A DNA stretch of 57,675 bases, taken from positions 1 to 57,675 of the forward strand of contig CALINO010000077.1 in assembly GCA_938045295.1 (NCBI GenBank). Direction: 5' to 3'. Shown here in pieces: positions 1 to 57,675 of this stretch. Within the stretch, counting starts at the first letter, position 1. Each line of letters starts with the position of its first letter. Source of the stretch: an uncultured Arenicella sp. Lineage in GTDB: Bacteria > Pseudomonadota > Gammaproteobacteria > Arenicellales > Arenicellaceae. The notes beneath the pieces are model-generated. The model was not told the DNA's origin and searched no databases. It was given only the letters and a program-made list of their open reading frames with translations. The translations under genes and the position numbers were made by a program.

Positions 1-9
1 GTTTCAGGT

Positions 10-84
10 TGGTGAATAGGCGGGAATCGAACCCGCGACCGACGAATTAAAAGTTCGCTGCTCTATCCACTGAGCTACTAGTGT
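10..84 (-). tRNA. tRNA-Lys(UUU)-like gene with degraded acceptor stem
   Basis: Read on the minus strand, this folds as a cloverleaf. It has a D stem GCTC/GAGC, an anticodon stem GCGAA/TTCGT with loop CTTTTAA (anticodon UUU, lysine), and a T stem GCGGG/CCCGC with loop TTCGATT. The 3' end reads CTATTC followed by A and CCA. The acceptor stem is poor: the 5' strand ACACTAG pairs with the 3' strand at only about four positions, and one base appears to be missing on the 3' side. The first base coincides with the discriminator position of the preceding tRNA-like gene, so the two genes abut without a spacer. It may be functional after processing or may be a decaying copy. Confidence 0.6.
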
Positions 85-156
85 TTGGATGACAGGAATC
101 GAACCTGCGACAACCGAGACCTATACTCGATGCTCTACCTATTGAGCTACAACCAA
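84..156 (-). tRNA. tRNA-like gene, apparent anticodon UAG with A at position 33
   Basis: This forms a complete class I cloverleaf on the minus strand. The acceptor is TTGGTTG/CATCCAA with one mismatch, the D stem GCTC/GAGC, the anticodon stem TCGAG/CTCGG and the T stem GCAGG/CCTGT with loop TTCGATT. The anticodon loop is TATAGGT, which puts A instead of the near-universal U at position 33 and gives UAG as the nominal anticodon. UAG would read a leucine codon, yet the variable arm is only five bases, unlike leucine tRNAs. CCA is not encoded. The isotype is therefore undetermined, and this could be a pseudo-tRNA or a non-standard tRNA. Confidence 0.5.
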
Positions 157-273
157 GTTGGTGTTTAACTGCATTGACTTGAGGTATACCGTTACCGATT
201 TCGGGCGGCACCAGGCTGGGCTCACGAGCCAGCATTCGTTTCAAGTTAATGTCGTTTAAACGCTTTCAAATTC

Positions 274-349
274 TGGTACCCTCGGAGAGATTTGAACTCC
301 CATCTGGCTGATTCGTATTCAGCCGCTTTTGCCATTAAGCTACAAGGGT
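274..349 (-). tRNA. tRNA-Arg(ACG)-like
   Basis: The minus strand gives a full cloverleaf: acceptor ACCCTTG/CGAGGGT, discriminator A and encoded CCA. The D stem is GCTT/AAGC with loop AATGGCAA, the anticodon stem GCTGA/TCAGC with loop ATACGAA (U33 present, anticodon ACG), and the T stem GGGAG/CTCTC with loop TTCAAAT. ACG reads arginine CGN codons. The discriminator A and the lack of A20 in the D loop differ from the standard bacterial tRNA-Arg(ACG), so its sequence looks more like a phage or accessory tRNA than the housekeeping copy. It lies first in a minus-strand run with the two tRNA-like genes at 84-156 and 10-84. Confidence 0.75.
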
Positions 350-430
350 GTTTGGGTAATATGATTTTTCTATCAAACTACCCGTAATGTTTCTCTTCCT
401 TGTTGGTGTCGTTTTTCTTGCTCCTAAACG

Positions 431-465
431 ACAAAACCCCGGAAGGCGACGGCCAACCGGGGTTT
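431..465 (-). terminator. Intrinsic terminator ahead of the tRNA cluster
   Basis: The arms AAACCCCGG and CCGGGGTTT (434-442 and 457-465) form a 9-bp stem, followed on the minus strand by TTTTGT. It lies between the promoter at 677-704 and the tRNAs, so it either ends a short leader transcript or attenuates transcription into the tRNA genes. Confidence 0.6.
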
Positions 466-517
466 GCAAAATGCGTTTCCAAGAAGGCCGTTTACGCAGC
501 CTTCGAAATTCTCGAGA

Positions 518-667
518 CTACGTTAATTGATTACTATTTTTACGTGCGCCATACGCTACAAGCTCCGCGCTTAGTTTTTCTAGGCGCGAAAATTCCACAC
601 TCATTTGGGCAGCAATTGGCTGCGCGCAGAGCGTCGGAAGGTTGAATATGTTTAACGTGTATTTCAT
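518..667 (-). CDS. Possible 49-residue ORF, near-leaderless
   Basis: An open frame of 49 codons starts with ATG AAA TAC only 9-10 bases after the -10 box of the promoter at 677-704. If that promoter is used, the mRNA would begin at or one base before the AUG. The peptide begins MKYTLNIFNLPTLCAQ and has a charged second half (SRLEKLSAELVAYGARK). I recognise no family. An internal ATG at 604 is an alternative start. The ORF ends before the terminator at 431-465. It could equally be a chance frame in a structured leader RNA. Confidence 0.3.
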   Translation of the reverse strand: MKYTLNIFNLPTLCAQPIAAQMSVEFSRLEKLSAELVAYGARKNSNQLT

Positions 668-676
668 AGGGGCGGC

Positions 677-704
677 ACTATACACTGAAAATTAGTTGCG
701 TCAA
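677..704 (-). promoter_or_regulatory. rRNA/tRNA-type sigma70 promoter, stringent discriminator
   Basis: On the minus strand, -35 TTGACG (704-699) and -10 TATAGT (682-677) are separated by 16 bases and followed by a GC-rich discriminator GCCGCCCC. This is the pattern of stringently controlled stable-RNA promoters. It points towards the tRNA cluster. Confidence 0.7.
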
Positions 705-741
705 CAACTTTTATTTATTTTTTTACGATCAATAGACTAAT

Positions 742-781
742 GGCACATTCAAGGAGTGCTCGAACTAGGAGCAAGTGTGCC
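742..781. other. Hairpin-forming inverted repeat
   Basis: GGCACA and TGTGCC arms enclose an inner GCTC/GAGC pair. It lies upstream of the minus-strand promoter and has no T-run. I cannot assign a function. Apart from this and the hairpin at 840-869, I see nothing in 705-881. Confidence 0.3.
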
Positions 782-839
782 GGCAGGTAATGCGCGGTAG
801 GCGCGTAATTTTTATTCATCTATTACAAGCGCTTAGTTT

Positions 840-869
840 GTATCAGCCGGCTTTCAAGCCGGCTGATAC
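840..869. terminator. Perfect 14-bp inverted repeat after the VOC gene
   Basis: The arms GTATCAGCCGGCTT and AAGCCGGCTGATAC are separated by two bases and lie 12 bases past the stop of the minus-strand VOC gene. On the plus strand it is followed by AAGGCTTTTT. It probably ends or stabilises the VOC transcript. One arm with its left flank (832-858) recurs at 2999-3025. Confidence 0.5.
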
Positions 870-881
870 AAGGCTTTTTAA

Positions 882-1271
882 TTACCCTTCGACCATGCAA
901 AAGGCGTTAAGTTTATTGCCGTCTAAGTCTCTGAAATAGCCGGCATAAAAACCCGTGTTAGCGTCTTCAGGTCTAAAACCTGGCTTGCCTTCGTCAGCAG
1001 CACCTAGTTCGATGGCCTTTTTGTAGAGTGCATCAACTTGCTCTGGTGATTGCATGTATAACGCAACCATGGTGCCATTGCCAACGGTGGCTGGCTGTTT
1101 ATCGAACGGCACAGAAACCGCCACAGAGGGCTGCTCTGGCGAGGTGGCCCACGCCACAAAATAATTTTCTTCTTCCATGAAGCGCCCAGCCCCGATGGAA
1201 TCAAACAGAGCGTCATAAAATGCAACTGCGCGTGGCATATCGTTAGTGCCGAGAGTGACGTAACCAATCAT
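882..1271 (-). CDS. VOC family (glyoxalase/bleomycin resistance-like) protein
   Basis: This 129-residue protein has the size and beta-alpha-beta-beta-beta layout of a single vicinal-oxygen-chelate module. The start MIGYVTLGTNDMPRAVAFYDALF is typical, and the C-terminal strand FRDLDGNKLNAFC is the usual metal-site end of the fold. Members range from glyoxalase I and fosfomycin resistance proteins to extradiol dioxygenases, and nothing here identifies the substrate. The N terminus lacks a signal peptide, so it is cytoplasmic. It stands alone on the minus strand, between the terminator at 1416-1448 upstream and the inverted repeat at 840-869 downstream. Confidence 0.85.
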   Translation of the reverse strand: MIGYVTLGTNDMPRAVAFYDALFDSIGAGRFMEEENYFVAWATSPEQPSVAVSVPFDKQPATVGNGTMVALYMQSPEQVDALYKKAIELGAADEGKPGFRPEDANTGFYAGYFRDLDGNKLNAFCMVEG

Positions 1272-1415
1272 AGTGTGTCTCCTTAGTTGGGTGATTTATA
1301 ATTGCTGTATATTTATACAGTTTTTTTGAAAAATCAATACTAATTCACTGAAGTGGGCAGATTTGTTAAAAGTGATGGTCAGAAAGACAAAGAAATGTGT
1401 AAGAAAGAGAAGCAC

Positions 1416-1448
1416 AAAAAAGGGCGCGGAACAGTCCGCGCCCTTTTT
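1416..1448 (-). terminator. Intrinsic terminator
   Basis: GGGCGCGGA (1422-1430) pairs with TCCGCGCCC (1435-1443) around a four-base loop, with A and T runs outside. In the minus direction it follows the lipoprotein gene at 1481-1837. The flanking A/T runs make it potentially bidirectional. Confidence 0.8.
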
Positions 1449-1480
1449 GGGTGAGTTGATTACTTAGTGGTGCAGTCTAA

Positions 1481-1837
1481 TTAATCGCTACAATCTAAAT
1501 CTCGTGCTACAGAATCATCTCTGTCAATAGGTTGAGATGGTGGCCTGCAAGCGATAAATCCACCGATGAAGATACCGCTTTCTGTAGCTCCTGGTTCTAG
1601 GGTAACAATGGCTGTAATGTCGGTAAGCCCACGACCTAAATTGACGGCAAAACCACAATTGTTGCGAAGTACTGTTTGGGTCAAACCCAGTGAGTTGGTT
1701 TGGCTTTCACTTGATATGCAACTGGTTACGTTCTTTTCCACACCACCACTGTCTGAGCCGCCGCCGCCACATGCAGAAATAGAAATGGTACCCATAAAAG
1801 CCAACAATACTTTTAATTTTGACGCTTTATTTTTCAA
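1481..1837 (-). CDS. Putative small lipoprotein
   Basis: A 118-residue product has a lysine-rich start, a hydrophobic stretch (VLLAFMGTISISAC) ending in a lipobox cysteine at about residue 23, and then a Gly/Ser linker. This is the signature of an outer-membrane or periplasmic lipoprotein cut by signal peptidase II. The mature part is only about 95 residues and contains four further cysteines (near CISSES, NNCGF, IACRP and LDCSD) that could form disulfides. I do not recognise a family. It is an isolated gene with its own terminator downstream. Confidence 0.6.
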   Translation of the reverse strand: MKNKASKLKVLLAFMGTISISACGGGGSDSGGVEKNVTSCISSESQTNSLGLTQTVLRNNCGFAVNLGRGLTDITAIVTLEPGATESGIFIGGFIACRPPSQPIDRDDSVARDLDCSD

Positions 1838-2207
1838 TTTAAAATCCTTATTGAGTAATGTAATAACAAATAAAATTCACAACGCATTCGCATCGTAGGT
1901 AGAAGTGGTTAGGTGATGTGTTGGTATTCGAGGCTTTTCTATCCTTAGAGATTCTCGGTGTAATTTTAGTACTAACATGAGTACTTACTTCCGAATAAAG
2001 GCTAGCTCATTAAACTCAAATAGCAAGCGCGGAGAAAATAACCGATTCACGGCCTTAAATCAATGAATAGTTTGGGCTTAGAATCGTTACTATTTTGTTT
2101 TGATTTGCATTCTGTGAGCTTAGTCAAATACTCATAAGAGCTAAGCTCACCGAAGATTACCAAGTGTTAGAGTTGAGTTGGATTTTTAAAATTTAAAAGC
2201 CAATAAC
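1838..2207. other. Intergenic region, nothing recognised
   Basis: About 370 AT-rich bases between two minus-strand genes. It must carry the promoter for the 1481-1837 lipoprotein, but I see no convincing consensus, RNA gene or repeat. Confidence 0.4.
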
Positions 2208-2936
2208 TCAGCGTCCACACACCGAGTCAGCGTCATTTAAATTACCAAAATCTTTGATGTTTAAATTGCGAAACGCGACGCCGCCATCGTTATATTGAAG
2301 CATGATTTTACCGCCAGCACGTTTGGCAAAACCAGGCTCATCTTTAAACATACTTTCTTGCACTTGGGCGTCAAAGTTTGCGCTGCAACGGTCAAGGTCT
2401 ACAATTTTCACCCCGTTCAGCCAATGCTCTACCACGCTGCCTTTAACAACGATGCGGCCGGTGTTCCAACCACCTTCATTTACTTGTAGCGCGTCTTGGT
2501 TTGGGTTTGACAAGTTTTGTGGAGCAGCAATATCAAACAGTGACCCTAAGCCTCGTTTGCTAGCTTCGCTGCCAAGCTCATGATGCACAAGCTGAAATTC
2601 CGGCAGAGATTTTTCACCAGGAATGAGCAAATATTTTATGCCACTATTCGCTGTGTCTTGTGCTTTAAAATCGAACACCAGTTCAAAATTAGAATAAGAC
2701 TTTTCGGTAAATAGGCTTTGTGAATCTTTTTCTCGTTTTACGTCTGATTTTATTGAGTTCAAGGTGCCGTCTTCAATAACCCAGCGATCGCTGGCGGCTG
2801 GGCTGCCGTCTATAAACGTCCAACCGCTAAAAGTTTGGCCGTCCCAAAGTGCTTTTTCCTTCACGTCTACGGTTTTTACAGGAGTTGCGCAAGCTGCCAT
2901 CAGGCTAAGCGTTAGTATTCCGAATAAATGTTTCAT
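2208..2936 (-). CDS. DUF1080 (3-keto-disaccharide hydrolase-like) lipoprotein
   Basis: This 242-residue protein starts with a lipoprotein signal (MKHLFGILTLSLMAACA, lipobox cysteine at residue 16). A DUF1080 domain follows from about residue 30 to the end. Family hallmarks are visible: LWDGQTFSGWTF near the start, the strand NFELVFDFKAQDTANSGIKY, and VVEHWLNGVKIVD. The domain has a concanavalin-like jelly roll fold, and some members hydrolyse 3-keto-glycosides in glucoside catabolism. Here no oxidoreductase partner is adjacent, so the substrate is unknown. It is probably anchored in the cell envelope. Confidence 0.85.
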   Translation of the reverse strand: MKHLFGILTLSLMAACATPVKTVDVKEKALWDGQTFSGWTFIDGSPAASDRWVIEDGTLNSIKSDVKREKDSQSLFTEKSYSNFELVFDFKAQDTANSGIKYLLIPGEKSLPEFQLVHHELGSEASKRGLGSLFDIAAPQNLSNPNQDALQVNEGGWNTGRIVVKGSVVEHWLNGVKIVDLDRCSANFDAQVQESMFKDEPGFAKRAGGKIMLQYNDGGVAFRNLNIKDFGNLNDADSVCGR

Positions 2937-2998
2937 TATTTTCTCTTTATTATCTAAGGTTTAGTGCCGCTATTATACGGATAAAACGTTCTTAGACA

Positions 2999-3025
2999 CT
3001 TGGTTTGTATCAGCCAGCTTTTAAG
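2999..3025. repeat. Second copy of a 27-bp gene-end sequence
   Basis: This segment matches 832-858 at 24 of 27 positions and lies directly after the stop of the minus-strand gene at 3026. It carries the left arm of the inverted repeat at 840-869 but lacks the right arm. Confidence 0.6.
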
Positions 3026-3606
3026 TTATTGCACATGGTTGTCACACTCTACCCAAAAATTATTTTTACCATTGCTGGTTTCCTCTAATATATTCATGTT
3101 TGAAACCAGCGTGATGTAGCCCTGTTCAGCATTAAATAAGGCATAAATCGTTGCCGTTAATTTCTCTGGTTTTGGGCCATGAAAACAACCGATATTAATA
3201 TTAACCGAAAGGCTACCATTGCCCTGAATATCTTGATCTTTAATCGATTTTAGACGGTTTTGAGCGACTCGCATTTTGTTGGCATCGTCATCTGACAGAG
3301 AGAACAAAATAATGTGTTCGTTAGCACCTTTATATTTAGCTAGTTCAGGCACGTCAGCGTCCTTTTTAATTACCGTGCTAAAGGTTTCAGTAAATGTGTG
3401 TTCTGCCGCGTTTGATTTGAAACCTAAAGTGAGCGTCGTTGATTTGTCTTCTAAGCTTGCTACTTTGTCAGTGATAACGGCTAGCGAATTTTGCTGGGGT
3501 CGGCCTCTAGCGGGTCAATGCTTCGTAGTTTCCAGAGTGAACTTATGGGGGTGCTTATGCAGGCGCTTAGCAGAGACAACAAAATGAGTGTTGGGAATAG
3601 TTTCAT
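3026..3606 (-). pseudogene. Putative lipoprotein gene broken by a frameshift
   Basis: The ATG at 3606 opens a lipoprotein signal (MKLFPTLILLSLLSAC) and reads on through SLWKLRSIDPLEADPSKIR to a TAG at 3483-3481. Stepping one base back, an open frame continues as LAVITDKVASLEDKSTTLTLGF and runs to 3026. The protein sense is continuous across the break, so a single base is probably missing after the CGC codon. This is a real frameshift or a sequencing error. No classical slippery heptamer is present. Restored length is about 193 residues. The start overlaps the stop of the upstream small lipoprotein gene in an ATGA, so it belongs to that operon. Family unknown. Confidence 0.7.
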
Positions 3607-3821
3607 TGGGCATCCCGGTTAGTTAGTTTTACTCGTTCGCGCTGATAATCTTCATAAGGTTGATCAAAATTTCGAGCGCATTCAGAGCGTGCTCTATGGT
3701 TCGGTTCTTTTTCACAACTGGCAAGGCGATTACTTTGTATTCCTTCATACCATTGCTTGTTTGAACAGCCGTTTATTAACAGCACGGCGATACACGCCAG
3801 TATGGTGGTTCTAATTTTCAT
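3603..3821 (-). CDS. Small putative lipoprotein
   Basis: Starting at the ATG at 3821, the product has 72 residues and begins MKIRTTILACIAVLLINGC, a signal with a lipobox cysteine at residue 19. The mature part is short, charged and has two more cysteines (ASCEKEP, SECARNF). An upstream in-frame start at 3866 would lie deep inside the regulator gene and disrupt the signal peptide, so I prefer 3821. The gene overlaps the upstream regulator by 11 bases and the downstream frameshifted lipoprotein by 4, which argues for one translationally coupled operon. I do not recognise the mature sequence. Confidence 0.6.
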   Translation of the reverse strand: MKIRTTILACIAVLLINGCSNKQWYEGIQSNRLASCEKEPNHRARSECARNFDQPYEDYQRERVKLTNRDAQ

Positions 3822-4020
3822 GTTTGTACTCCAATATGTCGCCCGGTTGGCATTCAAGAAACTCACAGATTTTTTCTAGAGTATTAAATCGAATGCCCTT
3901 AACGCGGCCAGTTTTGAGTAGAGAAATATTTTGCTCAGTGATGCCCACGAACTTGGCTAAATCTTTAGAGCGCTTTTTACGTATTGCTAGCATCATGTCT
4001 AGGTTTACAGTGATACTCAT
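3811..4020 (-). CDS. XRE/YozG-like small helix-turn-helix regulator
   Basis: A 69-residue protein consisting of little more than a Cro/CI helix-turn-helix: DLAKFVGITEQNISLLKTGR carries helices 2 and 3, followed by IRFNTLEKICEFLECQPGDIL, the typical end of the small YozG-type regulators. It is cytoplasmic and DNA-binding. It starts three bases after the stop of the DUF2975 membrane protein. DUF2975 and YozG-like genes are a known pairing, which suggests the regulator controls this operon or responds to the membrane protein. The targets are not visible in sequence. Confidence 0.85.
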   Translation of the reverse strand: MSITVNLDMMLAIRKKRSKDLAKFVGITEQNISLLKTGRVKGIRFNTLEKICEFLECQPGDILEYKHEN

Positions 4021-4023
4021 GGT

Positions 4024-4560
4024 TTAAACAAACTCTGAATTTTCTTGAGCTAATCTTTGACCCTCTCTGAAAGTCCACGTGATGGTGAGGAGTGTGGCGG
4101 CAATAATGAGCAGCCATAGTTCGTTGGAACCAAATGAAACGACTAACGCTTTTTTACCCGCACTGTTGTTCCATGTCAGTAAAACGCTGATCACGGATGA
4201 GCTGAGACATTTTAGAACTGTACTCAGAAACAAGATTTTCGAAATGCGATACAAAGACTGGGTGTTCTTTGGTGTAAAAAATTGCGCCTGTTTAAAGCTC
4301 TCAAAAAGAGACCTCAGATTCCACAGCCCTAACGTCATTACCAGTGTGATAGCAATGCTGAACAATGCCGCTGAAATTATTTGCCAAGGTTCAATGGTTG
4401 CTAACTGCAAAGAATTATTTAAAGCTGCATTCAGTAAATCAGAGTTTTGTTGGAAGTTAGCCCAAAAAAACAGGTCAGTGGCTGGTAAAACCACAATAAG
4501 GATTAGGCATGCAGTTGATAAAAGAGAGTTTAGTTTTTTAATCTTGTATTGCGTATCCAT
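4024..4560 (-). CDS. DUF2975 family membrane protein
   Basis: Starting at MDTQYKIKKL, the product has 178 residues and four predicted membrane segments: about 10-32, 58-82, 106-130 and 145-163. The family motif LFESFKQAQFFTPKNTQSLYRI lies between segments two and three, and the end AQENSEFV is typical for DUF2975. Further upstream start codons in frame would add 37 unlikely residues, so they are rejected. It is the first gene of an operon with the XRE regulator and two lipoproteins. The function of the family is not established, although its fixed pairing with small XRE regulators suggests membrane-linked sensing. Confidence 0.8.
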   Translation of the reverse strand: MDTQYKIKKLNSLLSTACLILIVVLPATDLFFWANFQQNSDLLNAALNNSLQLATIEPWQIISAALFSIAITLVMTLGLWNLRSLFESFKQAQFFTPKNTQSLYRISKILFLSTVLKCLSSSVISVLLTWNNSAGKKALVVSFGSNELWLLIIAATLLTITWTFREGQRLAQENSEFV

Positions 4561-4799
4561 AGTAAGTGCCTGAAAAATCAATGTCGTGAAACGATAGCAT
4601 GAAATAACTCTAAAACAATAATAAATTATCGTAAAACAATAAATTTTGTCGTATTGATACTTAAAAAACATTGTTGTTGTGTTTTATGAGATTTTAATAA
4701 AACAGAGAAAAAGCAGTTAACGCAAAGCTTTTAAGAGGGAGATAAGGTGAGTAATGGCTGCTTCGCGCTATTGAGTATTAACTACAACTCTCGAAACGA

Positions 4800-5600
4800 C
4801 TATTGAGCCCCGTACTTGGCATCAATAGCGCGCATTTCCATTTGGTCAAAGCCGGCTTGTAGACGGGCGCTGATATTGAAGGGGCCGCGCAGTTCACCGT
4901 GTAGGTGGGTTTCCACCATTTTTAAAAATGTGGATCTGGGTTCCAGTTCACGCTGTTGGCAGTGGTAAAAAAACCAGCGTGAGCCAATGTCTACGTGGCC
5001 GATTTCGTCTTGGTAAATGACCTTGAGTATTTCTACGGCCTTGTGGTCGTTCACGTTATCTAAGCGTTGAATGATACCCGGAGTGACATCTAAACCTCTG
5101 GCTTCGAGCACTCTTGGCACTAGAGCCATGCGAGCCACGATGTCGTGTTGGGTGCTTACCGCCATTTCCCATAAACCATTGTGCGCAGGGTAGTGGCCGT
5201 ATTCGCAGTCGTGTTGGTTTAGGTATTGGCGAATCATTGCGAAGTGTCGGGCTTCATCGTCGGCCACTTGAATCCAGTCGCGGTAGAACTGTTCGGGTTG
5301 GTTGCGAAAACGGTAAGCGGCGTCTAACGCTAAATTGATGGCGTTAAATTCTATGTGTGCAATGGCGTGCAATAAAACATTGCGGCCCACTTGGCTGCTA
5401 ATGCCTCGGCGTTTAAGGCTTTTAGGGGCCACAAGTTCGAGCGCTAATGGGTAGCCGGGTGTGGCAATGCCATTGGGGTGGTGATCATGATTAAACTCAT
5501 AATCATTAAAGTGACTGTGCAGGTGATGTGTTGCGGCGCATTTTTCATCCGCGTCATGGCTTAAAATAATGCGTTCTATGGCATTGAAGCCGCAGCTCAT
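4800..5600 (-). CDS. DUF455 ferritin-like protein
   Basis: This protein (266 residues from the ATG at 5600) belongs to the DUF455 family with a ferritin-like four-helix core. Carboxylate/histidine pairs expected for a di-iron site appear at AHIEFNAI, DDEARHFAMI and YQDEIGHVDIG. The enzymatic role is unsettled. The ATG at 5600 overlaps the prmC stop as ATGA. A start at 5621 is also open but would overlap prmC by 25 bases. The overlap shows cotranscription as the last gene of hemA-prfA-prmC. Cytoplasmic, no signal peptide. Confidence 0.8.
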   Translation of the reverse strand: MSCGFNAIERIILSHDADEKCAATHHLHSHFNDYEFNHDHHPNGIATPGYPLALELVAPKSLKRRGISSQVGRNVLLHAIAHIEFNAINLALDAAYRFRNQPEQFYRDWIQVADDEARHFAMIRQYLNQHDCEYGHYPAHNGLWEMAVSTQHDIVARMALVPRVLEARGLDVTPGIIQRLDNVNDHKAVEILKVIYQDEIGHVDIGSRWFFYHCQQRELEPRSTFLKMVETHLHGELRGPFNISARLQAGFDQMEMRAIDAKYGAQ

Positions 5601-6436
5601 TGTATTTGCGCTGCCGTGCAACGGGGTAATTGGTTTAAGTCGGCGTACAGCTCAATATTGCCATAGCCGGATTCGCGTAACAGCGCTTCAACCGCGGGGG
5701 CTTGCTGGTAGCCGTGTTCGAGCAGTAACCAGCCAGACGGGCGCAAGTGTTTGCTTGCCTGTTGAATGATGGTTTGTAAATCACTGAGCCCGTTATTATC
5801 GGCAACCAGTGCGCTTATGGGTTCAAAGCGTAAGTCACCTTGAGTTAGGTGTGGGTCGCCGTGTTCAATGTACGGCGGGTTGCTGGCAATTAAGTCAAAC
5901 GTGCGGCCGCTAATACTGTGAAACCAGTCACTTTGTAAAAACTCCACATTGCTAATGTTGTTTTGCTCCGCGTTGGCCTTAGCCACGTGTAAGGCGGTGT
6001 CAGACTTATCTAAGGCGGTGATGGGGCTTTTGCGGCGTTCTTTGGCAATGCTCAGTGCAATGGCGCCACTGCCAGTGCCCAGATCGCACACGCGGTGGGC
6101 TGACTCTTTGGGTAGGCGCTCTAAGGCTTGTTCCACCAATATTTCGGTATCGCCTCTGGGTATTAATACATGCTCGTTTACTTGAAGGCGCAAGGTCCAA
6201 AAGTCGCGGTAGCCCATTAAATACGCCACTGGCACACCCTTAGCACGTTGTTCAACCAGTTGGTGAAAGTCTCGAGTGTGCTCAGCGCTGGCAATGCTGT
6301 CGCCGTAACTGATCAGCCAGGCCATCGATTGCTGGAGCACATGTTGCATTAAATACTCAGCATCAATGCGCGGGGTTTCGCTGGCCTCGTACAATGTTCG
6401 GGTGGCGTCGTCCAGCAGGCCACGGTAACTTAACAT
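5597..6436 (-). CDS. prmC: Release factor glutamine methyltransferase PrmC
   Basis: PrmC methylates the glutamine of the GGQ motif in release factors 1 and 2, raising termination efficiency. The 279-residue protein has the helical N-terminal domain, the PRGDTE segment at 93-98, the SAM-binding loop DLGTGSGAIA at 118-127, and the glutamine-binding NPPY motif at 186-189. Length and motifs are standard. It follows prfA, whose product is its substrate, by 36 bases. It overlaps the downstream DUF455 gene by four bases. Confidence 0.97.
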   Translation of the reverse strand: MLSYRGLLDDATRTLYEASETPRIDAEYLMQHVLQQSMAWLISYGDSIASAEHTRDFHQLVEQRAKGVPVAYLMGYRDFWTLRLQVNEHVLIPRGDTEILVEQALERLPKESAHRVCDLGTGSGAIALSIAKERRKSPITALDKSDTALHVAKANAEQNNISNVEFLQSDWFHSISGRTFDLIASNPPYIEHGDPHLTQGDLRFEPISALVADNNGLSDLQTIIQQASKHLRPSGWLLLEHGYQQAPAVEALLRESGYGNIELYADLNQLPRCTAAQIQ

Positions 6437-6472
6437 TCGATTTCTTTTAATTCTCTTAAGGTAGCCGAGGGG

Positions 6473-7561
6473 TTAATTATCGCCCAGCTCGGCCAGTAGA
6501 TTAGCTTGATGCTCGGTGGTCAGTGGGTCAATGACCTCAGCCAGCCCGCCGGTCATCACTGAATCGAGCTTGTACAGAGTTAAATTGATGCGGTGGTCAG
6601 TAACACGGCCCTGTGGGTAATTGTAGGTGCGAATGCGCTCTGAACGGTCGCCGCTGCCCACCAAACTCTTGCGCGTTTCGGCTTGTTCTGCGGCTTGCGC
6701 TTGGCGCTCGGCATCCAGAATGCGTGCTTTTAGCATCGACATGGCGCGAGCCTTATTTTTATGTTGCGAGCGTTCGTCTTGGCATTCCACCACCGTGCCG
6801 GTGGGTATGTGCGTTAGGCGTACGGCTGAATCGGTTTTATTTACGTGCTGACCGCCCGAGCCTGAGGCGCGATAGGTGTCTATGCGTAAGTCGTTAGCGT
6901 TAATTTCGATGTCGTCATCAATGCCTTCGGCTTCTGGCAGAATCGCCACCGTGCATGCCGAGGTGTGCACTCGGCCTTGAGTTTCAGTTTCGGGCACGCG
7001 TTGCACGCGGTGTGCACCCGACTCAAATTTTAGTTTCGAGTAAGCGCCGTGGCCTTCAATACGCGAAATAATTTCTTTGTAACCGCCGTGTTCGCCTTGG
7101 TTTGAGCTTAGTATTTCCACGCGCCATTTCTGTGATTCAGCGTACATGGAATACATTTTGAATAAGTCACCAGAAAAGATGGCGGCTTCATCGCCGCCGG
7201 TGCCGGCACGAATCTCTAAGAAGATATTGTTGTCGTCGTTCGGGTCTTTGGGCAACAGCAGTTTTTGCAGGCCGCTTAGCAGCGTTTCTTGGCGCTCTTT
7301 GATTTCTGACAATTCATCGTGCGCCATTTTGCGCATTTCTTTGTCGTCTTCTTCGAGCATCATTTGCGCGGCTTCGGCATCGCCTTCAAGACCTTGATAC
7401 TCTTGAAAGTTTTCAATGATTGGGCCAATTTCAGACAGCTCTATACTGAGCTTACGAAAGCGGTTCTGATCTGACATGGTGTCGGGTTCAGAGAGCAGCG
7501 CATTGAGTTCTTCTTGACGGTCAACCAGACCTTCGAGTTTAAAGCGAATTGATTCTTTCAT
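6473..7561 (-). CDS. prfA: Peptide chain release factor 1
   Basis: RF1 recognises UAA and UAG stop codons and triggers peptide release. The 362-residue protein has the tripeptide anticodon PET at 190-192 (in [10 protein letters not shown]) and the catalytic GGQ at 236-238 (in [15 protein letters not shown]). Both domains are complete and the length is normal. It lies 38 bases downstream of hemA and directly upstream of prmC, the conserved gammaproteobacterial hemA-prfA-prmC order. Confidence 0.98.
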
Positions 7562-7599
7562 TGTTATTTTTAATGTACTTTATTTGGGCTGCTTTATGT

Positions 7600-8850
7600 C
7601 TACTTATTGGTATCTAAGCCAAACAGTTCTCGTGCGGCAACCAACAGGTCTTCGTCGTGTTTTTGGCGTAATGATTCGGTCGGATGGTGCATGAATTTCT
7701 GAGATAAGGCGTGCGCAAACAGTTCTAAAACTTCAGCTGGGTCGTCGCCGGCTTGCAGGCGGCGGCGCGCATTAATCAGTTCGTTTTCCTTGATCGAATG
7801 GGTGCGGTCACGCAATTCACGTAAGGTGGGCACTGATGCAAGCGTGTTGTACCAATGCATAAATTCTTGAGTGCGTTCAGTGACTATTTTTTCGGCGGCG
7901 TGTGCGGCTTGTTTACGCGACTCTAAGTTTTCACTCACCACTGACTGTAAGTCATCAACGGTGTAGAGAAAAACGTTTTTTAAATCGTTTACTTCAGGCT
8001 CAACGTCACGCGGAACCGCCAGGTCAACCACAAACATCGGGCTGTTTTTGCGCAGCTTAAGCGCGCTTTCAAACGAGCCTTTGCCTAGTATTGGTAAGGT
8101 GCTGGCTGTTGAGCTGAACACCATGTCGGCTTCGGGTAAGCGGGTTGAAAGCTCGTGCAGTGAAATAACCTCTGCGCCAAATTCATCGGCCAAGCCGTCA
8201 GCGCGCGACATGGTTCGATTAGCAATGATAATTTTGCGCACCCCTTGGCGGTGCAGGTGGCGGCATGTAAGCTCAATGGTATCGCCGGCACCAACCAACA
8301 ATACCGTTTGCTGCGAAATGTCAGAGAAAATACTTTTTGATAAGGTCACGGCGGCGTAGGCTACTGACACGGCGCTATTACCAATGGCAGTGCTGCTGCG
8401 AATTTCTTTAGCAACTGAAAACGTGTTTTGAAATAAGCGGTTTAGTATCTTCCCGGTGTTGCCATTTTTATGCGCATGGGCAAAGGCGCTCTTCATTTGG
8501 CCTAATATTTGTGGCTCACCAATAACCAACGAATCCAGCCCTGAAGCCACGCGAAATGCGTGCTTAACCGCATCTTGGTTCGGTAGGGCGTATAAATAAG
8601 GCGCTACTTCGTCTTTAGGCAGTTGGTGAAAGTCGCACAACCACTTTTTTACCGCATCGCTGTTGGTGTTTGGCACATGGCAATACACCTCAGTTCGGTT
8701 GCAGGTTGAGAGAATGGTGGCTTCTTCAATATCACTTTGTTTCGAAATATCCTTTAAGGCATCGTCCAGGTGCTCAGCCGCTACGGCTGCGCGTTCGCGC
8801 ACCTCAACGGGGGCAGTGGTATGATTTAGGCCTATAGATAAAACTTGCAT
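7600..8850 (-). CDS. hemA: Glutamyl-tRNA reductase
   Basis: HemA reduces glutamyl-tRNA to glutamate-1-semialdehyde with NADPH, the first committed step of C5 tetrapyrrole synthesis. The 416-residue sequence shows the N-terminal catalytic domain with Cys50 in STCNRTEVY, the NADPH-binding segment VLLVGAGDTIEL, the conserved IANRTMSRADGLA, and the C-terminal dimerisation helices. It heads the hemA-prfA-prmC-DUF455 operon and is oriented away from the CstA-like gene and the TPR-lolB-ispE block. Confidence 0.98.
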   Translation of the reverse strand: MQVLSIGLNHTTAPVEVRERAAVAAEHLDDALKDISKQSDIEEATILSTCNRTEVYCHVPNTNSDAVKKWLCDFHQLPKDEVAPYLYALPNQDAVKHAFRVASGLDSLVIGEPQILGQMKSAFAHAHKNGNTGKILNRLFQNTFSVAKEIRSSTAIGNSAVSVAYAAVTLSKSIFSDISQQTVLLVGAGDTIELTCRHLHRQGVRKIIIANRTMSRADGLADEFGAEVISLHELSTRLPEADMVFSSTASTLPILGKGSFESALKLRKNSPMFVVDLAVPRDVEPEVNDLKNVFLYTVDDLQSVVSENLESRKQAAHAAEKIVTERTQEFMHWYNTLASVPTLRELRDRTHSIKENELINARRRLQAGDDPAEVLELFAHALSQKFMHHPTESLRQKHDEDLLVAARELFGLDTNK

Positions 8851-8982
8851 GTGCTTGAATATTAGTGGCTAGAGTGATTTAGCTAGCTGTGCTGATTTTA
8901 CCCTTTTTTTGCGGCCGAACCTATTGTTCTTAGCGTTTATTCTCAGTGTTTGCCAGTGGTGCTTGAATAACAAGAACTCAGG

Positions 8983-9014
8983 TTGGCGGTTGGCTTGACT
9001 GTATCAACCGCCAA
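8983..9014. terminator. Hairpin downstream of the CstA-like gene
   Basis: The 10-bp arms TTGGCGGTTG and CAACCGCCAA enclose a 12-base loop, about 30 bases past the stop at 9045. No clear T-run follows in the minus direction, so termination may need Rho or the hairpin may protect the RNA 3' end. Confidence 0.4.
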
Positions 9015-9044
9015 TTAACAGCTCATCAATAGCTACACCTTTAG

Positions 9045-10703
9045 CTATAACAATGATGATTTTTCGTTTTGTTTTAGTTTTTTCAGTAACCGTTTCAGGT
9101 CGTTCGCCCACAATAAATAGGAGGCGACTAGAACCGTCAACGCCAGTATTAGCAAGCCGTAGTGCTCATTGTTGAACCAATTCCAACACAAGGCGAGGGT
9201 TTGCAAGGTGCCAAATATTAGCAAGCCAAAAGTAATCAGGCTGGGTAGAAAGTGCTTGTCGCTTTTTAAACACATACCTATGCACAAATGCATGAATAGT
9301 ACCCAAGCTAACAGGCCAATCAGTAGCCAACTGTTAATGCTGATGCCGTTACCAATGAAGTACGTGCTCAATACGAATATGCCAATGGCTTGCGGTATTT
9401 TTGCCTCTACCACTAAGGACCAAATGGTTTCGGTTTCGGCTTCTTCCAAGGTTAATTGATTGGCGCACATTAATAAAAAACTGAACCCAGTGAAGCACAA
9501 CGCCGCAAGCAGTATGGTGTGCAACATAGTGCCAGAGTCGGCATAGTTGTAGATTAGATTGAGGTTACTGGAGATGGACAAATTAAGGTAATCCAGAATA
9601 TTTAGATCCAACGACCAGTTAATAAAGTGGGTTTTCCAAGCTCCAATGCCTAATGCGGCGGCCAAGCTCAACACTAACAGTGCCATGTAGACGTTGTGAA
9701 TAAAGCTCTCGCCCTGTAAGCGGCGGTATTTCACTTGAGGTTGGCTTTCGTCATTATATTCTTCATTAAGAAGGCGAACTAAAAAGGCCGCAAAACCTGC
9801 AAAAATAAATAACGACAAGCTAATAAAGTGGGGTAAGTTCTCGGTGCTCTGCTGCGCCACATTAATCGGCGCATCTAAAATTGGGCGTAGCCAAATCAAT
9901 TTTACAATCATGGCCGTGACCAGCAGCACGATAATAAGCCCAGCAAAGAACGATAAATCCTGTTTGAAACCCTGGTTTTTCTCTAAATTAAACACGGCAA
10001 CCACAATGATGGCCGCAATCAGTGTGGGCATGTTGAATACCAACCACGGCACGTATTGGCCTAAAGGAGCCCAATCGCCATACACTGAAAAGCCCAGTTG
10101 ATCACTGAACGCCAAGCCCAAAGCAAGCAGGGCAATACCGCCGCCGATACGTAAAAACTGAGGAAGTGCGCTGCTGTGATGGCTTAGCAGTTGTCTGGCG
10201 GGCAGTAAAAATAATAATGCAAATAATAAGCCGGGTTGACGGTCTAACAACGTAGCCACCAACGCCACAACAACGGCCATTGAGAGCAAGAAGAACGCTT
10301 GTATTAGCCCTTGTTCTATCACGGCAAACACGCCGCTCTCGGTTCTGAGTAAGTGGTCGGCGACTTTGTTGTCTGCCTGCTGGCTGCTTGATTGAAGGTG
10401 AAAGATCGATTCAATGAAAAAATGAAACACAATCAGCCAGATTAACGCTGGCCCCCAGCCCCAGAAAAGTAACAGTGCGGTGGCCGGTAAGCTCACAAAA
10501 AACGCACTGCTGCCTAGGTTGCGTAACAGCTTGCGTAATGATTCAGGGTTGGTGAATGTGTTTAATACACTGCCTTGGTGTGGCTTGTCAGTGTGTGCTT
10601 GATCGTTCTTAAAGTGTTGTTTGGCTAACAAACGTAAAAAGCTGATATAGCCAAATATCAAAAACGCAATGAACGCAAAAAACACAGATAAGCTATTAAG
10701 CAT
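9045..10703 (-). CDS. Divergent CstA-like multipass membrane protein
   Basis: A 552-residue hydrophobic protein with about 14 membrane segments. Several stretches align by eye to the peptide transporter CstA: LFWGWGPALIWLIVFHFF matches the CstA segment around its Gly-Pro-rich loop, WLRPILDAPI matches the MRPTLTMPAL region, and NLPHFISLSLFIFAGFAAF matches NLFPFLFITIACGAVSGF. The glycine and serine-threonine rich motifs of true CstA (AGAGP, SSGTT) are absent. It is therefore probably a diverged paralogue with changed or lost transport function. It lies alone between hemA and the TPR-lolB block. The assignment rests on my recall of CstA, not on a search. Confidence 0.5.
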   Translation of the reverse strand: MLNSLSVFFAFIAFLIFGYISFLRLLAKQHFKNDQAHTDKPHQGSVLNTFTNPESLRKLLRNLGSSAFFVSLPATALLLFWGWGPALIWLIVFHFFIESIFHLQSSSQQADNKVADHLLRTESGVFAVIEQGLIQAFFLLSMAVVVALVATLLDRQPGLLFALLFLLPARQLLSHHSSALPQFLRIGGGIALLALGLAFSDQLGFSVYGDWAPLGQYVPWLVFNMPTLIAAIIVVAVFNLEKNQGFKQDLSFFAGLIIVLLVTAMIVKLIWLRPILDAPINVAQQSTENLPHFISLSLFIFAGFAAFLVRLLNEEYNDESQPQVKYRRLQGESFIHNVYMALLVLSLAAALGIGAWKTHFINWSLDLNILDYLNLSISSNLNLIYNYADSGTMLHTILLAALCFTGFSFLLMCANQLTLEEAETETIWSLVVEAKIPQAIGIFVLSTYFIGNGISINSWLLIGLLAWVLFMHLCIGMCLKSDKHFLPSLITFGLLIFGTLQTLALCWNWFNNEHYGLLILALTVLVASYLLWANDLKRLLKKLKQNEKSSLL

Positions 10704-11105
10704 AAAGTAGACCGGTTGGTGGCGGTTTGAATACTATTTGAACTCGCAAATAGAAACGCATGCGCTGATTGTAGTGATTCGCTTAACTAATGTTAAGAAA
10801 AGACTGTGAAATTTTGTAGTGGTGAGGCTATTGGCTGTTTTAATGCTAAATATTGTGTGTTACTAGTGGGTATAGTAGCAATGTGCAGGGCGTTTTATTT
10901 GTTTTGTATATAATAGATTGTGTGTTTTGTGAAAAGCAGAGGCGCGGCTCTTACTAAATCAGCTAAGTTGAGGCTTACCTTTAGATTTAGGTAAAGAGTT
11001 AAACACAGAGCCCAGACAGAGCAAATAGCCAGTCAGTTAGTCAGCGAGCAAGTTAAATAGAAAGCTTAATAAAGAGCCTAATAAAGAATTTAATAGTAGA
11101 GTTTT
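10704..11105 (+). promoter_or_regulatory. Intergenic region with probable promoter for the TPR-lolB block
   Basis: About 400 bases between divergent genes. A perfect -10 TATAAT lies at 10909-10914 on the plus strand, with no good -35 at 17 bases. The region would give a leader of about 185 bases for the TPR gene, ending in a low-complexity run of TAATAAAG-like units. A hairpin TTACCT/AGGTAA sits at about 10976-10995. No RNA gene recognised. Confidence 0.4.
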
Positions 11106-13052
11106 ATGAAGCAAAAAACAGTTATCTTAAGTCAGCCACTCATTAAAACCTTGAGTTTGAATAACAACTCAAGCGTGAGGCTAGGCTTGAGTATGACCAT
11201 GCTCTGTAAACGGCTTATTGCGCGGCGTTTTTCTTCCGTTGTTGTGTTGATTGCATTGTTAGTTGGTTTGCAAGGTTGCGCTACCAATGGGCAAGGGCAA
11301 AATGGACAAGCGCTAGACACTAATGAAAGTGACGTTCAGCGTACTAATGATATTGGCAGTGTTGTTGAGGCGAATCCTGATCAATTGAACGTCAGCACCG
11401 ATGAAGAGCTGGCCGTCGACCCCAAATTACCCAAGCTGGAATTAGACGCTCAAACGCTTGAGTATTTGTTGCTAATGAACATGGCGAGTTTTAATGGCCA
11501 GTGGGTTGTGGCAGCGGAAACTGCGAACAAAGCGGCGATGGCGACCGAAGATTATCGATTGGCGCGTTTGGCAACATTATTGGCATTGCGCGCAGACAAT
11601 TACTCGTTAGGGCTGGAAGGCGCCACGCTTTGGCAACAATTGGATCAAGATGGGCCCGATGCATTAAATATGCTGTTGATCACCCAGCTTGGGGCTGGCG
11701 ATATTGAAGGTGCCAAAAATAGTATGGCACTGCATGCCGAAAACTATGAGTTGGATTCGCATATTAAGCAAGTGGCGGCACTGTTAGTGCGGCAAAAGAA
11801 CCAAGATTCGGCACTGGCTTTGGCTGCGTATATGGTCAATGAGTATGACGATTCTGCTCAGGCAGCATTGAGCGCGGCGTACGTGGCTGAGTTTTTTGAG
11901 AACTTCGCGCAAACTCAAGAGTGGGTTGAAAAAGCGTTGTCGCTAAAGCCTGACTGGGAGTTGGCGGCGCAAATGCAGGCGAAAGCGTTGCAATCACAAG
12001 ATAAGCTTGATGAACGTAGTGAGTTTATTGAATCGTATGTAAAACAGCACCCTGAGTCGGTGTCGATGAGAGTGAGCTTAGCGGCTGATATGGTGCGCAA
12101 AGGCGAGGTCAAGCAAGCTTACGATTTAGTGCAAAACCTATTGTTAGAAGTGCCACGTGACACGGGCGTGTTGCAATATGCCGGCGCTTTAGCTGAAAGC
12201 GAAGAGGACTACGAAGCCGCCGCGCGCTTTTATCAGCGAGCGTTAAATATTGACCCTAATGACGATGAAATACGGTGGTCGTTAGCGCGGCGTGCATTTC
12301 GAGATAAAAACTATACCTTGGCTGAGCGGCACTTTAATGACATTAGAAGTAATGAACTGTTGTTTGATGCTCAAATTCAAGTGGCGAATACGCGTTATGA
12401 GCTTTACGGTTCAGAGTCGGCCATTAATACCTTGGCTGGGCTTAACCCGCGCACCGAAGCGCAATACGTCAGCTTGGCATTAACGCGGCATTATATTTTG
12501 ATGGCTTCGTACCAATACGAAGAAGCCTTGGGCGCCATGAATGAAACGCTGTACTACATTTCAGGCAATTACGATTTAATTTATGCACGGGCTTTAGTCG
12601 CCGCGGAATTAAAGCGCCTTGATATCGCCGAGCCTGACTTTCGCGCCATTATTGAGGCGCAGCCAGAACACGCCAATGCGCTGAATGCATTGGGCTACAC
12701 CTTGGCAGATCAAACCAGCCGTTATGATGAAGCGCGCGAGTTAATTAAAAAAGCCCTGGAGCTGCGCCCGAATGATGCGCACATCTTAGACAGCATGGGG
12801 TGGGTGGCTTACCGCCAGAATGACCTTGAAACAGCGCTTGAGTATTTAGAAAAAGCCTATGCGGCCAGTGAAGAAGTTGAAATTGGCGTGCACTTAGGTG
12901 AAGTGTTGTGGGAAATGGGGGAGCAACAACGAGCCAAGGAAATTTGGCTTAAATGGTATCAAGAAAAAAGTGATAATCGTCTATTATTAGAAACCATGAA
13001 GCGTTATCAAATTAACACGAGTTCGAATGCTGATTTGATCTCTGCAAAGTAA
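11106..13052 (+). CDS. TPR-repeat lipoprotein
   Basis: Up to 648 residues. A hydrophobic stretch SSVVVLIALLVGLQGC ends in a lipobox cysteine at residue 58, so the true start is more likely the ATG at 11193 (MTMLCKRLIAR), which leaves a normal signal length and has AGG-rich sequence upstream. The mature part is all helical TPR-type repeats. The clearest are near AARFYQRALNIDPNDDEIRW, ANALNALGYTLADQTSRYDEA and ILDSMGWVAYRQNDLETAL. A TPR protein directly before lolB also occurs in Pseudomonas. The role is unknown, but an outer-membrane anchored scaffold in the periplasm is likely. Only 12 bases separate it from lolB. Confidence 0.85.
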   Translation: MKQKTVILSQPLIKTLSLNNNSSVRLGLSMTMLCKRLIARRFSSVVVLIALLVGLQGCATNGQGQNGQALDTNESDVQRTNDIGSVVEANPDQLNVSTDEELAVDPKLPKLELDAQTLEYLLLMNMASFNGQWVVAAETANKAAMATEDYRLARLATLLALRADNYSLGLEGATLWQQLDQDGPDALNMLLITQLGAGDIEGAKNSMALHAENYELDSHIKQVAALLVRQKNQDSALALAAYMVNEYDDSAQAALSAAYVAEFFENFAQTQEWVEKALSLKPDWELAAQMQAKALQSQDKLDERSEFIESYVKQHPESVSMRVSLAADMVRKGEVKQAYDLVQNLLLEVPRDTGVLQYAGALAESEEDYEAAARFYQRALNIDPNDDEIRWSLARRAFRDKNYTLAERHFNDIRSNELLFDAQIQVANTRYELYGSESAINTLAGLNPRTEAQYVSLALTRHYILMASYQYEEALGAMNETLYYISGNYDLIYARALVAAELKRLDIAEPDFRAIIEAQPEHANALNALGYTLADQTSRYDEARELIKKALELRPNDAHILDSMGWVAYRQNDLETALEYLEKAYAASEEVEIGVHLGEVLWEMGEQQRAKEIWLKWYQEKSDNRLLLETMKRYQINTSSNADLISAK

Positions 13053-13064
13053 CGAGCTCAGAGT

Positions 13065-13790
13065 ATGTTGTTGGTAAAGTGTTTGTCTAAATCCGTATCT
13101 GGGTTTGTGCCTGGACTTCTGTCTAGATATGGATCTAGATTTCTATCTAGGCCAGTATGGTTGTTGTGGGTGTCGGCGTTGTTTTTAACGGCCTGCCAAA
13201 CCAGTATTAAAGCGCCGCCAGTGCGTGATGGGTGGAGTACTGACCCAGCGTTATTTTCATCTCGAGATGCTTGGCAAAAAGAGATGTCTGGCTGGAAGCT
13301 GTCCGGCAAAGTGGGTATTAGAACCCCAGACATTAAAGAGTCGGCCAATTTGATTTGGCAAGTGAATGGCGATAAGAATGTGATTCGGCTTTTTGGCCCT
13401 CTCGGTGCCGGTGCGGTTAGGCTTGAATTTGATGCGCATCAGGCGGTGCTTAAAGACCAAAAAGGCAATGAATATATTGGCTCTGACGCCGAAGCGTTGT
13501 TGCAGCGAGTGGTGGGTTGGCCAATTCCTTTGACCGCGCTTAAGCGCTGGGTGTTTGCACTGCCCGCCGATGATAGAGCCTATCAATACGTGGCTGAAGG
13601 CGATCAACTCAGAGCCTTGGATCAGGCCGGTTGGGCAATTACATATAATGCCTATAAACCGTATTTAGCGGGTGCGCCGACACTGCCCAGAAAGATAATT
13701 GCCACCGCTCAAACTTCAGATAATGAGGCTGATGAGCAAGTAGTGGTTCGCCTGATCGTGAAGTCGTGGTCGCAAAATAAAGTAAAGTAG
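13065..13790 (+). CDS. lolB: Outer membrane lipoprotein receptor LolB
   Basis: LolB takes lipoproteins from the periplasmic carrier LolA and inserts them into the outer membrane. The 241-residue protein has a lipobox FLTAC (Cys44) and LolB-type strands: SGWKLSGKVGIRTPD, NLIWQVNGDKNVIRLFGPLGAG and LLQRVVGWPIPLTALKRWVF. Its signal peptide is unusual: a 30-residue n-region made of six tetrapeptide repeats precedes the hydrophobic core. It sits between the TPR lipoprotein and ispE, as in Pseudomonas. Confidence 0.93.
   Translation: MLLVKCLSKSVSGFVPGLLSRYGSRFLSRPVWLLWVSALFLTACQTSIKAPPVRDGWSTDPALFSSRDAWQKEMSGWKLSGKVGIRTPDIKESANLIWQVNGDKNVIRLFGPLGAGAVRLEFDAHQAVLKDQKGNEYIGSDAEALLQRVVGWPIPLTALKRWVFALPADDRAYQYVAEGDQLRALDQAGWAITYNAYKPYLAGAPTLPRKIIATAQTSDNEADEQVVVRLIVKSWSQNKVK
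13086..13157 (+). repeat. Six 12-bp tandem repeats in the lolB signal sequence
   Basis: Six degenerate 12-base units, roughly TCT-(A/G)GA-TTT-(C/G)TA, lie end to end and in frame. They encode the tetrapeptides SKSV, SGFV, PGLL, SRYG, SRFL and SRPV. Confidence 0.8.
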
Positions 13791-13826
13791 GCCAAAAATA
13801 AGCTCAGTGAGCAGTCATAAAAAATC

Positions 13827-14750
13827 ATGGATCCTGTGCATCTTAATTCCTCAGCGTACCTTAGCCCCTCGTTCGCTTGGCCATCGCCGGCGAAAATTAA
13901 CTTGTTTTTGCACGTGGTGGGTAAGCGCCCTGATGGCTATCACCAACTGCAAACGGCGTTTCAATTTCTAAGCTATGGCGACGATTTGTTTTTTGAGGTT
14001 AATCAAAGCGGCAAGGTGACGCGTAATTACGATTTGGGCTTTTCAGAACAGCGTGATTTGTGTTTGCGTGCAGCGCATGAAATGAAGAAATACGTGCCCG
14101 CTAACAATGGCGTTACCATCGGCCTAACTAAGCGTTTGCCAATGGGTGGCGGCTTGGGCGGCGGCAGTTCCAATGCGGCCACGGTGCTGTTGGCATTAAA
14201 CAAACTATGGGGCGCTGAGTTAAGTTGCGATCAATTAATGCAAATTGGGCTGCGTTTGGGCGCCGATGTGCCGATATTTATTTATGGGCGCTCCGCATGG
14301 GCGGAAGGCGTGGGCGAGGTTTTTACCCCCGTAAAGCCGCCTGAAAGCTGGTTTGTGGTGCTAAATCCTGGGGTGGAAGTGTCAACAGCTGAAATTTTTT
14401 CAAATAAACATTTGACACCAATGCCCCAGATGAAGAAAATACGCGCTCTCGAGAAAGGCATCGATTCAAACGCGGCTGAAAATTTCGCATTTGAAGGTGT
14501 CATTGACTCAACATTTGGTGTTAATCAGTTAGAGCCGATTGTTCGTGCTGAACATCCAGAAGTTAATAGTCTTCTTGAGTGGTTGTCGCAATATGGTCAA
14601 CCCCGAATGAGTGGCTCAGGCGGCTCTGTGTTTCTTCCGGTAAGGAATAAGCAGGTCGGTGATGATATTTTGCATAAGCGACCATCAAATTCAGCAGGTT
14701 TTGTTGCTAAAGGTGAAAATTTTCACCCATTGTACAAAAAAATAGAGTAG
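13827..14750 (+). CDS. ispE: 4-diphosphocytidyl-2-C-methyl-D-erythritol kinase
   Basis: IspE phosphorylates CDP-methylerythritol with ATP in the MEP pathway for isoprenoids. The 307-residue GHMP kinase has PAKINL at 21-26, the ATP-binding loop PMGGGLGGGSSNA at 105-117, and the C-terminal GHMP motif PRMSGSGGSVFLP. The first 15 or so residues before SFAWPSPAKINL are an extension without a clear role. It follows lolB by 36 bases and precedes tRNA-Gln. Confidence 0.97.
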   Translation: MDPVHLNSSAYLSPSFAWPSPAKINLFLHVVGKRPDGYHQLQTAFQFLSYGDDLFFEVNQSGKVTRNYDLGFSEQRDLCLRAAHEMKKYVPANNGVTIGLTKRLPMGGGLGGGSSNAATVLLALNKLWGAELSCDQLMQIGLRLGADVPIFIYGRSAWAEGVGEVFTPVKPPESWFVVLNPGVEVSTAEIFSNKHLTPMPQMKKIRALEKGIDSNAAENFAFEGVIDSTFGVNQLEPIVRAEHPEVNSLLEWLSQYGQPRMSGSGGSVFLPVRNKQVGDDILHKRPSNSAGFVAKGENFHPLYKKIE

Positions 14751-14855
14751 AATGCGTTCCGCTCATTAGTACGATGATTGGCAAGGAAAACCGATTGAAG
14801 ATGAGTGATTGATGGTTTGGGAAAGTGTATTTCTCAAGCTACCGAGATAGAGTAC

Positions 14856-14932
14856 TGGGGTGTGGCGAAGTGGCCTAACGCACCGGATTTTGATTCCGGC
14901 ATTCGAAGGTTCGAATCCTTCCACCCCAGCCA
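14856..14932 (+). tRNA. tRNA-Gln(UUG)
   Basis: Full cloverleaf: acceptor TGGGGTG/CACCCCA, discriminator G, encoded CCA, and anticodon stem CCGGA/TCCGG with loop TTTTGAT (anticodon UUG). T loop TTCGAAT. Its place between ispE and prs is conserved in gammaproteobacteria. Confidence 0.97.
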
Positions 14933-15057
14933 TCTATTCTCTCTTCATATTTTCTGTTTCTAGAAAACATACTCTGAAGAAATGCAGTGACGGTGAGAAC
15001 CTAAGTTTCATCGAGGTTTATGTGCCGTTTTTATTGTAACTTTCGTCTGAGTCGTGG

Positions 15058-15086
15058 CTGAAAAAAATATAACGAACACTTATAAT
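15058..15086 (+). promoter_or_regulatory. Promoter for prs
   Basis: -10 TATAAT (15081-15086) and a weaker -35 CTGAAA (15058-15063) are spaced 17 bases apart, followed by the GC-rich discriminator GCGGCGGGC. Transcription would start about 85 bases before the prs GTG. Confidence 0.6.
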
Positions 15087-15178
15087 GCGGCGGGCTTGCA
15101 GTCGGTCATATTAAGGTGTGACTGCCAAGCATGCTGTAGTTTAATGAAATTGAACAGCTATCATCGTAGAGGCTTCTA

Positions 15179-16135
15179 GTGGCACTTGAAAACTTACTCG
15201 TTTTTTCTGGTAACGCTAACCCTGAGCTAACAGCTCAAGTGGTTGATTATCTTAAAGTTCCATTGGGCAAAGCCCGTGTTGAACAATTTAGCGACGGTGA
15301 AATAGCCGTTGAAATTCAAGAAAATGTGCGTGGGCGCGATGTGTTTATCGTGCAGCCAACGTCGGCGCCAAGCCATAAAAATTTAATTGAATTATTGTTG
15401 ATGATTGATGCGTGCAAACGATCATCAGCACACCGTATTACGGCGGTAATGCCATATTACGGTTACTCACGCCAAGATCGCCGCCCGCGTAACTCAAGGG
15501 TGCCGATCAGTGCAAAATTGATTGCCTCTATGGTGAGCACTGCGGGTGCTGACCGTGTGTTAATCATGGATTTACACGCAGACCAAATTCAAGGCTTTTT
15601 TGATATTCCTACCGACAACATCTACGGTTCGCCGGTGTTGTTGGATGACATTCGAAACCTTGATGAAGACAACTTAGTTGTTGTGTCACCCGATGTTGGT
15701 GGTGTGGTTCGTGCTAGAGCATTGGCCAAACGCTTAGGCGTTGATTTGGCAATTATTGATAAGCGTCGCCCTAAAGCGAACGTTGCCAAAGTAATGAACA
15801 TTATTGGTGATGTTGAAGGCCGTAGCTGTATTCTGATCGACGATATGGTTGATACAGCGAACACCTTATGCAAAGCGGCTGACGCGCTAAAAGAGCATGG
15901 CGCTACTGCAGTACGCGCTTATTGTACTCACCCGGTATTATCCGGTGAGGCGGTGAATAGAATTAATGCATCAACCATGGACGAAGTAGTGGTGACGAAC
16001 ACCATTCCATTGTCTGATGCAGCCGCAGCAAGTGATAAAATCAGGCAGTTGTCGGTAGCGCACTTGTTGGGAGAGTCGATTCGTCGAATTACGGTTAGTG
16101 ATTCGGTGAGTTCGTTGTTTACTGAAATCGACTAA
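15179..16135 (+). CDS. prs: Ribose-phosphate pyrophosphokinase
   Basis: Prs makes PRPP from ribose-5-phosphate and ATP, feeding nucleotide, histidine, tryptophan and NAD synthesis. The 318-residue protein is complete. [10 protein letters not shown] at 93-102 is the flexible ATP-binding region, [12 protein letters not shown] at 131-142 the divalent metal and ATP site, and DDMVDTANT at 221-229 the PRPP loop. The start is GTG, with AGAGG about seven bases upstream. The next gene is rplY, 92 bases away. Confidence 0.98.
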
Positions 16136-16156
16136 GGTCGTATTCAGTAAAGGTTA

Positions 16157-16174
16157 GCATTAGTTTACTAATGC
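16157..16174 (+). promoter_or_regulatory. Inverted repeat in the prs-rplY spacer
   Basis: GCATTAGT and ACTAATGC are perfect 8-bp arms around TT. There is no T-run, so it is more likely an RNA processing or protein-binding site than a terminator. Confidence 0.35.
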
Positions 16175-16227
16175 GTGTTTGGAAACGCTGGCTTAATTAG
16201 TAAGTCAGTTTTATTTAGAGAAATAGT

Positions 16228-16911
16228 ATGGCTAATTTTATAGTAGAAGCTGAAGTAAGAACCGGATCTGGTACAGCTGCCTCACGTCGTGCGCGTCGTA
16301 ATGGTCAAGTTCCAGTGGTGGTCTATGGCGGTGGAGAAGATGAGCAATATCTATTGGTGGATCACAACAAGATCAGTCACCAATTAGACGTTGAAGCTTT
16401 CCATTCCGCGTTAGTTCAATTGAAAGTGGGTGATGAGGATTTGCAACGCGCAGTATTGCGTGACGTGCAAATGCACCCATATAAAGCACGAGTAATGCAC
16501 TTAGACTTTCAACGTGTAAGTCGTAAAGACAAGATCACAATGACAGTGCCTTTCCACTTTGCTGGTGAAGATGTTGCCCCAGGTGTTAAGACCGATAGCG
16601 GTATCATGACTCACAACATGGTGTCGGTTGACATCACGTGTTTGGGTAGTGATTTACCTGAGTACATCACGGTTGACGTGTCTGAGTTGGGTGTTGGTGA
16701 TTCAGTGCAATTAGGCTCGGTTAAATTGCCTGAAGGCGTTGAGTTTGCTGCAAGTTACCAAGAGCAAGACCTTGAGCAGTCGGTTGCCTCAGTATTGGCG
16801 CCAAAAGGCCCAAGTGAAGCCGCTCTTGCTGAAGAAGCGGAAGCCGAAGCGGCTAAAGCGGAAGCAGCTGCAGAAGCGGGTGACGCTGAAAACGGCGGTT
16901 CAGACGAGTAA
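16228..16911 (+). CDS. rplY: 50S ribosomal protein L25, long (Ctc) form
   Basis: L25 binds 5S rRNA in the large subunit. The 227-residue protein is the long Ctc-type: an N-terminal 5S-binding domain of about 95 residues (SGTAASRRARRNGQVPVVVYGG, then YKARVMHLDFQRV), a C-terminal TL5-like beta domain (KDKITMTVPFHFAGEDVAPG), and an Ala/Glu-rich acidic tail from about residue 194. The gene ends five bases before the pth ATG. A terminator hairpin lies inside the start of pth and may end many rplY transcripts. Confidence 0.96.
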   Translation: MANFIVEAEVRTGSGTAASRRARRNGQVPVVVYGGGEDEQYLLVDHNKISHQLDVEAFHSALVQLKVGDEDLQRAVLRDVQMHPYKARVMHLDFQRVSRKDKITMTVPFHFAGEDVAPGVKTDSGIMTHNMVSVDITCLGSDLPEYITVDVSELGVGDSVQLGSVKLPEGVEFAASYQEQDLEQSVASVLAPKGPSEAALAEEAEAEAAKAEAAAEAGDAENGGSDE

Positions 16912-16916
16912 TTGTT

Positions 16917-17507
16917 ATGAACACATCGCCGATCAAACTGATTGTCGGTCTCGGCAATCCGGGCGAAAAGTACACAAAAACCCGGCACAATGCCGGGTTT
17001 TTGTTTTTAGACCAACTGCTTGTGCAGACCGGTGGTGCCCTTAAAGCTGACAAACATTGCTTTGGGCGCAGCACTAAGGTGCAAATAGCCAACACTGAAG
17101 TACGCTTACTGGCGCCCGATACGTTTATGAACCTCAGTGGAAAGTCTGTGGTTGCCGCTTGCCAATATTATAAAATTGAGCTGTCAGAAATACTGGTGGT
17201 TCACGATGAGCTTGATTTAGATGCCGGTATTGCTCGGTTAAAATTAGGTGGCGGTCATGGTGGCAATAATGGCTTGCGAGACATTGCCCAAAAAGGGGCG
17301 AGCAAAAATTTTGCGCGCCTTAGAATTGGTATTGGCCACCCGGGTGTTGGGCGCGATGTGTCGGCTTACGTATTAAAACAGGCCAATAAAGCCGACCAAG
17401 CGGCGATCGATTTGGCGATTGCGGAAAGTTTACGCGTGATCGATTTGGTGGTGCAAGGCGAGTTCCCGCGTGCGATGAACGAGTTGCACACAAATTTAAG
17501 TAAATAA
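16917..17507 (+). CDS. pth: Peptidyl-tRNA hydrolase
   Basis: Pth frees tRNA from peptidyl-tRNAs dropped by stalled ribosomes and is essential. The 196-residue protein has GLGNPGEKY at 11-19, the catalytic histidine His24 in TRHNAGF, and conserved HDELDLDAG and GGHGGNNGLRD further on. Start ATG, five bases after rplY, so translation is probably coupled. The codons for TRHNAGFLF form a strong intrinsic-terminator structure, an oddity described separately. Confidence 0.97.
   Translation: MNTSPIKLIVGLGNPGEKYTKTRHNAGFLFLDQLLVQTGGALKADKHCFGRSTKVQIANTEVRLLAPDTFMNLSGKSVVAACQYYKIELSEILVVHDELDLDAGIARLKLGGGHGGNNGLRDIAQKGASKNFARLRIGIGHPGVGRDVSAYVLKQANKADQAAIDLAIAESLRVIDLVVQGEFPRAMNELHTNLSK
16976..17008 (+). 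terminator. Intrinsic terminator inside the pth coding sequence
   Basis: AAAAACCCGGC (16976-16986) pairs with GCCGGGTTTTT (16992-17002) around the loop ACAAT, followed by GTTTTT. That is an 11-bp stem with an ideal U-tract. It spans pth codons 20-31 and lies 65 bases past the rplY stop. Translating ribosomes would melt it. Untranslated RNA should terminate here. Confidence 0.75.
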
Positions 17508-17579
17508 CTATTCTGAATACGACTAAAACGTGTTCAATGAATTTAAGTCAGCTGGGCAAAGGCCCGTTAAGAGGAAATT

Positions 17580-18671
17580 ATGGGATTTAAATGTGGCATT
17601 GTAGGTTTGCCAAACGTGGGTAAATCAACCCTGTTTAATGCGCTTACTAACTCTGGAATTCAAGCAGAGAACTACCCATTTTGTACTATTGAGCCTAATG
17701 TGGGCATGGTTGAAGTGCCCGATCCGCGCTTGCAGCGTTTGACTGAGTTAGCTGAGCCAGCAAAAACGATTCCTGCGACCATGGAGTTTGTTGATATTGC
17801 CGGTTTGGTTGAAGGTGCATCAAAGGGCGAAGGTTTGGGTAATCAGTTTTTAGCCAACATTCGTGAAGTGGACGCCATTGCACATGTGGTGCGCTGTTTT
17901 AATGATGAAAACGTCGTACACGTTGCAGGTAAAGTGGACCCGGCGTCTGATATTGAAGTGATTCATACTGAGTTGGGTTTAGCCGACTTAGACACCGTTG
18001 AAAAAGCCGTTGAACGGGCGGCCAAGCGTTCAAAGTCAGGCGACAAAGAACAAATCGCTATTAAGGCCGTTTTAGAGCGCGTTGCGGCTCACTTAAATGA
18101 AGGTGAGCCGGTTAGATCTCTTGGGCTGGACGAAGACGACTACGACAAAATAAAGCATTTGTGTTTGATGACGGCAAAGCCAACCATGTACATCGCCAAT
18201 GTTGACGAAGCGGGGTTTGAAAATAATCCTCACTTAGATACGGTGAATGCCATTGCCGAAAAAGAGAATGCCGGAGTGGTGGTGATTTGCGCGGCCATCG
18301 AATCTGAAATAGCCGAACTGGATGACGATGAAAAAGTGGAGTTTCTTGAAGAAATTGGTCAAGAAGAACCTGGCTTAGATCGCGTTATTCGAGCCGGTTA
18401 TGAATTGCTCGGCTTGCAAACTTATTTCACCGCCGGCAAGACAGAAGTGCGCGCTTGGACCATTCGCAAAGGCTATACCGCACCGCAAGCCGCGGGCGTG
18501 ATACACACCGATTTTGAGCGCGGTTTTATTCGAGCTGAAACCACCGCCTACGTTGATTATGATCAATTTAAAGGTGAGCAAGGCGCCAAAGAAGCGGGAA
18601 AATTTCGCTTAGAAGGCAAAGACTACATCATGCAAGACGGCGATGTGGTGCACTTCAGGTTTAATGTTTAG
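17580..18671 (+). CDS. ychF: Redox-regulated ATPase YchF
   Basis: YchF (OLA1 family) is a P-loop NTPase that prefers ATP and associates with the ribosome. It is implicated in stress and translation control. The 363-residue protein has the Walker A loop GLPNVGKST at 9-17, the switch region [10 protein letters not shown], the G3 motif [14 protein letters not shown], and a C-terminal TGS domain with [17 protein letters not shown] good ribosome-binding site, AAGAGG, lies six to seven bases before the ATG. It closes the pth-ychF pair, with modA 20 bases further on. Confidence 0.97.
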
Positions 18672-18691
18672 CGCTGGTTGTAGAGTTTATA

Positions 18692-19537
18692 TTGTTATTT
18701 AAGCTTACTAAGCAACCTAGGTTATTTACACTATTGAGTGCAGGCCTTGCTTGCACTTTCGCCTTTCTCAGTGCGGTTTTTACAGACGCTATGGCGCAAC
18801 AGTCAGAACAGTCAGTTGAGCCAATTACGGTGGCCGTTGCCAGTAATTTCATTCGCCCAGCCAAAGCGCTGGCCAGTGAGTTTGAAGGGGCGGGTAACAC
18901 ATCGCCTGTTTTCATATTTGGTTCCACCGGTAAACACGTAGCTCAAATTGAGCAAGGATTGGCGGTTGATATATTGCTGGCCGCCGATAAAGCACGGCCA
19001 CAATACTTGGCGGATAAAGGCCAAGCAATTAATGACCAGAGGCACACCTATGCCGTAGGCCGTTTGGTTTTCTGGTCGCCGGGTCGCTCGCTGACGGGCA
19101 AAAGCTTAGGTGATGTGTTAACGCCAGAAAATGTATTGATAGAAGGTACGTCAGTAGAAGGTTCGGCCAAGAAAACAGCGAGCGTACTGGCCATGGCCAA
19201 CCCTAGATTGGCTCCTTATGGTTTAGCGGCACAGCAAGTCTTAACTTCTTTGGGTATTGAGCAAACACACAGGCGGAAATACGTTATGGGCGAAAACATT
19301 GCTCAAACGTTTCAGTTTGTTGCCAGTGGCAATGCCGAGGCGGGTTTTGTGGCGGCGTCTCAAGTGCAAGAATTGCCCGCAGATGAATATTTGCTGGTGC
19401 CTCAACAATTTCACAATGCCATTGAACAGCAAATGGTGTTGCTGACGAATAAGAAGCAAGCGAAAGCGTTCTATCAATTTATACTGAGCCCGAAAGGCAT
19501 GGAGATTATCCGCAAACACGGCTACGATACGCGGTGA
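18692..19537 (+). CDS. modA: Molybdate ABC transporter, periplasmic binding protein
   Basis: ModA captures molybdate or tungstate in the periplasm. The 281-residue precursor has a signal peptide ending about residue 36 (AFLSAVFTDAMA, then QQSEQ). Family motifs follow: ITVAVASNFIRPAKALA, FGSTGKHVAQIEQGLAVDILLAAD, LAPYGLAAQQVL and AGFVAASQV. The annotated start is TTG with weak ribosome-binding signal, so the exact start is uncertain. The stop overlaps the modB start, the head of a tight modABC operon. Confidence 0.92.
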   Translation: MLFKLTKQPRLFTLLSAGLACTFAFLSAVFTDAMAQQSEQSVEPITVAVASNFIRPAKALASEFEGAGNTSPVFIFGSTGKHVAQIEQGLAVDILLAADKARPQYLADKGQAINDQRHTYAVGRLVFWSPGRSLTGKSLGDVLTPENVLIEGTSVEGSAKKTASVLAMANPRLAPYGLAAQQVLTSLGIEQTHRRKYVMGENIAQTFQFVASGNAEAGFVAASQVQELPADEYLLVPQQFHNAIEQQMVLLTNKKQAKAFYQFILSPKGMEIIRKHGYDTR

Positions 19538-20217
19538 TGATAGCGCACGCCGATTTAATAGCATTAGCCACCACCTTAAAATTAGCCAGCATTAGTACCC
19601 TTGTGTTGTTGCTGTTGTGCACCCCTGTGGCTTGGTGGTTGGCAAATACTCGTTGGCGTTATAAACACATCATTGAAGCGATTGTCGCATTGCCATTAGT
19701 GTTACCACCCACGGTGCTTGGGTTTTATTTATTGCTTTGGTTTAGCCCGCAAAGCGCGGTTGGTTCGTTTTACCAACAGCTCACCGGCTCTACGTTGGCG
19801 TTTAGTTTCACCGGCTTAGTGATCGGCTCGGTTATTTATTCACTGCCCTTTGTATTGCAGCCGTTGCAGAACACATTTAGTGCCATTGGCCGTCGCCCCT
19901 TAGAAGCCGCAGCAACTTTAGGCGCGTCACCGTTAGACTCGTTTTTCTCCGTGGTTGTGCCTCTGGCGAAACCGGGGTTTATCACCGCGTCGGCGTTGGG
20001 CTTTGCACACACATTGGGCGAATTTGGGGTGGTGCTGATGATTGGTGGCAATATTCCCGGTGAGACTCGAGTGGCGTCAATCGCTATTTACGATCACGTT
20101 GAGTCACTGCAATACGCTAATGCCCACAGTTTGGCACTAGTATTGTTGGGCGTTTCGTTTTTATTATTGGTGTTTGTGTACGCCAATAACCGTTCCGTTT
20201 TGGTGAGCAAAGCGTGA
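19534..20217 (+). CDS. modB: Molybdate ABC transporter permease
   Basis: ModB is the inner-membrane channel. The 227-residue protein has five to six membrane segments, and the EAA loop that contacts the ATPase reads EAAATLGASPLDSFFSVVVPLAKPG. Near the end AHTLGEFGVVLMIGGNIPGETR is the ModB signature. The start is GTG at 19534 or ATG at 19537, both overlapping the modA stop. The stop overlaps the modC GTG as GTGA, which points to translational coupling. Confidence 0.95.
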   Translation: MMIAHADLIALATTLKLASISTLVLLLLCTPVAWWLANTRWRYKHIIEAIVALPLVLPPTVLGFYLLLWFSPQSAVGSFYQQLTGSTLAFSFTGLVIGSVIYSLPFVLQPLQNTFSAIGRRPLEAAATLGASPLDSFFSVVVPLAKPGFITASALGFAHTLGEFGVVLMIGGNIPGETRVASIAIYDHVESLQYANAHSLALVLLGVSFLLLVFVYANNRSVLVSKA

Positions 20218-21281
20218 GTTTGTCGGCGGACATTAACCTCGCACAACGAGGGTTTGCGCAGCGTTTTGTCGTGGATGAAATACATCAAGGTGTGACGGCA
20301 CTGTTTGGCCCTTCAGGGTGCGGAAAAACCAGTGTGCTAAGAGCAATCGCTGGCCTAGATCGTCACCATGATAGCCGTGTGCAATTTTCTAGCCAGTGGT
20401 GGCAGCGCGACTCTGCATTTACCCCAGCGCATTTACGAAGAGTTGGCTATGTGTTTCAAGAAGCCTCGCTGTTCGAGCATTTAACGGTTGTTGAAAACTT
20501 AAGCTACGCATCAAAGCGCCGCCAAGAAAATTCTAGCGGCTTAGAGAGCGCTGAAATTATTGACTTATTAGGCATTGAAACTTTGTTAGAGCAGCCTTGC
20601 GCTACCTTATCCGGTGGACAGCGGCAGCGTGTTGCCATTGCCAGAACCTTATGCGCAAGACCTAAGTTAATGCTGATGGATGAGCCTTTATCGGCGTTAG
20701 ATAATGACGCTAAACGTAGGATTTTTCCAACACTGCAATTGGTTTGCCAGCAAGCCAATATGCCAATCTTATATGTCACTCATTCACTGGACGAAGTCGC
20801 GCGCCTCGCTGATTATTTAATAGTGATGAAGCAAGGGGCGGTGACAGATGTTGGTTCAGCGAATGAGCTGTTAACCAACTTAATGTCACCGCTGAGTCAG
20901 CAAGCAAATGCCGCCGCAGTGCTATCTGGCGTTGTGGCTGAGCACGATGATGCTTTTAGTCTTATGCGTATCAGCACCGATGCGGGCGATATTTTAGTGC
21001 ATCAAGATGCGAGTTTGGCGGTCGGTGACGCCATCAAACTGAAACTCAGTGCCAACGATATTAGTATTGCTCTTAACGCTGAACACGCGAGCAGCATCTT
21101 AAATTCGTTGCCGTCAAAAATTACGGATATACACCAAGAAGGTGAGTCACAAGTGTTGGTAAAGCTCAACGCCAATGGCGCACCGTTATTGGCAAGAATT
21201 ACACGCAAGTCTTGCCATAAGCTTGGCCTGCACATTGGGCAAACAGTGTTTGTGCAAATCAAAAGCGTGGCGATTTTATAA
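20214..21281 (+). CDS. modC: Molybdate ABC transporter ATP-binding protein
   Basis: ModC drives molybdate import. The 355-residue protein has Walker A GPSGCGKTS at 32-40, the signature LSGGQ at 132-136, Walker B LMLMDEP at 152-158, and an H-loop histidine in YVTHSLDE. The C-terminal third is a Mop/TOBE-like regulatory domain (about 285-350, SILNSLPSKITDIHQEGESQ) that binds oxyanion. Start GTG overlapping the modB stop. No ModE gene or molybdenum riboswitch is visible, so regulation is unknown. Confidence 0.95.
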   Translation: MSLSADINLAQRGFAQRFVVDEIHQGVTALFGPSGCGKTSVLRAIAGLDRHHDSRVQFSSQWWQRDSAFTPAHLRRVGYVFQEASLFEHLTVVENLSYASKRRQENSSGLESAEIIDLLGIETLLEQPCATLSGGQRQRVAIARTLCARPKLMLMDEPLSALDNDAKRRIFPTLQLVCQQANMPILYVTHSLDEVARLADYLIVMKQGAVTDVGSANELLTNLMSPLSQQANAAAVLSGVVAEHDDAFSLMRISTDAGDILVHQDASLAVGDAIKLKLSANDISIALNAEHASSILNSLPSKITDIHQEGESQVLVKLNANGAPLLARITRKSCHKLGLHIGQTVFVQIKSVAIL

Positions 21282-21311
21282 GCTTGTGAACATTAAACAC
21301 GGTAAGTAGGC

Positions 21312-22205
21312 ATGGGTCTTGGAGAGATATTTGCATTAATTTGCGCGCTGATGTGGGCCACGGCGGTGGTGCTCTACAAATACGTGAGCGATCAAATGAC
21401 CGCCAATACCTTAAACCTGGTGAAAAACGTCATTGGCGTGGGCTTATTGTTGCCAACGGCTTTTTTCTGGGAAGGCACGCAAATACCCGAGTTGTCGTGG
21501 CAATGGTGGTGCGTACTAATCGCCAGCGGCTACTTTGGCATTGCTGTGGCCAACACCTTGTATATTGAGTCATTGCGTACTATTGGCGCTAGCCGTACGG
21601 CGGTGGTTGCCAGCCTCTACAGTCCGTTCGTGGTTGTACTGTCCATGGTGTTTCTTGCTGAAACCTTAGTGTGGTGGCAATGGCTGGGGTTTGTGATGGT
21701 GCTGGCGGGCATTTTGGTGGTGGTGTATCAAAAGGCCAGTAAAGAACTCAGCACCCGCGTGTTACTAAAAGGGGCGTTAATGGCCGCGGTTTCGGTGTTC
21801 TTAACCGCCGCAGGCGTGGTGGCCATGAAACCCATTCTGGCCAATGACGGTTTTTTCTGGATAGTAGCATTAAGAATGTGTGCTGGGGTGGCCGGCATGT
21901 TGCTGTATTTAGCAATACGAGGCAAGTTGGCTGTGACCTACAATAGCCTATTCAAGCAGTCGCATAAGTGGGGCAGCATTATTCTTGCAAGCTGCTTTGG
22001 CTCTTACTTTGCCATGCTGTTTTGGTTGGCCGGTTTTAAGTATGCCGACGCCTCCATTGCGTCGGTGCTCAATGAAACGGCAAGTATTTTTATTGTGTTG
22101 ATGGCCGCTGTATTTCTTCGTGAGCCAATTAGCCTGCGCAAATTGCTTGGCGTGGGCTTAACCTTTAGCGGTGTGGTGGTGTTTCTGGGCTTGCTGCCCA
22201 TCTAG
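21312..22205 (+). CDS. EamA/DMT family transporter
   Basis: A 297-residue protein with ten membrane helices in two EamA halves (about 1-140 and 155-297), the arrangement of drug/metabolite exporters. ESLRTIGASRTAVVASLYSPFVVVL, with the helix end at about residue 110, is typical of the first half, and ASIASVLNETASIFIVLMAAVF of the second. The substrate cannot be inferred. It starts 30 bases after modC and may be cotranscribed with it. Confidence 0.88.
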   Translation: MGLGEIFALICALMWATAVVLYKYVSDQMTANTLNLVKNVIGVGLLLPTAFFWEGTQIPELSWQWWCVLIASGYFGIAVANTLYIESLRTIGASRTAVVASLYSPFVVVLSMVFLAETLVWWQWLGFVMVLAGILVVVYQKASKELSTRVLLKGALMAAVSVFLTAAGVVAMKPILANDGFFWIVALRMCAGVAGMLLYLAIRGKLAVTYNSLFKQSHKWGSIILASCFGSYFAMLFWLAGFKYADASIASVLNETASIFIVLMAAVFLREPISLRKLLGVGLTFSGVVVFLGLLPI

Positions 22206-22243
22206 CTTATTGCCGTTGTACAGACTAACTGGCCGTTATCTAT

Positions 22244-23161
22244 GTGAATCATGATATGAATAAGACCGCATTTTATACTGTTCTAGCCATGCTGGCGTTT
22301 GCCGGTAATTCTATTTTGTGTCGCTTGGCGTTAAGCTCAAACCAAATCGGTGCCGGCAGTTTTACCTCAATACGGCTGTTGTCTGGTTCACTGGCGTTGT
22401 TGTTGATTGTGGTTTTTGCAAGCCGCGGCTCGCATTCGCCTCGCTTGTCCAAAGGAGTTATTGATGCTCTGCAAAAGCGGGGCAGTTGGCTGGGTGGTTT
22501 GGCGTTATTTTGCTACGCGGCGTTTTTCTCATACGCGTACATTGTTTTAGATACGGCTACGGGCGCATTGGTGTTGTTTGGTGTGGTTCAAGTCACGATG
22601 ATTGCTTACGGTTTAATAAGCGGTGACCGGCCAAGCATGATCGAGTATTTAGGCTTTGTGATTGCCGGTGCTGGTTTTGTGCTTTTGGTGTGGCCAGAGC
22701 TGACCAAGCCGAGCGTCATTGGCTTGGTGTTAATGGCATTAGCTGGGGTGTCGTGGGCCGCTTACAGCGTGATTGGTTTGGGTTCGTCTAACCCATTACT
22801 CGACACAGCTTCAAACTTTGCACGCAGCATTCCTTTTACTCTTGTGTTACTCAGTGGCCTTCTTTATGGCGTTCTAGGCAGTATTAATATGAGCACGCAC
22901 GGTGTGCTGCTTGCCGTGGCTTCGGGTGCCATTACCTCAGGCGCAGGTTACGCATTATGGTATGCCGCGCTTAAGCATTTAAATAATACCGTTGCCGCGG
23001 TGACGCAGCTTTCAGTGCCGGTGTTAGCCGCCATTTTTGGTGTTTTGTTTGCTAATGAAGTCATTGGCTGGCGTTTGTTTGCTTCAGGCGTGTTGGTGTT
23101 GGGCGGTATTTTACTGGTGATTTTGGCCAAGCGCCGCCGCACTGCTGCGCGTGCTACTTAG
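22244..23161 (+). CDS. EamA/DMT family transporter
   Basis: A second ten-helix DMT transporter (305 residues), only distantly similar to the preceding one. The first half contains IRLLSGSLALLLIVVFASRG and DTATGALVLFGVVQVTMI. The second contains ASGAITSGAGYALWYAALKHL followed by VAAVTQLSVPVLAAIFGVLFANE, the usual EamA end. It ends with a basic tail KRRRTAARAT. The stop overlaps the stop of the opposing arsJ by four bases, without a terminator between. Substrate unknown. Confidence 0.88.
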   Translation: MNHDMNKTAFYTVLAMLAFAGNSILCRLALSSNQIGAGSFTSIRLLSGSLALLLIVVFASRGSHSPRLSKGVIDALQKRGSWLGGLALFCYAAFFSYAYIVLDTATGALVLFGVVQVTMIAYGLISGDRPSMIEYLGFVIAGAGFVLLVWPELTKPSVIGLVLMALAGVSWAAYSVIGLGSSNPLLDTASNFARSIPFTLVLLSGLLYGVLGSINMSTHGVLLAVASGAITSGAGYALWYAALKHLNNTVAAVTQLSVPVLAAIFGVLFANEVIGWRLFASGVLVLGGILLVILAKRRRTAARAT

Positions 23162-24354
23162 TGTTTAGGTAGCCGAGTTGAAATAAGCGCACTGCTGGCA
23201 ATAAACACCGCAGATACCCATAAACACGCAGTGATTCCCCATTGTTGAAACACCCAGCCTGAGAGCAGGGTGCCCAGCAAGCGGCCGGCGGCATTGGCCA
23301 TGTAATAAAAACCCACGTCCATGGAAACCGCGTCATTGTTGGCATAGTGCAAAATCAGAAAGCTGTGCAGAGATGAATTCACGGCAAAGACAAAGCCGAA
23401 CACAAACAGCCCTACAATCAGCGCTAACGGATTCAGGCTTATACTTAAAATAGCCGCGATCAACGCTGGAACCACCGCCAAACTTATGGCCCATAAACTG
23501 GCTGTGCGGTTGTTGGCTGATTGTTGCTTGGATGTGAGTTTAGGTGCTTGAGTTTGCACTAGCCCATATAAAATAACCCAGGTGGCCATAAAACTGCCAA
23601 CTTGCCAGTGGCTCCACTGCAATTGCTGCGCTAAAAAAACCGGCACGGCAATCACGAACCATACATCGCGTGCGGCAAATAAAAATAAGCGTGCTAACGA
23701 CAAGCGGTTAATGGCGCCAGACTTAGACAGCATGCTGGTAAATTTAGGTTTGTTACGTGCTTTGCCTAAATCACGCTTTAGCAATACTAAGCTAATACAC
23801 CAGACCACACTCAAAACGGCCGCCATTAATAGCACGGAGCTTTGAAAGCCAACCAGCATTAGTAATGCCGCGCCCAAGAAAAAGCCCATGCCTTTTAAGG
23901 TGTTTTTAGAGCCGGTTAAGGCCGCAACCCAAGTGTACAACGTGCCTTGTTGGCCTGCGGGTATTAACAGCTTGACCGCACTCTTTGCGCTCATCTTATT
24001 TAAGTCTTTGGCAATGCCTGAGAAAGCCTGCGCGGCCATCACCCAAACTATATTGAGTGAGCCTGATGGAATGGCCAGCATGCCAAGAGCGAATATTTGC
24101 AACCCCAGGCCAATATTCATGGTTTGGTTCAGGCCTAACCGAGCGCCAAGCCAGCCACCGAGTAAGTTGGTGATAACGCCAAATAGCTCATAGAACACAA
24201 ACAGCAATGCAATTTCTAATGGTGCGTAGCCCAGCTGATGAAAAAACAGCACCACCAACATGCGTAATGCGCCGTCAGTGAGCGTGAAGGCCCAATAATT
24301 TGCCGTAATTAAGCCGTATTGCTGTACGTCAGTGGAGAGCAGGCGGGTGAACAT
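23158..24354 (-). CDS. arsJ: Organoarsenical efflux MFS transporter ArsJ
   Basis: ArsJ exports 1-arseno-3-phosphoglycerate, the unstable product formed when GAPDH uses arsenate in place of phosphate. Outside the cell it decays to arsenate, giving net arsenate efflux. The 398-residue protein has twelve membrane helices and the family start ANYWAFTLTDGALRMLVVLF, then LLGGWLGARLGLNQTMNIGL and FSGIAKDLNKMSAKSAVKL. It begins directly at the stop of the GAPDH gene (TAAATG), so the two are one operon, as described for gapdh-arsJ in Pseudomonas. Confidence 0.93.
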   Translation of the reverse strand: MFTRLLSTDVQQYGLITANYWAFTLTDGALRMLVVLFFHQLGYAPLEIALLFVFYELFGVITNLLGGWLGARLGLNQTMNIGLGLQIFALGMLAIPSGSLNIVWVMAAQAFSGIAKDLNKMSAKSAVKLLIPAGQQGTLYTWVAALTGSKNTLKGMGFFLGAALLMLVGFQSSVLLMAAVLSVVWCISLVLLKRDLGKARNKPKFTSMLSKSGAINRLSLARLFLFAARDVWFVIAVPVFLAQQLQWSHWQVGSFMATWVILYGLVQTQAPKLTSKQQSANNRTASLWAISLAVVPALIAAILSISLNPLALIVGLFVFGFVFAVNSSLHSFLILHYANNDAVSMDVGFYYMANAAGRLLGTLLSGWVFQQWGITACLWVSAVFIASSALISTRLPKH

Positions 24355-25380
24355 TTAGGCTTGTGTGCTCACACTGGCCGCGACGTCACGCACTAATTCC
24401 ATGGCTCTGTTGGCGTAGCCCCATTCGTTGTCATACCACAAATACAGTTTGAGCTGGGTGTCATTCACCACCATGGTTGAGAGCGCATCAACAATGCATG
24501 AGCGTGGGTCGGTGCGGTAATCAATTGACACTAACGGGCGTTCTTCGTAACCCAGTATGCCTTTGAGCGCGCCATTGGCTGCGCTTTTAAGTAGTTGATT
24601 AACTTCTTCTGCGGTGGTGGGGCGCTCCAGCTCAAACACGCAATCGGTTAATGAGGCGTTGGTTAACGGCACTCGTACGGCATGGCCATTGAGCTTGCCT
24701 TTGAGCTCCGGAAATATTTCGGTGATCGCAGTGGCTGAGCCGGTGGTGGTGGGTATTAAGCTGGAACCGCACGCACGAGCTCTGCGCAGGTCTTTATGCG
24801 GCGCATCAATAATGGTTTGCGTGTTGGTGATGTCATGAATGGTGGTCATTGAGCCGTGCTTAATGCCAAGCTGTTCATGAATGATTTTTACCGCCGGTGC
24901 TAGACAGTTGGTGGTGCACGAGGCCGCAGTCACAATAGGGTGTTTAGATGCGTCGAAAAGGTGATCGTTCACCCCCATAACCACATTGAGCACGCCGGCT
25001 TCTTTAACCGGGGCGCTGACCACAACGTGTTTTACCCCTTGAGAAAAATAGGCCTGCAATGATTGTTTGCTTTTGAATTTGCCAGAGGCCTCTAACACAA
25101 TGTCGCAGTGAGACCAGTCGGTGTCTTCAATGCGAGTATTTTGGCTGAAGGATATGCGCTTGCCAGCAATACTGATGGCGTCTTCTTGTGCGCTGCAATC
25201 GTGCATGAAACGGCCGTGCACTGAATCAAAATTAAGCAAGTGAGCCATGGTGTGAGCATCGCCACTGGGGTCATTAATATGAATGAACTCTAACTCGGTT
25301 TGATTCGCCCAAGTATACAATGCACGCAGGCTTAAACGCCCGATTCTGCCAAAGCCATTAATGCCAACTTTTATTGTCAT
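24355..25380 (-). CDS. ArsJ-associated glyceraldehyde-3-phosphate dehydrogenase
   Basis: This 341-residue GAPDH has the NAD-binding start [11 protein letters not shown] at 5-15, catalytic Cys155 in ASCTTNC and the partner His182 in TTIHD. Its direct fusion of operon with arsJ marks it as the arsenate-resistance isozyme: it would make 1-arseno-3-phosphoglycerate from glyceraldehyde-3-phosphate, arsenate and NAD. It is complete. A housekeeping role in glycolysis cannot be excluded from sequence, since no other gap gene is in this window. Confidence 0.92.
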
Positions 25381-25425
25381 GATAAATGCGTTTTTCGTAT
25401 GTTAAGTAGGGATATTAACAGAGTG

Positions 25426-25431
25426 ATTATA
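25426..25431 (-). promoter_or_regulatory. -10 element for the gapdh-arsJ pair
   Basis: A perfect TATAAT on the minus strand, 46 bases upstream of the GAPDH start. No convincing -35 lies at 16-18 bases, suggesting an activated promoter. No ArsR-type imperfect repeat was recognised. Confidence 0.4.
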
Positions 25432-25506
25432 AGGGTTGTTTGCGCTCGTATGTGACAGGCTTGTTACAGTGTTGCTATTGTTGATTGGTATTGCTCACTG
25501 AGGTGC

Positions 25507-25974
25507 TCAAATGGGCAATTCATTTTTGCTGATTGGGTGGCGTAAAATGAAACTGGAGTGCACGCCACTTACCCCCTCTAATTTAGTCAGTCTTCTGAGC
25601 AAAAATTCTTCATAGTGGCGCATATCACGAACCAGTACTTTGATTAAAAAGTCAGAATCTTGGCCGGTAACCACGTAGCATTCCATTACTTCGGGCAATT
25701 GAGAGGCGGCTTGCTCAAATTTATCAAAACGGTCTGCGGTGTGTTTGTCCATGGTAACGCTGATCATGGCGGTTAACTTCAGCCCTAACTTTTCTTGGTT
25801 CAGTAGAGTGGTGTGGCCGAGAATAACCCCGTCACTTTCAAGTTGCTTAACGCGGCGTGCACACGGCGTGGGCGATAGGTTAACGCGCTCGGCCAGTTCC
25901 AAGTTGCTAATTCGCGCATTTTTTTGTAATTCATGAAGAATTTGTTTATCAATCTTGTCTAAAGTCATTTTCAT
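25507..25974 (-). CDS. Lrp/AsnC family transcriptional regulator
   Basis: A 155-residue regulator with an N-terminal winged helix (LDKIDKQILHELQKNARISN, then LAERVNLSPTPCARRVKQLE as the helix-turn-helix) and a C-terminal RAM effector domain (AMISVTMDKHTADRFDKFE to LRHPISKNELPI). Such proteins sense amino acids and bind DNA as dimers to octamers. It is divergent from leuA and lies upstream of gapdh-arsJ in the same direction. Control of itself and leuA through the palindrome at 25990-26018 is the simplest reading. Confidence 0.93.
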   Translation of the reverse strand: MKMTLDKIDKQILHELQKNARISNLELAERVNLSPTPCARRVKQLESDGVILGHTTLLNQEKLGLKLTAMISVTMDKHTADRFDKFEQAASQLPEVMECYVVTGQDSDFLIKVLVRDMRHYEEFLLRRLTKLEGVSGVHSSFILRHPISKNELPI

Positions 25975-25989
25975 TAACTAGTAAATCTA

Positions 25990-26018
25990 ATTTATTTAGA
26001 GATAATATCTAAATAAAT
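25990..26018. promoter_or_regulatory. Palindromic operator between the Lrp-type regulator and leuA
   Basis: ATTTATTTAGA and TCTAAATAAAT are perfect 11-bp arms around GATAATA, 16 bases upstream of the regulator start. AT-rich palindromes of this kind are typical Lrp/AsnC sites. A TATAAT for leuA lies at 26064-26069. Confidence 0.6.
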
Positions 26019-26154
26019 GAAAATTTAAATTGATTTTGGTCAAAATAACTCTTTTTGTCTCGTTATAATCTCGTTTTATCAATGTCATGAAACTCGGCAT
26101 TCAATGTTTGTTTTACTGCATTGAATGGGGTACTCGTGATTAAGTATGTAGCAA

Positions 26155-26182
26155 GCCAATTGAGTAAAGCCAATTGAGTAAA
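26155..26182 (+). repeat. Tandem 14-bp duplication before leuA
   Basis: GCCAATTGAGTAAA occurs twice in direct succession, ending nine bases before the leuA ATG. It adjoins the ribosome-binding sequence AAAGGTAG. Confidence 0.85.
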
Positions 26183-26191
26183 GGTAGCCTA

Positions 26192-27841
26192 ATGTCGCAA
26201 TACAATCATAAGAAATACACGCCAATCGTCACTGTTGATAAACAAGATCGCCGTTGGCCGAATAAAACCATTGATCACGCACCTGCGTGGTGCAGTGTGG
26301 ATTTGCGTGACGGTAATCAGGCTCTCATTGACCCGATGACACCGCCGCAAAAGTTGGAAATGTTTGAAATGTTAGTGGCTGTTGGCTTTAAACAAATTGA
26401 AGTGGGTTTTCCGGCGGCGTCGCAAACTGACTTTGATTTTGTGCGCAAGTTGATTACGGAAAATCGCATTCCCGATGACGTTACCATTCAGGTGTTAACT
26501 CAAGCACGTAAAGAGTTGATTGAGCGTACTTATGAGTCATTAGTGGGGGCAAAAAAAGCCATTGTTCACGTTTATAACTCAACCTCTACCGTGCAACGAG
26601 AGCAGGTGTTTAAGCGCTCTAAGGAGGAAATTAAACAAATTGCCATCGATGGTGCAACCTGGGTTAAAGAAGGCGCGGCTAAGCAAAGTGACACTCACTG
26701 GCAGTTTCAGTATTCCCCAGAAAGCTTTACCGGCACGGAAATTGATTATGCGGTTGAAGTGTGTGATGCGGTGATCGATGTATGGCAGCCGACACCGGAA
26801 AATAAAGCCATTATCAATTTGCCTGCTACGGTAGAGGTGGCAATGCCGAATGTGTATGCCGACCAAATAGAGTGGTTCTGCGATAACGTTCGCCAGCGCG
26901 ATGCGATTATTGTTAGCTTACATACGCACAATGACCGCGGCTGCGGTGTGGCGGCTTCTGAGTTGGGCGTATTAGCCGGCGCGGATCGCGTGGAAGGCAC
27001 GTTGTTAGGTAATGGTGAGCGTACCGGCAATATGGACATTGTTACCATGGGCATGAATTTATACAGCGCTGGTGTTGACCCTGAATTGAATTTTTCAATC
27101 ATGGATCGAATCATCAACGTGGTAGAGAAATGTACTCAGCTTAAAGTGCACCCGCGTCACCCGTACGCCGGTGAATTGGTGTTTGCGGCATTTTCAGGCA
27201 GCCATCAAGACGCCATTAATAAATGCTTGGCGTTATACCAAGAAGGCGGCACTTGGGAAGTGGCGTATTTGCCGGTTGACCCGAGAGACTTAGGCCGAAA
27301 TTACCAAGAAGTGATTCGTATTAATTCGCAATCGGGTAAAGGCGGTGTGGCCTATGTGCTTGAGCAAGAGCATGGCATTAAAATGCCTCGCTGGTTGCAG
27401 GTCGATTTTAGCCCTATCGTGCAAGCGCAAGCCGAAGTTACTGAAGCCGAAGTGAGCCCACAAGACATTGCTACGCTGTTCCACAGTACCTATTTAGAAG
27501 CCAATTCATCGATGAAGTTAAATGGTTACCAAGTGAGCCGCTCAGAGGGCATGGATCATTTTGAAGCTGAATTCATTCACAACGGTAATGAGGTGGCGTT
27601 GAAGGGCGAAGGCCGCGGCGTGTTAGAAGCGTTTATTGCAGCGTTAAGCCAGTACTTAGCTAAGCAGCTTGTCATTATTGAGTATAACGAGCACACACTA
27701 GGGCATAACGACGGCTCGGAAGCCATTGCTTATGTGCAAGTGAGCATTGATTCAAAGCGCGTATGCGGCGCTGGTAAGAGCCGAGATATTTTAGGTGCAA
27801 CTTTATCGGCAATTTTGAATGCGGTCGCCAAAGCAATCTAG
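26192..27841 (+). CDS. leuA: 2-isopropylmalate synthase
   Basis: LeuA condenses acetyl-CoA with 2-oxoisovalerate, the first step of leucine synthesis. From the ATG at 26192 (MSQYNHKKYTPI) the protein has 549 residues, the length of the long LeuA type. It shows SVDLRDGNQALIDPM in the TIM barrel, metal ligands in SLHTHNDRGCG, and a C-terminal regulatory domain with HNDGSEAIAYVQVSID that binds leucine. A TTG 18 bases upstream is open but lies in the duplicated leader and is rejected. The divergent Lrp-type gene probably regulates it. Confidence 0.96.
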   Translation: MSQYNHKKYTPIVTVDKQDRRWPNKTIDHAPAWCSVDLRDGNQALIDPMTPPQKLEMFEMLVAVGFKQIEVGFPAASQTDFDFVRKLITENRIPDDVTIQVLTQARKELIERTYESLVGAKKAIVHVYNSTSTVQREQVFKRSKEEIKQIAIDGATWVKEGAAKQSDTHWQFQYSPESFTGTEIDYAVEVCDAVIDVWQPTPENKAIINLPATVEVAMPNVYADQIEWFCDNVRQRDAIIVSLHTHNDRGCGVAASELGVLAGADRVEGTLLGNGERTGNMDIVTMGMNLYSAGVDPELNFSIMDRIINVVEKCTQLKVHPRHPYAGELVFAAFSGSHQDAINKCLALYQEGGTWEVAYLPVDPRDLGRNYQEVIRINSQSGKGGVAYVLEQEHGIKMPRWLQVDFSPIVQAQAEVTEAEVSPQDIATLFHSTYLEANSSMKLNGYQVSRSEGMDHFEAEFIHNGNEVALKGEGRGVLEAFIAALSQYLAKQLVIIEYNEHTLGHNDGSEAIAYVQVSIDSKRVCGAGKSRDILGATLSAILNAVAKAI

Positions 27842-27862
27842 CAATACCTATATTTAAACAAT

Positions 27863-27896
27863 AAAAAGGCCAAGGTGATTAACCTTGGCCTTTTTT
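27863..27896. terminator. Bidirectional intrinsic terminator
   Basis: AAAAAGGCCAAGGT pairs with ACCTTGGCCTTTTT around a five- to six-base loop. It serves leuA on the plus strand and the TonB-dependent receptor on the minus strand. Confidence 0.9.
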
Positions 27897-27925
27897 CTTG
27901 CTAACACTTAGCAAGTGAAGCTGCT

Positions 27926-30265
27926 TTAGAAGTGTTGACGGAAAGTCACACCAACCGTGCGTGGTTGGTTAACACGGAACGACGTGCGCGCCAAACCACC
28001 GCGTTCGCGATCAAACGACAGCAATGCGTTTTCATCAAACAGGTTGTTGATGTAGACGCTCACATTCCACTTATCGGTTTCAAAACCGGCGTTCACATTG
28101 GCAATTTCATAAGAAGGCAGTTCTAAGTCAACCGTATTGACTTCGCCGCCCATCAGATTGCCAAAGACAAAACGGTTGGGGAATACCCCAGCGCCTGGCT
28201 CTTGGTCACCCGGCTGAGTGATACGGTCGCCCACGTGTTGCACTGTGCCTGAAAAGTACAGGTCGCCGTCTGAGCCAAACAGGCTTGATGGGAACGTGTA
28301 AGTCACGGTGGCTGCACCGGACACTTCCGGTACTGACGCCAGGCGATTACCGTCTTCAATGCCGCCTAAGATGTTGCCATTGCCGTCACGAACGGTGCTA
28401 TCAAACTCGGCTTCTAAAATACTGGCCGCAAGAGAGAAATCCCAATTTTCATTAGGCTTGGCTTTCAGCTCCACCTCAACCCCAGTTGAATGCGCGTCAG
28501 GCACATTAAATGAGATACGTGATGAACAACTGCCGGCATCCAAGGTCACTTGAAGGTCTTCAATATCAGCGTAGAACACCGCCGCATTCAATTGGAATAC
28601 GTCGCTTTGTGTTTTCAGGCCAATCTCGTAGTTAGTAAGCCGTTCATCGTCATAGTCTTGAAAACCACCAAAAATTTCTCGGTCGCTGGGCTCACACAAT
28701 GATGCGTTTAATGGGTCATTAACGCCGCCTAAACGAAACCCTTCAGACACTTGTGCGTTCCAACTTAACGAGTCGCTGGCTTCATAATTAAGCAGTAAGC
28801 GAGCGTTGAAACCGTCCGACGACGTGTTATCAACCACGCCGCTGTCTCCATTGGCAAATAAGCCACCGCTGGTAATGGTACGGGTTTCATCGTAGTCGTA
28901 ATAGCGGCCACCAAAAGTGACATTGAGTCGCTCACCGAACTGATAGCTGGCTTCACCAAAGAGTGATATTTGCTCTAGGTCATAAGGCAGGTCTGAGTTA
29001 AACGGGGAGTCTAAATTAGCAAACCCGTTCGCTACAGCCGCTGAAGTGCCCGCGCCTAATGCTAGATCAGTAAAGTTGGCATAACCTGGAGTCGGAAGTC
29101 GCTGAGAATAATCGCGTTCAGTGTCAGAGTAAAAAACACCCACTAACCAATCCAGAGCACCGTCGCTGTTTGAACTTAACCTGACCTCTTGAGTGACTTG
29201 GCTTACTTGCGTTGCGTCGAGTAAGTTAGACGGAATTGAGTTTGCCGCCGGTGAAAAACCTAAGTCTTCGGATACGCTGTGCGTTAACGCACTGGCATCA
29301 CGGCTAACTAAAATTTCACGGTCAGTGAAAGACGTGATTGACGTTAGGTCGAACCCATTAAACCCCGCATTAATTGTTAAGTCGGCAATGGTTAAATCAT
29401 CTTCAAAGCCTTCTCGCAATAATAAATACTGTTGGTTTTCGCCAAAGCTTACGCCTGCCGCGGCGCCTAAGAAATTGAACGTTTCAGCGCGATTATTTCC
29501 GTCGGTCTCAATGTTTTGAATAATTAAACGTGGGGTAATGCTCAAGGAATCATTCGGTTGAAAGGTGAGAGCAAAACGTCCGCCGCTGCGGCTACCACTG
29601 TTTACGTCTTCGCCGCCAGCTGGGCCAAAGGCATCAATGAAACCGGCGTATTCGGTGTGGTAAACCACCGCACGGAAAGCGCCATTTTCAAACGGAGTGT
29701 TGAGCATACCCTTAATGTGGCCGCCGGCTTCGCCGTCCGAAACGCTGTTGAGATTAAACTCAACCGAGCTTTGATGTTCATCCAGATTGGGCTGGTTGGT
29801 AATGTAGCGCAAAGTTCCGCCCACGGAGCCTGAACCAAACAGCGTGCCTTGTGGCCCACGTAAGGTCTCAACCCGGTTCAGGTCATATAAATCCAAATCC
29901 GGTGTGAATAACGACAGTGAAATAACGGATTCATCAAGGTACACGCCCACTTGTTCTTTAACACCGGGTTGGTCACGCACAATTTGCCCGGCTGATACGC
30001 CGCGAACAGACACCTGACTTTGACCAGGCCCTAGGTTTTGAATGGCTAAGCCCGCGACATTGCGCGACAATTCTTCCACATTGGTTGCCCCAGCTCGCTC
30101 AATATCCTTAGCGGTTTGCGCATTGATGGAAAAAGGGACGTCTTGAATTGATTTTGAACGCTTGGTTGCGGTAACCACGATTTCTTCTAATGCAGACTGC
30201 GAATAAGCGGCTGGCATCAGCAAAGTGGTTAGGCATGCGCCCACTAAAGTTTGCTTAAATTTCAT
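27926..30265 (-). CDS. TonB-dependent outer membrane receptor
   Basis: From the ATG at 30265 (strong GGAGAG site upstream) the protein has 779 residues: a signal peptide ending near MPAAYSQS, a TonB-box like EEIVVTATKRS, a plug domain (IQDVPFSINAQTAKDIERAG through ETLRGPQGTLFGSGSVGGTLRYI), and a 22-strand barrel ending in VGVTFRQHF with the terminal phenylalanine. It imports a large or scarce ligand using TonB energy. The ligand is not evident; this subgroup includes siderophore, vitamin and glycan receptors. A GntR/FCD regulator follows upstream on the same strand. Confidence 0.93.
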   Translation of the reverse strand: MKFKQTLVGACLTTLLMPAAYSQSALEEIVVTATKRSKSIQDVPFSINAQTAKDIERAGATNVEELSRNVAGLAIQNLGPGQSQVSVRGVSAGQIVRDQPGVKEQVGVYLDESVISLSLFTPDLDLYDLNRVETLRGPQGTLFGSGSVGGTLRYITNQPNLDEHQSSVEFNLNSVSDGEAGGHIKGMLNTPFENGAFRAVVYHTEYAGFIDAFGPAGGEDVNSGSRSGGRFALTFQPNDSLSITPRLIIQNIETDGNNRAETFNFLGAAAGVSFGENQQYLLLREGFEDDLTIADLTINAGFNGFDLTSITSFTDREILVSRDASALTHSVSEDLGFSPAANSIPSNLLDATQVSQVTQEVRLSSNSDGALDWLVGVFYSDTERDYSQRLPTPGYANFTDLALGAGTSAAVANGFANLDSPFNSDLPYDLEQISLFGEASYQFGERLNVTFGGRYYDYDETRTITSGGLFANGDSGVVDNTSSDGFNARLLLNYEASDSLSWNAQVSEGFRLGGVNDPLNASLCEPSDREIFGGFQDYDDERLTNYEIGLKTQSDVFQLNAAVFYADIEDLQVTLDAGSCSSRISFNVPDAHSTGVEVELKAKPNENWDFSLAASILEAEFDSTVRDGNGNILGGIEDGNRLASVPEVSGAATVTYTFPSSLFGSDGDLYFSGTVQHVGDRITQPGDQEPGAGVFPNRFVFGNLMGGEVNTVDLELPSYEIANVNAGFETDKWNVSVYINNLFDENALLSFDRERGGLARTSFRVNQPRTVGVTFRQHF

Positions 30266-30628
30266 TTTCTCTCCTTCTTTATTATTTGTAGTGAAATACA
30301 ACCACATTCCAAATTGTCTTCATTTAAGCAGGGAGCTATTGCACACTCATATTGTTTTTATTATTAAAGCGCGTTTATCAACTGTTCAATAGACTCCTAA
30401 AAATGCTTAAAAACATGGTTGCGATAACGACTTACATATCATTAACCGCGTAACTAAACGGCTTATTAATGCCGATATAGTAAGCACGTGGGTAAAACTC
30501 TAGAGCAAGAGCGTGATGGTTTCAATACGAATATCATATTAATCTGATACGCATAGACGAAACACACGCCTTGAACTTACCTATGATATTAGCTCAAGCA
30601 GGAAATTAGTGTGAATAAGGCCGGGGAG
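30266..30628. promoter_or_regulatory. Intergenic region with an operator-like palindrome
   Basis: About 360 bases between the regulator gene and the receptor. TATCA and TGATA (30532-30536, 30545-30549) form an 18-bp imperfect palindrome, a plausible site for a GntR/FCD dimer. Nothing else was recognised. Confidence 0.4.
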
Positions 30629-31348
30629 TTACTTGTTGCCTTCTTCTAAAGCGGATGTGATGGTATTCAAGGCGCCTTCCATCAAACTTGATGCGTGCTC
30701 AGCGGCTTCACTTGGTTGGTTGGCGGCAATGGCGTCGTAGATTTTTTTATGATCCGTATAAACGCCCGCTTTGACGCCCGTTCGCATATTGGTAAATCGA
30801 ATACTGACGCGTAATGTGGTGTCAATAATGCGGCCAAGCTGCATGAAAAAACGGTTTTCACTGGCGTTTAATATGCTCAAGTGAAAAGCAATATCGGCTT
30901 CTAAAGGGTCGTCTAAGCCGTCTTCGGCTTTTGCCATGCGTTCAAGAGCGCTGCCAATAGCGGCAATTTTTTCTCTATTCTGACGCTGTGCAGCCAGCAT
31001 TGCAGCTTCAGGTTCCATGGCCACACGCAACTCAGTAAACTCTCGCAGCAATTCTAGCGTTGGGTTGGAGTCGCGAATCCAGCGGAGCACGTCGGCATCA
31101 AATAAATTCCACTCAGTTTCAGGCAATACTCGAATGCCTTGCCTTGCGCGAGAAGTAATTAACCCTTTAGCCGCCAGAGACTTCACGGCTTCGCGGGCGG
31201 CACTGCGGCTGACTTGCATTTGCTCGCAGATAATAGCCTCACTTGGTACTGGATTATGGCTGCCATAAATTCCTTTAATAATGGCGTTGCCAAGCGTTTC
31301 GGCTACCTGTTGAGTAAGATTCATTCCGCGTTGTGGAGTGTTGTTCAT
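30629..31348 (-). CDS. FadR-type (GntR/FCD) transcriptional regulator
   Basis: A 239-residue regulator. The N-terminal winged helix includes IIKGIYGSHNPVPSEAIICEQ and VSRSAAREAVKSLAAKGLI. An all-helical FCD ligand domain follows from about residue 85, with metal-binding histidine and aspartate positions in EADIAFHLSIL and TDHKKIYDAI. FCD regulators usually sense sugar acids or other small carboxylates. Its gene precedes the TonB-dependent receptor, which it may repress. Confidence 0.92.
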   Translation of the reverse strand: MNNTPQRGMNLTQQVAETLGNAIIKGIYGSHNPVPSEAIICEQMQVSRSAAREAVKSLAAKGLITSRARQGIRVLPETEWNLFDADVLRWIRDSNPTLELLREFTELRVAMEPEAAMLAAQRQNREKIAAIGSALERMAKAEDGLDDPLEADIAFHLSILNASENRFFMQLGRIIDTTLRVSIRFTNMRTGVKAGVYTDHKKIYDAIAANQPSEAAEHASSLMEGALNTITSALEEGNK

Positions 31349-31691
31349 TTAAAGTATTCTTATTGTTGTTATATTAGCAATCTTGCCAAATAAAATTACG
31401 GCCAAACGGTTAAGCTAAACCGTCTGTTTATGGTGAGTCAACGTTGCTGAAATTGAGGTGCGTTAAACAATTCAGCCACGCCCTATATACACTAAGGCCG
31501 ATGCATTTGAGTAATTAACAATACATTGTATAAAAATATGATAATTAGCACCAGATCTTCTGAACGTTTTGCTAAATAGTTGGCTGATTAATGTGTTAAC
31601 AAGCCAAGAATAATACCGCTAACAGACATCAAAGCGGCTTTGCATTATTAATCGTTCAACCATTTATCACTATTTAGCTAATATTCAGCCC
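31349..31691. promoter_or_regulatory. Divergent promoter region
   Basis: About 340 bases between the GntR-type gene and the MATE gene. A palindrome ACGGTT/AACCGT with a six-base spacer lies at 31406-31423. No RNA gene was seen. Confidence 0.35.
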
Positions 31692-33050
31692 ATGTTATTG
31701 AGTCGTTCAGCCATTAAAGAAGTGACCTCGCTCGTCAATTTAGCCGCTCCGGTGTCGCTGGCGCAATTGTCAATGGTGGGTATGTCGGCCACCGATGTGT
31801 TAATTGCTGGTCACGCTGGCACCGTGGAACTCGCCGGTATGAACCTCGGGTTTAATACCTGGAATATGATTATTTTATTCTTTATGGGCATTGGCTTGGC
31901 GACCCAACCGCTGGTGGCTAAGCAGTTTGGCGCGGGTTCATTGAGTGGCGTAAAGCATCAGCTTCAACAGTCGATTTGGTTGTGTTTACTTCTTGGTTGT
32001 ATTGCGGCTCTGATCGTTTGGTTAGGGGTGTGGATATTGAGCTTCATCCAGTTTGAAGCGCACATGCTGTCGATTGCACGCCGCTTTCTTATGGTGATGA
32101 GTTTGTGCGCAATACCCATGTGTTTAATGCCCGCATTGCGCGGTAGCTTGGAAGGCATGAGCTTAACGCGAGTGGTTTTTTTAGTGAACTTTGCCGCGTT
32201 TTTGTTGAACATACCGTTGGACTATATCTTGGTGAATGGTTTGTACGGCATGCCGGTATTAGGCGGGGTGGGTTGTGCTTGGGCCACGGTAGTGCTTGTA
32301 TGGTTAAGCTTTTTTGCGGCCGTTGTTATATTGAAAAGGCATAAAAAAGTGAAACAGCATGCGTTGCTCACAAACTTTGAATCGCCTAATTACACCACCA
32401 TTAGAAAAACCTTTGGCATGGGCTTGCCGATTGGTGTGTCTATTATCGTCGAGCTCAGTATGTTTTCCGGTGCGGGCATGTTGATAGCCACCTTAGGGGT
32501 GGTGGAAGCTGGAGCTCATGCGGTGGCTATTACCGTAGCGTCAATCAGTTTTATGTTGTACATGGGGCTGGCGCAAGGGGTAACCATTAGGGCGTCGCAA
32601 TTCTTAGGCGCTGGTAAGCCCGAGGCCGCATGGTATACGGTGAAAGTTGGCACCGTATTTAATATGAGTTTGGCCGCTTTAATTTGCGCCTTGTTTGTGT
32701 TCTATACTGAACCATTAATTCGGCTATTTAGCCAAGATGATAAGGTGGTCGAAGTGGCGGTAGTGCTGTTGTATTTTGGTGCGGCATTTCAGTTGGTGGA
32801 TTGCCTGCAAGTTGCTATTGTTCACGCTCTACGCGCGTATCACGACACCAGTAGCCCGCCAAAATACCAATTATTTGCGTTTTGGGTGGTGGGTTTGCCG
32901 TTGGGTGTGGGCTTAACGTTTGAGCGTTGGTGGCCTGGTTTGAAAGATGCAAAAGGCATGTGGTTTGCTATGGTGGTTAGCCTAACTCTGGCGGGAGTGT
33001 TATTACTTAGGCGCTTGTTGGTTCACCGTAAGCAGGCTCTGGCGGCTTAA
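31692..33050 (+). CDS. MATE family efflux transporter (NorM-like)
   Basis: A 452-residue protein with twelve membrane helices in two MATE halves, starting about at residues 10 and 240. Recognisable segments are NLAAPVSLAQLSMVGMSATDVLIAGHAG in the first helix region and GMGLPIGVSIIVELSMFSGAGML in the second half. MATE proteins extrude cationic drugs and dyes in exchange for sodium or protons. It stands divergent from the GntR-type regulator. A small membrane protein follows 41 bases later. Confidence 0.93.
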   Translation: MLLSRSAIKEVTSLVNLAAPVSLAQLSMVGMSATDVLIAGHAGTVELAGMNLGFNTWNMIILFFMGIGLATQPLVAKQFGAGSLSGVKHQLQQSIWLCLLLGCIAALIVWLGVWILSFIQFEAHMLSIARRFLMVMSLCAIPMCLMPALRGSLEGMSLTRVVFLVNFAAFLLNIPLDYILVNGLYGMPVLGGVGCAWATVVLVWLSFFAAVVILKRHKKVKQHALLTNFESPNYTTIRKTFGMGLPIGVSIIVELSMFSGAGMLIATLGVVEAGAHAVAITVASISFMLYMGLAQGVTIRASQFLGAGKPEAAWYTVKVGTVFNMSLAALICALFVFYTEPLIRLFSQDDKVVEVAVVLLYFGAAFQLVDCLQVAIVHALRAYHDTSSPPKYQLFAFWVVGLPLGVGLTFERWWPGLKDAKGMWFAMVVSLTLAGVLLLRRLLVHRKQALAA

Positions 33051-33091
33051 ATTATGTATGAATTATGGGCTTTTAAAGAACGAGGTTTTTT

Positions 33092-33475
33092 ATGGGAATT
33101 GTAATGACTGTTGCCATGCTGTTGGGCTTAATTGTGTTACGGCCAACACCGTGGAGCAATGATGTTAAAGGTCAGCAAGACCTTCGTTTAGTGACGTTCA
33201 CGGCCGCTGTATTGGTGTTGAGCGGTGTGTGGAACGTGGTTTGGTATGGCTTACGTCACGTTCCTGAATTTTGGGGCTGGGCGGCTATCGTATCTGGGGT
33301 ATCCATGTTGTTGGCGGCATTGATTATTTTTCGAGAACGCAGCAATCCATTGTCAGGAACGGAATCATGGCTGGGGGCAATTAAAGGCTTTGTGGTGCTG
33401 GTGTTGGCCGTTTGTTTTATGTTGTACGCGGTCACTATTGTGCAGATCAATTTAGGCTTACCCATACTCAGGTAA
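33092..33475 (+). CDS. Small four-helix membrane protein
   Basis: A 127-residue protein with four predicted membrane segments: about 2-15, 33-52, 59-78 and 98-120. I recognise no family. A purine-rich stretch (AAAGAACGAGG) lies 5-20 bases before the ATG. It follows the MATE exporter on the same strand and may be expressed with it, but nothing shows a functional link. A hairpin pair follows at 33492-33525. Confidence 0.65.
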   Translation: MGIVMTVAMLLGLIVLRPTPWSNDVKGQQDLRLVTFTAAVLVLSGVWNVVWYGLRHVPEFWGWAAIVSGVSMLLAALIIFRERSNPLSGTESWLGAIKGFVVLVLAVCFMLYAVTIVQINLGLPILR

Positions 33476-33491
33476 CGAGTGGGCATCAATT

Positions 33492-33525
33492 GGCGTGTTA
33501 AACGCCGGGCTAAACACAGCCCGGC
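33492..33525. terminator. Overlapping hairpins between convergent genes
   Basis: GGCGT/ACGCC (33492-33506) and GCCGGGCT/AGCCCGGC (33504-33525) are two mutually exclusive stems. No T-run follows, so termination is likely weak or Rho-dependent. Confidence 0.4.
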
Positions 33526-33543
33526 ACCTGACCTTGGCGATGA

Positions 33544-35421
33544 TTACTGTTGAGCTTTAACCCAAGCGTCTATGTGTTTTTCTACAACATTGAGTGGCAA
33601 CGGGCCGTATTTTAGAATTTCATCGTGAAAGCCTCGAATATCAAATCGATCACCTAATTGGCTTTTGGCGTTTTCTCGCAATTCAATAATTTTTAACATG
33701 CCAATTTTATAAGCCGTGGCCTGTGAGGGCATCACAATATGGCGTTCCACCATTTTTACCGCATCAGAAACCGCATTAGGAGTGTTGTCGGTGTAATACT
33801 TAATGCCTTGCTCGCGAGTCCATTTCTTGGTGTGTATGCCGGTATCAACCACTAACCGGCAAGCGCGCCATAGTTCCATGGCTAAGCGCCCAAAGTCTGA
33901 ATATGGGTCTGCATACAAACCAATTTCTTTGGGTAAAAACTCAGAATACAAACCCCAGCCTTCAATATAAGCGGTGTAACCGCCAAACTTACGAAATTTA
34001 GGTATGCCCTTGAGCTCTTGCTGAATTGCCAGCTGCATATGGTGCCCAGGAATGCCTTCATGATACGCCAGCGCTTCCATTTGGTAGGTAGGCATTGATT
34101 TCATGTCGTACAAATTTGCATAGTAAAGCCCGGGGCGAGAGCCGTCTTCAGAAGGGCGCTGGTAAAATGCTTTGCCCGCCGATTGCTCTCGAAATGGCTC
34201 AACCGCTTTTACGCTTAAATCGGCGCTGGGTTTGGTGATAAACAATTCGTCTAAGCGGCCCTTCATGGCGTCGATCAATGCCGTTGCTTCGCTCAGGTAG
34301 CGATCTTTACCGGCTTGGCCGTCAAGGTAGTAAAATTGTTCGTCGTCACGCATGAATGCCATGAACGCTGTTAAATCACCGTCAAACTTCACCTTGTCTT
34401 TAATGGCTCGCATTTCGTCATGAATGCGGGCCACTTCTTTTAAGCCAATTTCGTGTATTTGCTCTGCGCTTAAGTCGGTTGTGGTGGTGCGCTTAAGAGC
34501 AACGTTAAAAAACTGATCACCATTTTTCCACTTCCAAACACCGTCATCCGTAGTGGCGGTGGTTTCAAGTTCGGTCAAATGATTGATGAGTTTTTCGTAC
34601 GCAGGTTTGACGGATGTTGCCAATGCTTTGTTGGCCGCTGCCAGCAGTGACTGCTTTTTCTCATCACTTAAGGGCGATTCTTCCATGCTTGATAGTTTTT
34701 CAAGCTTATCGGAAAAGTCAGCCAATAAAGTGCTGGGTTCGCCTGAGTCAAAGGGGGCACCTTTGATGAGGTTTTTACTGTCTCGAATGACGTGCGGAAA
34801 CACAAACTTCGGCGGCACAATGTTGGCTTTGGTTCGAGCGTCGATGCTTTCAATCAGTTGGTCGAATAAAGGCTGAATGTTATTCAGCCTTTGCACGTAC
34901 GCTTCGGCATCAGACACGCTTGTTATACGGTGCTGATTAATCAATAGAGACACCACGCCAGAGTGAATGCCAAACATCTGGTTAACTGGGTAGTTGTATA
35001 AACGCCATTGGTAATCTTCAATGTCGTTTTCCAATGATTGCTTCAGTAAGTCATAACTTAATGCCGTTGGCGTGTTCAGCTTGCTGCGGTCAATGAGTGT
35101 TAGCTGTTGCAAGTACTGCTGATTGAATTCGAGTTCTTGAGCGGCATTTTCAGCACTTAAATCATTCCATTCGCCCATGCGCTCTTTGCGCCCAAGGTAA
35201 GTAAGAAACTCAGGGTTGCGAGATAAGCTTTCTTCAAAAACACGTTCAAAAAAGTCATTCGCTTTTTTTGATTCCGCAGCAATCAGTTCTGGCGCAATCT
35301 CTTGTTCAACCTTACTTTGGCTAACCGCACTTGTGTTGTTTGAGCCAGTCTGGGTTGGTTGGTCGCAAGCGCTTAGCACGGCCAAAGACAGTGACGTAAC
35401 GATAAATAAAGTTTTTCGCAT
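33544..35421 (-). CDS. DUF885 family lipoprotein, putative metallopeptidase
   Basis: From the ATG at 35421 (GAGGAAACC upstream) the protein has 625 residues. A lipoprotein signal ends in LAVLSAC (Cys19). The DUF885 region covers the rest, with the zinc-type motif HEGIPGHH at 454-461 and EGWGLYSE at 487-494, as in M3/M32-like peptidases. The family is generally considered peptidase-related but few members are characterised. Its neighbours are an AGCS amino acid symporter and a TonB-dependent receptor, so periplasmic peptide breakdown is a reasonable inference. Confidence 0.88.
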   Translation of the reverse strand: MRKTLFIVTSLSLAVLSACDQPTQTGSNNTSAVSQSKVEQEIAPELIAAESKKANDFFERVFEESLSRNPEFLTYLGRKERMGEWNDLSAENAAQELEFNQQYLQQLTLIDRSKLNTPTALSYDLLKQSLENDIEDYQWRLYNYPVNQMFGIHSGVVSLLINQHRITSVSDAEAYVQRLNNIQPLFDQLIESIDARTKANIVPPKFVFPHVIRDSKNLIKGAPFDSGEPSTLLADFSDKLEKLSSMEESPLSDEKKQSLLAAANKALATSVKPAYEKLINHLTELETTATTDDGVWKWKNGDQFFNVALKRTTTTDLSAEQIHEIGLKEVARIHDEMRAIKDKVKFDGDLTAFMAFMRDDEQFYYLDGQAGKDRYLSEATALIDAMKGRLDELFITKPSADLSVKAVEPFREQSAGKAFYQRPSEDGSRPGLYYANLYDMKSMPTYQMEALAYHEGIPGHHMQLAIQQELKGIPKFRKFGGYTAYIEGWGLYSEFLPKEIGLYADPYSDFGRLAMELWRACRLVVDTGIHTKKWTREQGIKYYTDNTPNAVSDAVKMVERHIVMPSQATAYKIGMLKIIELRENAKSQLGDRFDIRGFHDEILKYGPLPLNVVEKHIDAWVKAQQ

Positions 35422-35487
35422 GGTTTCCTCGCTCAGCACGGTTAAGTGCGGTTAATAGGTTTAATTGAGTGTGTTTAGTCTAATCTC

Positions 35488-36963
35488 TTAGGGTTTGTTC
35501 TCCCAGAATGTGGCATTTTTGATGCCCAAAGATTTTGGGTTGAAGGTGATTTTACTGTTTCCAGCTTTTAATTGAGCTTCATAATCTTTTAACGCTTTGA
35601 TGGCTGGGCGGCCTAAGAAAAAGATAATTAGAATACCAATAATATTCACCCATGCCATTAGCCCCACGCCTATATCACCTAAGGTCCACGCGAGGTTGGC
35701 TTCTTTGATTGTGCCAAAGAATACCGCCGTAATGATGCCAACTTTAAGAGCGGTAATCACACCGGGCAATTTAATAAAACGGCGAATGTAGACCACGTTG
35801 CTTTCGGCAATGTAGTAATAAGCCATTAAGGTAGTGAATGAGAAGAAGAACAGGGCAAGGGCGACAAACGGGTTGCCAATGCCGGGCATGACACTTTCAA
35901 TCGCCATTTGCGTGAATGAGGGGCTGTTAGCGGCGGTATCAGCGGCCACATTTTGTATGATGAGCGACGCGCTGTCGGGGCCAACATTGTACATGCCGGT
36001 GATTAAAATCATAAACGCAGTGGCAGTGCACACGAACAAAGTATCAATGTAAATAGAGAACGATTGCACCAAGCCTTGCTGCGCAGGGTGCTCAACTTCG
36101 GCCGCCGCCGCCGCGTGAGGGGCGGTACCTTGGCCGGCTTCATTGGAATAGACGCCGCGTTTTACGCCCCAACCTATGGCGGCACCAAAACCAGCCATAG
36201 GCGTAAATGCGTCATTGAAAATCATGCCGATAATGCCGGGTAATTCTGTAATGTTAATGGCAATGATAATGCACGCCGTGATGATGTAGGCGAGCGCCAT
36301 AAAAGGCACAACAACTTGCGCAAAGCTTGCTATTCGCTTAACACCACCAAAGATAATAAAGCCCAGTAAAACGCAAATAACCGCACCGGTAATTATTTTA
36401 TTGGAACTGAAATCACCCATTGCGGTTGCCACAACGCTGCCTTGCCCAATGGTTTCTGCTACCGCATTACCAATGGCGTTAGACTGAACGGTGGGTAGTA
36501 AAAAACCACAGGCGAGTATGGTGGCAATGGCAAATATCCACGCGTACCACGTTTGCCCCATTGCTTTTTCAATGTAGTAGGCTGGGCCACCACGGTATTC
36601 ACCTTCATCCACTTCTTTATACAGTTGCCCCAGTGTGGCTTCAATGTAAGCGGTGGCGGCACCAAAAATAGCCACGATCCACATCCAAAAAATGGCTCCC
36701 GGGCCACCAAAACCAATGGCCGCGGCCACCCCAGCAATATTGCCGGTGCCAACTCGGCCAGACAGCGAAACGGCCAAGGCTTGAAACGGTGAAATACCTT
36801 TATCTGAACTTTGCCCCGATTTTAATAGACGCAACATTTCTTTGAATAACCGAATCTGCATGAAGCGGGTTAATACGGTATAAAAAAGTCCGGCAGCAAG
36901 ACATAAGTAAATGAGCGCGGGGCTCCATATCACTGCGTTAATACTATTAATAATGTTTTCCAT
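35488..36963 (-). CDS. AGCS family sodium:alanine (amino acid) symporter
   Basis: A 491-residue, roughly eleven-helix protein. SLSGRVGTGNIAGVAAAIG is the AGCS signature near residue 68-86. KRGVYSNEAGQGTAPHAAAA, in the second half, is the other hallmark. Members import alanine or glycine with sodium. It begins downstream of the second TonB-dependent receptor and is followed by the DUF885 lipoprotein after 66 bases, all on the minus strand. The context supports use of amino acids released from peptides. Confidence 0.95.
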   Translation of the reverse strand: MENIINSINAVIWSPALIYLCLAAGLFYTVLTRFMQIRLFKEMLRLLKSGQSSDKGISPFQALAVSLSGRVGTGNIAGVAAAIGFGGPGAIFWMWIVAIFGAATAYIEATLGQLYKEVDEGEYRGGPAYYIEKAMGQTWYAWIFAIATILACGFLLPTVQSNAIGNAVAETIGQGSVVATAMGDFSSNKIITGAVICVLLGFIIFGGVKRIASFAQVVVPFMALAYIITACIIIAINITELPGIIGMIFNDAFTPMAGFGAAIGWGVKRGVYSNEAGQGTAPHAAAAAEVEHPAQQGLVQSFSIYIDTLFVCTATAFMILITGMYNVGPDSASLIIQNVAADTAANSPSFTQMAIESVMPGIGNPFVALALFFFSFTTLMAYYYIAESNVVYIRRFIKLPGVITALKVGIITAVFFGTIKEANLAWTLGDIGVGLMAWVNIIGILIIFFLGRPAIKALKDYEAQLKAGNSKITFNPKSLGIKNATFWENKP

Positions 36964-37128
36964 GGCTTTTTATCGTTATGTATATGGGTGATGGGCATCA
37001 AACGTGGCTGAATCTGTGGAGATACCCCGGCCTGAATTTGATGATCGTGAAATGACTCTATCATAAAAGCGGGCGTTTTTTTCTGCCTGATTGTTCATCA
37101 TGAACTCTCAAGCCGGTGCCAGCAGGCA

Positions 37129-37163
37129 AAAAATAACCGCGAACAATGTCCGCGGTTATTTTT
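37129..37163 (-). terminator. Intrinsic terminator of the second TonB-dependent receptor gene
   Basis: AAAAATAACCGCG pairs with CGCGGTTATTTTT around nine bases, 22 bases past the receptor stop. The flanking T-runs allow termination in both directions. It separates the receptor transcript from the AGCS gene. Confidence 0.85.
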
Positions 37164-37184
37164 ACAATAAACGACTAACGTGAC

Positions 37185-39887
37185 TTAGAAGTCGTATTTG
37201 GCACGAAAGTAGTATTGACCGCCTGAAAAACCGAATGGAGCGGTAGCTGGGTAACGTGAGCCTACAATTCCTTGGAACTCATTTTCATCAGGGAACGAGT
37301 CAAACAAGTTGGCAACACCGGCAATGATTTCAATATTGTCATTAACGTTGTAACCGAACTCTACGTCTACCGTGATTTCGCTGCTCGCTTCGATTGGCAA
37401 AGTACCATCATCTAAATGCGCCTCAAAATAATCACTGTGGTAATTAATTCGGCTTAAGGCACGCCAGTTGTCGGCATTGTGTCGAAGGCTTAAATTACCT
37501 TTCCAATTAGGCAGGTTTTCTTCCAGTTGACGAGTACGAGTGTCACCTAAATTACCTCGACGAGTTACTTCAGTGTCGGTGTAGTTCAGTGCCAGTGATA
37601 AGGTTGTTGAACCAGAACCTAATTCGATTGGCGTGCTGGCTACGATATCAATGCCTTGTGTTTCGGTATCAAAGTCATTGGCGAAAAAACCAAACGACAC
37701 TAAGTCTTCAGAACCGGCAAAGTCGGCCGAATTGATAATGCCGGCTGAGTTAAGCGCATTCAAGATTTGGCTAGGTTGTGCATCATTTGGCAGAGCGATG
37801 CCGTTACGCATGGCTACGTTACCTAATATGCCTAAGAAATCTTGTTGGTCGGTCAATGCGATACGGTCTTCCACTTCAATGTTGAAGTAATCAATCGTGA
37901 AGCTGAATGAACCTATTTCAAAACCGGCACCCAATGAAATATTGGTAGCGTCCTCTGGGCCTAAGGTAAAACGACCGCCTAATTCATCATTAATGAACTG
38001 ACCTGCTGCGGAGCTTAGTGGCAAAGTACCTTGGTCTTGCAGTACACCGCCAACCGCTTGTGTGGTTACGTTGGTTACGTTTGCTTGACCGGTGGTTGGG
38101 GCGTGAAAGCCGGTTGAATACGTGGCTCTAAACACCGTGCTGTCAGTTGCTCGGAACAAACCGCCCAATTTGAAATTAGTGGTGTCGCCGAAGGTATTAA
38201 AGTCTTCGTAGCGAACTGCTGCTTGCAGAGTTAATGCATCGGTGACATCGGCTTCTAAATCAATGTAAAGAGCAATATTGTCTTGAGTTGCGGTGGTTGA
38301 GCGGGTAAATCCGCCAAAACCGTTAGAGCTTGATGAAAAACCTTGGCCGGTTGGGAATGCCGAAGAGGGCGCTGCTAGTGGCCCAATAGCAAAGGAAGCC
38401 GGGTCGCCTGCTTGAATATCGAATTCTTCTTCTCGGTATTCAAAACCACCCGCGATGTTAAGGTCTGAAGCGAAGCCATCTATCGGTAACGCATAATTCA
38501 AATCGATATTAAAATTGTTGTCGGTTTGCGTATAAACCCCAGGGTTGAATGAGGTGGGTGTGTTCGGGCCTAAGCTGGCATTGACGGTGTTACGAATAAA
38601 GAACGCCGATTCATGACGTCCGTAAGTGTAACTAACGTCATAGCTTAAGCCGTTATTCAATTCACCACGAAAACCGAGTACCAAGCTGTTGTCTTCAATG
38701 TCGCCACCAAAACGAGGTGTGAAACCGCCCGGGAATAACTCAACAAAAGAAAAACAGTTATCGTCAGCACTCACTTGAGCCAAAACGGTTGGATCTGGTA
38801 ATAAACCGCCACCGGCAGTCAATGGAATGCCGGCAGGGCAGTCGCCGCGCGTATCTCCTGATAAGTCACCGACCAGAACCGAATCAACGGCATTATCGGC
38901 CGATGATTCAGCGCCGGTAATTGGGTCTACGCTTGGGCCTTGGAATACGCCACCACGATTGGTTGGGTTGCGGTAAAAGAAGCCGCCTTCTGCGTTTCTC
39001 TCAGAGTAGTTACCAAAGGCATAGCCTTCTACATTTTCACTGATTTGAAAGGCCGAGTTAAAAAAGAGCTTAATGTCATCATTAATCTCAGGAGCGCCCC
39101 AATATTGTACAAATTCGTCGGTGATGGTGTTCACGTCTTGACTGGCAACTGCGGTGTTACCAGCGGCAATTAAGGCGGCGGCGTCATCACGCTGAACTGA
39201 GCGGAAAGTACCGTCGGCTTCGGCAAACTCAGCACTTACATTTAAAAAGCCTTCTGAACCTAAAGCGAAGCCCATGTTAGCGCCAATGCGCATATTGTCG
39301 CCATCACCTTCATAGGTGGAGCCCCACTTCACTTCAACCGTGCCGCCTTCAGACGCGTCTTTGAGAGTGAAGTTCATCACCCCTGCAATGGCATCAGCGC
39401 CGTATTGTGATGATGCACCGTCACGCAATACTTCAACCTGCTTTAGGCCAATGCTTGGAAATGCACCCACATCAGGGCCGTGTGAACCGTCGGCAATACC
39501 GCCGCCTAAGAAGGTAATTACCGAAGAACGATGGCGGCGTTTGCCATTCAGTAATACCAGTGTGTTATCCGGCGATAAGCCCCTTAGGTTGGCTGGGCGA
39601 ACTAAGGTGGCCGCATCAGAAATAGGCTGGGTGTTAACTTGATACGACGGCACCACGGTTCTAATTAAATCTGAAATGTCGGTGCCCGCTTGGTCAGCAA
39701 TGTCGTTGGCATTGATTACGTCAACCGGTGCAATGCTGTCTGCGCTTGAACGTGATTGGCGGCGTGTGCCGATGGTGACGATTTCTTCAATCGCTTCATC
39801 GTTTTGCGCAAAGCTGGGAATTGATATGGCGCTCATTGAGGCCACGGCGACGGCAATAGCGGTCGCTCTAGGTAGAAATAAACTCAT
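37185..39887 (-). CDS. TonB-dependent outer membrane receptor
   Basis: From the ATG at 39887 (AGGAGAG upstream) the protein has 900 residues. A signal peptide (MSLFLPRATAIAVAVASMSA to SFAQ) is followed by the TonB-box region EEIVTIGTRR, a plug with NLRGLSPDNTLVLLNGKRRH and VEVLRDGASSQYGADAIAGV, and a long barrel ending in YYFRAKYDF. The plug type, with ...NTLVLLNGKRRH..., resembles receptors often found near peptidases and amino acid transporters in marine gammaproteobacteria (recalled, not searched). Location beside AGCS, DUF885 and NhaC genes fits peptide uptake. The ligand is unproven. Confidence 0.93.
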   Translation of the reverse strand: MSLFLPRATAIAVAVASMSAISIPSFAQNDEAIEEIVTIGTRRQSRSSADSIAPVDVINANDIADQAGTDISDLIRTVVPSYQVNTQPISDAATLVRPANLRGLSPDNTLVLLNGKRRHRSSVITFLGGGIADGSHGPDVGAFPSIGLKQVEVLRDGASSQYGADAIAGVMNFTLKDASEGGTVEVKWGSTYEGDGDNMRIGANMGFALGSEGFLNVSAEFAEADGTFRSVQRDDAAALIAAGNTAVASQDVNTITDEFVQYWGAPEINDDIKLFFNSAFQISENVEGYAFGNYSERNAEGGFFYRNPTNRGGVFQGPSVDPITGAESSADNAVDSVLVGDLSGDTRGDCPAGIPLTAGGGLLPDPTVLAQVSADDNCFSFVELFPGGFTPRFGGDIEDNSLVLGFRGELNNGLSYDVSYTYGRHESAFFIRNTVNASLGPNTPTSFNPGVYTQTDNNFNIDLNYALPIDGFASDLNIAGGFEYREEEFDIQAGDPASFAIGPLAAPSSAFPTGQGFSSSSNGFGGFTRSTTATQDNIALYIDLEADVTDALTLQAAVRYEDFNTFGDTTNFKLGGLFRATDSTVFRATYSTGFHAPTTGQANVTNVTTQAVGGVLQDQGTLPLSSAAGQFINDELGGRFTLGPEDATNISLGAGFEIGSFSFTIDYFNIEVEDRIALTDQQDFLGILGNVAMRNGIALPNDAQPSQILNALNSAGIINSADFAGSEDLVSFGFFANDFDTETQGIDIVASTPIELGSGSTTLSLALNYTDTEVTRRGNLGDTRTRQLEENLPNWKGNLSLRHNADNWRALSRINYHSDYFEAHLDDGTLPIEASSEITVDVEFGYNVNDNIEIIAGVANLFDSFPDENEFQGIVGSRYPATAPFGFSGGQYYFRAKYDF

Positions 39888-40310
39888 TACTTGCTCTCCT
39901 GCGAATGTGTTTTCGCTTCTAATTGATACTGAGCACAGCAAACTCTATTTAAGTAAGTTACTAAATTAGGTAAATCACTTAAGTCATATAGCGGAAATTC
40001 GGTTAGTAACGGTCATTCTATTGATGCCGTAATCATACTAACGTCGTGATTCGCTAATACGTCGTGACTCGTTAAATAGCGTCATCTCTACATACCTTGC
40101 TAACCTTCTTTTTGTATAAAGTTAGCGCACAGTATGAGAGTTGTTTCAGCAAGAGATTTGAGAAAAACCGCGTGAAATGTAATTCTCATATATCATGGTG
40201 CTGAGGTTTGTTGTGCTTATTGATTCCTCAATTTAGTTAAAGGGATCAAATATAAGGAGCATATTGTTTGAAAAAACCTCCATTCATTGATTAAAAAAAT
40301 AAAAATATTT
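39888..40310. promoter_or_regulatory. Divergent promoter region with direct repeats
   Basis: Between the receptor gene and nhaC. Two 17-base direct repeats, ACGTCGTGATTCGCTAA (40041-40057) and ACGTCGTGACTCGTTAA (40059-40075), differ at two positions and are spaced 18 bases start to start. They look like tandem binding sites for a regulator. No RNA gene recognised. Confidence 0.5.
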
Positions 40311-41834
40311 ATGAATTCAAAAACACTACAGCCGTCCTCAACCATGCCAATGTGGCTAGCTTTCCTTCCTATTGTGTTGCTGATTGTGTCACTGACTTGG
40401 AATGTGTTGTTTGTGTATGGTGATGACGCGTTATCTGGTTCCAGTCAAATGGTGATTATGCTCGTCGCCGGTGTGACAGCCTTAATTGGTTTGGTCAGAG
40501 GGGTTACCTGGGCGCATATACAAGAACGTATTGTTGCCACCATTAGTAACGCAATGCCCTCAATTTTGATTTTGCTTTTGGTGGGTGCGCTGGCCAGTAT
40601 TTGGCTGTTGAGTGGCACGGTGCCAACGCTGGTCTACTATGGTTTAAAGCTGCTGAACCCGGCTATATTTTTAGTGGCCTGCTGTGTTGCGTGTGCATTA
40701 ACGTCAGTGATGAGCGGCAGCTCATGGTCTACGGCCGCTACGATAGGCGTGGCAATGGTGGCCGTGGGGCGGGCATTAGAAATTCCGGACGGCTTAATTG
40801 GTGGCGCCATCATATCGGGCTCGTATTTTGGCGATAAAATTTCACCGCTCTCAGACACCACTAATTTGGCCGCTGCGGTGACTGAAACGCCGGTGTTTGA
40901 TCATATTCGATATTTGCTTTTCACCACCGGCCCATCAATCATTATTTCATTGATTTTATTTACCGTGATTGGTTTAAACCTTGAAACCTCAGGCTCAGCG
41001 GTGGATGTATCGCAAGAGCTGGCTGTGATTCAAGAAACGTTCAATATCACGATCTGGTTGTTAATACCGCCGGTGGTGGTGCTTACCATGATCACGAAAA
41101 AAGTGCCGGCCATACCTTCGCTCTTTGCCGGCATTGTGGTTGGTGCCATTTGCGCAGTGTTCTTTCAGCAACCGTTGTTAAACAGTTTATCAGCAGGCAT
41201 GACTGGTTCACCGTTGTTATCGGGGCATTTAAATGGTTTTTTTGACCCCAGTACGCAGTATATTTTAATGATGGACACCCTTTATAAAGGCGTCGACGTG
41301 CCCACCAGTTTGCCAATGCTGTCTGAGTTATTCAGCGCTTCAGGCATGAAAGGCATGCTTGGCACGGTGTGGTTAATTATTGCGGCAATGGCGTTTGGCG
41401 GTGTGATGGACGCCTGTGGCAACCTTGCTAGGATTATGGAGTCGGTAAAAGGTCTGGTACGTGGCTTTTTTAGCCTCATTGCCTGCACCACTGGTACTTG
41501 CTTGGTTACTAACTTAAGCACGTCAGATCAATACATTGCGGTGGCCATTCCGGGGCGTATGTACGCTGACCTTTACAAGGAAAAGGGCTACGCCTCTGAA
41601 AATTTGAGCCGCACATTAGAAGACACCGGCACCGTGACCTCGGTGCTTATTCCGTGGAACACCTGTGGTGCGTATCATGCCAGTGTGTTGGGTATAGGCA
41701 CGCTTACCTACTTGCCGTACTGCTTTTTTAACTTACTGAGCCCATTTATGACGCTGTTGTTTGCGTGGTTTATGATCAAAATCAAGCGCACGCACCAACC
41801 TGCTGTTGATGCGTCAAATTCAAACATTGCGTAG
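40311..41834 (+). CDS. Na+/H+ antiporter NhaC-like protein
   Basis: From the ATG at 40311 the protein has 507 residues and about eleven membrane helices. NhaC features include TSVMSGSSWSTAATIGVAMV and GAIISGSYFGDKISPLSDTTNLA, which carry the conserved Asp/Ser residues of the transport core, and ACTTGTCLVTNLSTSDQYIAV later. The family exchanges sodium for protons, and some members handle other substrates such as malate/lactate. Start at an upstream TTG (40287) is open but lacks support. Divergent from the TonB-dependent receptor, it may be coregulated with it. Confidence 0.9.
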   Translation: MNSKTLQPSSTMPMWLAFLPIVLLIVSLTWNVLFVYGDDALSGSSQMVIMLVAGVTALIGLVRGVTWAHIQERIVATISNAMPSILILLLVGALASIWLLSGTVPTLVYYGLKLLNPAIFLVACCVACALTSVMSGSSWSTAATIGVAMVAVGRALEIPDGLIGGAIISGSYFGDKISPLSDTTNLAAAVTETPVFDHIRYLLFTTGPSIIISLILFTVIGLNLETSGSAVDVSQELAVIQETFNITIWLLIPPVVVLTMITKKVPAIPSLFAGIVVGAICAVFFQQPLLNSLSAGMTGSPLLSGHLNGFFDPSTQYILMMDTLYKGVDVPTSLPMLSELFSASGMKGMLGTVWLIIAAMAFGGVMDACGNLARIMESVKGLVRGFFSLIACTTGTCLVTNLSTSDQYIAVAIPGRMYADLYKEKGYASENLSRTLEDTGTVTSVLIPWNTCGAYHASVLGIGTLTYLPYCFFNLLSPFMTLLFAWFMIKIKRTHQPAVDASNSNIA

Positions 41835-41858
41835 TGTAAAGCGGCTGTCAGCGGCGGG

Positions 41859-42743
41859 GTGAAAATGAAAAGTAGTTTTGCCGTTAACGGTTGGCTATTG
41901 TTGATTGCCATTATATGGGGCTTTGGTTTTGTGCCGCAAAAACTGGGGATGAATTATTTAGACCCAGCCGCGTTTAATGCATGGCGCTTCGCTTTAGGGG
42001 CGCTCACTTTATTGCCGATCATTGCTTTTGCTAGCAAGCGTTTAACTTCAGAACAGTCAAGCTGCTCATTAAGTTCAACCGTTGCTTTGGGCGGATTTCT
42101 TGGCGCGCTGTTGTTTCTGGGTGCGTTAATGCAGCAGTTGGCACTGTTGCACACCAGCGTTGCCAATGTTGCGTTTATTACCGGGCTGTACGTGATTATT
42201 GTGCCGGTCATCTCGTTGTTCTTGGGTGTGCGCTACGCGGCCATTGTTTGGCTTGGCGGTATTATCGCCATTGTCGGCCTATATCTCATGACGGGGGGCG
42301 CGCAAAGCCCGTCACTTAAAGGCGATGCCATAGCGTTATTGGGGGCGGTGATGTGGGCCTTGCATATTCTTGCGCTGTCGCGCAAAGCCGGTGCTCACCC
42401 GCAGATCAAACTGTCGGCGTATCAATTTGGTTTTTGCGCGGTATACAGCGTGGTGTTCTCGTTAATGTTTGAAAATGGCTTATTGCCTAACGATGTCATG
42501 GGGTATTTTTGGCCGCTGTTGAATGGCGTGGTGGTTGTGGGTGTGGCCTACACGCTTCAAGTTGTGGTGATGGACAAAGCTGACCCGTTCGCCGCCTCGT
42601 TAATACTGTCATTAGAGGCGGTGTTTGGTGCCATTGCCGGGTATTTTGTTTTCAATGAAAGTTTCACTGCGGCGGCCTTGGTGGGTGCCGCGCTGATGTT
42701 ATTAGGCTGTGTGCTAGCGCAAAAGCCCAACAGCCATAATTAG
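41859..42743 (+). CDS. EamA/DMT family transporter
   Basis: A 294-residue, ten-helix DMT exporter. The start AIIWGFGFVPQKLGMNYLDPAAFNAWRF and the second-half end FAASLILSLEAVFGAIAGYFVFNES are characteristic, closely matching the YddG/RhaT-like branch. It follows nhaC by 24 bases and may be cotranscribed. Substrate unknown. An intrinsic terminator follows at 42754-42798. Confidence 0.9.
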   Translation: MKMKSSFAVNGWLLLIAIIWGFGFVPQKLGMNYLDPAAFNAWRFALGALTLLPIIAFASKRLTSEQSSCSLSSTVALGGFLGALLFLGALMQQLALLHTSVANVAFITGLYVIIVPVISLFLGVRYAAIVWLGGIIAIVGLYLMTGGAQSPSLKGDAIALLGAVMWALHILALSRKAGAHPQIKLSAYQFGFCAVYSVVFSLMFENGLLPNDVMGYFWPLLNGVVVVGVAYTLQVVVMDKADPFAASLILSLEAVFGAIAGYFVFNESFTAAALVGAALMLLGCVLAQKPNSHN

Positions 42744-42753
42744 CTTAGAAAGA

Positions 42754-42798
42754 AGCAGCTCAGGCCTGCCGCCTTTTGTCGGCAGTGCTGCTTTTGTC
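42754..42798. terminator. Intrinsic terminator between convergent genes
   Basis: Nested stems AGCAGC/GCTGCT and CTGCCG/CGGCAG are followed by TTTGTC on the plus strand. It serves the EamA gene and probably the opposing DUF1456 gene. Confidence 0.65.
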
Positions 42799-42805
42799 GA
42801 GTAAT

Positions 42806-43294
42806 TTAAGACTCCCCTCTAATTTGCTCAGTCAGCCCTTTAATGAAATTGCGCAATACTTGGTTGCCGCACGCGCGGTAGTGCTTGTGGCCGGGTTTGC
42901 GAAACAAAGCGCCGAGTTCGCCACGTGAAAGTTTTGAACCGCCTATTTCGAGTGTTTCCAACATGTCTTCTTCACGAAATATCAACGCAATGCGCAACTT
43001 TTTTAAGATGTCGTTTTTGCTTAAACGAAAATCATCGCCTTTGGGCGGTTGTGCGGCTGGTGCAGGTTCACGCAGGCCTCGTTGATCGACCACAAAGCCA
43101 TCTAAGAAGGCGCACATTTCGCCATCGGTGCAAGGGATAAAGCCTTCGTCTTCTTCTTTGCAAAGTCGAGCTCGGTAGCCTTCTTTGTCCATGGGGGCAT
43201 TAGAGCTGGGGTCTAAATTAAAGAAGCTAACGGCGTTATTGTCTGAAAAATCAAAGGCAAATCGCAGGCGGCGTAAAATATCGTTATTGTTCAT
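42806..43294 (-). CDS. DUF1456 family protein (YehS-like)
   Basis: A 162-residue protein made of two related halves, each starting with a motif of the form N(N/D)ILRRLR/ILKKLRIAL (residues 3-13 and about 93-105). Each half ends in a cysteine-containing or basic segment (MCAFLDGFV; NQVLRNFIKGL). This duplication is the DUF1456/YehS pattern. The family is thought to be cytoplasmic and has no established function. It stands alone, 94 bases from metW. Confidence 0.9.
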   Translation of the reverse strand: MNNNDILRRLRFAFDFSDNNAVSFFNLDPSSNAPMDKEGYRARLCKEEDEGFIPCTDGEMCAFLDGFVVDQRGLREPAPAAQPPKGDDFRLSKNDILKKLRIALIFREEDMLETLEIGGSKLSRGELGALFRKPGHKHYRACGNQVLRNFIKGLTEQIRGES

Positions 43295-43388
43295 GATTAG
43301 TCAGTATTTTGTCTGTTGTTCTAATGTTGGTGCTAGTTTGTAGTGCAGTGTTACAGCGCAGTGTTGCAATGCCAAGGTAATATCGAGG

Positions 43389-44012
43389 TTAGGGCTTGCT
43401 GAAACGGCACAGTGCTATTTCACCAAAAAAGTTTGGCATGAGCTTTAAGCCTAATGTTTCGCGTCCGTCGGTTCGCACCGCAATGGACGACTCCATTTCA
43501 AACCCAAGCTCTAAGCACAAGGCGTGAAAGTCATTGATGGTGCATAAGTGAATGTTGGGGGTATCAAACCATTTATGCGGCAGTTGCTCATTTTCTGGCA
43601 TTTTACCACTGATGGCGAGCTGCCAACGGTTACGCCAGTGGGCAAAGTTGGGAAACGTCACAATGCCTTGCTTGCCAACCCGCATCATTTCTTTAAGTAA
43701 GTTCTTGGGGTGGCGCATGGCCTGTAATGTGAGAGACAGAATCACCGTATCAAAAGAATTAGAGTCAAAGTGCCCCAGCCCTTTATCAAGGTTAAACTGA
43801 ATGACGTTAATACCGTTATCAATGCATTGAGAAATGCGCTCGGGGTTTAATTCAACACCGTAGCCGCTGACTTGTTTTTCTTCTTGCAGGTGCTTTAACA
43901 ACACACCATTACCGCAGCCTAAATCAATCACGCGGCTGCCCTTGGCCACCCAATTGCTGATCATTCGATGATCGTAGCGGCTTAATGCCGATTGGTTTAG
44001 CGATTGAATCAT
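43389..44012 (-). CDS. metW: Methionine biosynthesis protein MetW
   Basis: MetW is a class I methyltransferase-fold partner of MetX and is needed for efficient homoserine acylation. From the ATG at 44012 it has 207 residues, with the SAM-type loop [15 protein letters not shown] near the start and the family segment [15 protein letters not shown]. The ATG overlaps the metX stop as ATGA, so the two are translationally coupled. This metX-metW pair is common in proteobacteria. Confidence 0.95.
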
Positions 44013-45178
44013 GGTGTTGCCTCGCACTCGTTAGCAATGCGATTCATGTAAGAGGTCATCACATTCATATAATCGTCTATGGGCAACAAAAATGAGTCGT
44101 GGCCTTGGTCGCACTGTATTTCTGAGTAGCTGACGTTAATGCGGTTGCTTTGCAGCGCGCGCACAATTTCACGCGAACGCTCTGGAGCAAAACGCCAGTC
44201 ACTGGAAAACGAAACCACAAAGAAGTTGGCCGTTACATCGGCTAATGCCTGCACCAGTGAATCATTGGCTTCGGCGGCTGGGTCAAAATAGTCCAACGCT
44301 TTGGTCATTAATAAATAGGTGTTCGCGTCGAACCGATCAACGAAGCGATCACCTTGATAACGCAGGTAGCTTTCCACTTCGAATTCCGGCGTAAACTCAT
44401 AATCAAACTTCGATTTTTTACGCAAATTACGACCGAATTTTAGCGCCATCATATCTTCAGAAAGGTAAGTGATGTGGCCAATCATTCGAGCCACACGCAT
44501 GCCGCGCGCGGGTAATGTGCCTTGGTTGTAATAATTGCCGTTGTGAAAATCAGGGTCGGTGCGAATGGCTTGACGAGCAACGTCGTTAAAACCAATGTTT
44601 TGTGCATTGAGCTTAGACGCCGATGCAATCACCAGGCAATGCCGTAAACGCTCAGGGTAGCTAATGCTCCATTGCATGGCTTGCATGCCACCCAAACTGC
44701 CGCCAATAACCGCGGCCCATTGCTTAATGCCAAGGTGGTCACTTAGGCGCGCTTGCGAGGTCACCCAGTCGCTGACCGTAACAATAGGGAAGTCTGGGCC
44801 GTAGGGTTGGCCTGTGGCTGGATTGGTTGAGTTTGGCCCTGTGCTGCCATTACACCCGCCTAGGTTGTTCGAGCTGACAACAAAGAAACGATTGGTGTCG
44901 ATGGGTTTGCCAGGCCCGATCATGCTGTTCCACCAGCCCACGGTTTTGAGTAGGTCGGCGTCGTCCTGCGTTTGATGGTAGCCCGCAGCATGGTGGTCGC
45001 CACTTAAAGCATGGCACACCAAAATAGCATTGTCTTTGGCGGCATTTAAGGTGCCGTACGTCTCATACACCAATTGATAAGACTCAAGCCGGCCTGTGCT
45101 TGTCAGTTCGATAGGCTCGTCAAACACCACCGTTTGGGGCGTAACAATACCAATTGAGTTTTCAGGAATGGCGGACAT
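44009..45178 (-). CDS. metX: Homoserine O-acyltransferase MetX
   Basis: MetX activates homoserine for methionine synthesis by acylation. The 389-residue alpha/beta-hydrolase has the nucleophile Ser161 in [12 protein letters not shown], the oxyanion region [14 protein letters not shown] at 55-68, and the catalytic aspartate and histidine near the C terminus ([14 protein letters not shown]). Although the family is named after acetyl-CoA, proteobacterial MetX paired with MetW often use succinyl-CoA; the donor cannot be read with certainty here. It follows yggT by 15 bases. Confidence 0.95.
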
Positions 45179-45193
45179 GTGCGTTCGGTTCGG

Positions 45194-45766
45194 TTAAAAG
45201 CGTATGGCCATAATAGGTGCAACCAACAATTGCAGCGACACGTTTAAAAACAATAAGACCAGCATGGGCGATAAATCTAGGCCGCCAATGGCCGGAATTA
45301 ATTTTCGTGCAGGCGCCATAACGGGTTCACTGATTGAGCGTGCGACTCGCAAAATGGGGTGAAAGCTGTGTGGCGCTACCCAACTGGCTACGATGGAAAT
45401 AAAAATGGTTGCCATGAATAAATAAATGCAGGCCTGCAAGAGTAAGCCGAGCGACCAAACCAGCAGGTTAGGCAGCATTGCTCCCAACGCAGCCGAACCG
45501 CCACCAAGTAACAGCAGTAAAACAAGTTTTAGCAGGCAAATTAAATACGCCAGCAATAGGGTGGAGGTATCGACGGTGCCGATGCTTGGAATGATGCGGC
45601 GCAGTGGAACGATGATGGGGTTGGTCAGTGAAATAATAAATTGACCTAACTCATTTCTAAAGTCGGCACGCACCCACTGCATCCAAAACCGTATTAATAC
45701 CACGTACAAGGCAAAGCCGATGAGTGCGTGCAGTAAGTAGGTGGTTGCGTTTAATAAATATGGCAT
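45194..45766 (-). CDS. YggT family membrane protein
   Basis: A 190-residue protein with two YggT repeats, residues about 1-90 and 100-190, each with two to three membrane segments. The paired motifs ISLTNPIIVPLRRIIPSIGTVD and SISEPVMAPARKLIPAIGGLD mark the halves. YggT proteins have been linked to osmotic stress and cell division but have no fixed biochemical role. It lies between proC and metX in the same operon, with 17 and 15 base gaps. Confidence 0.93.
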   Translation of the reverse strand: MPYLLNATTYLLHALIGFALYVVLIRFWMQWVRADFRNELGQFIISLTNPIIVPLRRIIPSIGTVDTSTLLLAYLICLLKLVLLLLLGGGSAALGAMLPNLLVWSLGLLLQACIYLFMATIFISIVASWVAPHSFHPILRVARSISEPVMAPARKLIPAIGGLDLSPMLVLLFLNVSLQLLVAPIMAIRF

Positions 45767-45783
45767 TGCATTAGTCTCAAAAG

Positions 45784-46605
45784 TTAACCGAGTTCACGTG
45801 CAAGCTCTTCAGAGCGCTGCTTGGCGGCATCAAACGCTTTGCCAACAATGCCTTTAAGGTCATGGTTGGCAAACGACAGTAAGGCTTGTTCGGTGGTGCC
45901 ATTAGGCGAGGTCACATTATCGATTAATGTTTGCAATGGCAAGGGGCTTGATGCCACCAGTTCAGCCGTACCCAATGCGGTTTGTGTGGCCAATGCGCTG
46001 GCGGTGTCAGAGTCCATGCCAGCGGCTTCAGCGGCCTCAATCAGGCCTTGAATAAACAGCATAAAGTACGCAGGGCCACTGCCCGATAATGCCGTAACGC
46101 TGTCGATGTCTGATTCCTTATCAACCCACGCTGAGCTGCCCACTGAATTAACCAATGACTCAGTCAGTGCGCGCTGCGCGTCATTAACCCGTTGGTTGGC
46201 ATATAAACCGCTGGCACCCAGCCCAATGAGTGCCGGGGTATTTGGCATGACTCTGACGATCGGCAGTTGCGTGCCCAGCCAGCGTTCTATCGAGTCTGCC
46301 CGAATGCCGGCCACAACTGAAATGATAAGAGGTTTTTTGTTGGCAAAATCCGTTGCCAGTGGTTCAATGGCTGCTTGCAATATCTGCGGCTTCACGGCAA
46401 TCACGATCACGTCGCATTGCTTAATTAGAGCTTGATTGCTGTCTGCCAGCGTAAGGCCGTATTGCGCAGCCAATTCGTTGCCTTTGTCGGTATTAGGCTC
46501 ATACAAAACAAGGCTGTCGCCAGTCACTTGGCCCTGTTTAATTAACCCACCAATCAAGCTAGTGGCCATATTGCCACCACCAATAAAACCTATTTTTTCA
46601 GTCAC
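45784..46605 (-). CDS. proC: Pyrroline-5-carboxylate reductase
   Basis: ProC reduces pyrroline-5-carboxylate to proline with NADPH. The 273-residue enzyme has the nucleotide loop IGFIGGGNMATSLIGG at about 5-20, the conserved VRVMPNTPALIG, and the substrate-binding dimer domain with ALSGSGPAYFMLFIQGL and the C-terminal MVAS-like segment LQTLIDNVTSPNGTT. It is intact. In the conserved yggS-proC-yggT order. Confidence 0.97.
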   Translation of the reverse strand: MTEKIGFIGGGNMATSLIGGLIKQGQVTGDSLVLYEPNTDKGNELAAQYGLTLADSNQALIKQCDVIVIAVKPQILQAAIEPLATDFANKKPLIISVVAGIRADSIERWLGTQLPIVRVMPNTPALIGLGASGLYANQRVNDAQRALTESLVNSVGSSAWVDKESDIDSVTALSGSGPAYFMLFIQGLIEAAEAAGMDSDTASALATQTALGTAELVASSPLPLQTLIDNVTSPNGTTEQALLSFANHDLKGIVGKAFDAAKQRSEELARELG

Positions 46606-46676
46606 AGTGCTTTTGTCGTTTGTATTTGCTGCTTCAATTTAGTTGTATTGTAGCGGTTTAATGTCACAGTGAAAAT

Positions 46677-47369
46677 TTATTTGCGCGCGCCAAATAAATC
46701 GGTGCCAATGCGCACCATGGTTGAGCCTTCCGCAACAGCCGCTTCCAAGTCCCCAGACATGCCCATTGATAATTGGTCTAGCTGTAAGCCGAAGCGTTGG
46801 TTGGTGCTTTGCAGGGTCTCGTAAGCTTGCGCAAATACCGCACTTTGTTCGCTGACGTTGTTGCGGGCTTTGGGTATGGCCATAAAGCCTTGCAGGGCAA
46901 TGCCGTCTATTTGTGCTATTTGGTCGGCCAATTCTGGCGCCTGGGCTAATGGCACACCACCCTTTGAGTCTTCCGAGTCTAAATTAAGCTGAATCAATAC
47001 ATTGATCGGGGTGCTGGGGTTGGGGTTTTGATCGCCTAAGCGGCGCGCTATTTTTACTCGATCCACACCGTGAACCCATGAAAAGTGCTGGGCAATTAAT
47101 TTGGTTTTATTCGATTGTATTTGGCCGATAAAGTGCCAGTTAAGAGGGCGGCTAACGGTGTTTTGCTTTTCGATGGCTTCTTGCAGGTAGTTTTCGCCCA
47201 CGTCGCGCAAACCTTGCTGTGCGTATGAGTCAATCAGCGCTGCGCTTTGCACTTTACTGGCGCCCACTAAGGTGACGCTGCCGTGTTGACGCCCGGCCAA
47301 TTTCTCGGCGTGGTGAATGCGAGTTTTAACCGCATTTAACTTGTCATCTATGTTTTGTTGCTGACTCAT
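46677..47369 (-). CDS. PLP homeostasis protein YggS
   Basis: YggS (PLPHP/PROSC) binds pyridoxal phosphate and keeps vitamin B6 and amino acid pools balanced. The 230-residue single-domain barrel has the PLP-lysine in LVGASKVQ at about residue 39, WHFIGQIQSNKT, and the phosphate-binding end LSMGMSGDLEAAVAEGSTMVRIG. It starts 74 bases from pilT in the opposite direction, and heads the operon yggS-proC-yggT-metX-metW. Confidence 0.96.
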   Translation of the reverse strand: MSQQQNIDDKLNAVKTRIHHAEKLAGRQHGSVTLVGASKVQSAALIDSYAQQGLRDVGENYLQEAIEKQNTVSRPLNWHFIGQIQSNKTKLIAQHFSWVHGVDRVKIARRLGDQNPNPSTPINVLIQLNLDSEDSKGGVPLAQAPELADQIAQIDGIALQGFMAIPKARNNVSEQSAVFAQAYETLQSTNQRFGLQLDQLSMGMSGDLEAAVAEGSTMVRIGTDLFGARK

Positions 47370-47443
47370 GCTGAGGTTTCTGGTTATACTGTTTGGGTTA
47401 ATAACAACTATTAAATTTTACCTCAGAAAACCTCGGAGAAGGT

Positions 47444-48481
47444 ATGGACATAGCAGAGTTACTCGCATTTAGCCAAAAGAATAAGGCATCCGATTTACAC
47501 ATTTCAGCAGGTTTACCGCCAATGATTCGCGTTGATGGTGATATGAAACGCATCGACTTACCTGCGTTGGACCCGGAAACCGTGATTAAAATGATTTTCG
47601 ATATCATGAATGATAAACAGCGAAAATTATACGAAGAAAATCTAGAAGTCGACTTCTCGTTTGAAATACCTAACGTGGCGCGTTTTCGTGTTAACGCATT
47701 TAACCAAGACAGAGGCCCGTCAGCAGTGTTTCGTACCATTCCTTCGGTGGTATTAAGTTTGGAAGATTTAGATGCGCCGCAGATCTTCAGAGAAATATGT
47801 GAAAGGCCGCGTGGTTTGGTCTTGGTAACCGGGCCGACGGGTTCAGGTAAATCAACCACCTTGGCAGCCATGGTGGATTATATTAATGAACGCCACCGCT
47901 CACACATATTGACGGTTGAAGACCCGATTGAATTTGTACACCAAAGCAAAAAGTGTTTGATTAACCAACGTGAATTACACAAAGACACGCACAGCTTTGC
48001 TAATGCACTCAAATCTGCACTTCGTGAAGACCCAGATGTGATTTTAGTGGGCGAGTTACGAGACCTTGAAACCATTCGCTTGGCCATGACCGCCGCGGAA
48101 ACTGGTCACTTAGTGATGGGCACCTTGCACACAACCTCAGCACCGAAAACCATTGACCGTATTGTTGACGTGTTCCCGGCTGAGGAAAAATCCATGGTGC
48201 GTTCCATGTTGTCAGAATCAATTCAGGCCGTAATTGCGCAAACGCTACTAAAAAAAGTGGGTGGTGGTCGTGTGGCCGCACATGAAATTATGATTGGCAC
48301 ATCGGCAATTCGAAACTTGATTCGTGAAGATAAGATTGCGCAAATGTATTCAATGATTCAGACCGGTCAAAATGAAGGCATGCAAACCTTAGATCAATGT
48401 TTATTAAACTTGGTGCGTGATCGTTTAATTACCACCAGTGATGCGCGCACGCGTGCCGTTGATAAATCTAAATTTATGTAA
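47444..48481 (+). CDS. pilT: Type IV pilus retraction ATPase PilT
   Basis: PilT powers retraction of type IV pili, hence twitching motility and DNA uptake. The 345-residue hexameric ATPase has the N-terminal PAS-like domain with ASDLHISAGLPP, Walker A GPTGSGKST at 130-138, the Asp box LTVEDPIEF, Walker B LREDPDVILVGELRD, the His box TAAETGHLVMGTLHT, and the PilT-specific AIRNLIRE near the C terminus. GGAGAAGG precedes the ATG. PilU follows after 67 bases. Confidence 0.98.
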   Translation: MDIAELLAFSQKNKASDLHISAGLPPMIRVDGDMKRIDLPALDPETVIKMIFDIMNDKQRKLYEENLEVDFSFEIPNVARFRVNAFNQDRGPSAVFRTIPSVVLSLEDLDAPQIFREICERPRGLVLVTGPTGSGKSTTLAAMVDYINERHRSHILTVEDPIEFVHQSKKCLINQRELHKDTHSFANALKSALREDPDVILVGELRDLETIRLAMTAAETGHLVMGTLHTTSAPKTIDRIVDVFPAEEKSMVRSMLSESIQAVIAQTLLKKVGGGRVAAHEIMIGTSAIRNLIREDKIAQMYSMIQTGQNEGMQTLDQCLLNLVRDRLITTSDARTRAVDKSKFM

Positions 48482-48548
48482 ATGACAGTAGGTCAGTTAC
48501 AGTGTTTGGTCAACGACCAAAGTAGAAAAGCCTAAAGAGGAGCCTAAC

Positions 48549-49676
48549 ATGTATAAAATGGCTGATCTGTTGCGTGCCATGATGGTTAAGAACGCATCAG
48601 ACTTATTTATTACCGCCAACGCCACCCCCAGCTTTAAGGTGGATGGCAAGATTTACCCCATCGCAGGTGACCCTTTAGGCGGGCGCGAATCGCAAGAGCT
48701 GTGTTACAGCATCATGAATGAAGAGCAACGGCGCATTTTTGAAAGTGATAAAGAGTGTAACTTTGCAATTCACCCAAAGCAGATCGGGCGCTTCCGTGTA
48801 AATGTGTTTGTGCAGCAAGACTGTGTTGGTATGGTGCTTCGTGCCATTAAAACGCAAATACCCACGTGTGAAGAGCTGCAAATTCCCGACGTGCTACAAA
48901 AAATGATCATGAAAAAGCGTGGGCTTTTGATTTTTGTGGGCGGCACCGGTACTGGTAAAAGTACCTCGATGGCGGCGTTGGTTGATTACCGTAATCGTAA
49001 TGCGCAGGATCACATTATTACCATTGAAGACCCGATTGAATACTTGCATACGCACAAGAAGTCTATTGTGACGCAACGCGAGGTGGGGGTTGATACGGAT
49101 TCGTTTGAAAACGCGTTGATTAACGCCATGCGTCAAGCGCCGGATGTGATTCAAATTGGTGAAATCAGAACCCGCGAAACCATGGACGCGGCGATTGTGT
49201 TCTCTGAAACTGGCCACCTATGCATCGCCACATTACACGCAAACAACTCATATCAAGCATTGGACCGTATCTTTAACTTTTTCCCAGCCGACAGGCGAGA
49301 TCAGTTAGCTATGGACTTGTCATTAAACCTCTACGGTTTAGTTTCGCAGCGTTTATTGCCCATCAAAGACCGAGAAGGGCGTGTGCCGGCGGTTGAAGTG
49401 ATGATTAACAGCCCGATGATTGCGGATTTGATTAAGGATCATAAGATTAATGAAATTCGTACCGCAATTGAAAAGTCCAGTGAGTGGGGCATGCAGACCT
49501 TCGATCAATCGTTGTTCCACTTGCACGAAGCGGATTTGATTTCTTACGATGACGCCATCAAGAATGCCGAATCAGAAAACGACTTGCGCTTGGCCATTAA
49601 ATTGCGTGGTAAGGCCGCGTCGTCCACTGAGTTTGGTGAAACCTTGGCTGGTGTTCAGCTTGAGGAAGAGGATTAA
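48549..49676 (+). CDS. pilU: Type IV pilus retraction accessory ATPase PilU
   Basis: PilU is a PilT paralogue that supports retraction under load and depends on PilT. The 375-residue protein has ASDLFITANATPSFKVDG, Walker A GGTGTGKST at 131-139, Walker B RQAPDVIQIGEIR, and the PilU-type C-terminal tail that extends beyond the PilT end (AIKLRGKAASSTEFGE). AAAGAGGAG lies about 8-16 bases before the ATG. The pilT-pilU tandem is standard. Confidence 0.97.
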   Translation: MYKMADLLRAMMVKNASDLFITANATPSFKVDGKIYPIAGDPLGGRESQELCYSIMNEEQRRIFESDKECNFAIHPKQIGRFRVNVFVQQDCVGMVLRAIKTQIPTCEELQIPDVLQKMIMKKRGLLIFVGGTGTGKSTSMAALVDYRNRNAQDHIITIEDPIEYLHTHKKSIVTQREVGVDTDSFENALINAMRQAPDVIQIGEIRTRETMDAAIVFSETGHLCIATLHANNSYQALDRIFNFFPADRRDQLAMDLSLNLYGLVSQRLLPIKDREGRVPAVEVMINSPMIADLIKDHKINEIRTAIEKSSEWGMQTFDQSLFHLHEADLISYDDAIKNAESENDLRLAIKLRGKAASSTEFGETLAGVQLEEED

Positions 49677-49762
49677 CGTTTCTTGCTCGTTTAGTTAGTT
49701 TGGCTTTAGTTGATTTGGTTCAGGTTAAATTCTTTTGAGTAAATAAGCTTAGGTAAGCGGTG

Positions 49763-49785
49763 GCGATTAAGTCATCGCTTTTTTT
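49763..49785 (+). terminator. Intrinsic terminator of pilTU
   Basis: GCGAT and ATCGC enclose TAAGTC and are followed by seven T. The structure overlaps the stop and last codons of the opposing DUF2177 gene. Confidence 0.65.
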
Positions 49786-50174
49786 GTGCCTGCCCAGTAA
49801 GCCACACTGCTGCAAATGACGGTTACAAAAACACCCCAAATTATGTCAGTGATCAGCAGTATTAACGTCCAGCTGTTGAGCATGGCGTAGTTAGTGGCGG
49901 CATACGTGCCGTAGGCGGTTGCACCTAATACGGCGGCATTGATTTGAACTCTCCTTAAGCTGGCATTTTCAGTAAAACACAAGTGAACAACGGCCGCGCC
50001 ATAAGCCAAATAAAATAAAACAGCAGAAAAAAGTTGAGGTTTATCGCGCAATAACTCGTTTATTTGTGAACGGTAAAGTTGCTCTGCAAACAATGCAATC
50101 CATAAGCCATCAATCACTAAAAAAGCGATTAGAAATCCAAAATAAGCAGCCGCACTGTTGATGTTTTGTTTCAT
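49767..50174 (-). CDS. DUF2177 family membrane protein
   Basis: A 135-residue protein with four predicted membrane segments (about 9-27, 46-64, 78-96 and 104-126). The motifs AFLVIDGLWIALFAEQLYRSQI and LGATAYGTYAATNYAMLNSWT, and the aspartate in ITDIIWG, match DUF2177. Function unknown. It follows the phosphoesterase gene on the same strand by 77 bases; the two may be cotranscribed. Confidence 0.85.
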   Translation of the reverse strand: MKQNINSAAAYFGFLIAFLVIDGLWIALFAEQLYRSQINELLRDKPQLFSAVLFYLAYGAAVVHLCFTENASLRRVQINAAVLGATAYGTYAATNYAMLNSWTLILLITDIIWGVFVTVICSSVAYWAGTKKAMT

Positions 50175-50251
50175 AACTCAAGGCTACAGGCTTGAGCATA
50201 TGAAAATGTGAACGTTGAGCGTGATGCCCATTTAAGTTGCTTAGTGTTAAT

Positions 50252-51535
50252 TTAACCTTGCTGGCCTTCAGGGGGTAGAGAGGCAAAGGTATCGTTCTCA
50301 CTAGCGGTGATATTATTAAACCAGCTTATGTGCTCTGCCGAGGCACCAGTGCGTTTTAACTTCTTTAGATGGGTGTGGCTTTGGTGGGCCTGCCAAGGCA
50401 TGTTTAACGGTGCCCAGGTGAATTGCGTTTGTTGGCCGCGCTCTAATGTACCGATCAATATTTGAGATGTTTGCCGGCGTAACACAATGTCTTCGTGACC
50501 CAGCCCTTCGCCGGCGGTAATTTGCCGCACGTTTCTGGTTTCAAGCTCAGAGCAATGATGGACATGCCCGGCTAATAATGGGCCGCCACCGCATTGCGCC
50601 ATTGATTGTTCTAGCCAAGGAATTTCATTGATACTGCCAACATTGTGGTCGTAGTTAGGTCTGGGGTCTTTGAGTGGTCGGTGGGTGAAAAAAACTTGAT
50701 GTTCTGTGGGAGTCTCGCTTAGTTGATTGAAAAGCTTGGCTCTGTGGCCTGAGTTGACGGGGAAAAAGTCGGCGGCGGTGTCAATATTCACAAAGCGAGT
50801 GCCGGCCAAGGTGAATGCGTGATTCATGGGGCCAATTTGCGATCTGAATTGATCATAAATAAGGCCGTTATCGTGAAAGTCGTGATTGCCTATCGACACA
50901 TAGCAGGGCAGTGGCGACTTATGCAGGCGCCCAATGGCTTTTTCATAGTCATCTTTGCCGTAGTTAATGTCGCCTAAGTGCAGAAAAAACTCAGCGCCGA
51001 GTTCTTTGGCGCGTGTTAAGCACCAGCTAAGCTCGTCATTGCCACCCGTGTCGCCAATAACAGCAAATCGAAAGCCGTCATTGGCGTGCGGCATTACCCA
51101 GCTTAGTTCAATGTTTTGTTGCCCTTTTGTTTCTAGCGTAATGTGCCGGTTAATGCCGTCTTGAGTTTCATGTAAGTGGCCAATACTTTTGCCGTTAACC
51201 TTGAGCTGCGCACCGGAAGCCACATTTTTGATGCCAAAGGTCACTGTTGAGCTTTCTTTGCTTTGCACAATGATAGTAGGCTCAGGCGCGATGGCTCTAA
51301 ACCAAAGCGCTGTGCCTGCCTCTATATTAGCTTCTGTATGCGACCCGTCACTTGACTCGAAATTGGTTGTATTGATGGCGTCAAGCATGTTGATAACGGC
51401 GTTATCTGTCTCGGCATGAAATTCTAAGGCGCTGGGCTCAAAGCTGAGTCGTGGGTAGCGTAAGCCGCGGTAATAACTGTAGCCGGCTAAGGAAGCAATG
51501 CTGGCGCAGGTGATGAATTTTCTGCGGCTGACCAT
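50252..51535 (-). CDS. Tat-exported calcineurin-like metallophosphoesterase
   Basis: A 427-residue protein with a twin-arginine start (VSRRKFITCASIASLAG) indicating Tat export. A beta-sandwich linker (about 60-150) precedes the phosphoesterase domain. Metal-binding motifs are GDTGG at 161-165, LGDINYG at 187-193, GNHDF at 216-220, FFTHRPL and AGHVHHCSE. This is the complete set of a two-metal active site. Similar exported enzymes include purple acid phosphatases and phospholipid hydrolases; the substrate is not determined. A 33-codon ORF overlaps its start upstream. Confidence 0.92.
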   Translation of the reverse strand: MVSRRKFITCASIASLAGYSYYRGLRYPRLSFEPSALEFHAETDNAVINMLDAINTTNFESSDGSHTEANIEAGTALWFRAIAPEPTIIVQSKESSTVTFGIKNVASGAQLKVNGKSIGHLHETQDGINRHITLETKGQQNIELSWVMPHANDGFRFAVIGDTGGNDELSWCLTRAKELGAEFFLHLGDINYGKDDYEKAIGRLHKSPLPCYVSIGNHDFHDNGLIYDQFRSQIGPMNHAFTLAGTRFVNIDTAADFFPVNSGHRAKLFNQLSETPTEHQVFFTHRPLKDPRPNYDHNVGSINEIPWLEQSMAQCGGGPLLAGHVHHCSELETRNVRQITAGEGLGHEDIVLRRQTSQILIGTLERGQQTQFTWAPLNMPWQAHQSHTHLKKLKRTGASAEHISWFNNITASENDTFASLPPEGQQG

Positions 51536-51636
51536 CAGAAGCCTCGCTTAAGCGTCGTAAGCAATGAATCGGCTTTAGGGCGCGAGAAATAAAGTCGCTG
51601 AAAATCAGGAAAGACAATGGGGTGTTCTACGGTCAT
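51535..51636 (-). CDS. Possible 33-residue ORF upstream of the phosphoesterase
   Basis: A short frame, MTVEHPIVFPDFQRLYFSRP then 13 more residues, ends in a TGATG overlap with the phosphoesterase start. Such an overlap suggests translational coupling, but no ribosome-binding site is visible before its ATG and no family is recognised. Confidence 0.3.
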   Translation of the reverse strand: MTVEHPIVFPDFQRLYFSRPKADSLLTTLKRGF

Positions 51637-51705
51637 AGTGAGTGTTTATTATTGTTATTATTTGCACTATCTTGTGTTAGTTTACCTGTGTTGAGTTATT
51701 CGCGC

Positions 51706-51711
51706 TAGAAT
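51706..51711 (+). promoter_or_regulatory. Candidate -10 for arsM
   Basis: TAGAAT, with an imperfect -35 TTTACC about 19 bases upstream. If used, the mRNA starts after 51710, which favours the internal ATG at 51746 as the arsM start. Confidence 0.35.
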
Positions 51712-51745
51712 GATTCTTGAAAAAGAGACCGATATTATTTATCCC

Positions 51746-52822
51746 ATGAATGAAAAATTAACTTACAGCCAAGTACAAGAGTACTATGGCAAAGTGCTGC
51801 AAAGCAGCGATGACCTTAAGACCGATGCCTGCTGTACGGATGAAGGTTTGCCTTCGTATCTAAAACCAATACTTTCTAAAGTGCACGACGAGGTCATTAC
51901 GCGTTATTACGGTTGCGGTCTGGTGTTGCCAGAGCAACTTGAAGGTGCGCGCATTCTTGATCTGGGTTCAGGCGCTGGCCGTGATGTTTACGCGTTGTCT
52001 GCGTTGGTGGGCGAGAGCGGTGAAGTGGTAGGCGTGGACATGACCGCTGAACAGCTTTCCGTGGCGCAAGAGTATCGCGAGTACCACGCTGAGGTGTTTG
52101 GCTTTGCGCAGCCTAATGTGCAGTTCAAGCAAGGCTTTATTGAGCAGCTTGACAAATTAGAGCTGGAGCCAAACTCATTCGATGTGATTGTTTCAAACTG
52201 CGTAATCAATCTATCGCCGGATAAGCAGGCTGTGTTAGAGCAATGCTACGATTTACTGAAGCCCGGTGGTGAGATTTATTTCTCTGATGTTTATGCTGAG
52301 CGGCGAACGCCGCAGCATCTGGTTGATGATGAAGAGCTTTACGGTGAGTGTATCTCCGGCGCATTGTATTGGAATGACTTCCTGAATTTATCGAAGCGTT
52401 GCGGCTTTAAAGACCCTCGTTTGGTTAAGAGCCGACCCTTGGCGATCGAAAATGCCCGCTTGCAAGAAATGTTGGGTGAACGAAAGTTTTATTCGGCCAC
52501 CTATCGCTTATTTAAGTTGGCTGAGCTAGAGCCTGCGTGTGAAGATTATGGTCAAGCCGTACGCTACAAAGGCAGTATAGAGCATCATCCGGATCAATTT
52601 GTTTTGGATGAACATCATGTGATTGAAACCGGTAAAATGTTCCCGGTGTGTGGGAATACTTACCGCATGTTGAACCAGAGTCGATTTAAACCGCACTTTG
52701 AGTTTTATGGTGATTGGTCAACGCACTACGGCATTTTTGATGGATGCGGGTTGAGTGTGCCATTTTCCGACTCTGTGGCCGGTGATGGGGCTGCTGTTGC
52801 TGACAGTGGGGCCTGTTGCTAG
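51746..52822 (+). CDS. arsM: Arsenite methyltransferase ArsM
   Basis: ArsM methylates arsenite with SAM to mono-, di- and trimethylated arsenicals. From the ATG at 51746 the protein has 358 residues. The SAM loop is LDLGSGAGRD at 71-80. Arsenic-binding cysteines are Cys29/Cys30 (DACCTDE), Cys152 (SNCVINLSPDK) and Cys202 (GECISGALYW), as in characterised ArsM. A C-terminal domain ends in GACC. An upstream in-frame ATG at 51710 adds 12 residues. No ribosome-binding site is obvious at either start. No ArsR is adjacent. Confidence 0.95.
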   Translation: MNEKLTYSQVQEYYGKVLQSSDDLKTDACCTDEGLPSYLKPILSKVHDEVITRYYGCGLVLPEQLEGARILDLGSGAGRDVYALSALVGESGEVVGVDMTAEQLSVAQEYREYHAEVFGFAQPNVQFKQGFIEQLDKLELEPNSFDVIVSNCVINLSPDKQAVLEQCYDLLKPGGEIYFSDVYAERRTPQHLVDDEELYGECISGALYWNDFLNLSKRCGFKDPRLVKSRPLAIENARLQEMLGERKFYSATYRLFKLAELEPACEDYGQAVRYKGSIEHHPDQFVLDEHHVIETGKMFPVCGNTYRMLNQSRFKPHFEFYGDWSTHYGIFDGCGLSVPFSDSVAGDGAAVADSGACC

Positions 52823-52897
52823 TTCGCTGTGCGATTGGTTGCATTAATGGCTGCGCCGCTTAGCGCGTTGTGTTGTTTAGTGTCTTGAAAGTAACTG

Positions 52898-53551
52898 ATG
52901 GAGAGTGAGTCATTGGACGTTGCTCACTCTTTCTATTTGTTTGTCATATCCGCGGCGTTTACTCCAGGGCCCAATAATATAATGATCATGGCGTCTGGCC
53001 TCAATTATGGGGTCAGAGCCAGCTTGCCGCATTTATTGGGTATTTGCCTTGGAGTGCCGGCCATGCTGTTGGCGGTTGGCTTTGGCATGTCGGTGGTGTT
53101 TCAGCAAAAACCGTGGCTGCATGTGGTTATTCAGGTTGCCGGCTTGCTGTATTTGGCGTATTTGGCGTTCAGGATTGCACGCGCCCAGCCGAGCTCCTCT
53201 GGATTTGACGATGATTCTGTTGAGGCTGATGGCGTGCCGCCGCTAAGTTTCATGCAAGCGGCCGCTTTTCAATGGATTAACCCTAAGGCCTGGATGATGG
53301 GTACGGGCGCAATTGCCGCATTTACTACCAGTGAGTCTGGTGGCATGCATCGTCAAATCATTTACATTGCGGTTGTTTTTGCGGTAATGGCATTACTAAG
53401 CGCTGGTTTGTGGCTGTGTTTGGGGTCGATGTTTAAAAAAATGCTGGCGAATAAGCGTATATTTACACTGTTTAATTACTTGATGGCGTTATTGCTGTTG
53501 CTCTCTGTGGCTCCAGTGGTTGTTTCTCTGCTAGGTCGGCTGTTCTCTTAG
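52898..53551 (+). CDS. LysE/RhtB family translocator
   Basis: A 217-residue, six-helix exporter. The first helix contains the family motif SAAFTPGPNNIMIMASGLNYG, followed by PHLLGICLGVPAMLLAVGFG; QWINPKAWMMGTGAIAAF lies in the middle. The family exports amino acids such as lysine, threonine or homoserine lactone. It follows arsM by 75 bases. The substrate cannot be inferred, and a link to arsenic is not shown. Confidence 0.93.
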   Translation: MESESLDVAHSFYLFVISAAFTPGPNNIMIMASGLNYGVRASLPHLLGICLGVPAMLLAVGFGMSVVFQQKPWLHVVIQVAGLLYLAYLAFRIARAQPSSSGFDDDSVEADGVPPLSFMQAAAFQWINPKAWMMGTGAIAAFTTSESGGMHRQIIYIAVVFAVMALLSAGLWLCLGSMFKKMLANKRIFTLFNYLMALLLLLSVAPVVVSLLGRLFS

Positions 53552-53653
53552 CTTGGTTTTCTTAATGTTTTCTTAGTATTTGCGCTATTTGCTTGGTGTG
53601 GGTGCAGTGAGTTAGAGCTGAACCAAATACACGGGTAAATTTGACAGTATTTC

Positions 53654-53682
53654 TTGACTTCGGCACATCGAATGCCTAGAAT
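53654..53682 (+). promoter_or_regulatory. Promoter of the str operon
   Basis: -35 TTGACT (53654-53659) and -10 TAGAAT (53677-53682) with an ideal 17-base spacer, followed by CGCGACTC. A second TTGACA lies at 53641. Confidence 0.8.
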
Positions 53683-53820
53683 CGCGACTCTTTTTCGCCT
53701 TCGGCGTTGGCTGAAGGCTATTTTTGCCCCGCAGTCTTAACTGTTGTGGGCGTTTCTGCCGTTCTTGGAGTGCCTAAAAGTGCACTTTTTCCGGCTTATA
53801 TTTAATTAGTTAGACCGATT
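53683..53820 (+). promoter_or_regulatory. Structured rpsL leader
   Basis: About 130 bases of untranslated leader. GCCTTC/GAAGGC is followed by TATTTTT, and AAAAGTGCACTTTT is a self-complementary element. Both could act in attenuation or ribosomal protein feedback. No ribosome-binding site of usual strength precedes the rpsL ATG. Confidence 0.45.
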
Positions 53821-54195
53821 ATGCCAACTATTAACCAATTAGTTAGAAACCCGCGTAAAAAGCAGGTTCAAAAATCAAACGTTCCAGCGTTGATGGCTTG
53901 CCCACAACGTCGCGGTGTTTGTACTCGTGTTTACACAACAACTCCAAAGAAGCCAAACTCAGCATTGCGTAAAGTAGCGCGTGTTCGTTTGACTAACGGT
54001 TTTGAAGTAACCAGTTACATCGGCGGTGAAGGCCACAATCTTCAAGAGCACAGTGTTGTGCTTATCCGTGGTGGTCGTGTAAAAGATTTACCGGGTGTTC
54101 GTTACCACACAGTTCGTGGTGCGTTGGATACCTCTGGTGTTTCTGAGCGTCGCCAAGGCCGTTCTAAGTACGGTGCTAAACGCCCTAAATCATAG
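53821..54195 (+). CDS. rpsL: 30S ribosomal protein S12
   Basis: S12 sits at the decoding centre of the small subunit. The 124-residue protein is complete. The streptomycin-related loop [18 protein letters not shown] has lysine at position 43, and the second loop [11 protein letters not shown] is also wild type, so ribosomal streptomycin resistance is not expected. It heads the str operon. rpoBC, often upstream, is not here. Confidence 0.99.
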
Positions 54196-54244
54196 AAGTA
54201 TTGTTAATCCATTTATTGTTAACGCAATAGAGACATAAGTATTG

Positions 54245-54777
<533 letters not shown>

Positions 54778-55116
54778 TATTTTTAATACTAGGTTTTGCG
54801 AACTTGGTTCGCAGCAGGTGGGCTATTAAGCTCGCCTGCACTCTAACCGCACTCTTGTGTATAGGTGTGTTGCGTTAGTTAGTGTAGATAAAGTTGCCAC
54901 CTCTGTTTAACTGGGGGTGGTAATAAATTTAGCCCTTTTGCAGTTCGTTAAGGGAAGCCCATTTTTGATGAGCATGTTTGTTTGCTTATTGATTGGCTTA
55001 TGAGTCTTTATGTTTTGTGTGGTGCTCTTAATAAAGCGCTTGCAAGTATGAAAGCACGCTCTTTTACAACCAGAAAGTTTGTTAGTCGGTATTTAATACG
55101 TATTGAATTTAAAAGT
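54778..55116 (+). promoter_or_regulatory. Long structured spacer between rpsG and fusA
   Basis: 339 bases without a recognised gene. Hairpins: TGCGAAC/GTTCGCA (54796-54812), GCAGG..GGGCT/GCTC..CCTGC directly after, and CCACC/GGTGG around 54898-54920. A CCCTT/AAGGG stem near 54934-54954 is followed by CCCATTTTTG, which could terminate. The frame upstream of fusA is open for 45 codons, without a ribosome-binding site. Confidence 0.45.
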
Positions 55117-57207
55117 ATGGCACGTTCAACTCCAATTAATCGCTACCGAAATGTAGGTATCATGGCGCACATCGACGCGGGTAAAACCACGACGACTGAG
55201 CGTGTGCTTTTCTATACCGGTATCAGCCATAAAATCGGTGAGGTGCACGATGGTGCAGCTACCATGGATTGGATGGAGCAAGAACAAGAGCGAGGTATTA
55301 CCATTACCTCGGCCGCGACAACAACTTTCTGGCGAGGTATGGATGCCTCTTTCGATGAACATCGAATTAATATTATTGATACTCCCGGCCACGTTGATTT
55401 CACTATTGAAGTGGAACGCTCGTTGCGTGTGCTTGATGGCGCCGTAGCGGTGTTTTGTGCGGTTGGTGGGGTTGAGCCGCAGTCAGAGACTGTGTGGCGA
55501 CAAGCCAATAAGTATGGCGTTCCTCGTCTTGCCTTTGTAAATAAGATGGATCGTGCGGGCGCTGACTTCTTGCGCGTGGTTGAGCAAATTAAAACGCGTT
55601 TGGGTGCTAACCCTGTGCCGTTGCAGTTGGCCATTGGTGCTGAAGAAGAATTTGAAGGCGTTGTAGATTTAATAAAAATGAAAGCCATCTATTGGGACCA
55701 AGACTCAATGGGTGTGAAGTTTGAAGAAAAAGACATACCGGCCGAGTTGCAAGAGTTGGCGGCTGAGTATCGCGAGTCTTTGCTTGAGGCAGCGGCCGAG
55801 AGTTCTGAAGAATTAATGGACGAATACCTTGAAGAAGGTGATTTGTCGGCCGACAAAATTAAGGCCGCCTTACGTAAGCTGGCCATTGCTAATGAGATCG
55901 TGCCTGTTATGTGCGGCTCAGCCTTTAAAAATAAAGGTGTGCAAGCCATGCTTGACGGCATTGTTGAATATTTGCCGTCGCCCGTTGATGTGCCGGCCAT
56001 TCAAGGCGTTGATGAAAAAGAAAATGAGGTGGAGCGTCGTTCAGACGATGACGAGCCGTTTTCAGCCTTGGCGTTTAAAATTGCCACCGACTCATTTGTT
56101 GGGCAGTTGGTGTTCTTTCGCGTTTACTCTGGCGTTCTTAAGTCGGGTGATGCGATTTATAACCCCGTTAAAGGTAAGAAAGAGCGTATTGGGCGGTTGC
56201 TGCAAATGCATTCAAACAATCGCGAAGAAATTAAAGAGGTACGTGCTGGCGACATTGCAGCCGCCGTTGGCCTTAAGCTGGTTACCACCGGTGACACCTT
56301 GTGTGACGCGAAAAGTGTGGTAACGCTTGAGCGCATGGAATTTCCAGACCCAGTAATATCGCAAGCGGTTGAGCCAAAGACACAGGCCGACCAAGAAAAA
56401 ATGGGGGTGGCGCTGGGTAAATTGGCGCAAGAAGACCCGTCATTTAAAGTGCGTACCGATGAAGAGTCAGGTCAAACCATTATTTCAGGTATGGGTGAGC
56501 TGCATTTAGACATCATTATCGATCGCATGAAACGCGAGTTTAGCGTTGAGTGTAATGTGGGTAAGCCTCAGGTGGCGTACCGTGAGGCCATCAGCAAAAC
56601 GATCACTCACGAAACTAAGTATGCCAAACAATCGGGTGGTCGTGGCCAATACGCTCATGTGCATTTACGCATTGAGCCGCTTGAGCGCGGTGCTGGGTTT
56701 GAGTTTGTGGATGAAATTAAAGGTGGGGCAGTTCCACGTGAATTTATCCCGTCGGTAGAAAAAGGTGTCGAAGACGCGCTGGAAGGCGGCGTGTTAGCTG
56801 GCTACCCCATGATTGATGTGCGCGTCACGTTATTTGACGGCAGCTTTCATGATGTGGATTCTTCCGAGTTTGCGTTTAAGGCGGCCGCTGGGCAGGCTTT
56901 TCGCGAAGGTTGCCGTGAGGCAGGCGTAGATCTACTTGAGCCGGTTATGGACGTTGAAATCGTGACGCCTGAAGAGTACATGGGTAACGTCAGTGGCGAC
57001 ATCAGTTCGCGCCGCGGTGTTATTTTAGGTATGGACGATACGCCTTCTGGCAAGGTGATAGAGTCCGAGGTTCCGCTGGCTGAAATGTTTGGTTATGCAA
57101 CTGCGTTGCGCAGTGCCACACAAGGCCGTGCGGCCTACACCATGCAGTTTAAAAAGTATCAAAAAGCCCCGCAAGCGGTGGTGGATACGATTATTAATCG
57201 GTACTGA
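55117..57207 (+). CDS. fusA: Elongation factor G
   Basis: EF-G drives translocation and, with RRF, ribosome recycling. From the ATG at 55117 it has 696 residues. G1 is [14 protein letters not shown], the effector loop is [14 protein letters not shown]3 is DTPGHVDF, and G4 is NKMD. Domain IV carries [16 protein letters not shown], and the end is complete. The start is fixed by the conserved [15 protein letters not shown]. No purine-rich ribosome-binding site precedes it (AATTTAAAAGT), which is unusual for so abundant a protein. Confidence 0.98.
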
Positions 57208-57537
57208 TTAAGTTTAAGTCGGCATTGCCGACTTAAGGGCCGCTGGCGCGTGTTTTTTTGTGAAGGTTTTTCGCAATTAAGCTGTCAACGGCGCTGAAAA
57301 GTTTTTGAGGTTTGCTCTAGGGCAGGCGTCTTAAAGTCTCTGGCTTTGGCTGGAGTTAATGCTTGAGGTCTTAACTGGGCTTCTTGTTTTAAAATCAAAA
57401 GTCTAGAGGCTTTTGCAGTCGAGTCAATTTTGGCTTGTGATCGGTGAGGGCGCGACGCGCTCTTTGCTAACGCGGTGAATTTAAAATGGCCGTCTGCAAA
57501 GGCCTCCGGCAATAAATTAATATATAGGTATTTGACT
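57208..57537 (+). promoter_or_regulatory. fusA-tuf spacer
   Basis: 330 bases. A hairpin AAGTCGGC/GCCGACTT lies just after fusA at about 57216-57235. GC-rich self-complementary stretches follow near 57444-57462 and 57487-57510. A separate tuf promoter is likely, but I see no clear consensus. Confidence 0.4.
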
Positions 57538-57675
57538 ATGTCTAAGGAAAAATTTGAAAGAACCAAACCGCATGTCAATGTAGGTACTATTGGTCACGTT
57601 GACCACGGTAAAACCACATTGACCGCTGCGATCACGAAATGTTTGTCAGAAGCCTACGGCGGTGAAGCAGTAGAT
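57538..57675 (+). CDS. tuf: Elongation factor Tu, 5' part
   Basis: The first 46 codons, cut by the window edge. [20 protein letters not shown] is the EF-Tu start and [15 protein letters not shown] its G1 loop. EF-Tu delivers aminoacyl-tRNA to the ribosome. It is the fourth gene of the str operon. The weak AGG lies about nine bases before the ATG. Confidence 0.97.

Follow-up and report, generated by a model that had tools for sequence, protein, structure and literature searches.

In the window analysed here (57,675 nucleotides of contig CALINO010000077.1 from an uncultured Arenicella sp.), the codons of pth that specify the TRHNAGF motif of peptidyl-tRNA hydrolase, whose His24 we take to be the catalytic residue, were found also to form an RNA hairpin that is followed by a U-rich tract. 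We are highly confident that this hairpin is real and under selection, since its codons are conserved far above expectation and its pairing is compensated upon an Ala-to-Val replacement, and we regard it as very probably functional, an element of control and not an accident. One stretch of DNA thus lies under two codes, that of the catalytic-motif residues and that of a terminator-like hairpin, a state maintained between distant relatives through the use of rare synonymous codons and, where the peptide differs, through compensation. Our preferred reading, to which we assign a probability of about 0.55, is that the hairpin would work as a translation-sensitive intrinsic terminator, so that transcripts coming from rplY would end within pth whenever RNA polymerase is not followed by a ribosome. 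The features discussed are listed below.

Coordinates of genes and sequence features around the pth hairpin (positions are those of the window)
Feature	Positions	Strand	Basis and remarks
rplY (ribosomal protein L25/CTC)	16228-16911	+	ORF; directly upstream of pth
rplY-pth intercistronic gap, 5 nt	16912-16916	+	leaves no space for an intergenic terminator
pth, peptidyl-tRNA hydrolase, 196 aa	16917-17507	+	ORF; NCBIfam TIGR00447 match over cut-off
Upstream hairpin candidate (GATTGTCG GTCT CGGCAATC)	16940-16959	+	possible partner element; no support outside the family
Putative terminator hairpin	16974-17004	+	fold; 14 bp, 3-nt loop; inside pth codons 20-31
5' arm (A-tract + ACCCGGCA)	16974-16987	+	fold
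Core palindrome ACCCGGCA-CAA-TGCCGGGT	16980-16998	+	pth codons 22-28; the part conserved class-wide
Loop CAA, 3 nt	16988-16990	+	fold; 5 nt where relatives have Asn25 AAC
3' arm TGCCGGGTTTTTGT	16991-17004	+	fold
U-tract TTTTTGTTTTT	16998-17008	+	codons F28 TTT, L29 TTG, F30 TTT and start of L31 TTA
ychF	17580-18671	+	ORF; downstream, so termination in pth should affect it

The hairpin reads ACAAAAACCCGGCA, then CAA, then TGCCGGGTTTTTGT, with TTTTA next, and was found to fold at -22.1 kcal/mol compared to a mean of -7.6 for shuffled sequences (z -5.68; none of 200 shuffles was equal or better). The 11-bp stem and 5-nt loop of the original prediction (16976-16986 / 16992-17002) proved right and represent the inner part of the 14-bp hairpin; the placement within codons 20-31 of pth was likewise confirmed from the ATG at 16917. 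The stem is GC-rich with a short loop and is directly followed by the U-rich tract, as in intrinsic terminators, and the first T's of this tract also pair with the A-tract of the 5' arm. The additional claim of a strong intrinsic terminator held for the anatomy of the coding strand, with termination as such being predicted, at RNA 3' ends of about 17004-17008. The peptide itself favours a palindrome at this site because TRHNAGF fixes three of the core pairs on both sides and the other five on one side. Full pairing needs ACC (or ACT), CGG, GCC (or GCT) and GGG, and the innermost pair also requires AAT. When the 2.99 Mb genome was searched for the 17-nt centre of the palindrome with up to 2 mismatches allowed, a single copy was found.

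Codon use at the hairpin was compared within the family Arenicellaceae, for which a pth match was found in 19 of 21 genomes and none in the other 2. The 19 distinct genes came from three genera and encoded proteins with identity down to 49%. All 19 were found to carry ACC CGG CAY AAY GCC GGG TTT, for which 0.06 of 19 were expected, and all four free pairs were kept in each gene. This conservation includes rare codons, with CGG accounting for 7.4% of Arg and GGG for 6.5% of Gly codons in the family loci (7.2% and 12.5%, respectively, in the sample of the Arenicella genome itself). Among the 59 sites at which a degenerate amino acid was invariant, 8 also had an invariant codon (N14, G16, T22, R23, A26, G27, F28 and F30), and six of these eight (T22, R23, A26, G27, F28 and F30) belong to the hairpin and its tract. 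In the U-tract, F28 and F30 were TTT in 19/19 genes and L29 was TTG in 18/19. When scored by a d'Aubenton Carafa-type d-score, all 19 family genes fell between 16 and 42. Judged from sequence, the Arenicellaceae hairpin is of the anatomy of a strong intrinsic terminator, with the U-tract kept along with the stem, and we consider it likely that it acts as a terminator in this family.

The pth hairpin was also ranked among other hairpins of its own genome, by scanning both strands of 376,191 bases (the window and 20 further stretches) for a hairpin followed by a U-tract. By this approach, 75 candidates were detected at -9 kcal/mol or better, among which the pth hairpin was 16th by stem energy. 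At a threshold of dG <= -18, the 376 kb sample contained 22 intergenic candidates, no antisense candidate and 1 sense candidate internal to a coding sequence, namely the pth hairpin; at -15, there were 36 intergenic and 2 sense CDS-internal candidates. With a d-score of 41 the pth hairpin was 8th of 51 in this sample and the sole sense CDS-internal candidate with d > 20. A simple hairpin scan listed it for the minus strand alone, since on the plus strand the first T's of the tract are taken up by the longest stem. Read on the minus strand, the hairpin has a fair tract (TTTTTGTG) that scored 30 compared to 41 on the plus strand, and a minus-strand score above 0 was found for 14/19 family genes. 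It could therefore also stop antisense transcripts and might act against antisense transcription. The tract of the coding strand outscored that of the opposite strand in 19/19 family genes (median 41.4 vs 9.4) and in 30/33 class genes, a comparison in which Phe codons alone push toward the coding strand.

Conservation was next traced in the order Arenicellales and the class Gammaproteobacteria. In the order sample, 98/109 genomes had a match, at 99 places; 91 of these were read and 8 were left out (second copy in G091, G057, G083, G042, G043, G044, G046, G047). In the class sample, 360/370 genomes had a match, and 106 loci (L173-L278; 105 distinct) were taken from the better-scoring among the matches listed, mostly one per family. 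All free pairs were present in 35 of 88 class genes, compared to 0.72 expected from the codon usage of each gene, when only the rows with TRHN[AV]GF were counted out of 105. With locus-wide codon usage, the count was 35/102 against 1.38 expected, after omission from the 105 of rows that lacked RHN and G or had fewer than 400 codons. All free pairs were similarly found in 13/70 genes of the order outside the family (1.30 expected) and in 10/58 of the genome_contigs set (2.74 expected). Since rows are related, any p-value calculated as if they were independent is too low. When 86 sites were scanned without bias across the 105 class genes, F30 TTT ranked 1st, G27 GGG 2nd, R23 CGG 4th, A26 GCC 5th and T22 15th. 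The sites were found to act as a unit: where three were Watson-Crick paired, the fourth was too in 31/34, 31/32, 31/34 and 31/35 cases, compared to 15.0, 7.2, 13.0 and 5.3 expected, respectively. In 342 class genomes drawn evenly, for which the matches outside the individually read loci were not each confirmed to lie inside pth, the fully paired codon set was detected in 73 genomes and in 56/256 genera, with 4 of the 73 being Arenicellaceae. The same set with a non-pairing Arg codon (CGA, CGC or CGT; AGA and AGG were not counted) was present in 3/342.

Relatives that have the same peptide and no hairpin had been named as grounds to doubt the prediction. None were found within the family, in which 19/19 genes keep the hairpin, and many were found across the class. 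The stem was absent from pth of Escherichia coli, Aeromonas caviae, Acinetobacter cumulans and Proteus mirabilis (one record each), and because the genes of these four species are without it, the stem is dispensable. Outside the class, a Silvanigrellales contig was found to have AAA ACC CGG CAC AAT GTC GGG TTT TTA TTT in pth, a hairpin with a good U-tract. Separately, three records of 4-5 Mb designated as plasmids (NZ_AP026896.1, NZ_CP134663.1 and NZ_OL790811.1) carry pth, at places where the PLSDB table is without gene annotation, and look like mislabelled chromosomes.

The original prediction had pointed to compensatory synonymous changes as a sign of selection. In the core, two synonymous sites cannot compensate for each other, since the amino acid fixes one side of each pair; the nearest equivalent, an Arg codon that follows an Ala/Val replacement, was observed. 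With Val26 instead of Ala, base 14 of the core becomes T instead of C. Among rows that keep ACY and GGG, Arg23 was CGA in 5/8 of those with Val26 (the others being CGG, which pairs by G-U, in 2 and CGT in 1), compared to CGG in 47/49 of those with Ala26 (CGA in 1, CGT in 1). The difference in CGA (5/8 vs 1/49) gave a Fisher p of 8e-5, calculated from related rows. The five CGA/Val26 rows came from three families (L101, L108 and L109 of f9, L200 of f70, and L268 of f14), and the compensated form was detected in 7/342 genomes of the even draw, from families f70, f14, f96 and f113. Since Arg23 changes from CGG to CGA when Ala26 changes to Val, it is the base pairing that is kept and not the codons as such.

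The U-tract was found to be less uniform than the stem outside the family, where Trp29 usually breaks it to UUYUGGUUU and the weak form seen class-wide is of the TTCTGGTTT type. Median d-scores were -1.5 in the class (16/36 above 0), 1.1 in the order (7/13) and 10.8 in the genome_contigs set (6/9). This distribution speaks for an alternative that we consider doubtful and yet the foremost of the competing explanations: an RNA element under selection whose main job is a different one, such as pausing of RNA polymerase or the ribosome, an RNase processing site, or 3' stabilisation of rplY mRNA, of which the Arenicellaceae U-tract would be a side branch. The stem is far better conserved across the class than the tract, F28 is not biased to T but leans to TTC (51/95 vs 40.5 expected in the class), and Trp29 places GG in the tract in most genomes, all of which agree with this alternative. 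By contrast, the excess of TTT at F30 in the class was larger with the stem (24/26, 11.9 expected) than without it (34/47, 25.1 expected; one-sided p 0.04). The stem is also nearly always present when residue 29 is Leu, in 4/5 genes outside the family (compared to 29/103 with Trp29, p 0.03) and 19/19 within it, and TTT TTG TTT is nearly invariant in the family; these points argue against a tract that is incidental to the stem. For the order outside the family, F30 was TTT in 7/12 genes with the stem (6.9 expected) and 35/47 without (19.5 expected), and F28 was TTT in 8/8 with the stem (4.2 expected) and 13/32 without. The tract signal is thus mixed, because the F30 excess in the order does not go with the stem while F28 TTT is 8/8, and this disagreement at F30 between class and order again fits an element with another job. 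Overall, the indications that stem and U-tract go together outside the family are modest and mixed.

The reading as a translation-sensitive terminator depends on the position of the hairpin in its operon. Between the end of the rplY stop codon (16911) and position 16976 lie 64 nt; the hairpin is made 62-93 nt past this stop codon and starts 57 nt inside the pth ORF. The rplY-pth gap had a median of 5 nt among the 19 family genes. By tblastn, rplY was detected upstream at 76/77 stem-bearing and 180/188 stem-less loci, so its adjacency is not specific to the stem. Downstream, ychF was detected at 70/77 stem-bearing loci and at 237/265 of all distinct loci; in E. coli, pth is co-transcribed with ychF (PMC8138138). 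The gap was shorter in stem-bearing genomes overall (17 vs 40 nt, p 2e-9), a difference absent from the genome_contigs subset (21 vs 21 nt). A short gap as a correlate of the stem was rejected, as it fails phylogenetic pairing (of 9 independent pairs, 2-3 were concordant and 0-1 discordant). On a YchF tree of 176 rows, the stem state itself changed at least 26 times. The idea that the hairpin substitutes for an intergenic rplY terminator was also set aside: such terminators were found at 2/76 stem-bearing and 14/180 stem-less loci (one-sided p 0.10, not significant), and because they are rare with or without the stem, the hairpin is not clearly replacing them.

We propose the following sequence of events for a translation-sensitive terminator. 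RNA polymerase leaving rplY would make the hairpin within the early part of pth. The ribosome that finishes rplY might reinitiate at pth 5 nt further on, or a new ribosome might load at once; the small gap would plausibly suit reinitiation. That ribosome would cover the 5' arm and keep the hairpin from forming, and transcription would continue through pth and ychF. With no ribosome on pth, transcription would stop at about 17004-17008, and rplY mRNA would be plentiful compared to that of pth-ychF. The purpose of such an arrangement may be to lower pth-ychF relative to rplY and to tie pth-ychF to the translation of pth. Termination in vivo and its relief by translation are both steps that we infer, and the geometry of the hairpin and the gene gap allows control of the pyrL type. 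Since terminated transcripts would have the pth start and no stop codon, their translation should give non-stop complexes. If the hairpin does terminate, the gene of a ribosomal protein and that of an essential enzyme of low abundance would share a transcript without an intergenic terminator. A broader version of this proposal, which we put forward as tentative and rather improbable, is that of an ancient gammaproteobacterial cis-element that would abort transcription when the rplY ribosome fails to enter pth. The supply of pth-ychF would then report on reinitiation and coupling, and the non-stop pth mRNAs would feed the rescue pathways that Pth serves.

Far more of a ribosomal protein is needed than of Pth, and this demand, together with the strong anatomy of the hairpin and a 5-nt gap that leaves no room elsewhere, would also suit a plain leaky terminator that fixes the rplY:pth-ychF ratio, with the position of the ribosome having no regulatory use. 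We find this unlikely: a hairpin 57 nt inside a translated ORF is ribosome-sensitive by construction, and a terminator in the spacer would be simpler and yet is rare in stem-less relatives. Autoregulation through the hairpin by Pth or the level of peptidyl-tRNA, which had been raised in the original prediction, has the function of the gene in its favour and is very improbable. Its simple form has the wrong sign, because a shortage of Pth would make translation slower and termination more frequent, and so deepen the shortage (positive feedback), and no known sensor RNA family exceeded threshold between 13000 and 20000. Least credible of all is a DNA palindrome bound by a DNA-binding protein, as the near-perfect inverted repeat, the conservation that a DNA site would also show and the one copy per genome that would fit a single operator are set against CGA/GTC and CGA/GTT forms that change the sequence yet keep pairing, G-U variants (GCT; CGG with GTC), and U-tract codons that are kept in the family as well.

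Other candidate RNA features of pth were also considered. The seven consensus pairs of the upstream hairpin candidate all form in 17/19 family genes, and the hairpin appeared in 14/19 single-sequence folds. A trp-type antiterminator pairing is possible between CCGGG (16959-16963) and CCCGG (16981-16985), with P15 codons being independent of the stem class-wide. An upstream hairpin or antiterminator at codons 8-16 was rejected as a class-wide element, given the P15 codon being unlinked to the stem and the lack of third-base covariation between L12 and P15 across the class (z 1.1, rank 559 of 1756 pairs). In the family, AAT CCG GGC at 16956-16964 (codons 14-16) was found with N14 and G16 codons kept in 19/19 genes and P15 CCG in 17/19; this invariance suggests a second RNA feature upstream of the putative terminator, perhaps in Arenicellaceae only. 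A second hairpin register (ACC CGC CAY AAY GCG GGT) was rejected at 5 vs 3.06 expected in the class and 4 vs 1.11 in the order, the latter from clustered relatives, and control registers were uninformative, being forbidden by the peptide. When positions 13000-20000 were compared to Rfam, only a tRNA (14856-14929) exceeded its gathering score; rnk_pseudo and Leu_leader matches below gathering were taken for terminator look-alikes. A second patch of synonymous bias was observed at pth codons 65-74 (about 17109-17138) in the class loci, with 14 examples: S74 was AGT in 40/105 (18.2 expected), L65 CTC in 36/89 (14.1), T69 ACC in 64/93 (38.4) and F70 TTC in 49/80 (34.3).

The hairpin has a practical consequence, in that a control element could be lost if pth were recoded to common codons. 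The pth hairpin resembles the premature 3' ends that are found inside ORFs of E. coli, a few of which arise by intrinsic termination (PMC7815308), but the E. coli pth gene that was read is without the hairpin. The main text of that 3'-end study (PMC7815308) gave no hit for pth, and in a study of Pseudomonas aeruginosa (PMC8297930) peptidyl-tRNA hydrolase is named in a reference only. Among the literature matches listed, which covered few subscription papers and make for a weak absence, no title or abstract start described the pth element. A search of similar coverage, also with few subscription papers, returned no paper that combines rplY, pth, terminator and operon.

Attenuation of pyrBI involves a UTP-sensitive pause, a feature that we do not ascribe to the pth element. 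In the pyr leader of E. coli, it is established that an intrinsic terminator is kept from forming when RNA polymerase is closely trailed by a ribosome (PMC5021804). A ribosome behind RNA polymerase would similarly prevent the pth terminator, as in attenuation of pyrBI by pyrL (PMC5021804). The systems differ in that pyrBI uses a dedicated leader peptide, whereas pth would use its own active-site codons and probable reinitiation from rplY.

The closest likeness in anatomy is to arfA of E. coli and brfA of Bacillus subtilis, ribosome-rescue genes that have an intrinsic terminator inside the ORF (PMC8012679). Like these genes, pth has a terminator-like hairpin built of codons before its stop codon, from which a truncated non-stop mRNA would be expected, and it serves the recycling of stalled or abandoned peptidyl-tRNA (PMC8012679). 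The brfA terminator lies just before the stop codon, compared to codons 20-31 for the pth hairpin. For both arfA and brfA, the protein made from the truncated mRNA is the active one, whereas the pth fragment of about 30 of 196 residues would, by its position, surely be inactive. Since truncated Pth cannot be active, the likeness to arfA and brfA is in anatomy and not in use of the product. If the hairpin does terminate, pth would stand next to arfA and brfA among the genes of peptidyl-tRNA recycling whose ORF contains a terminator.
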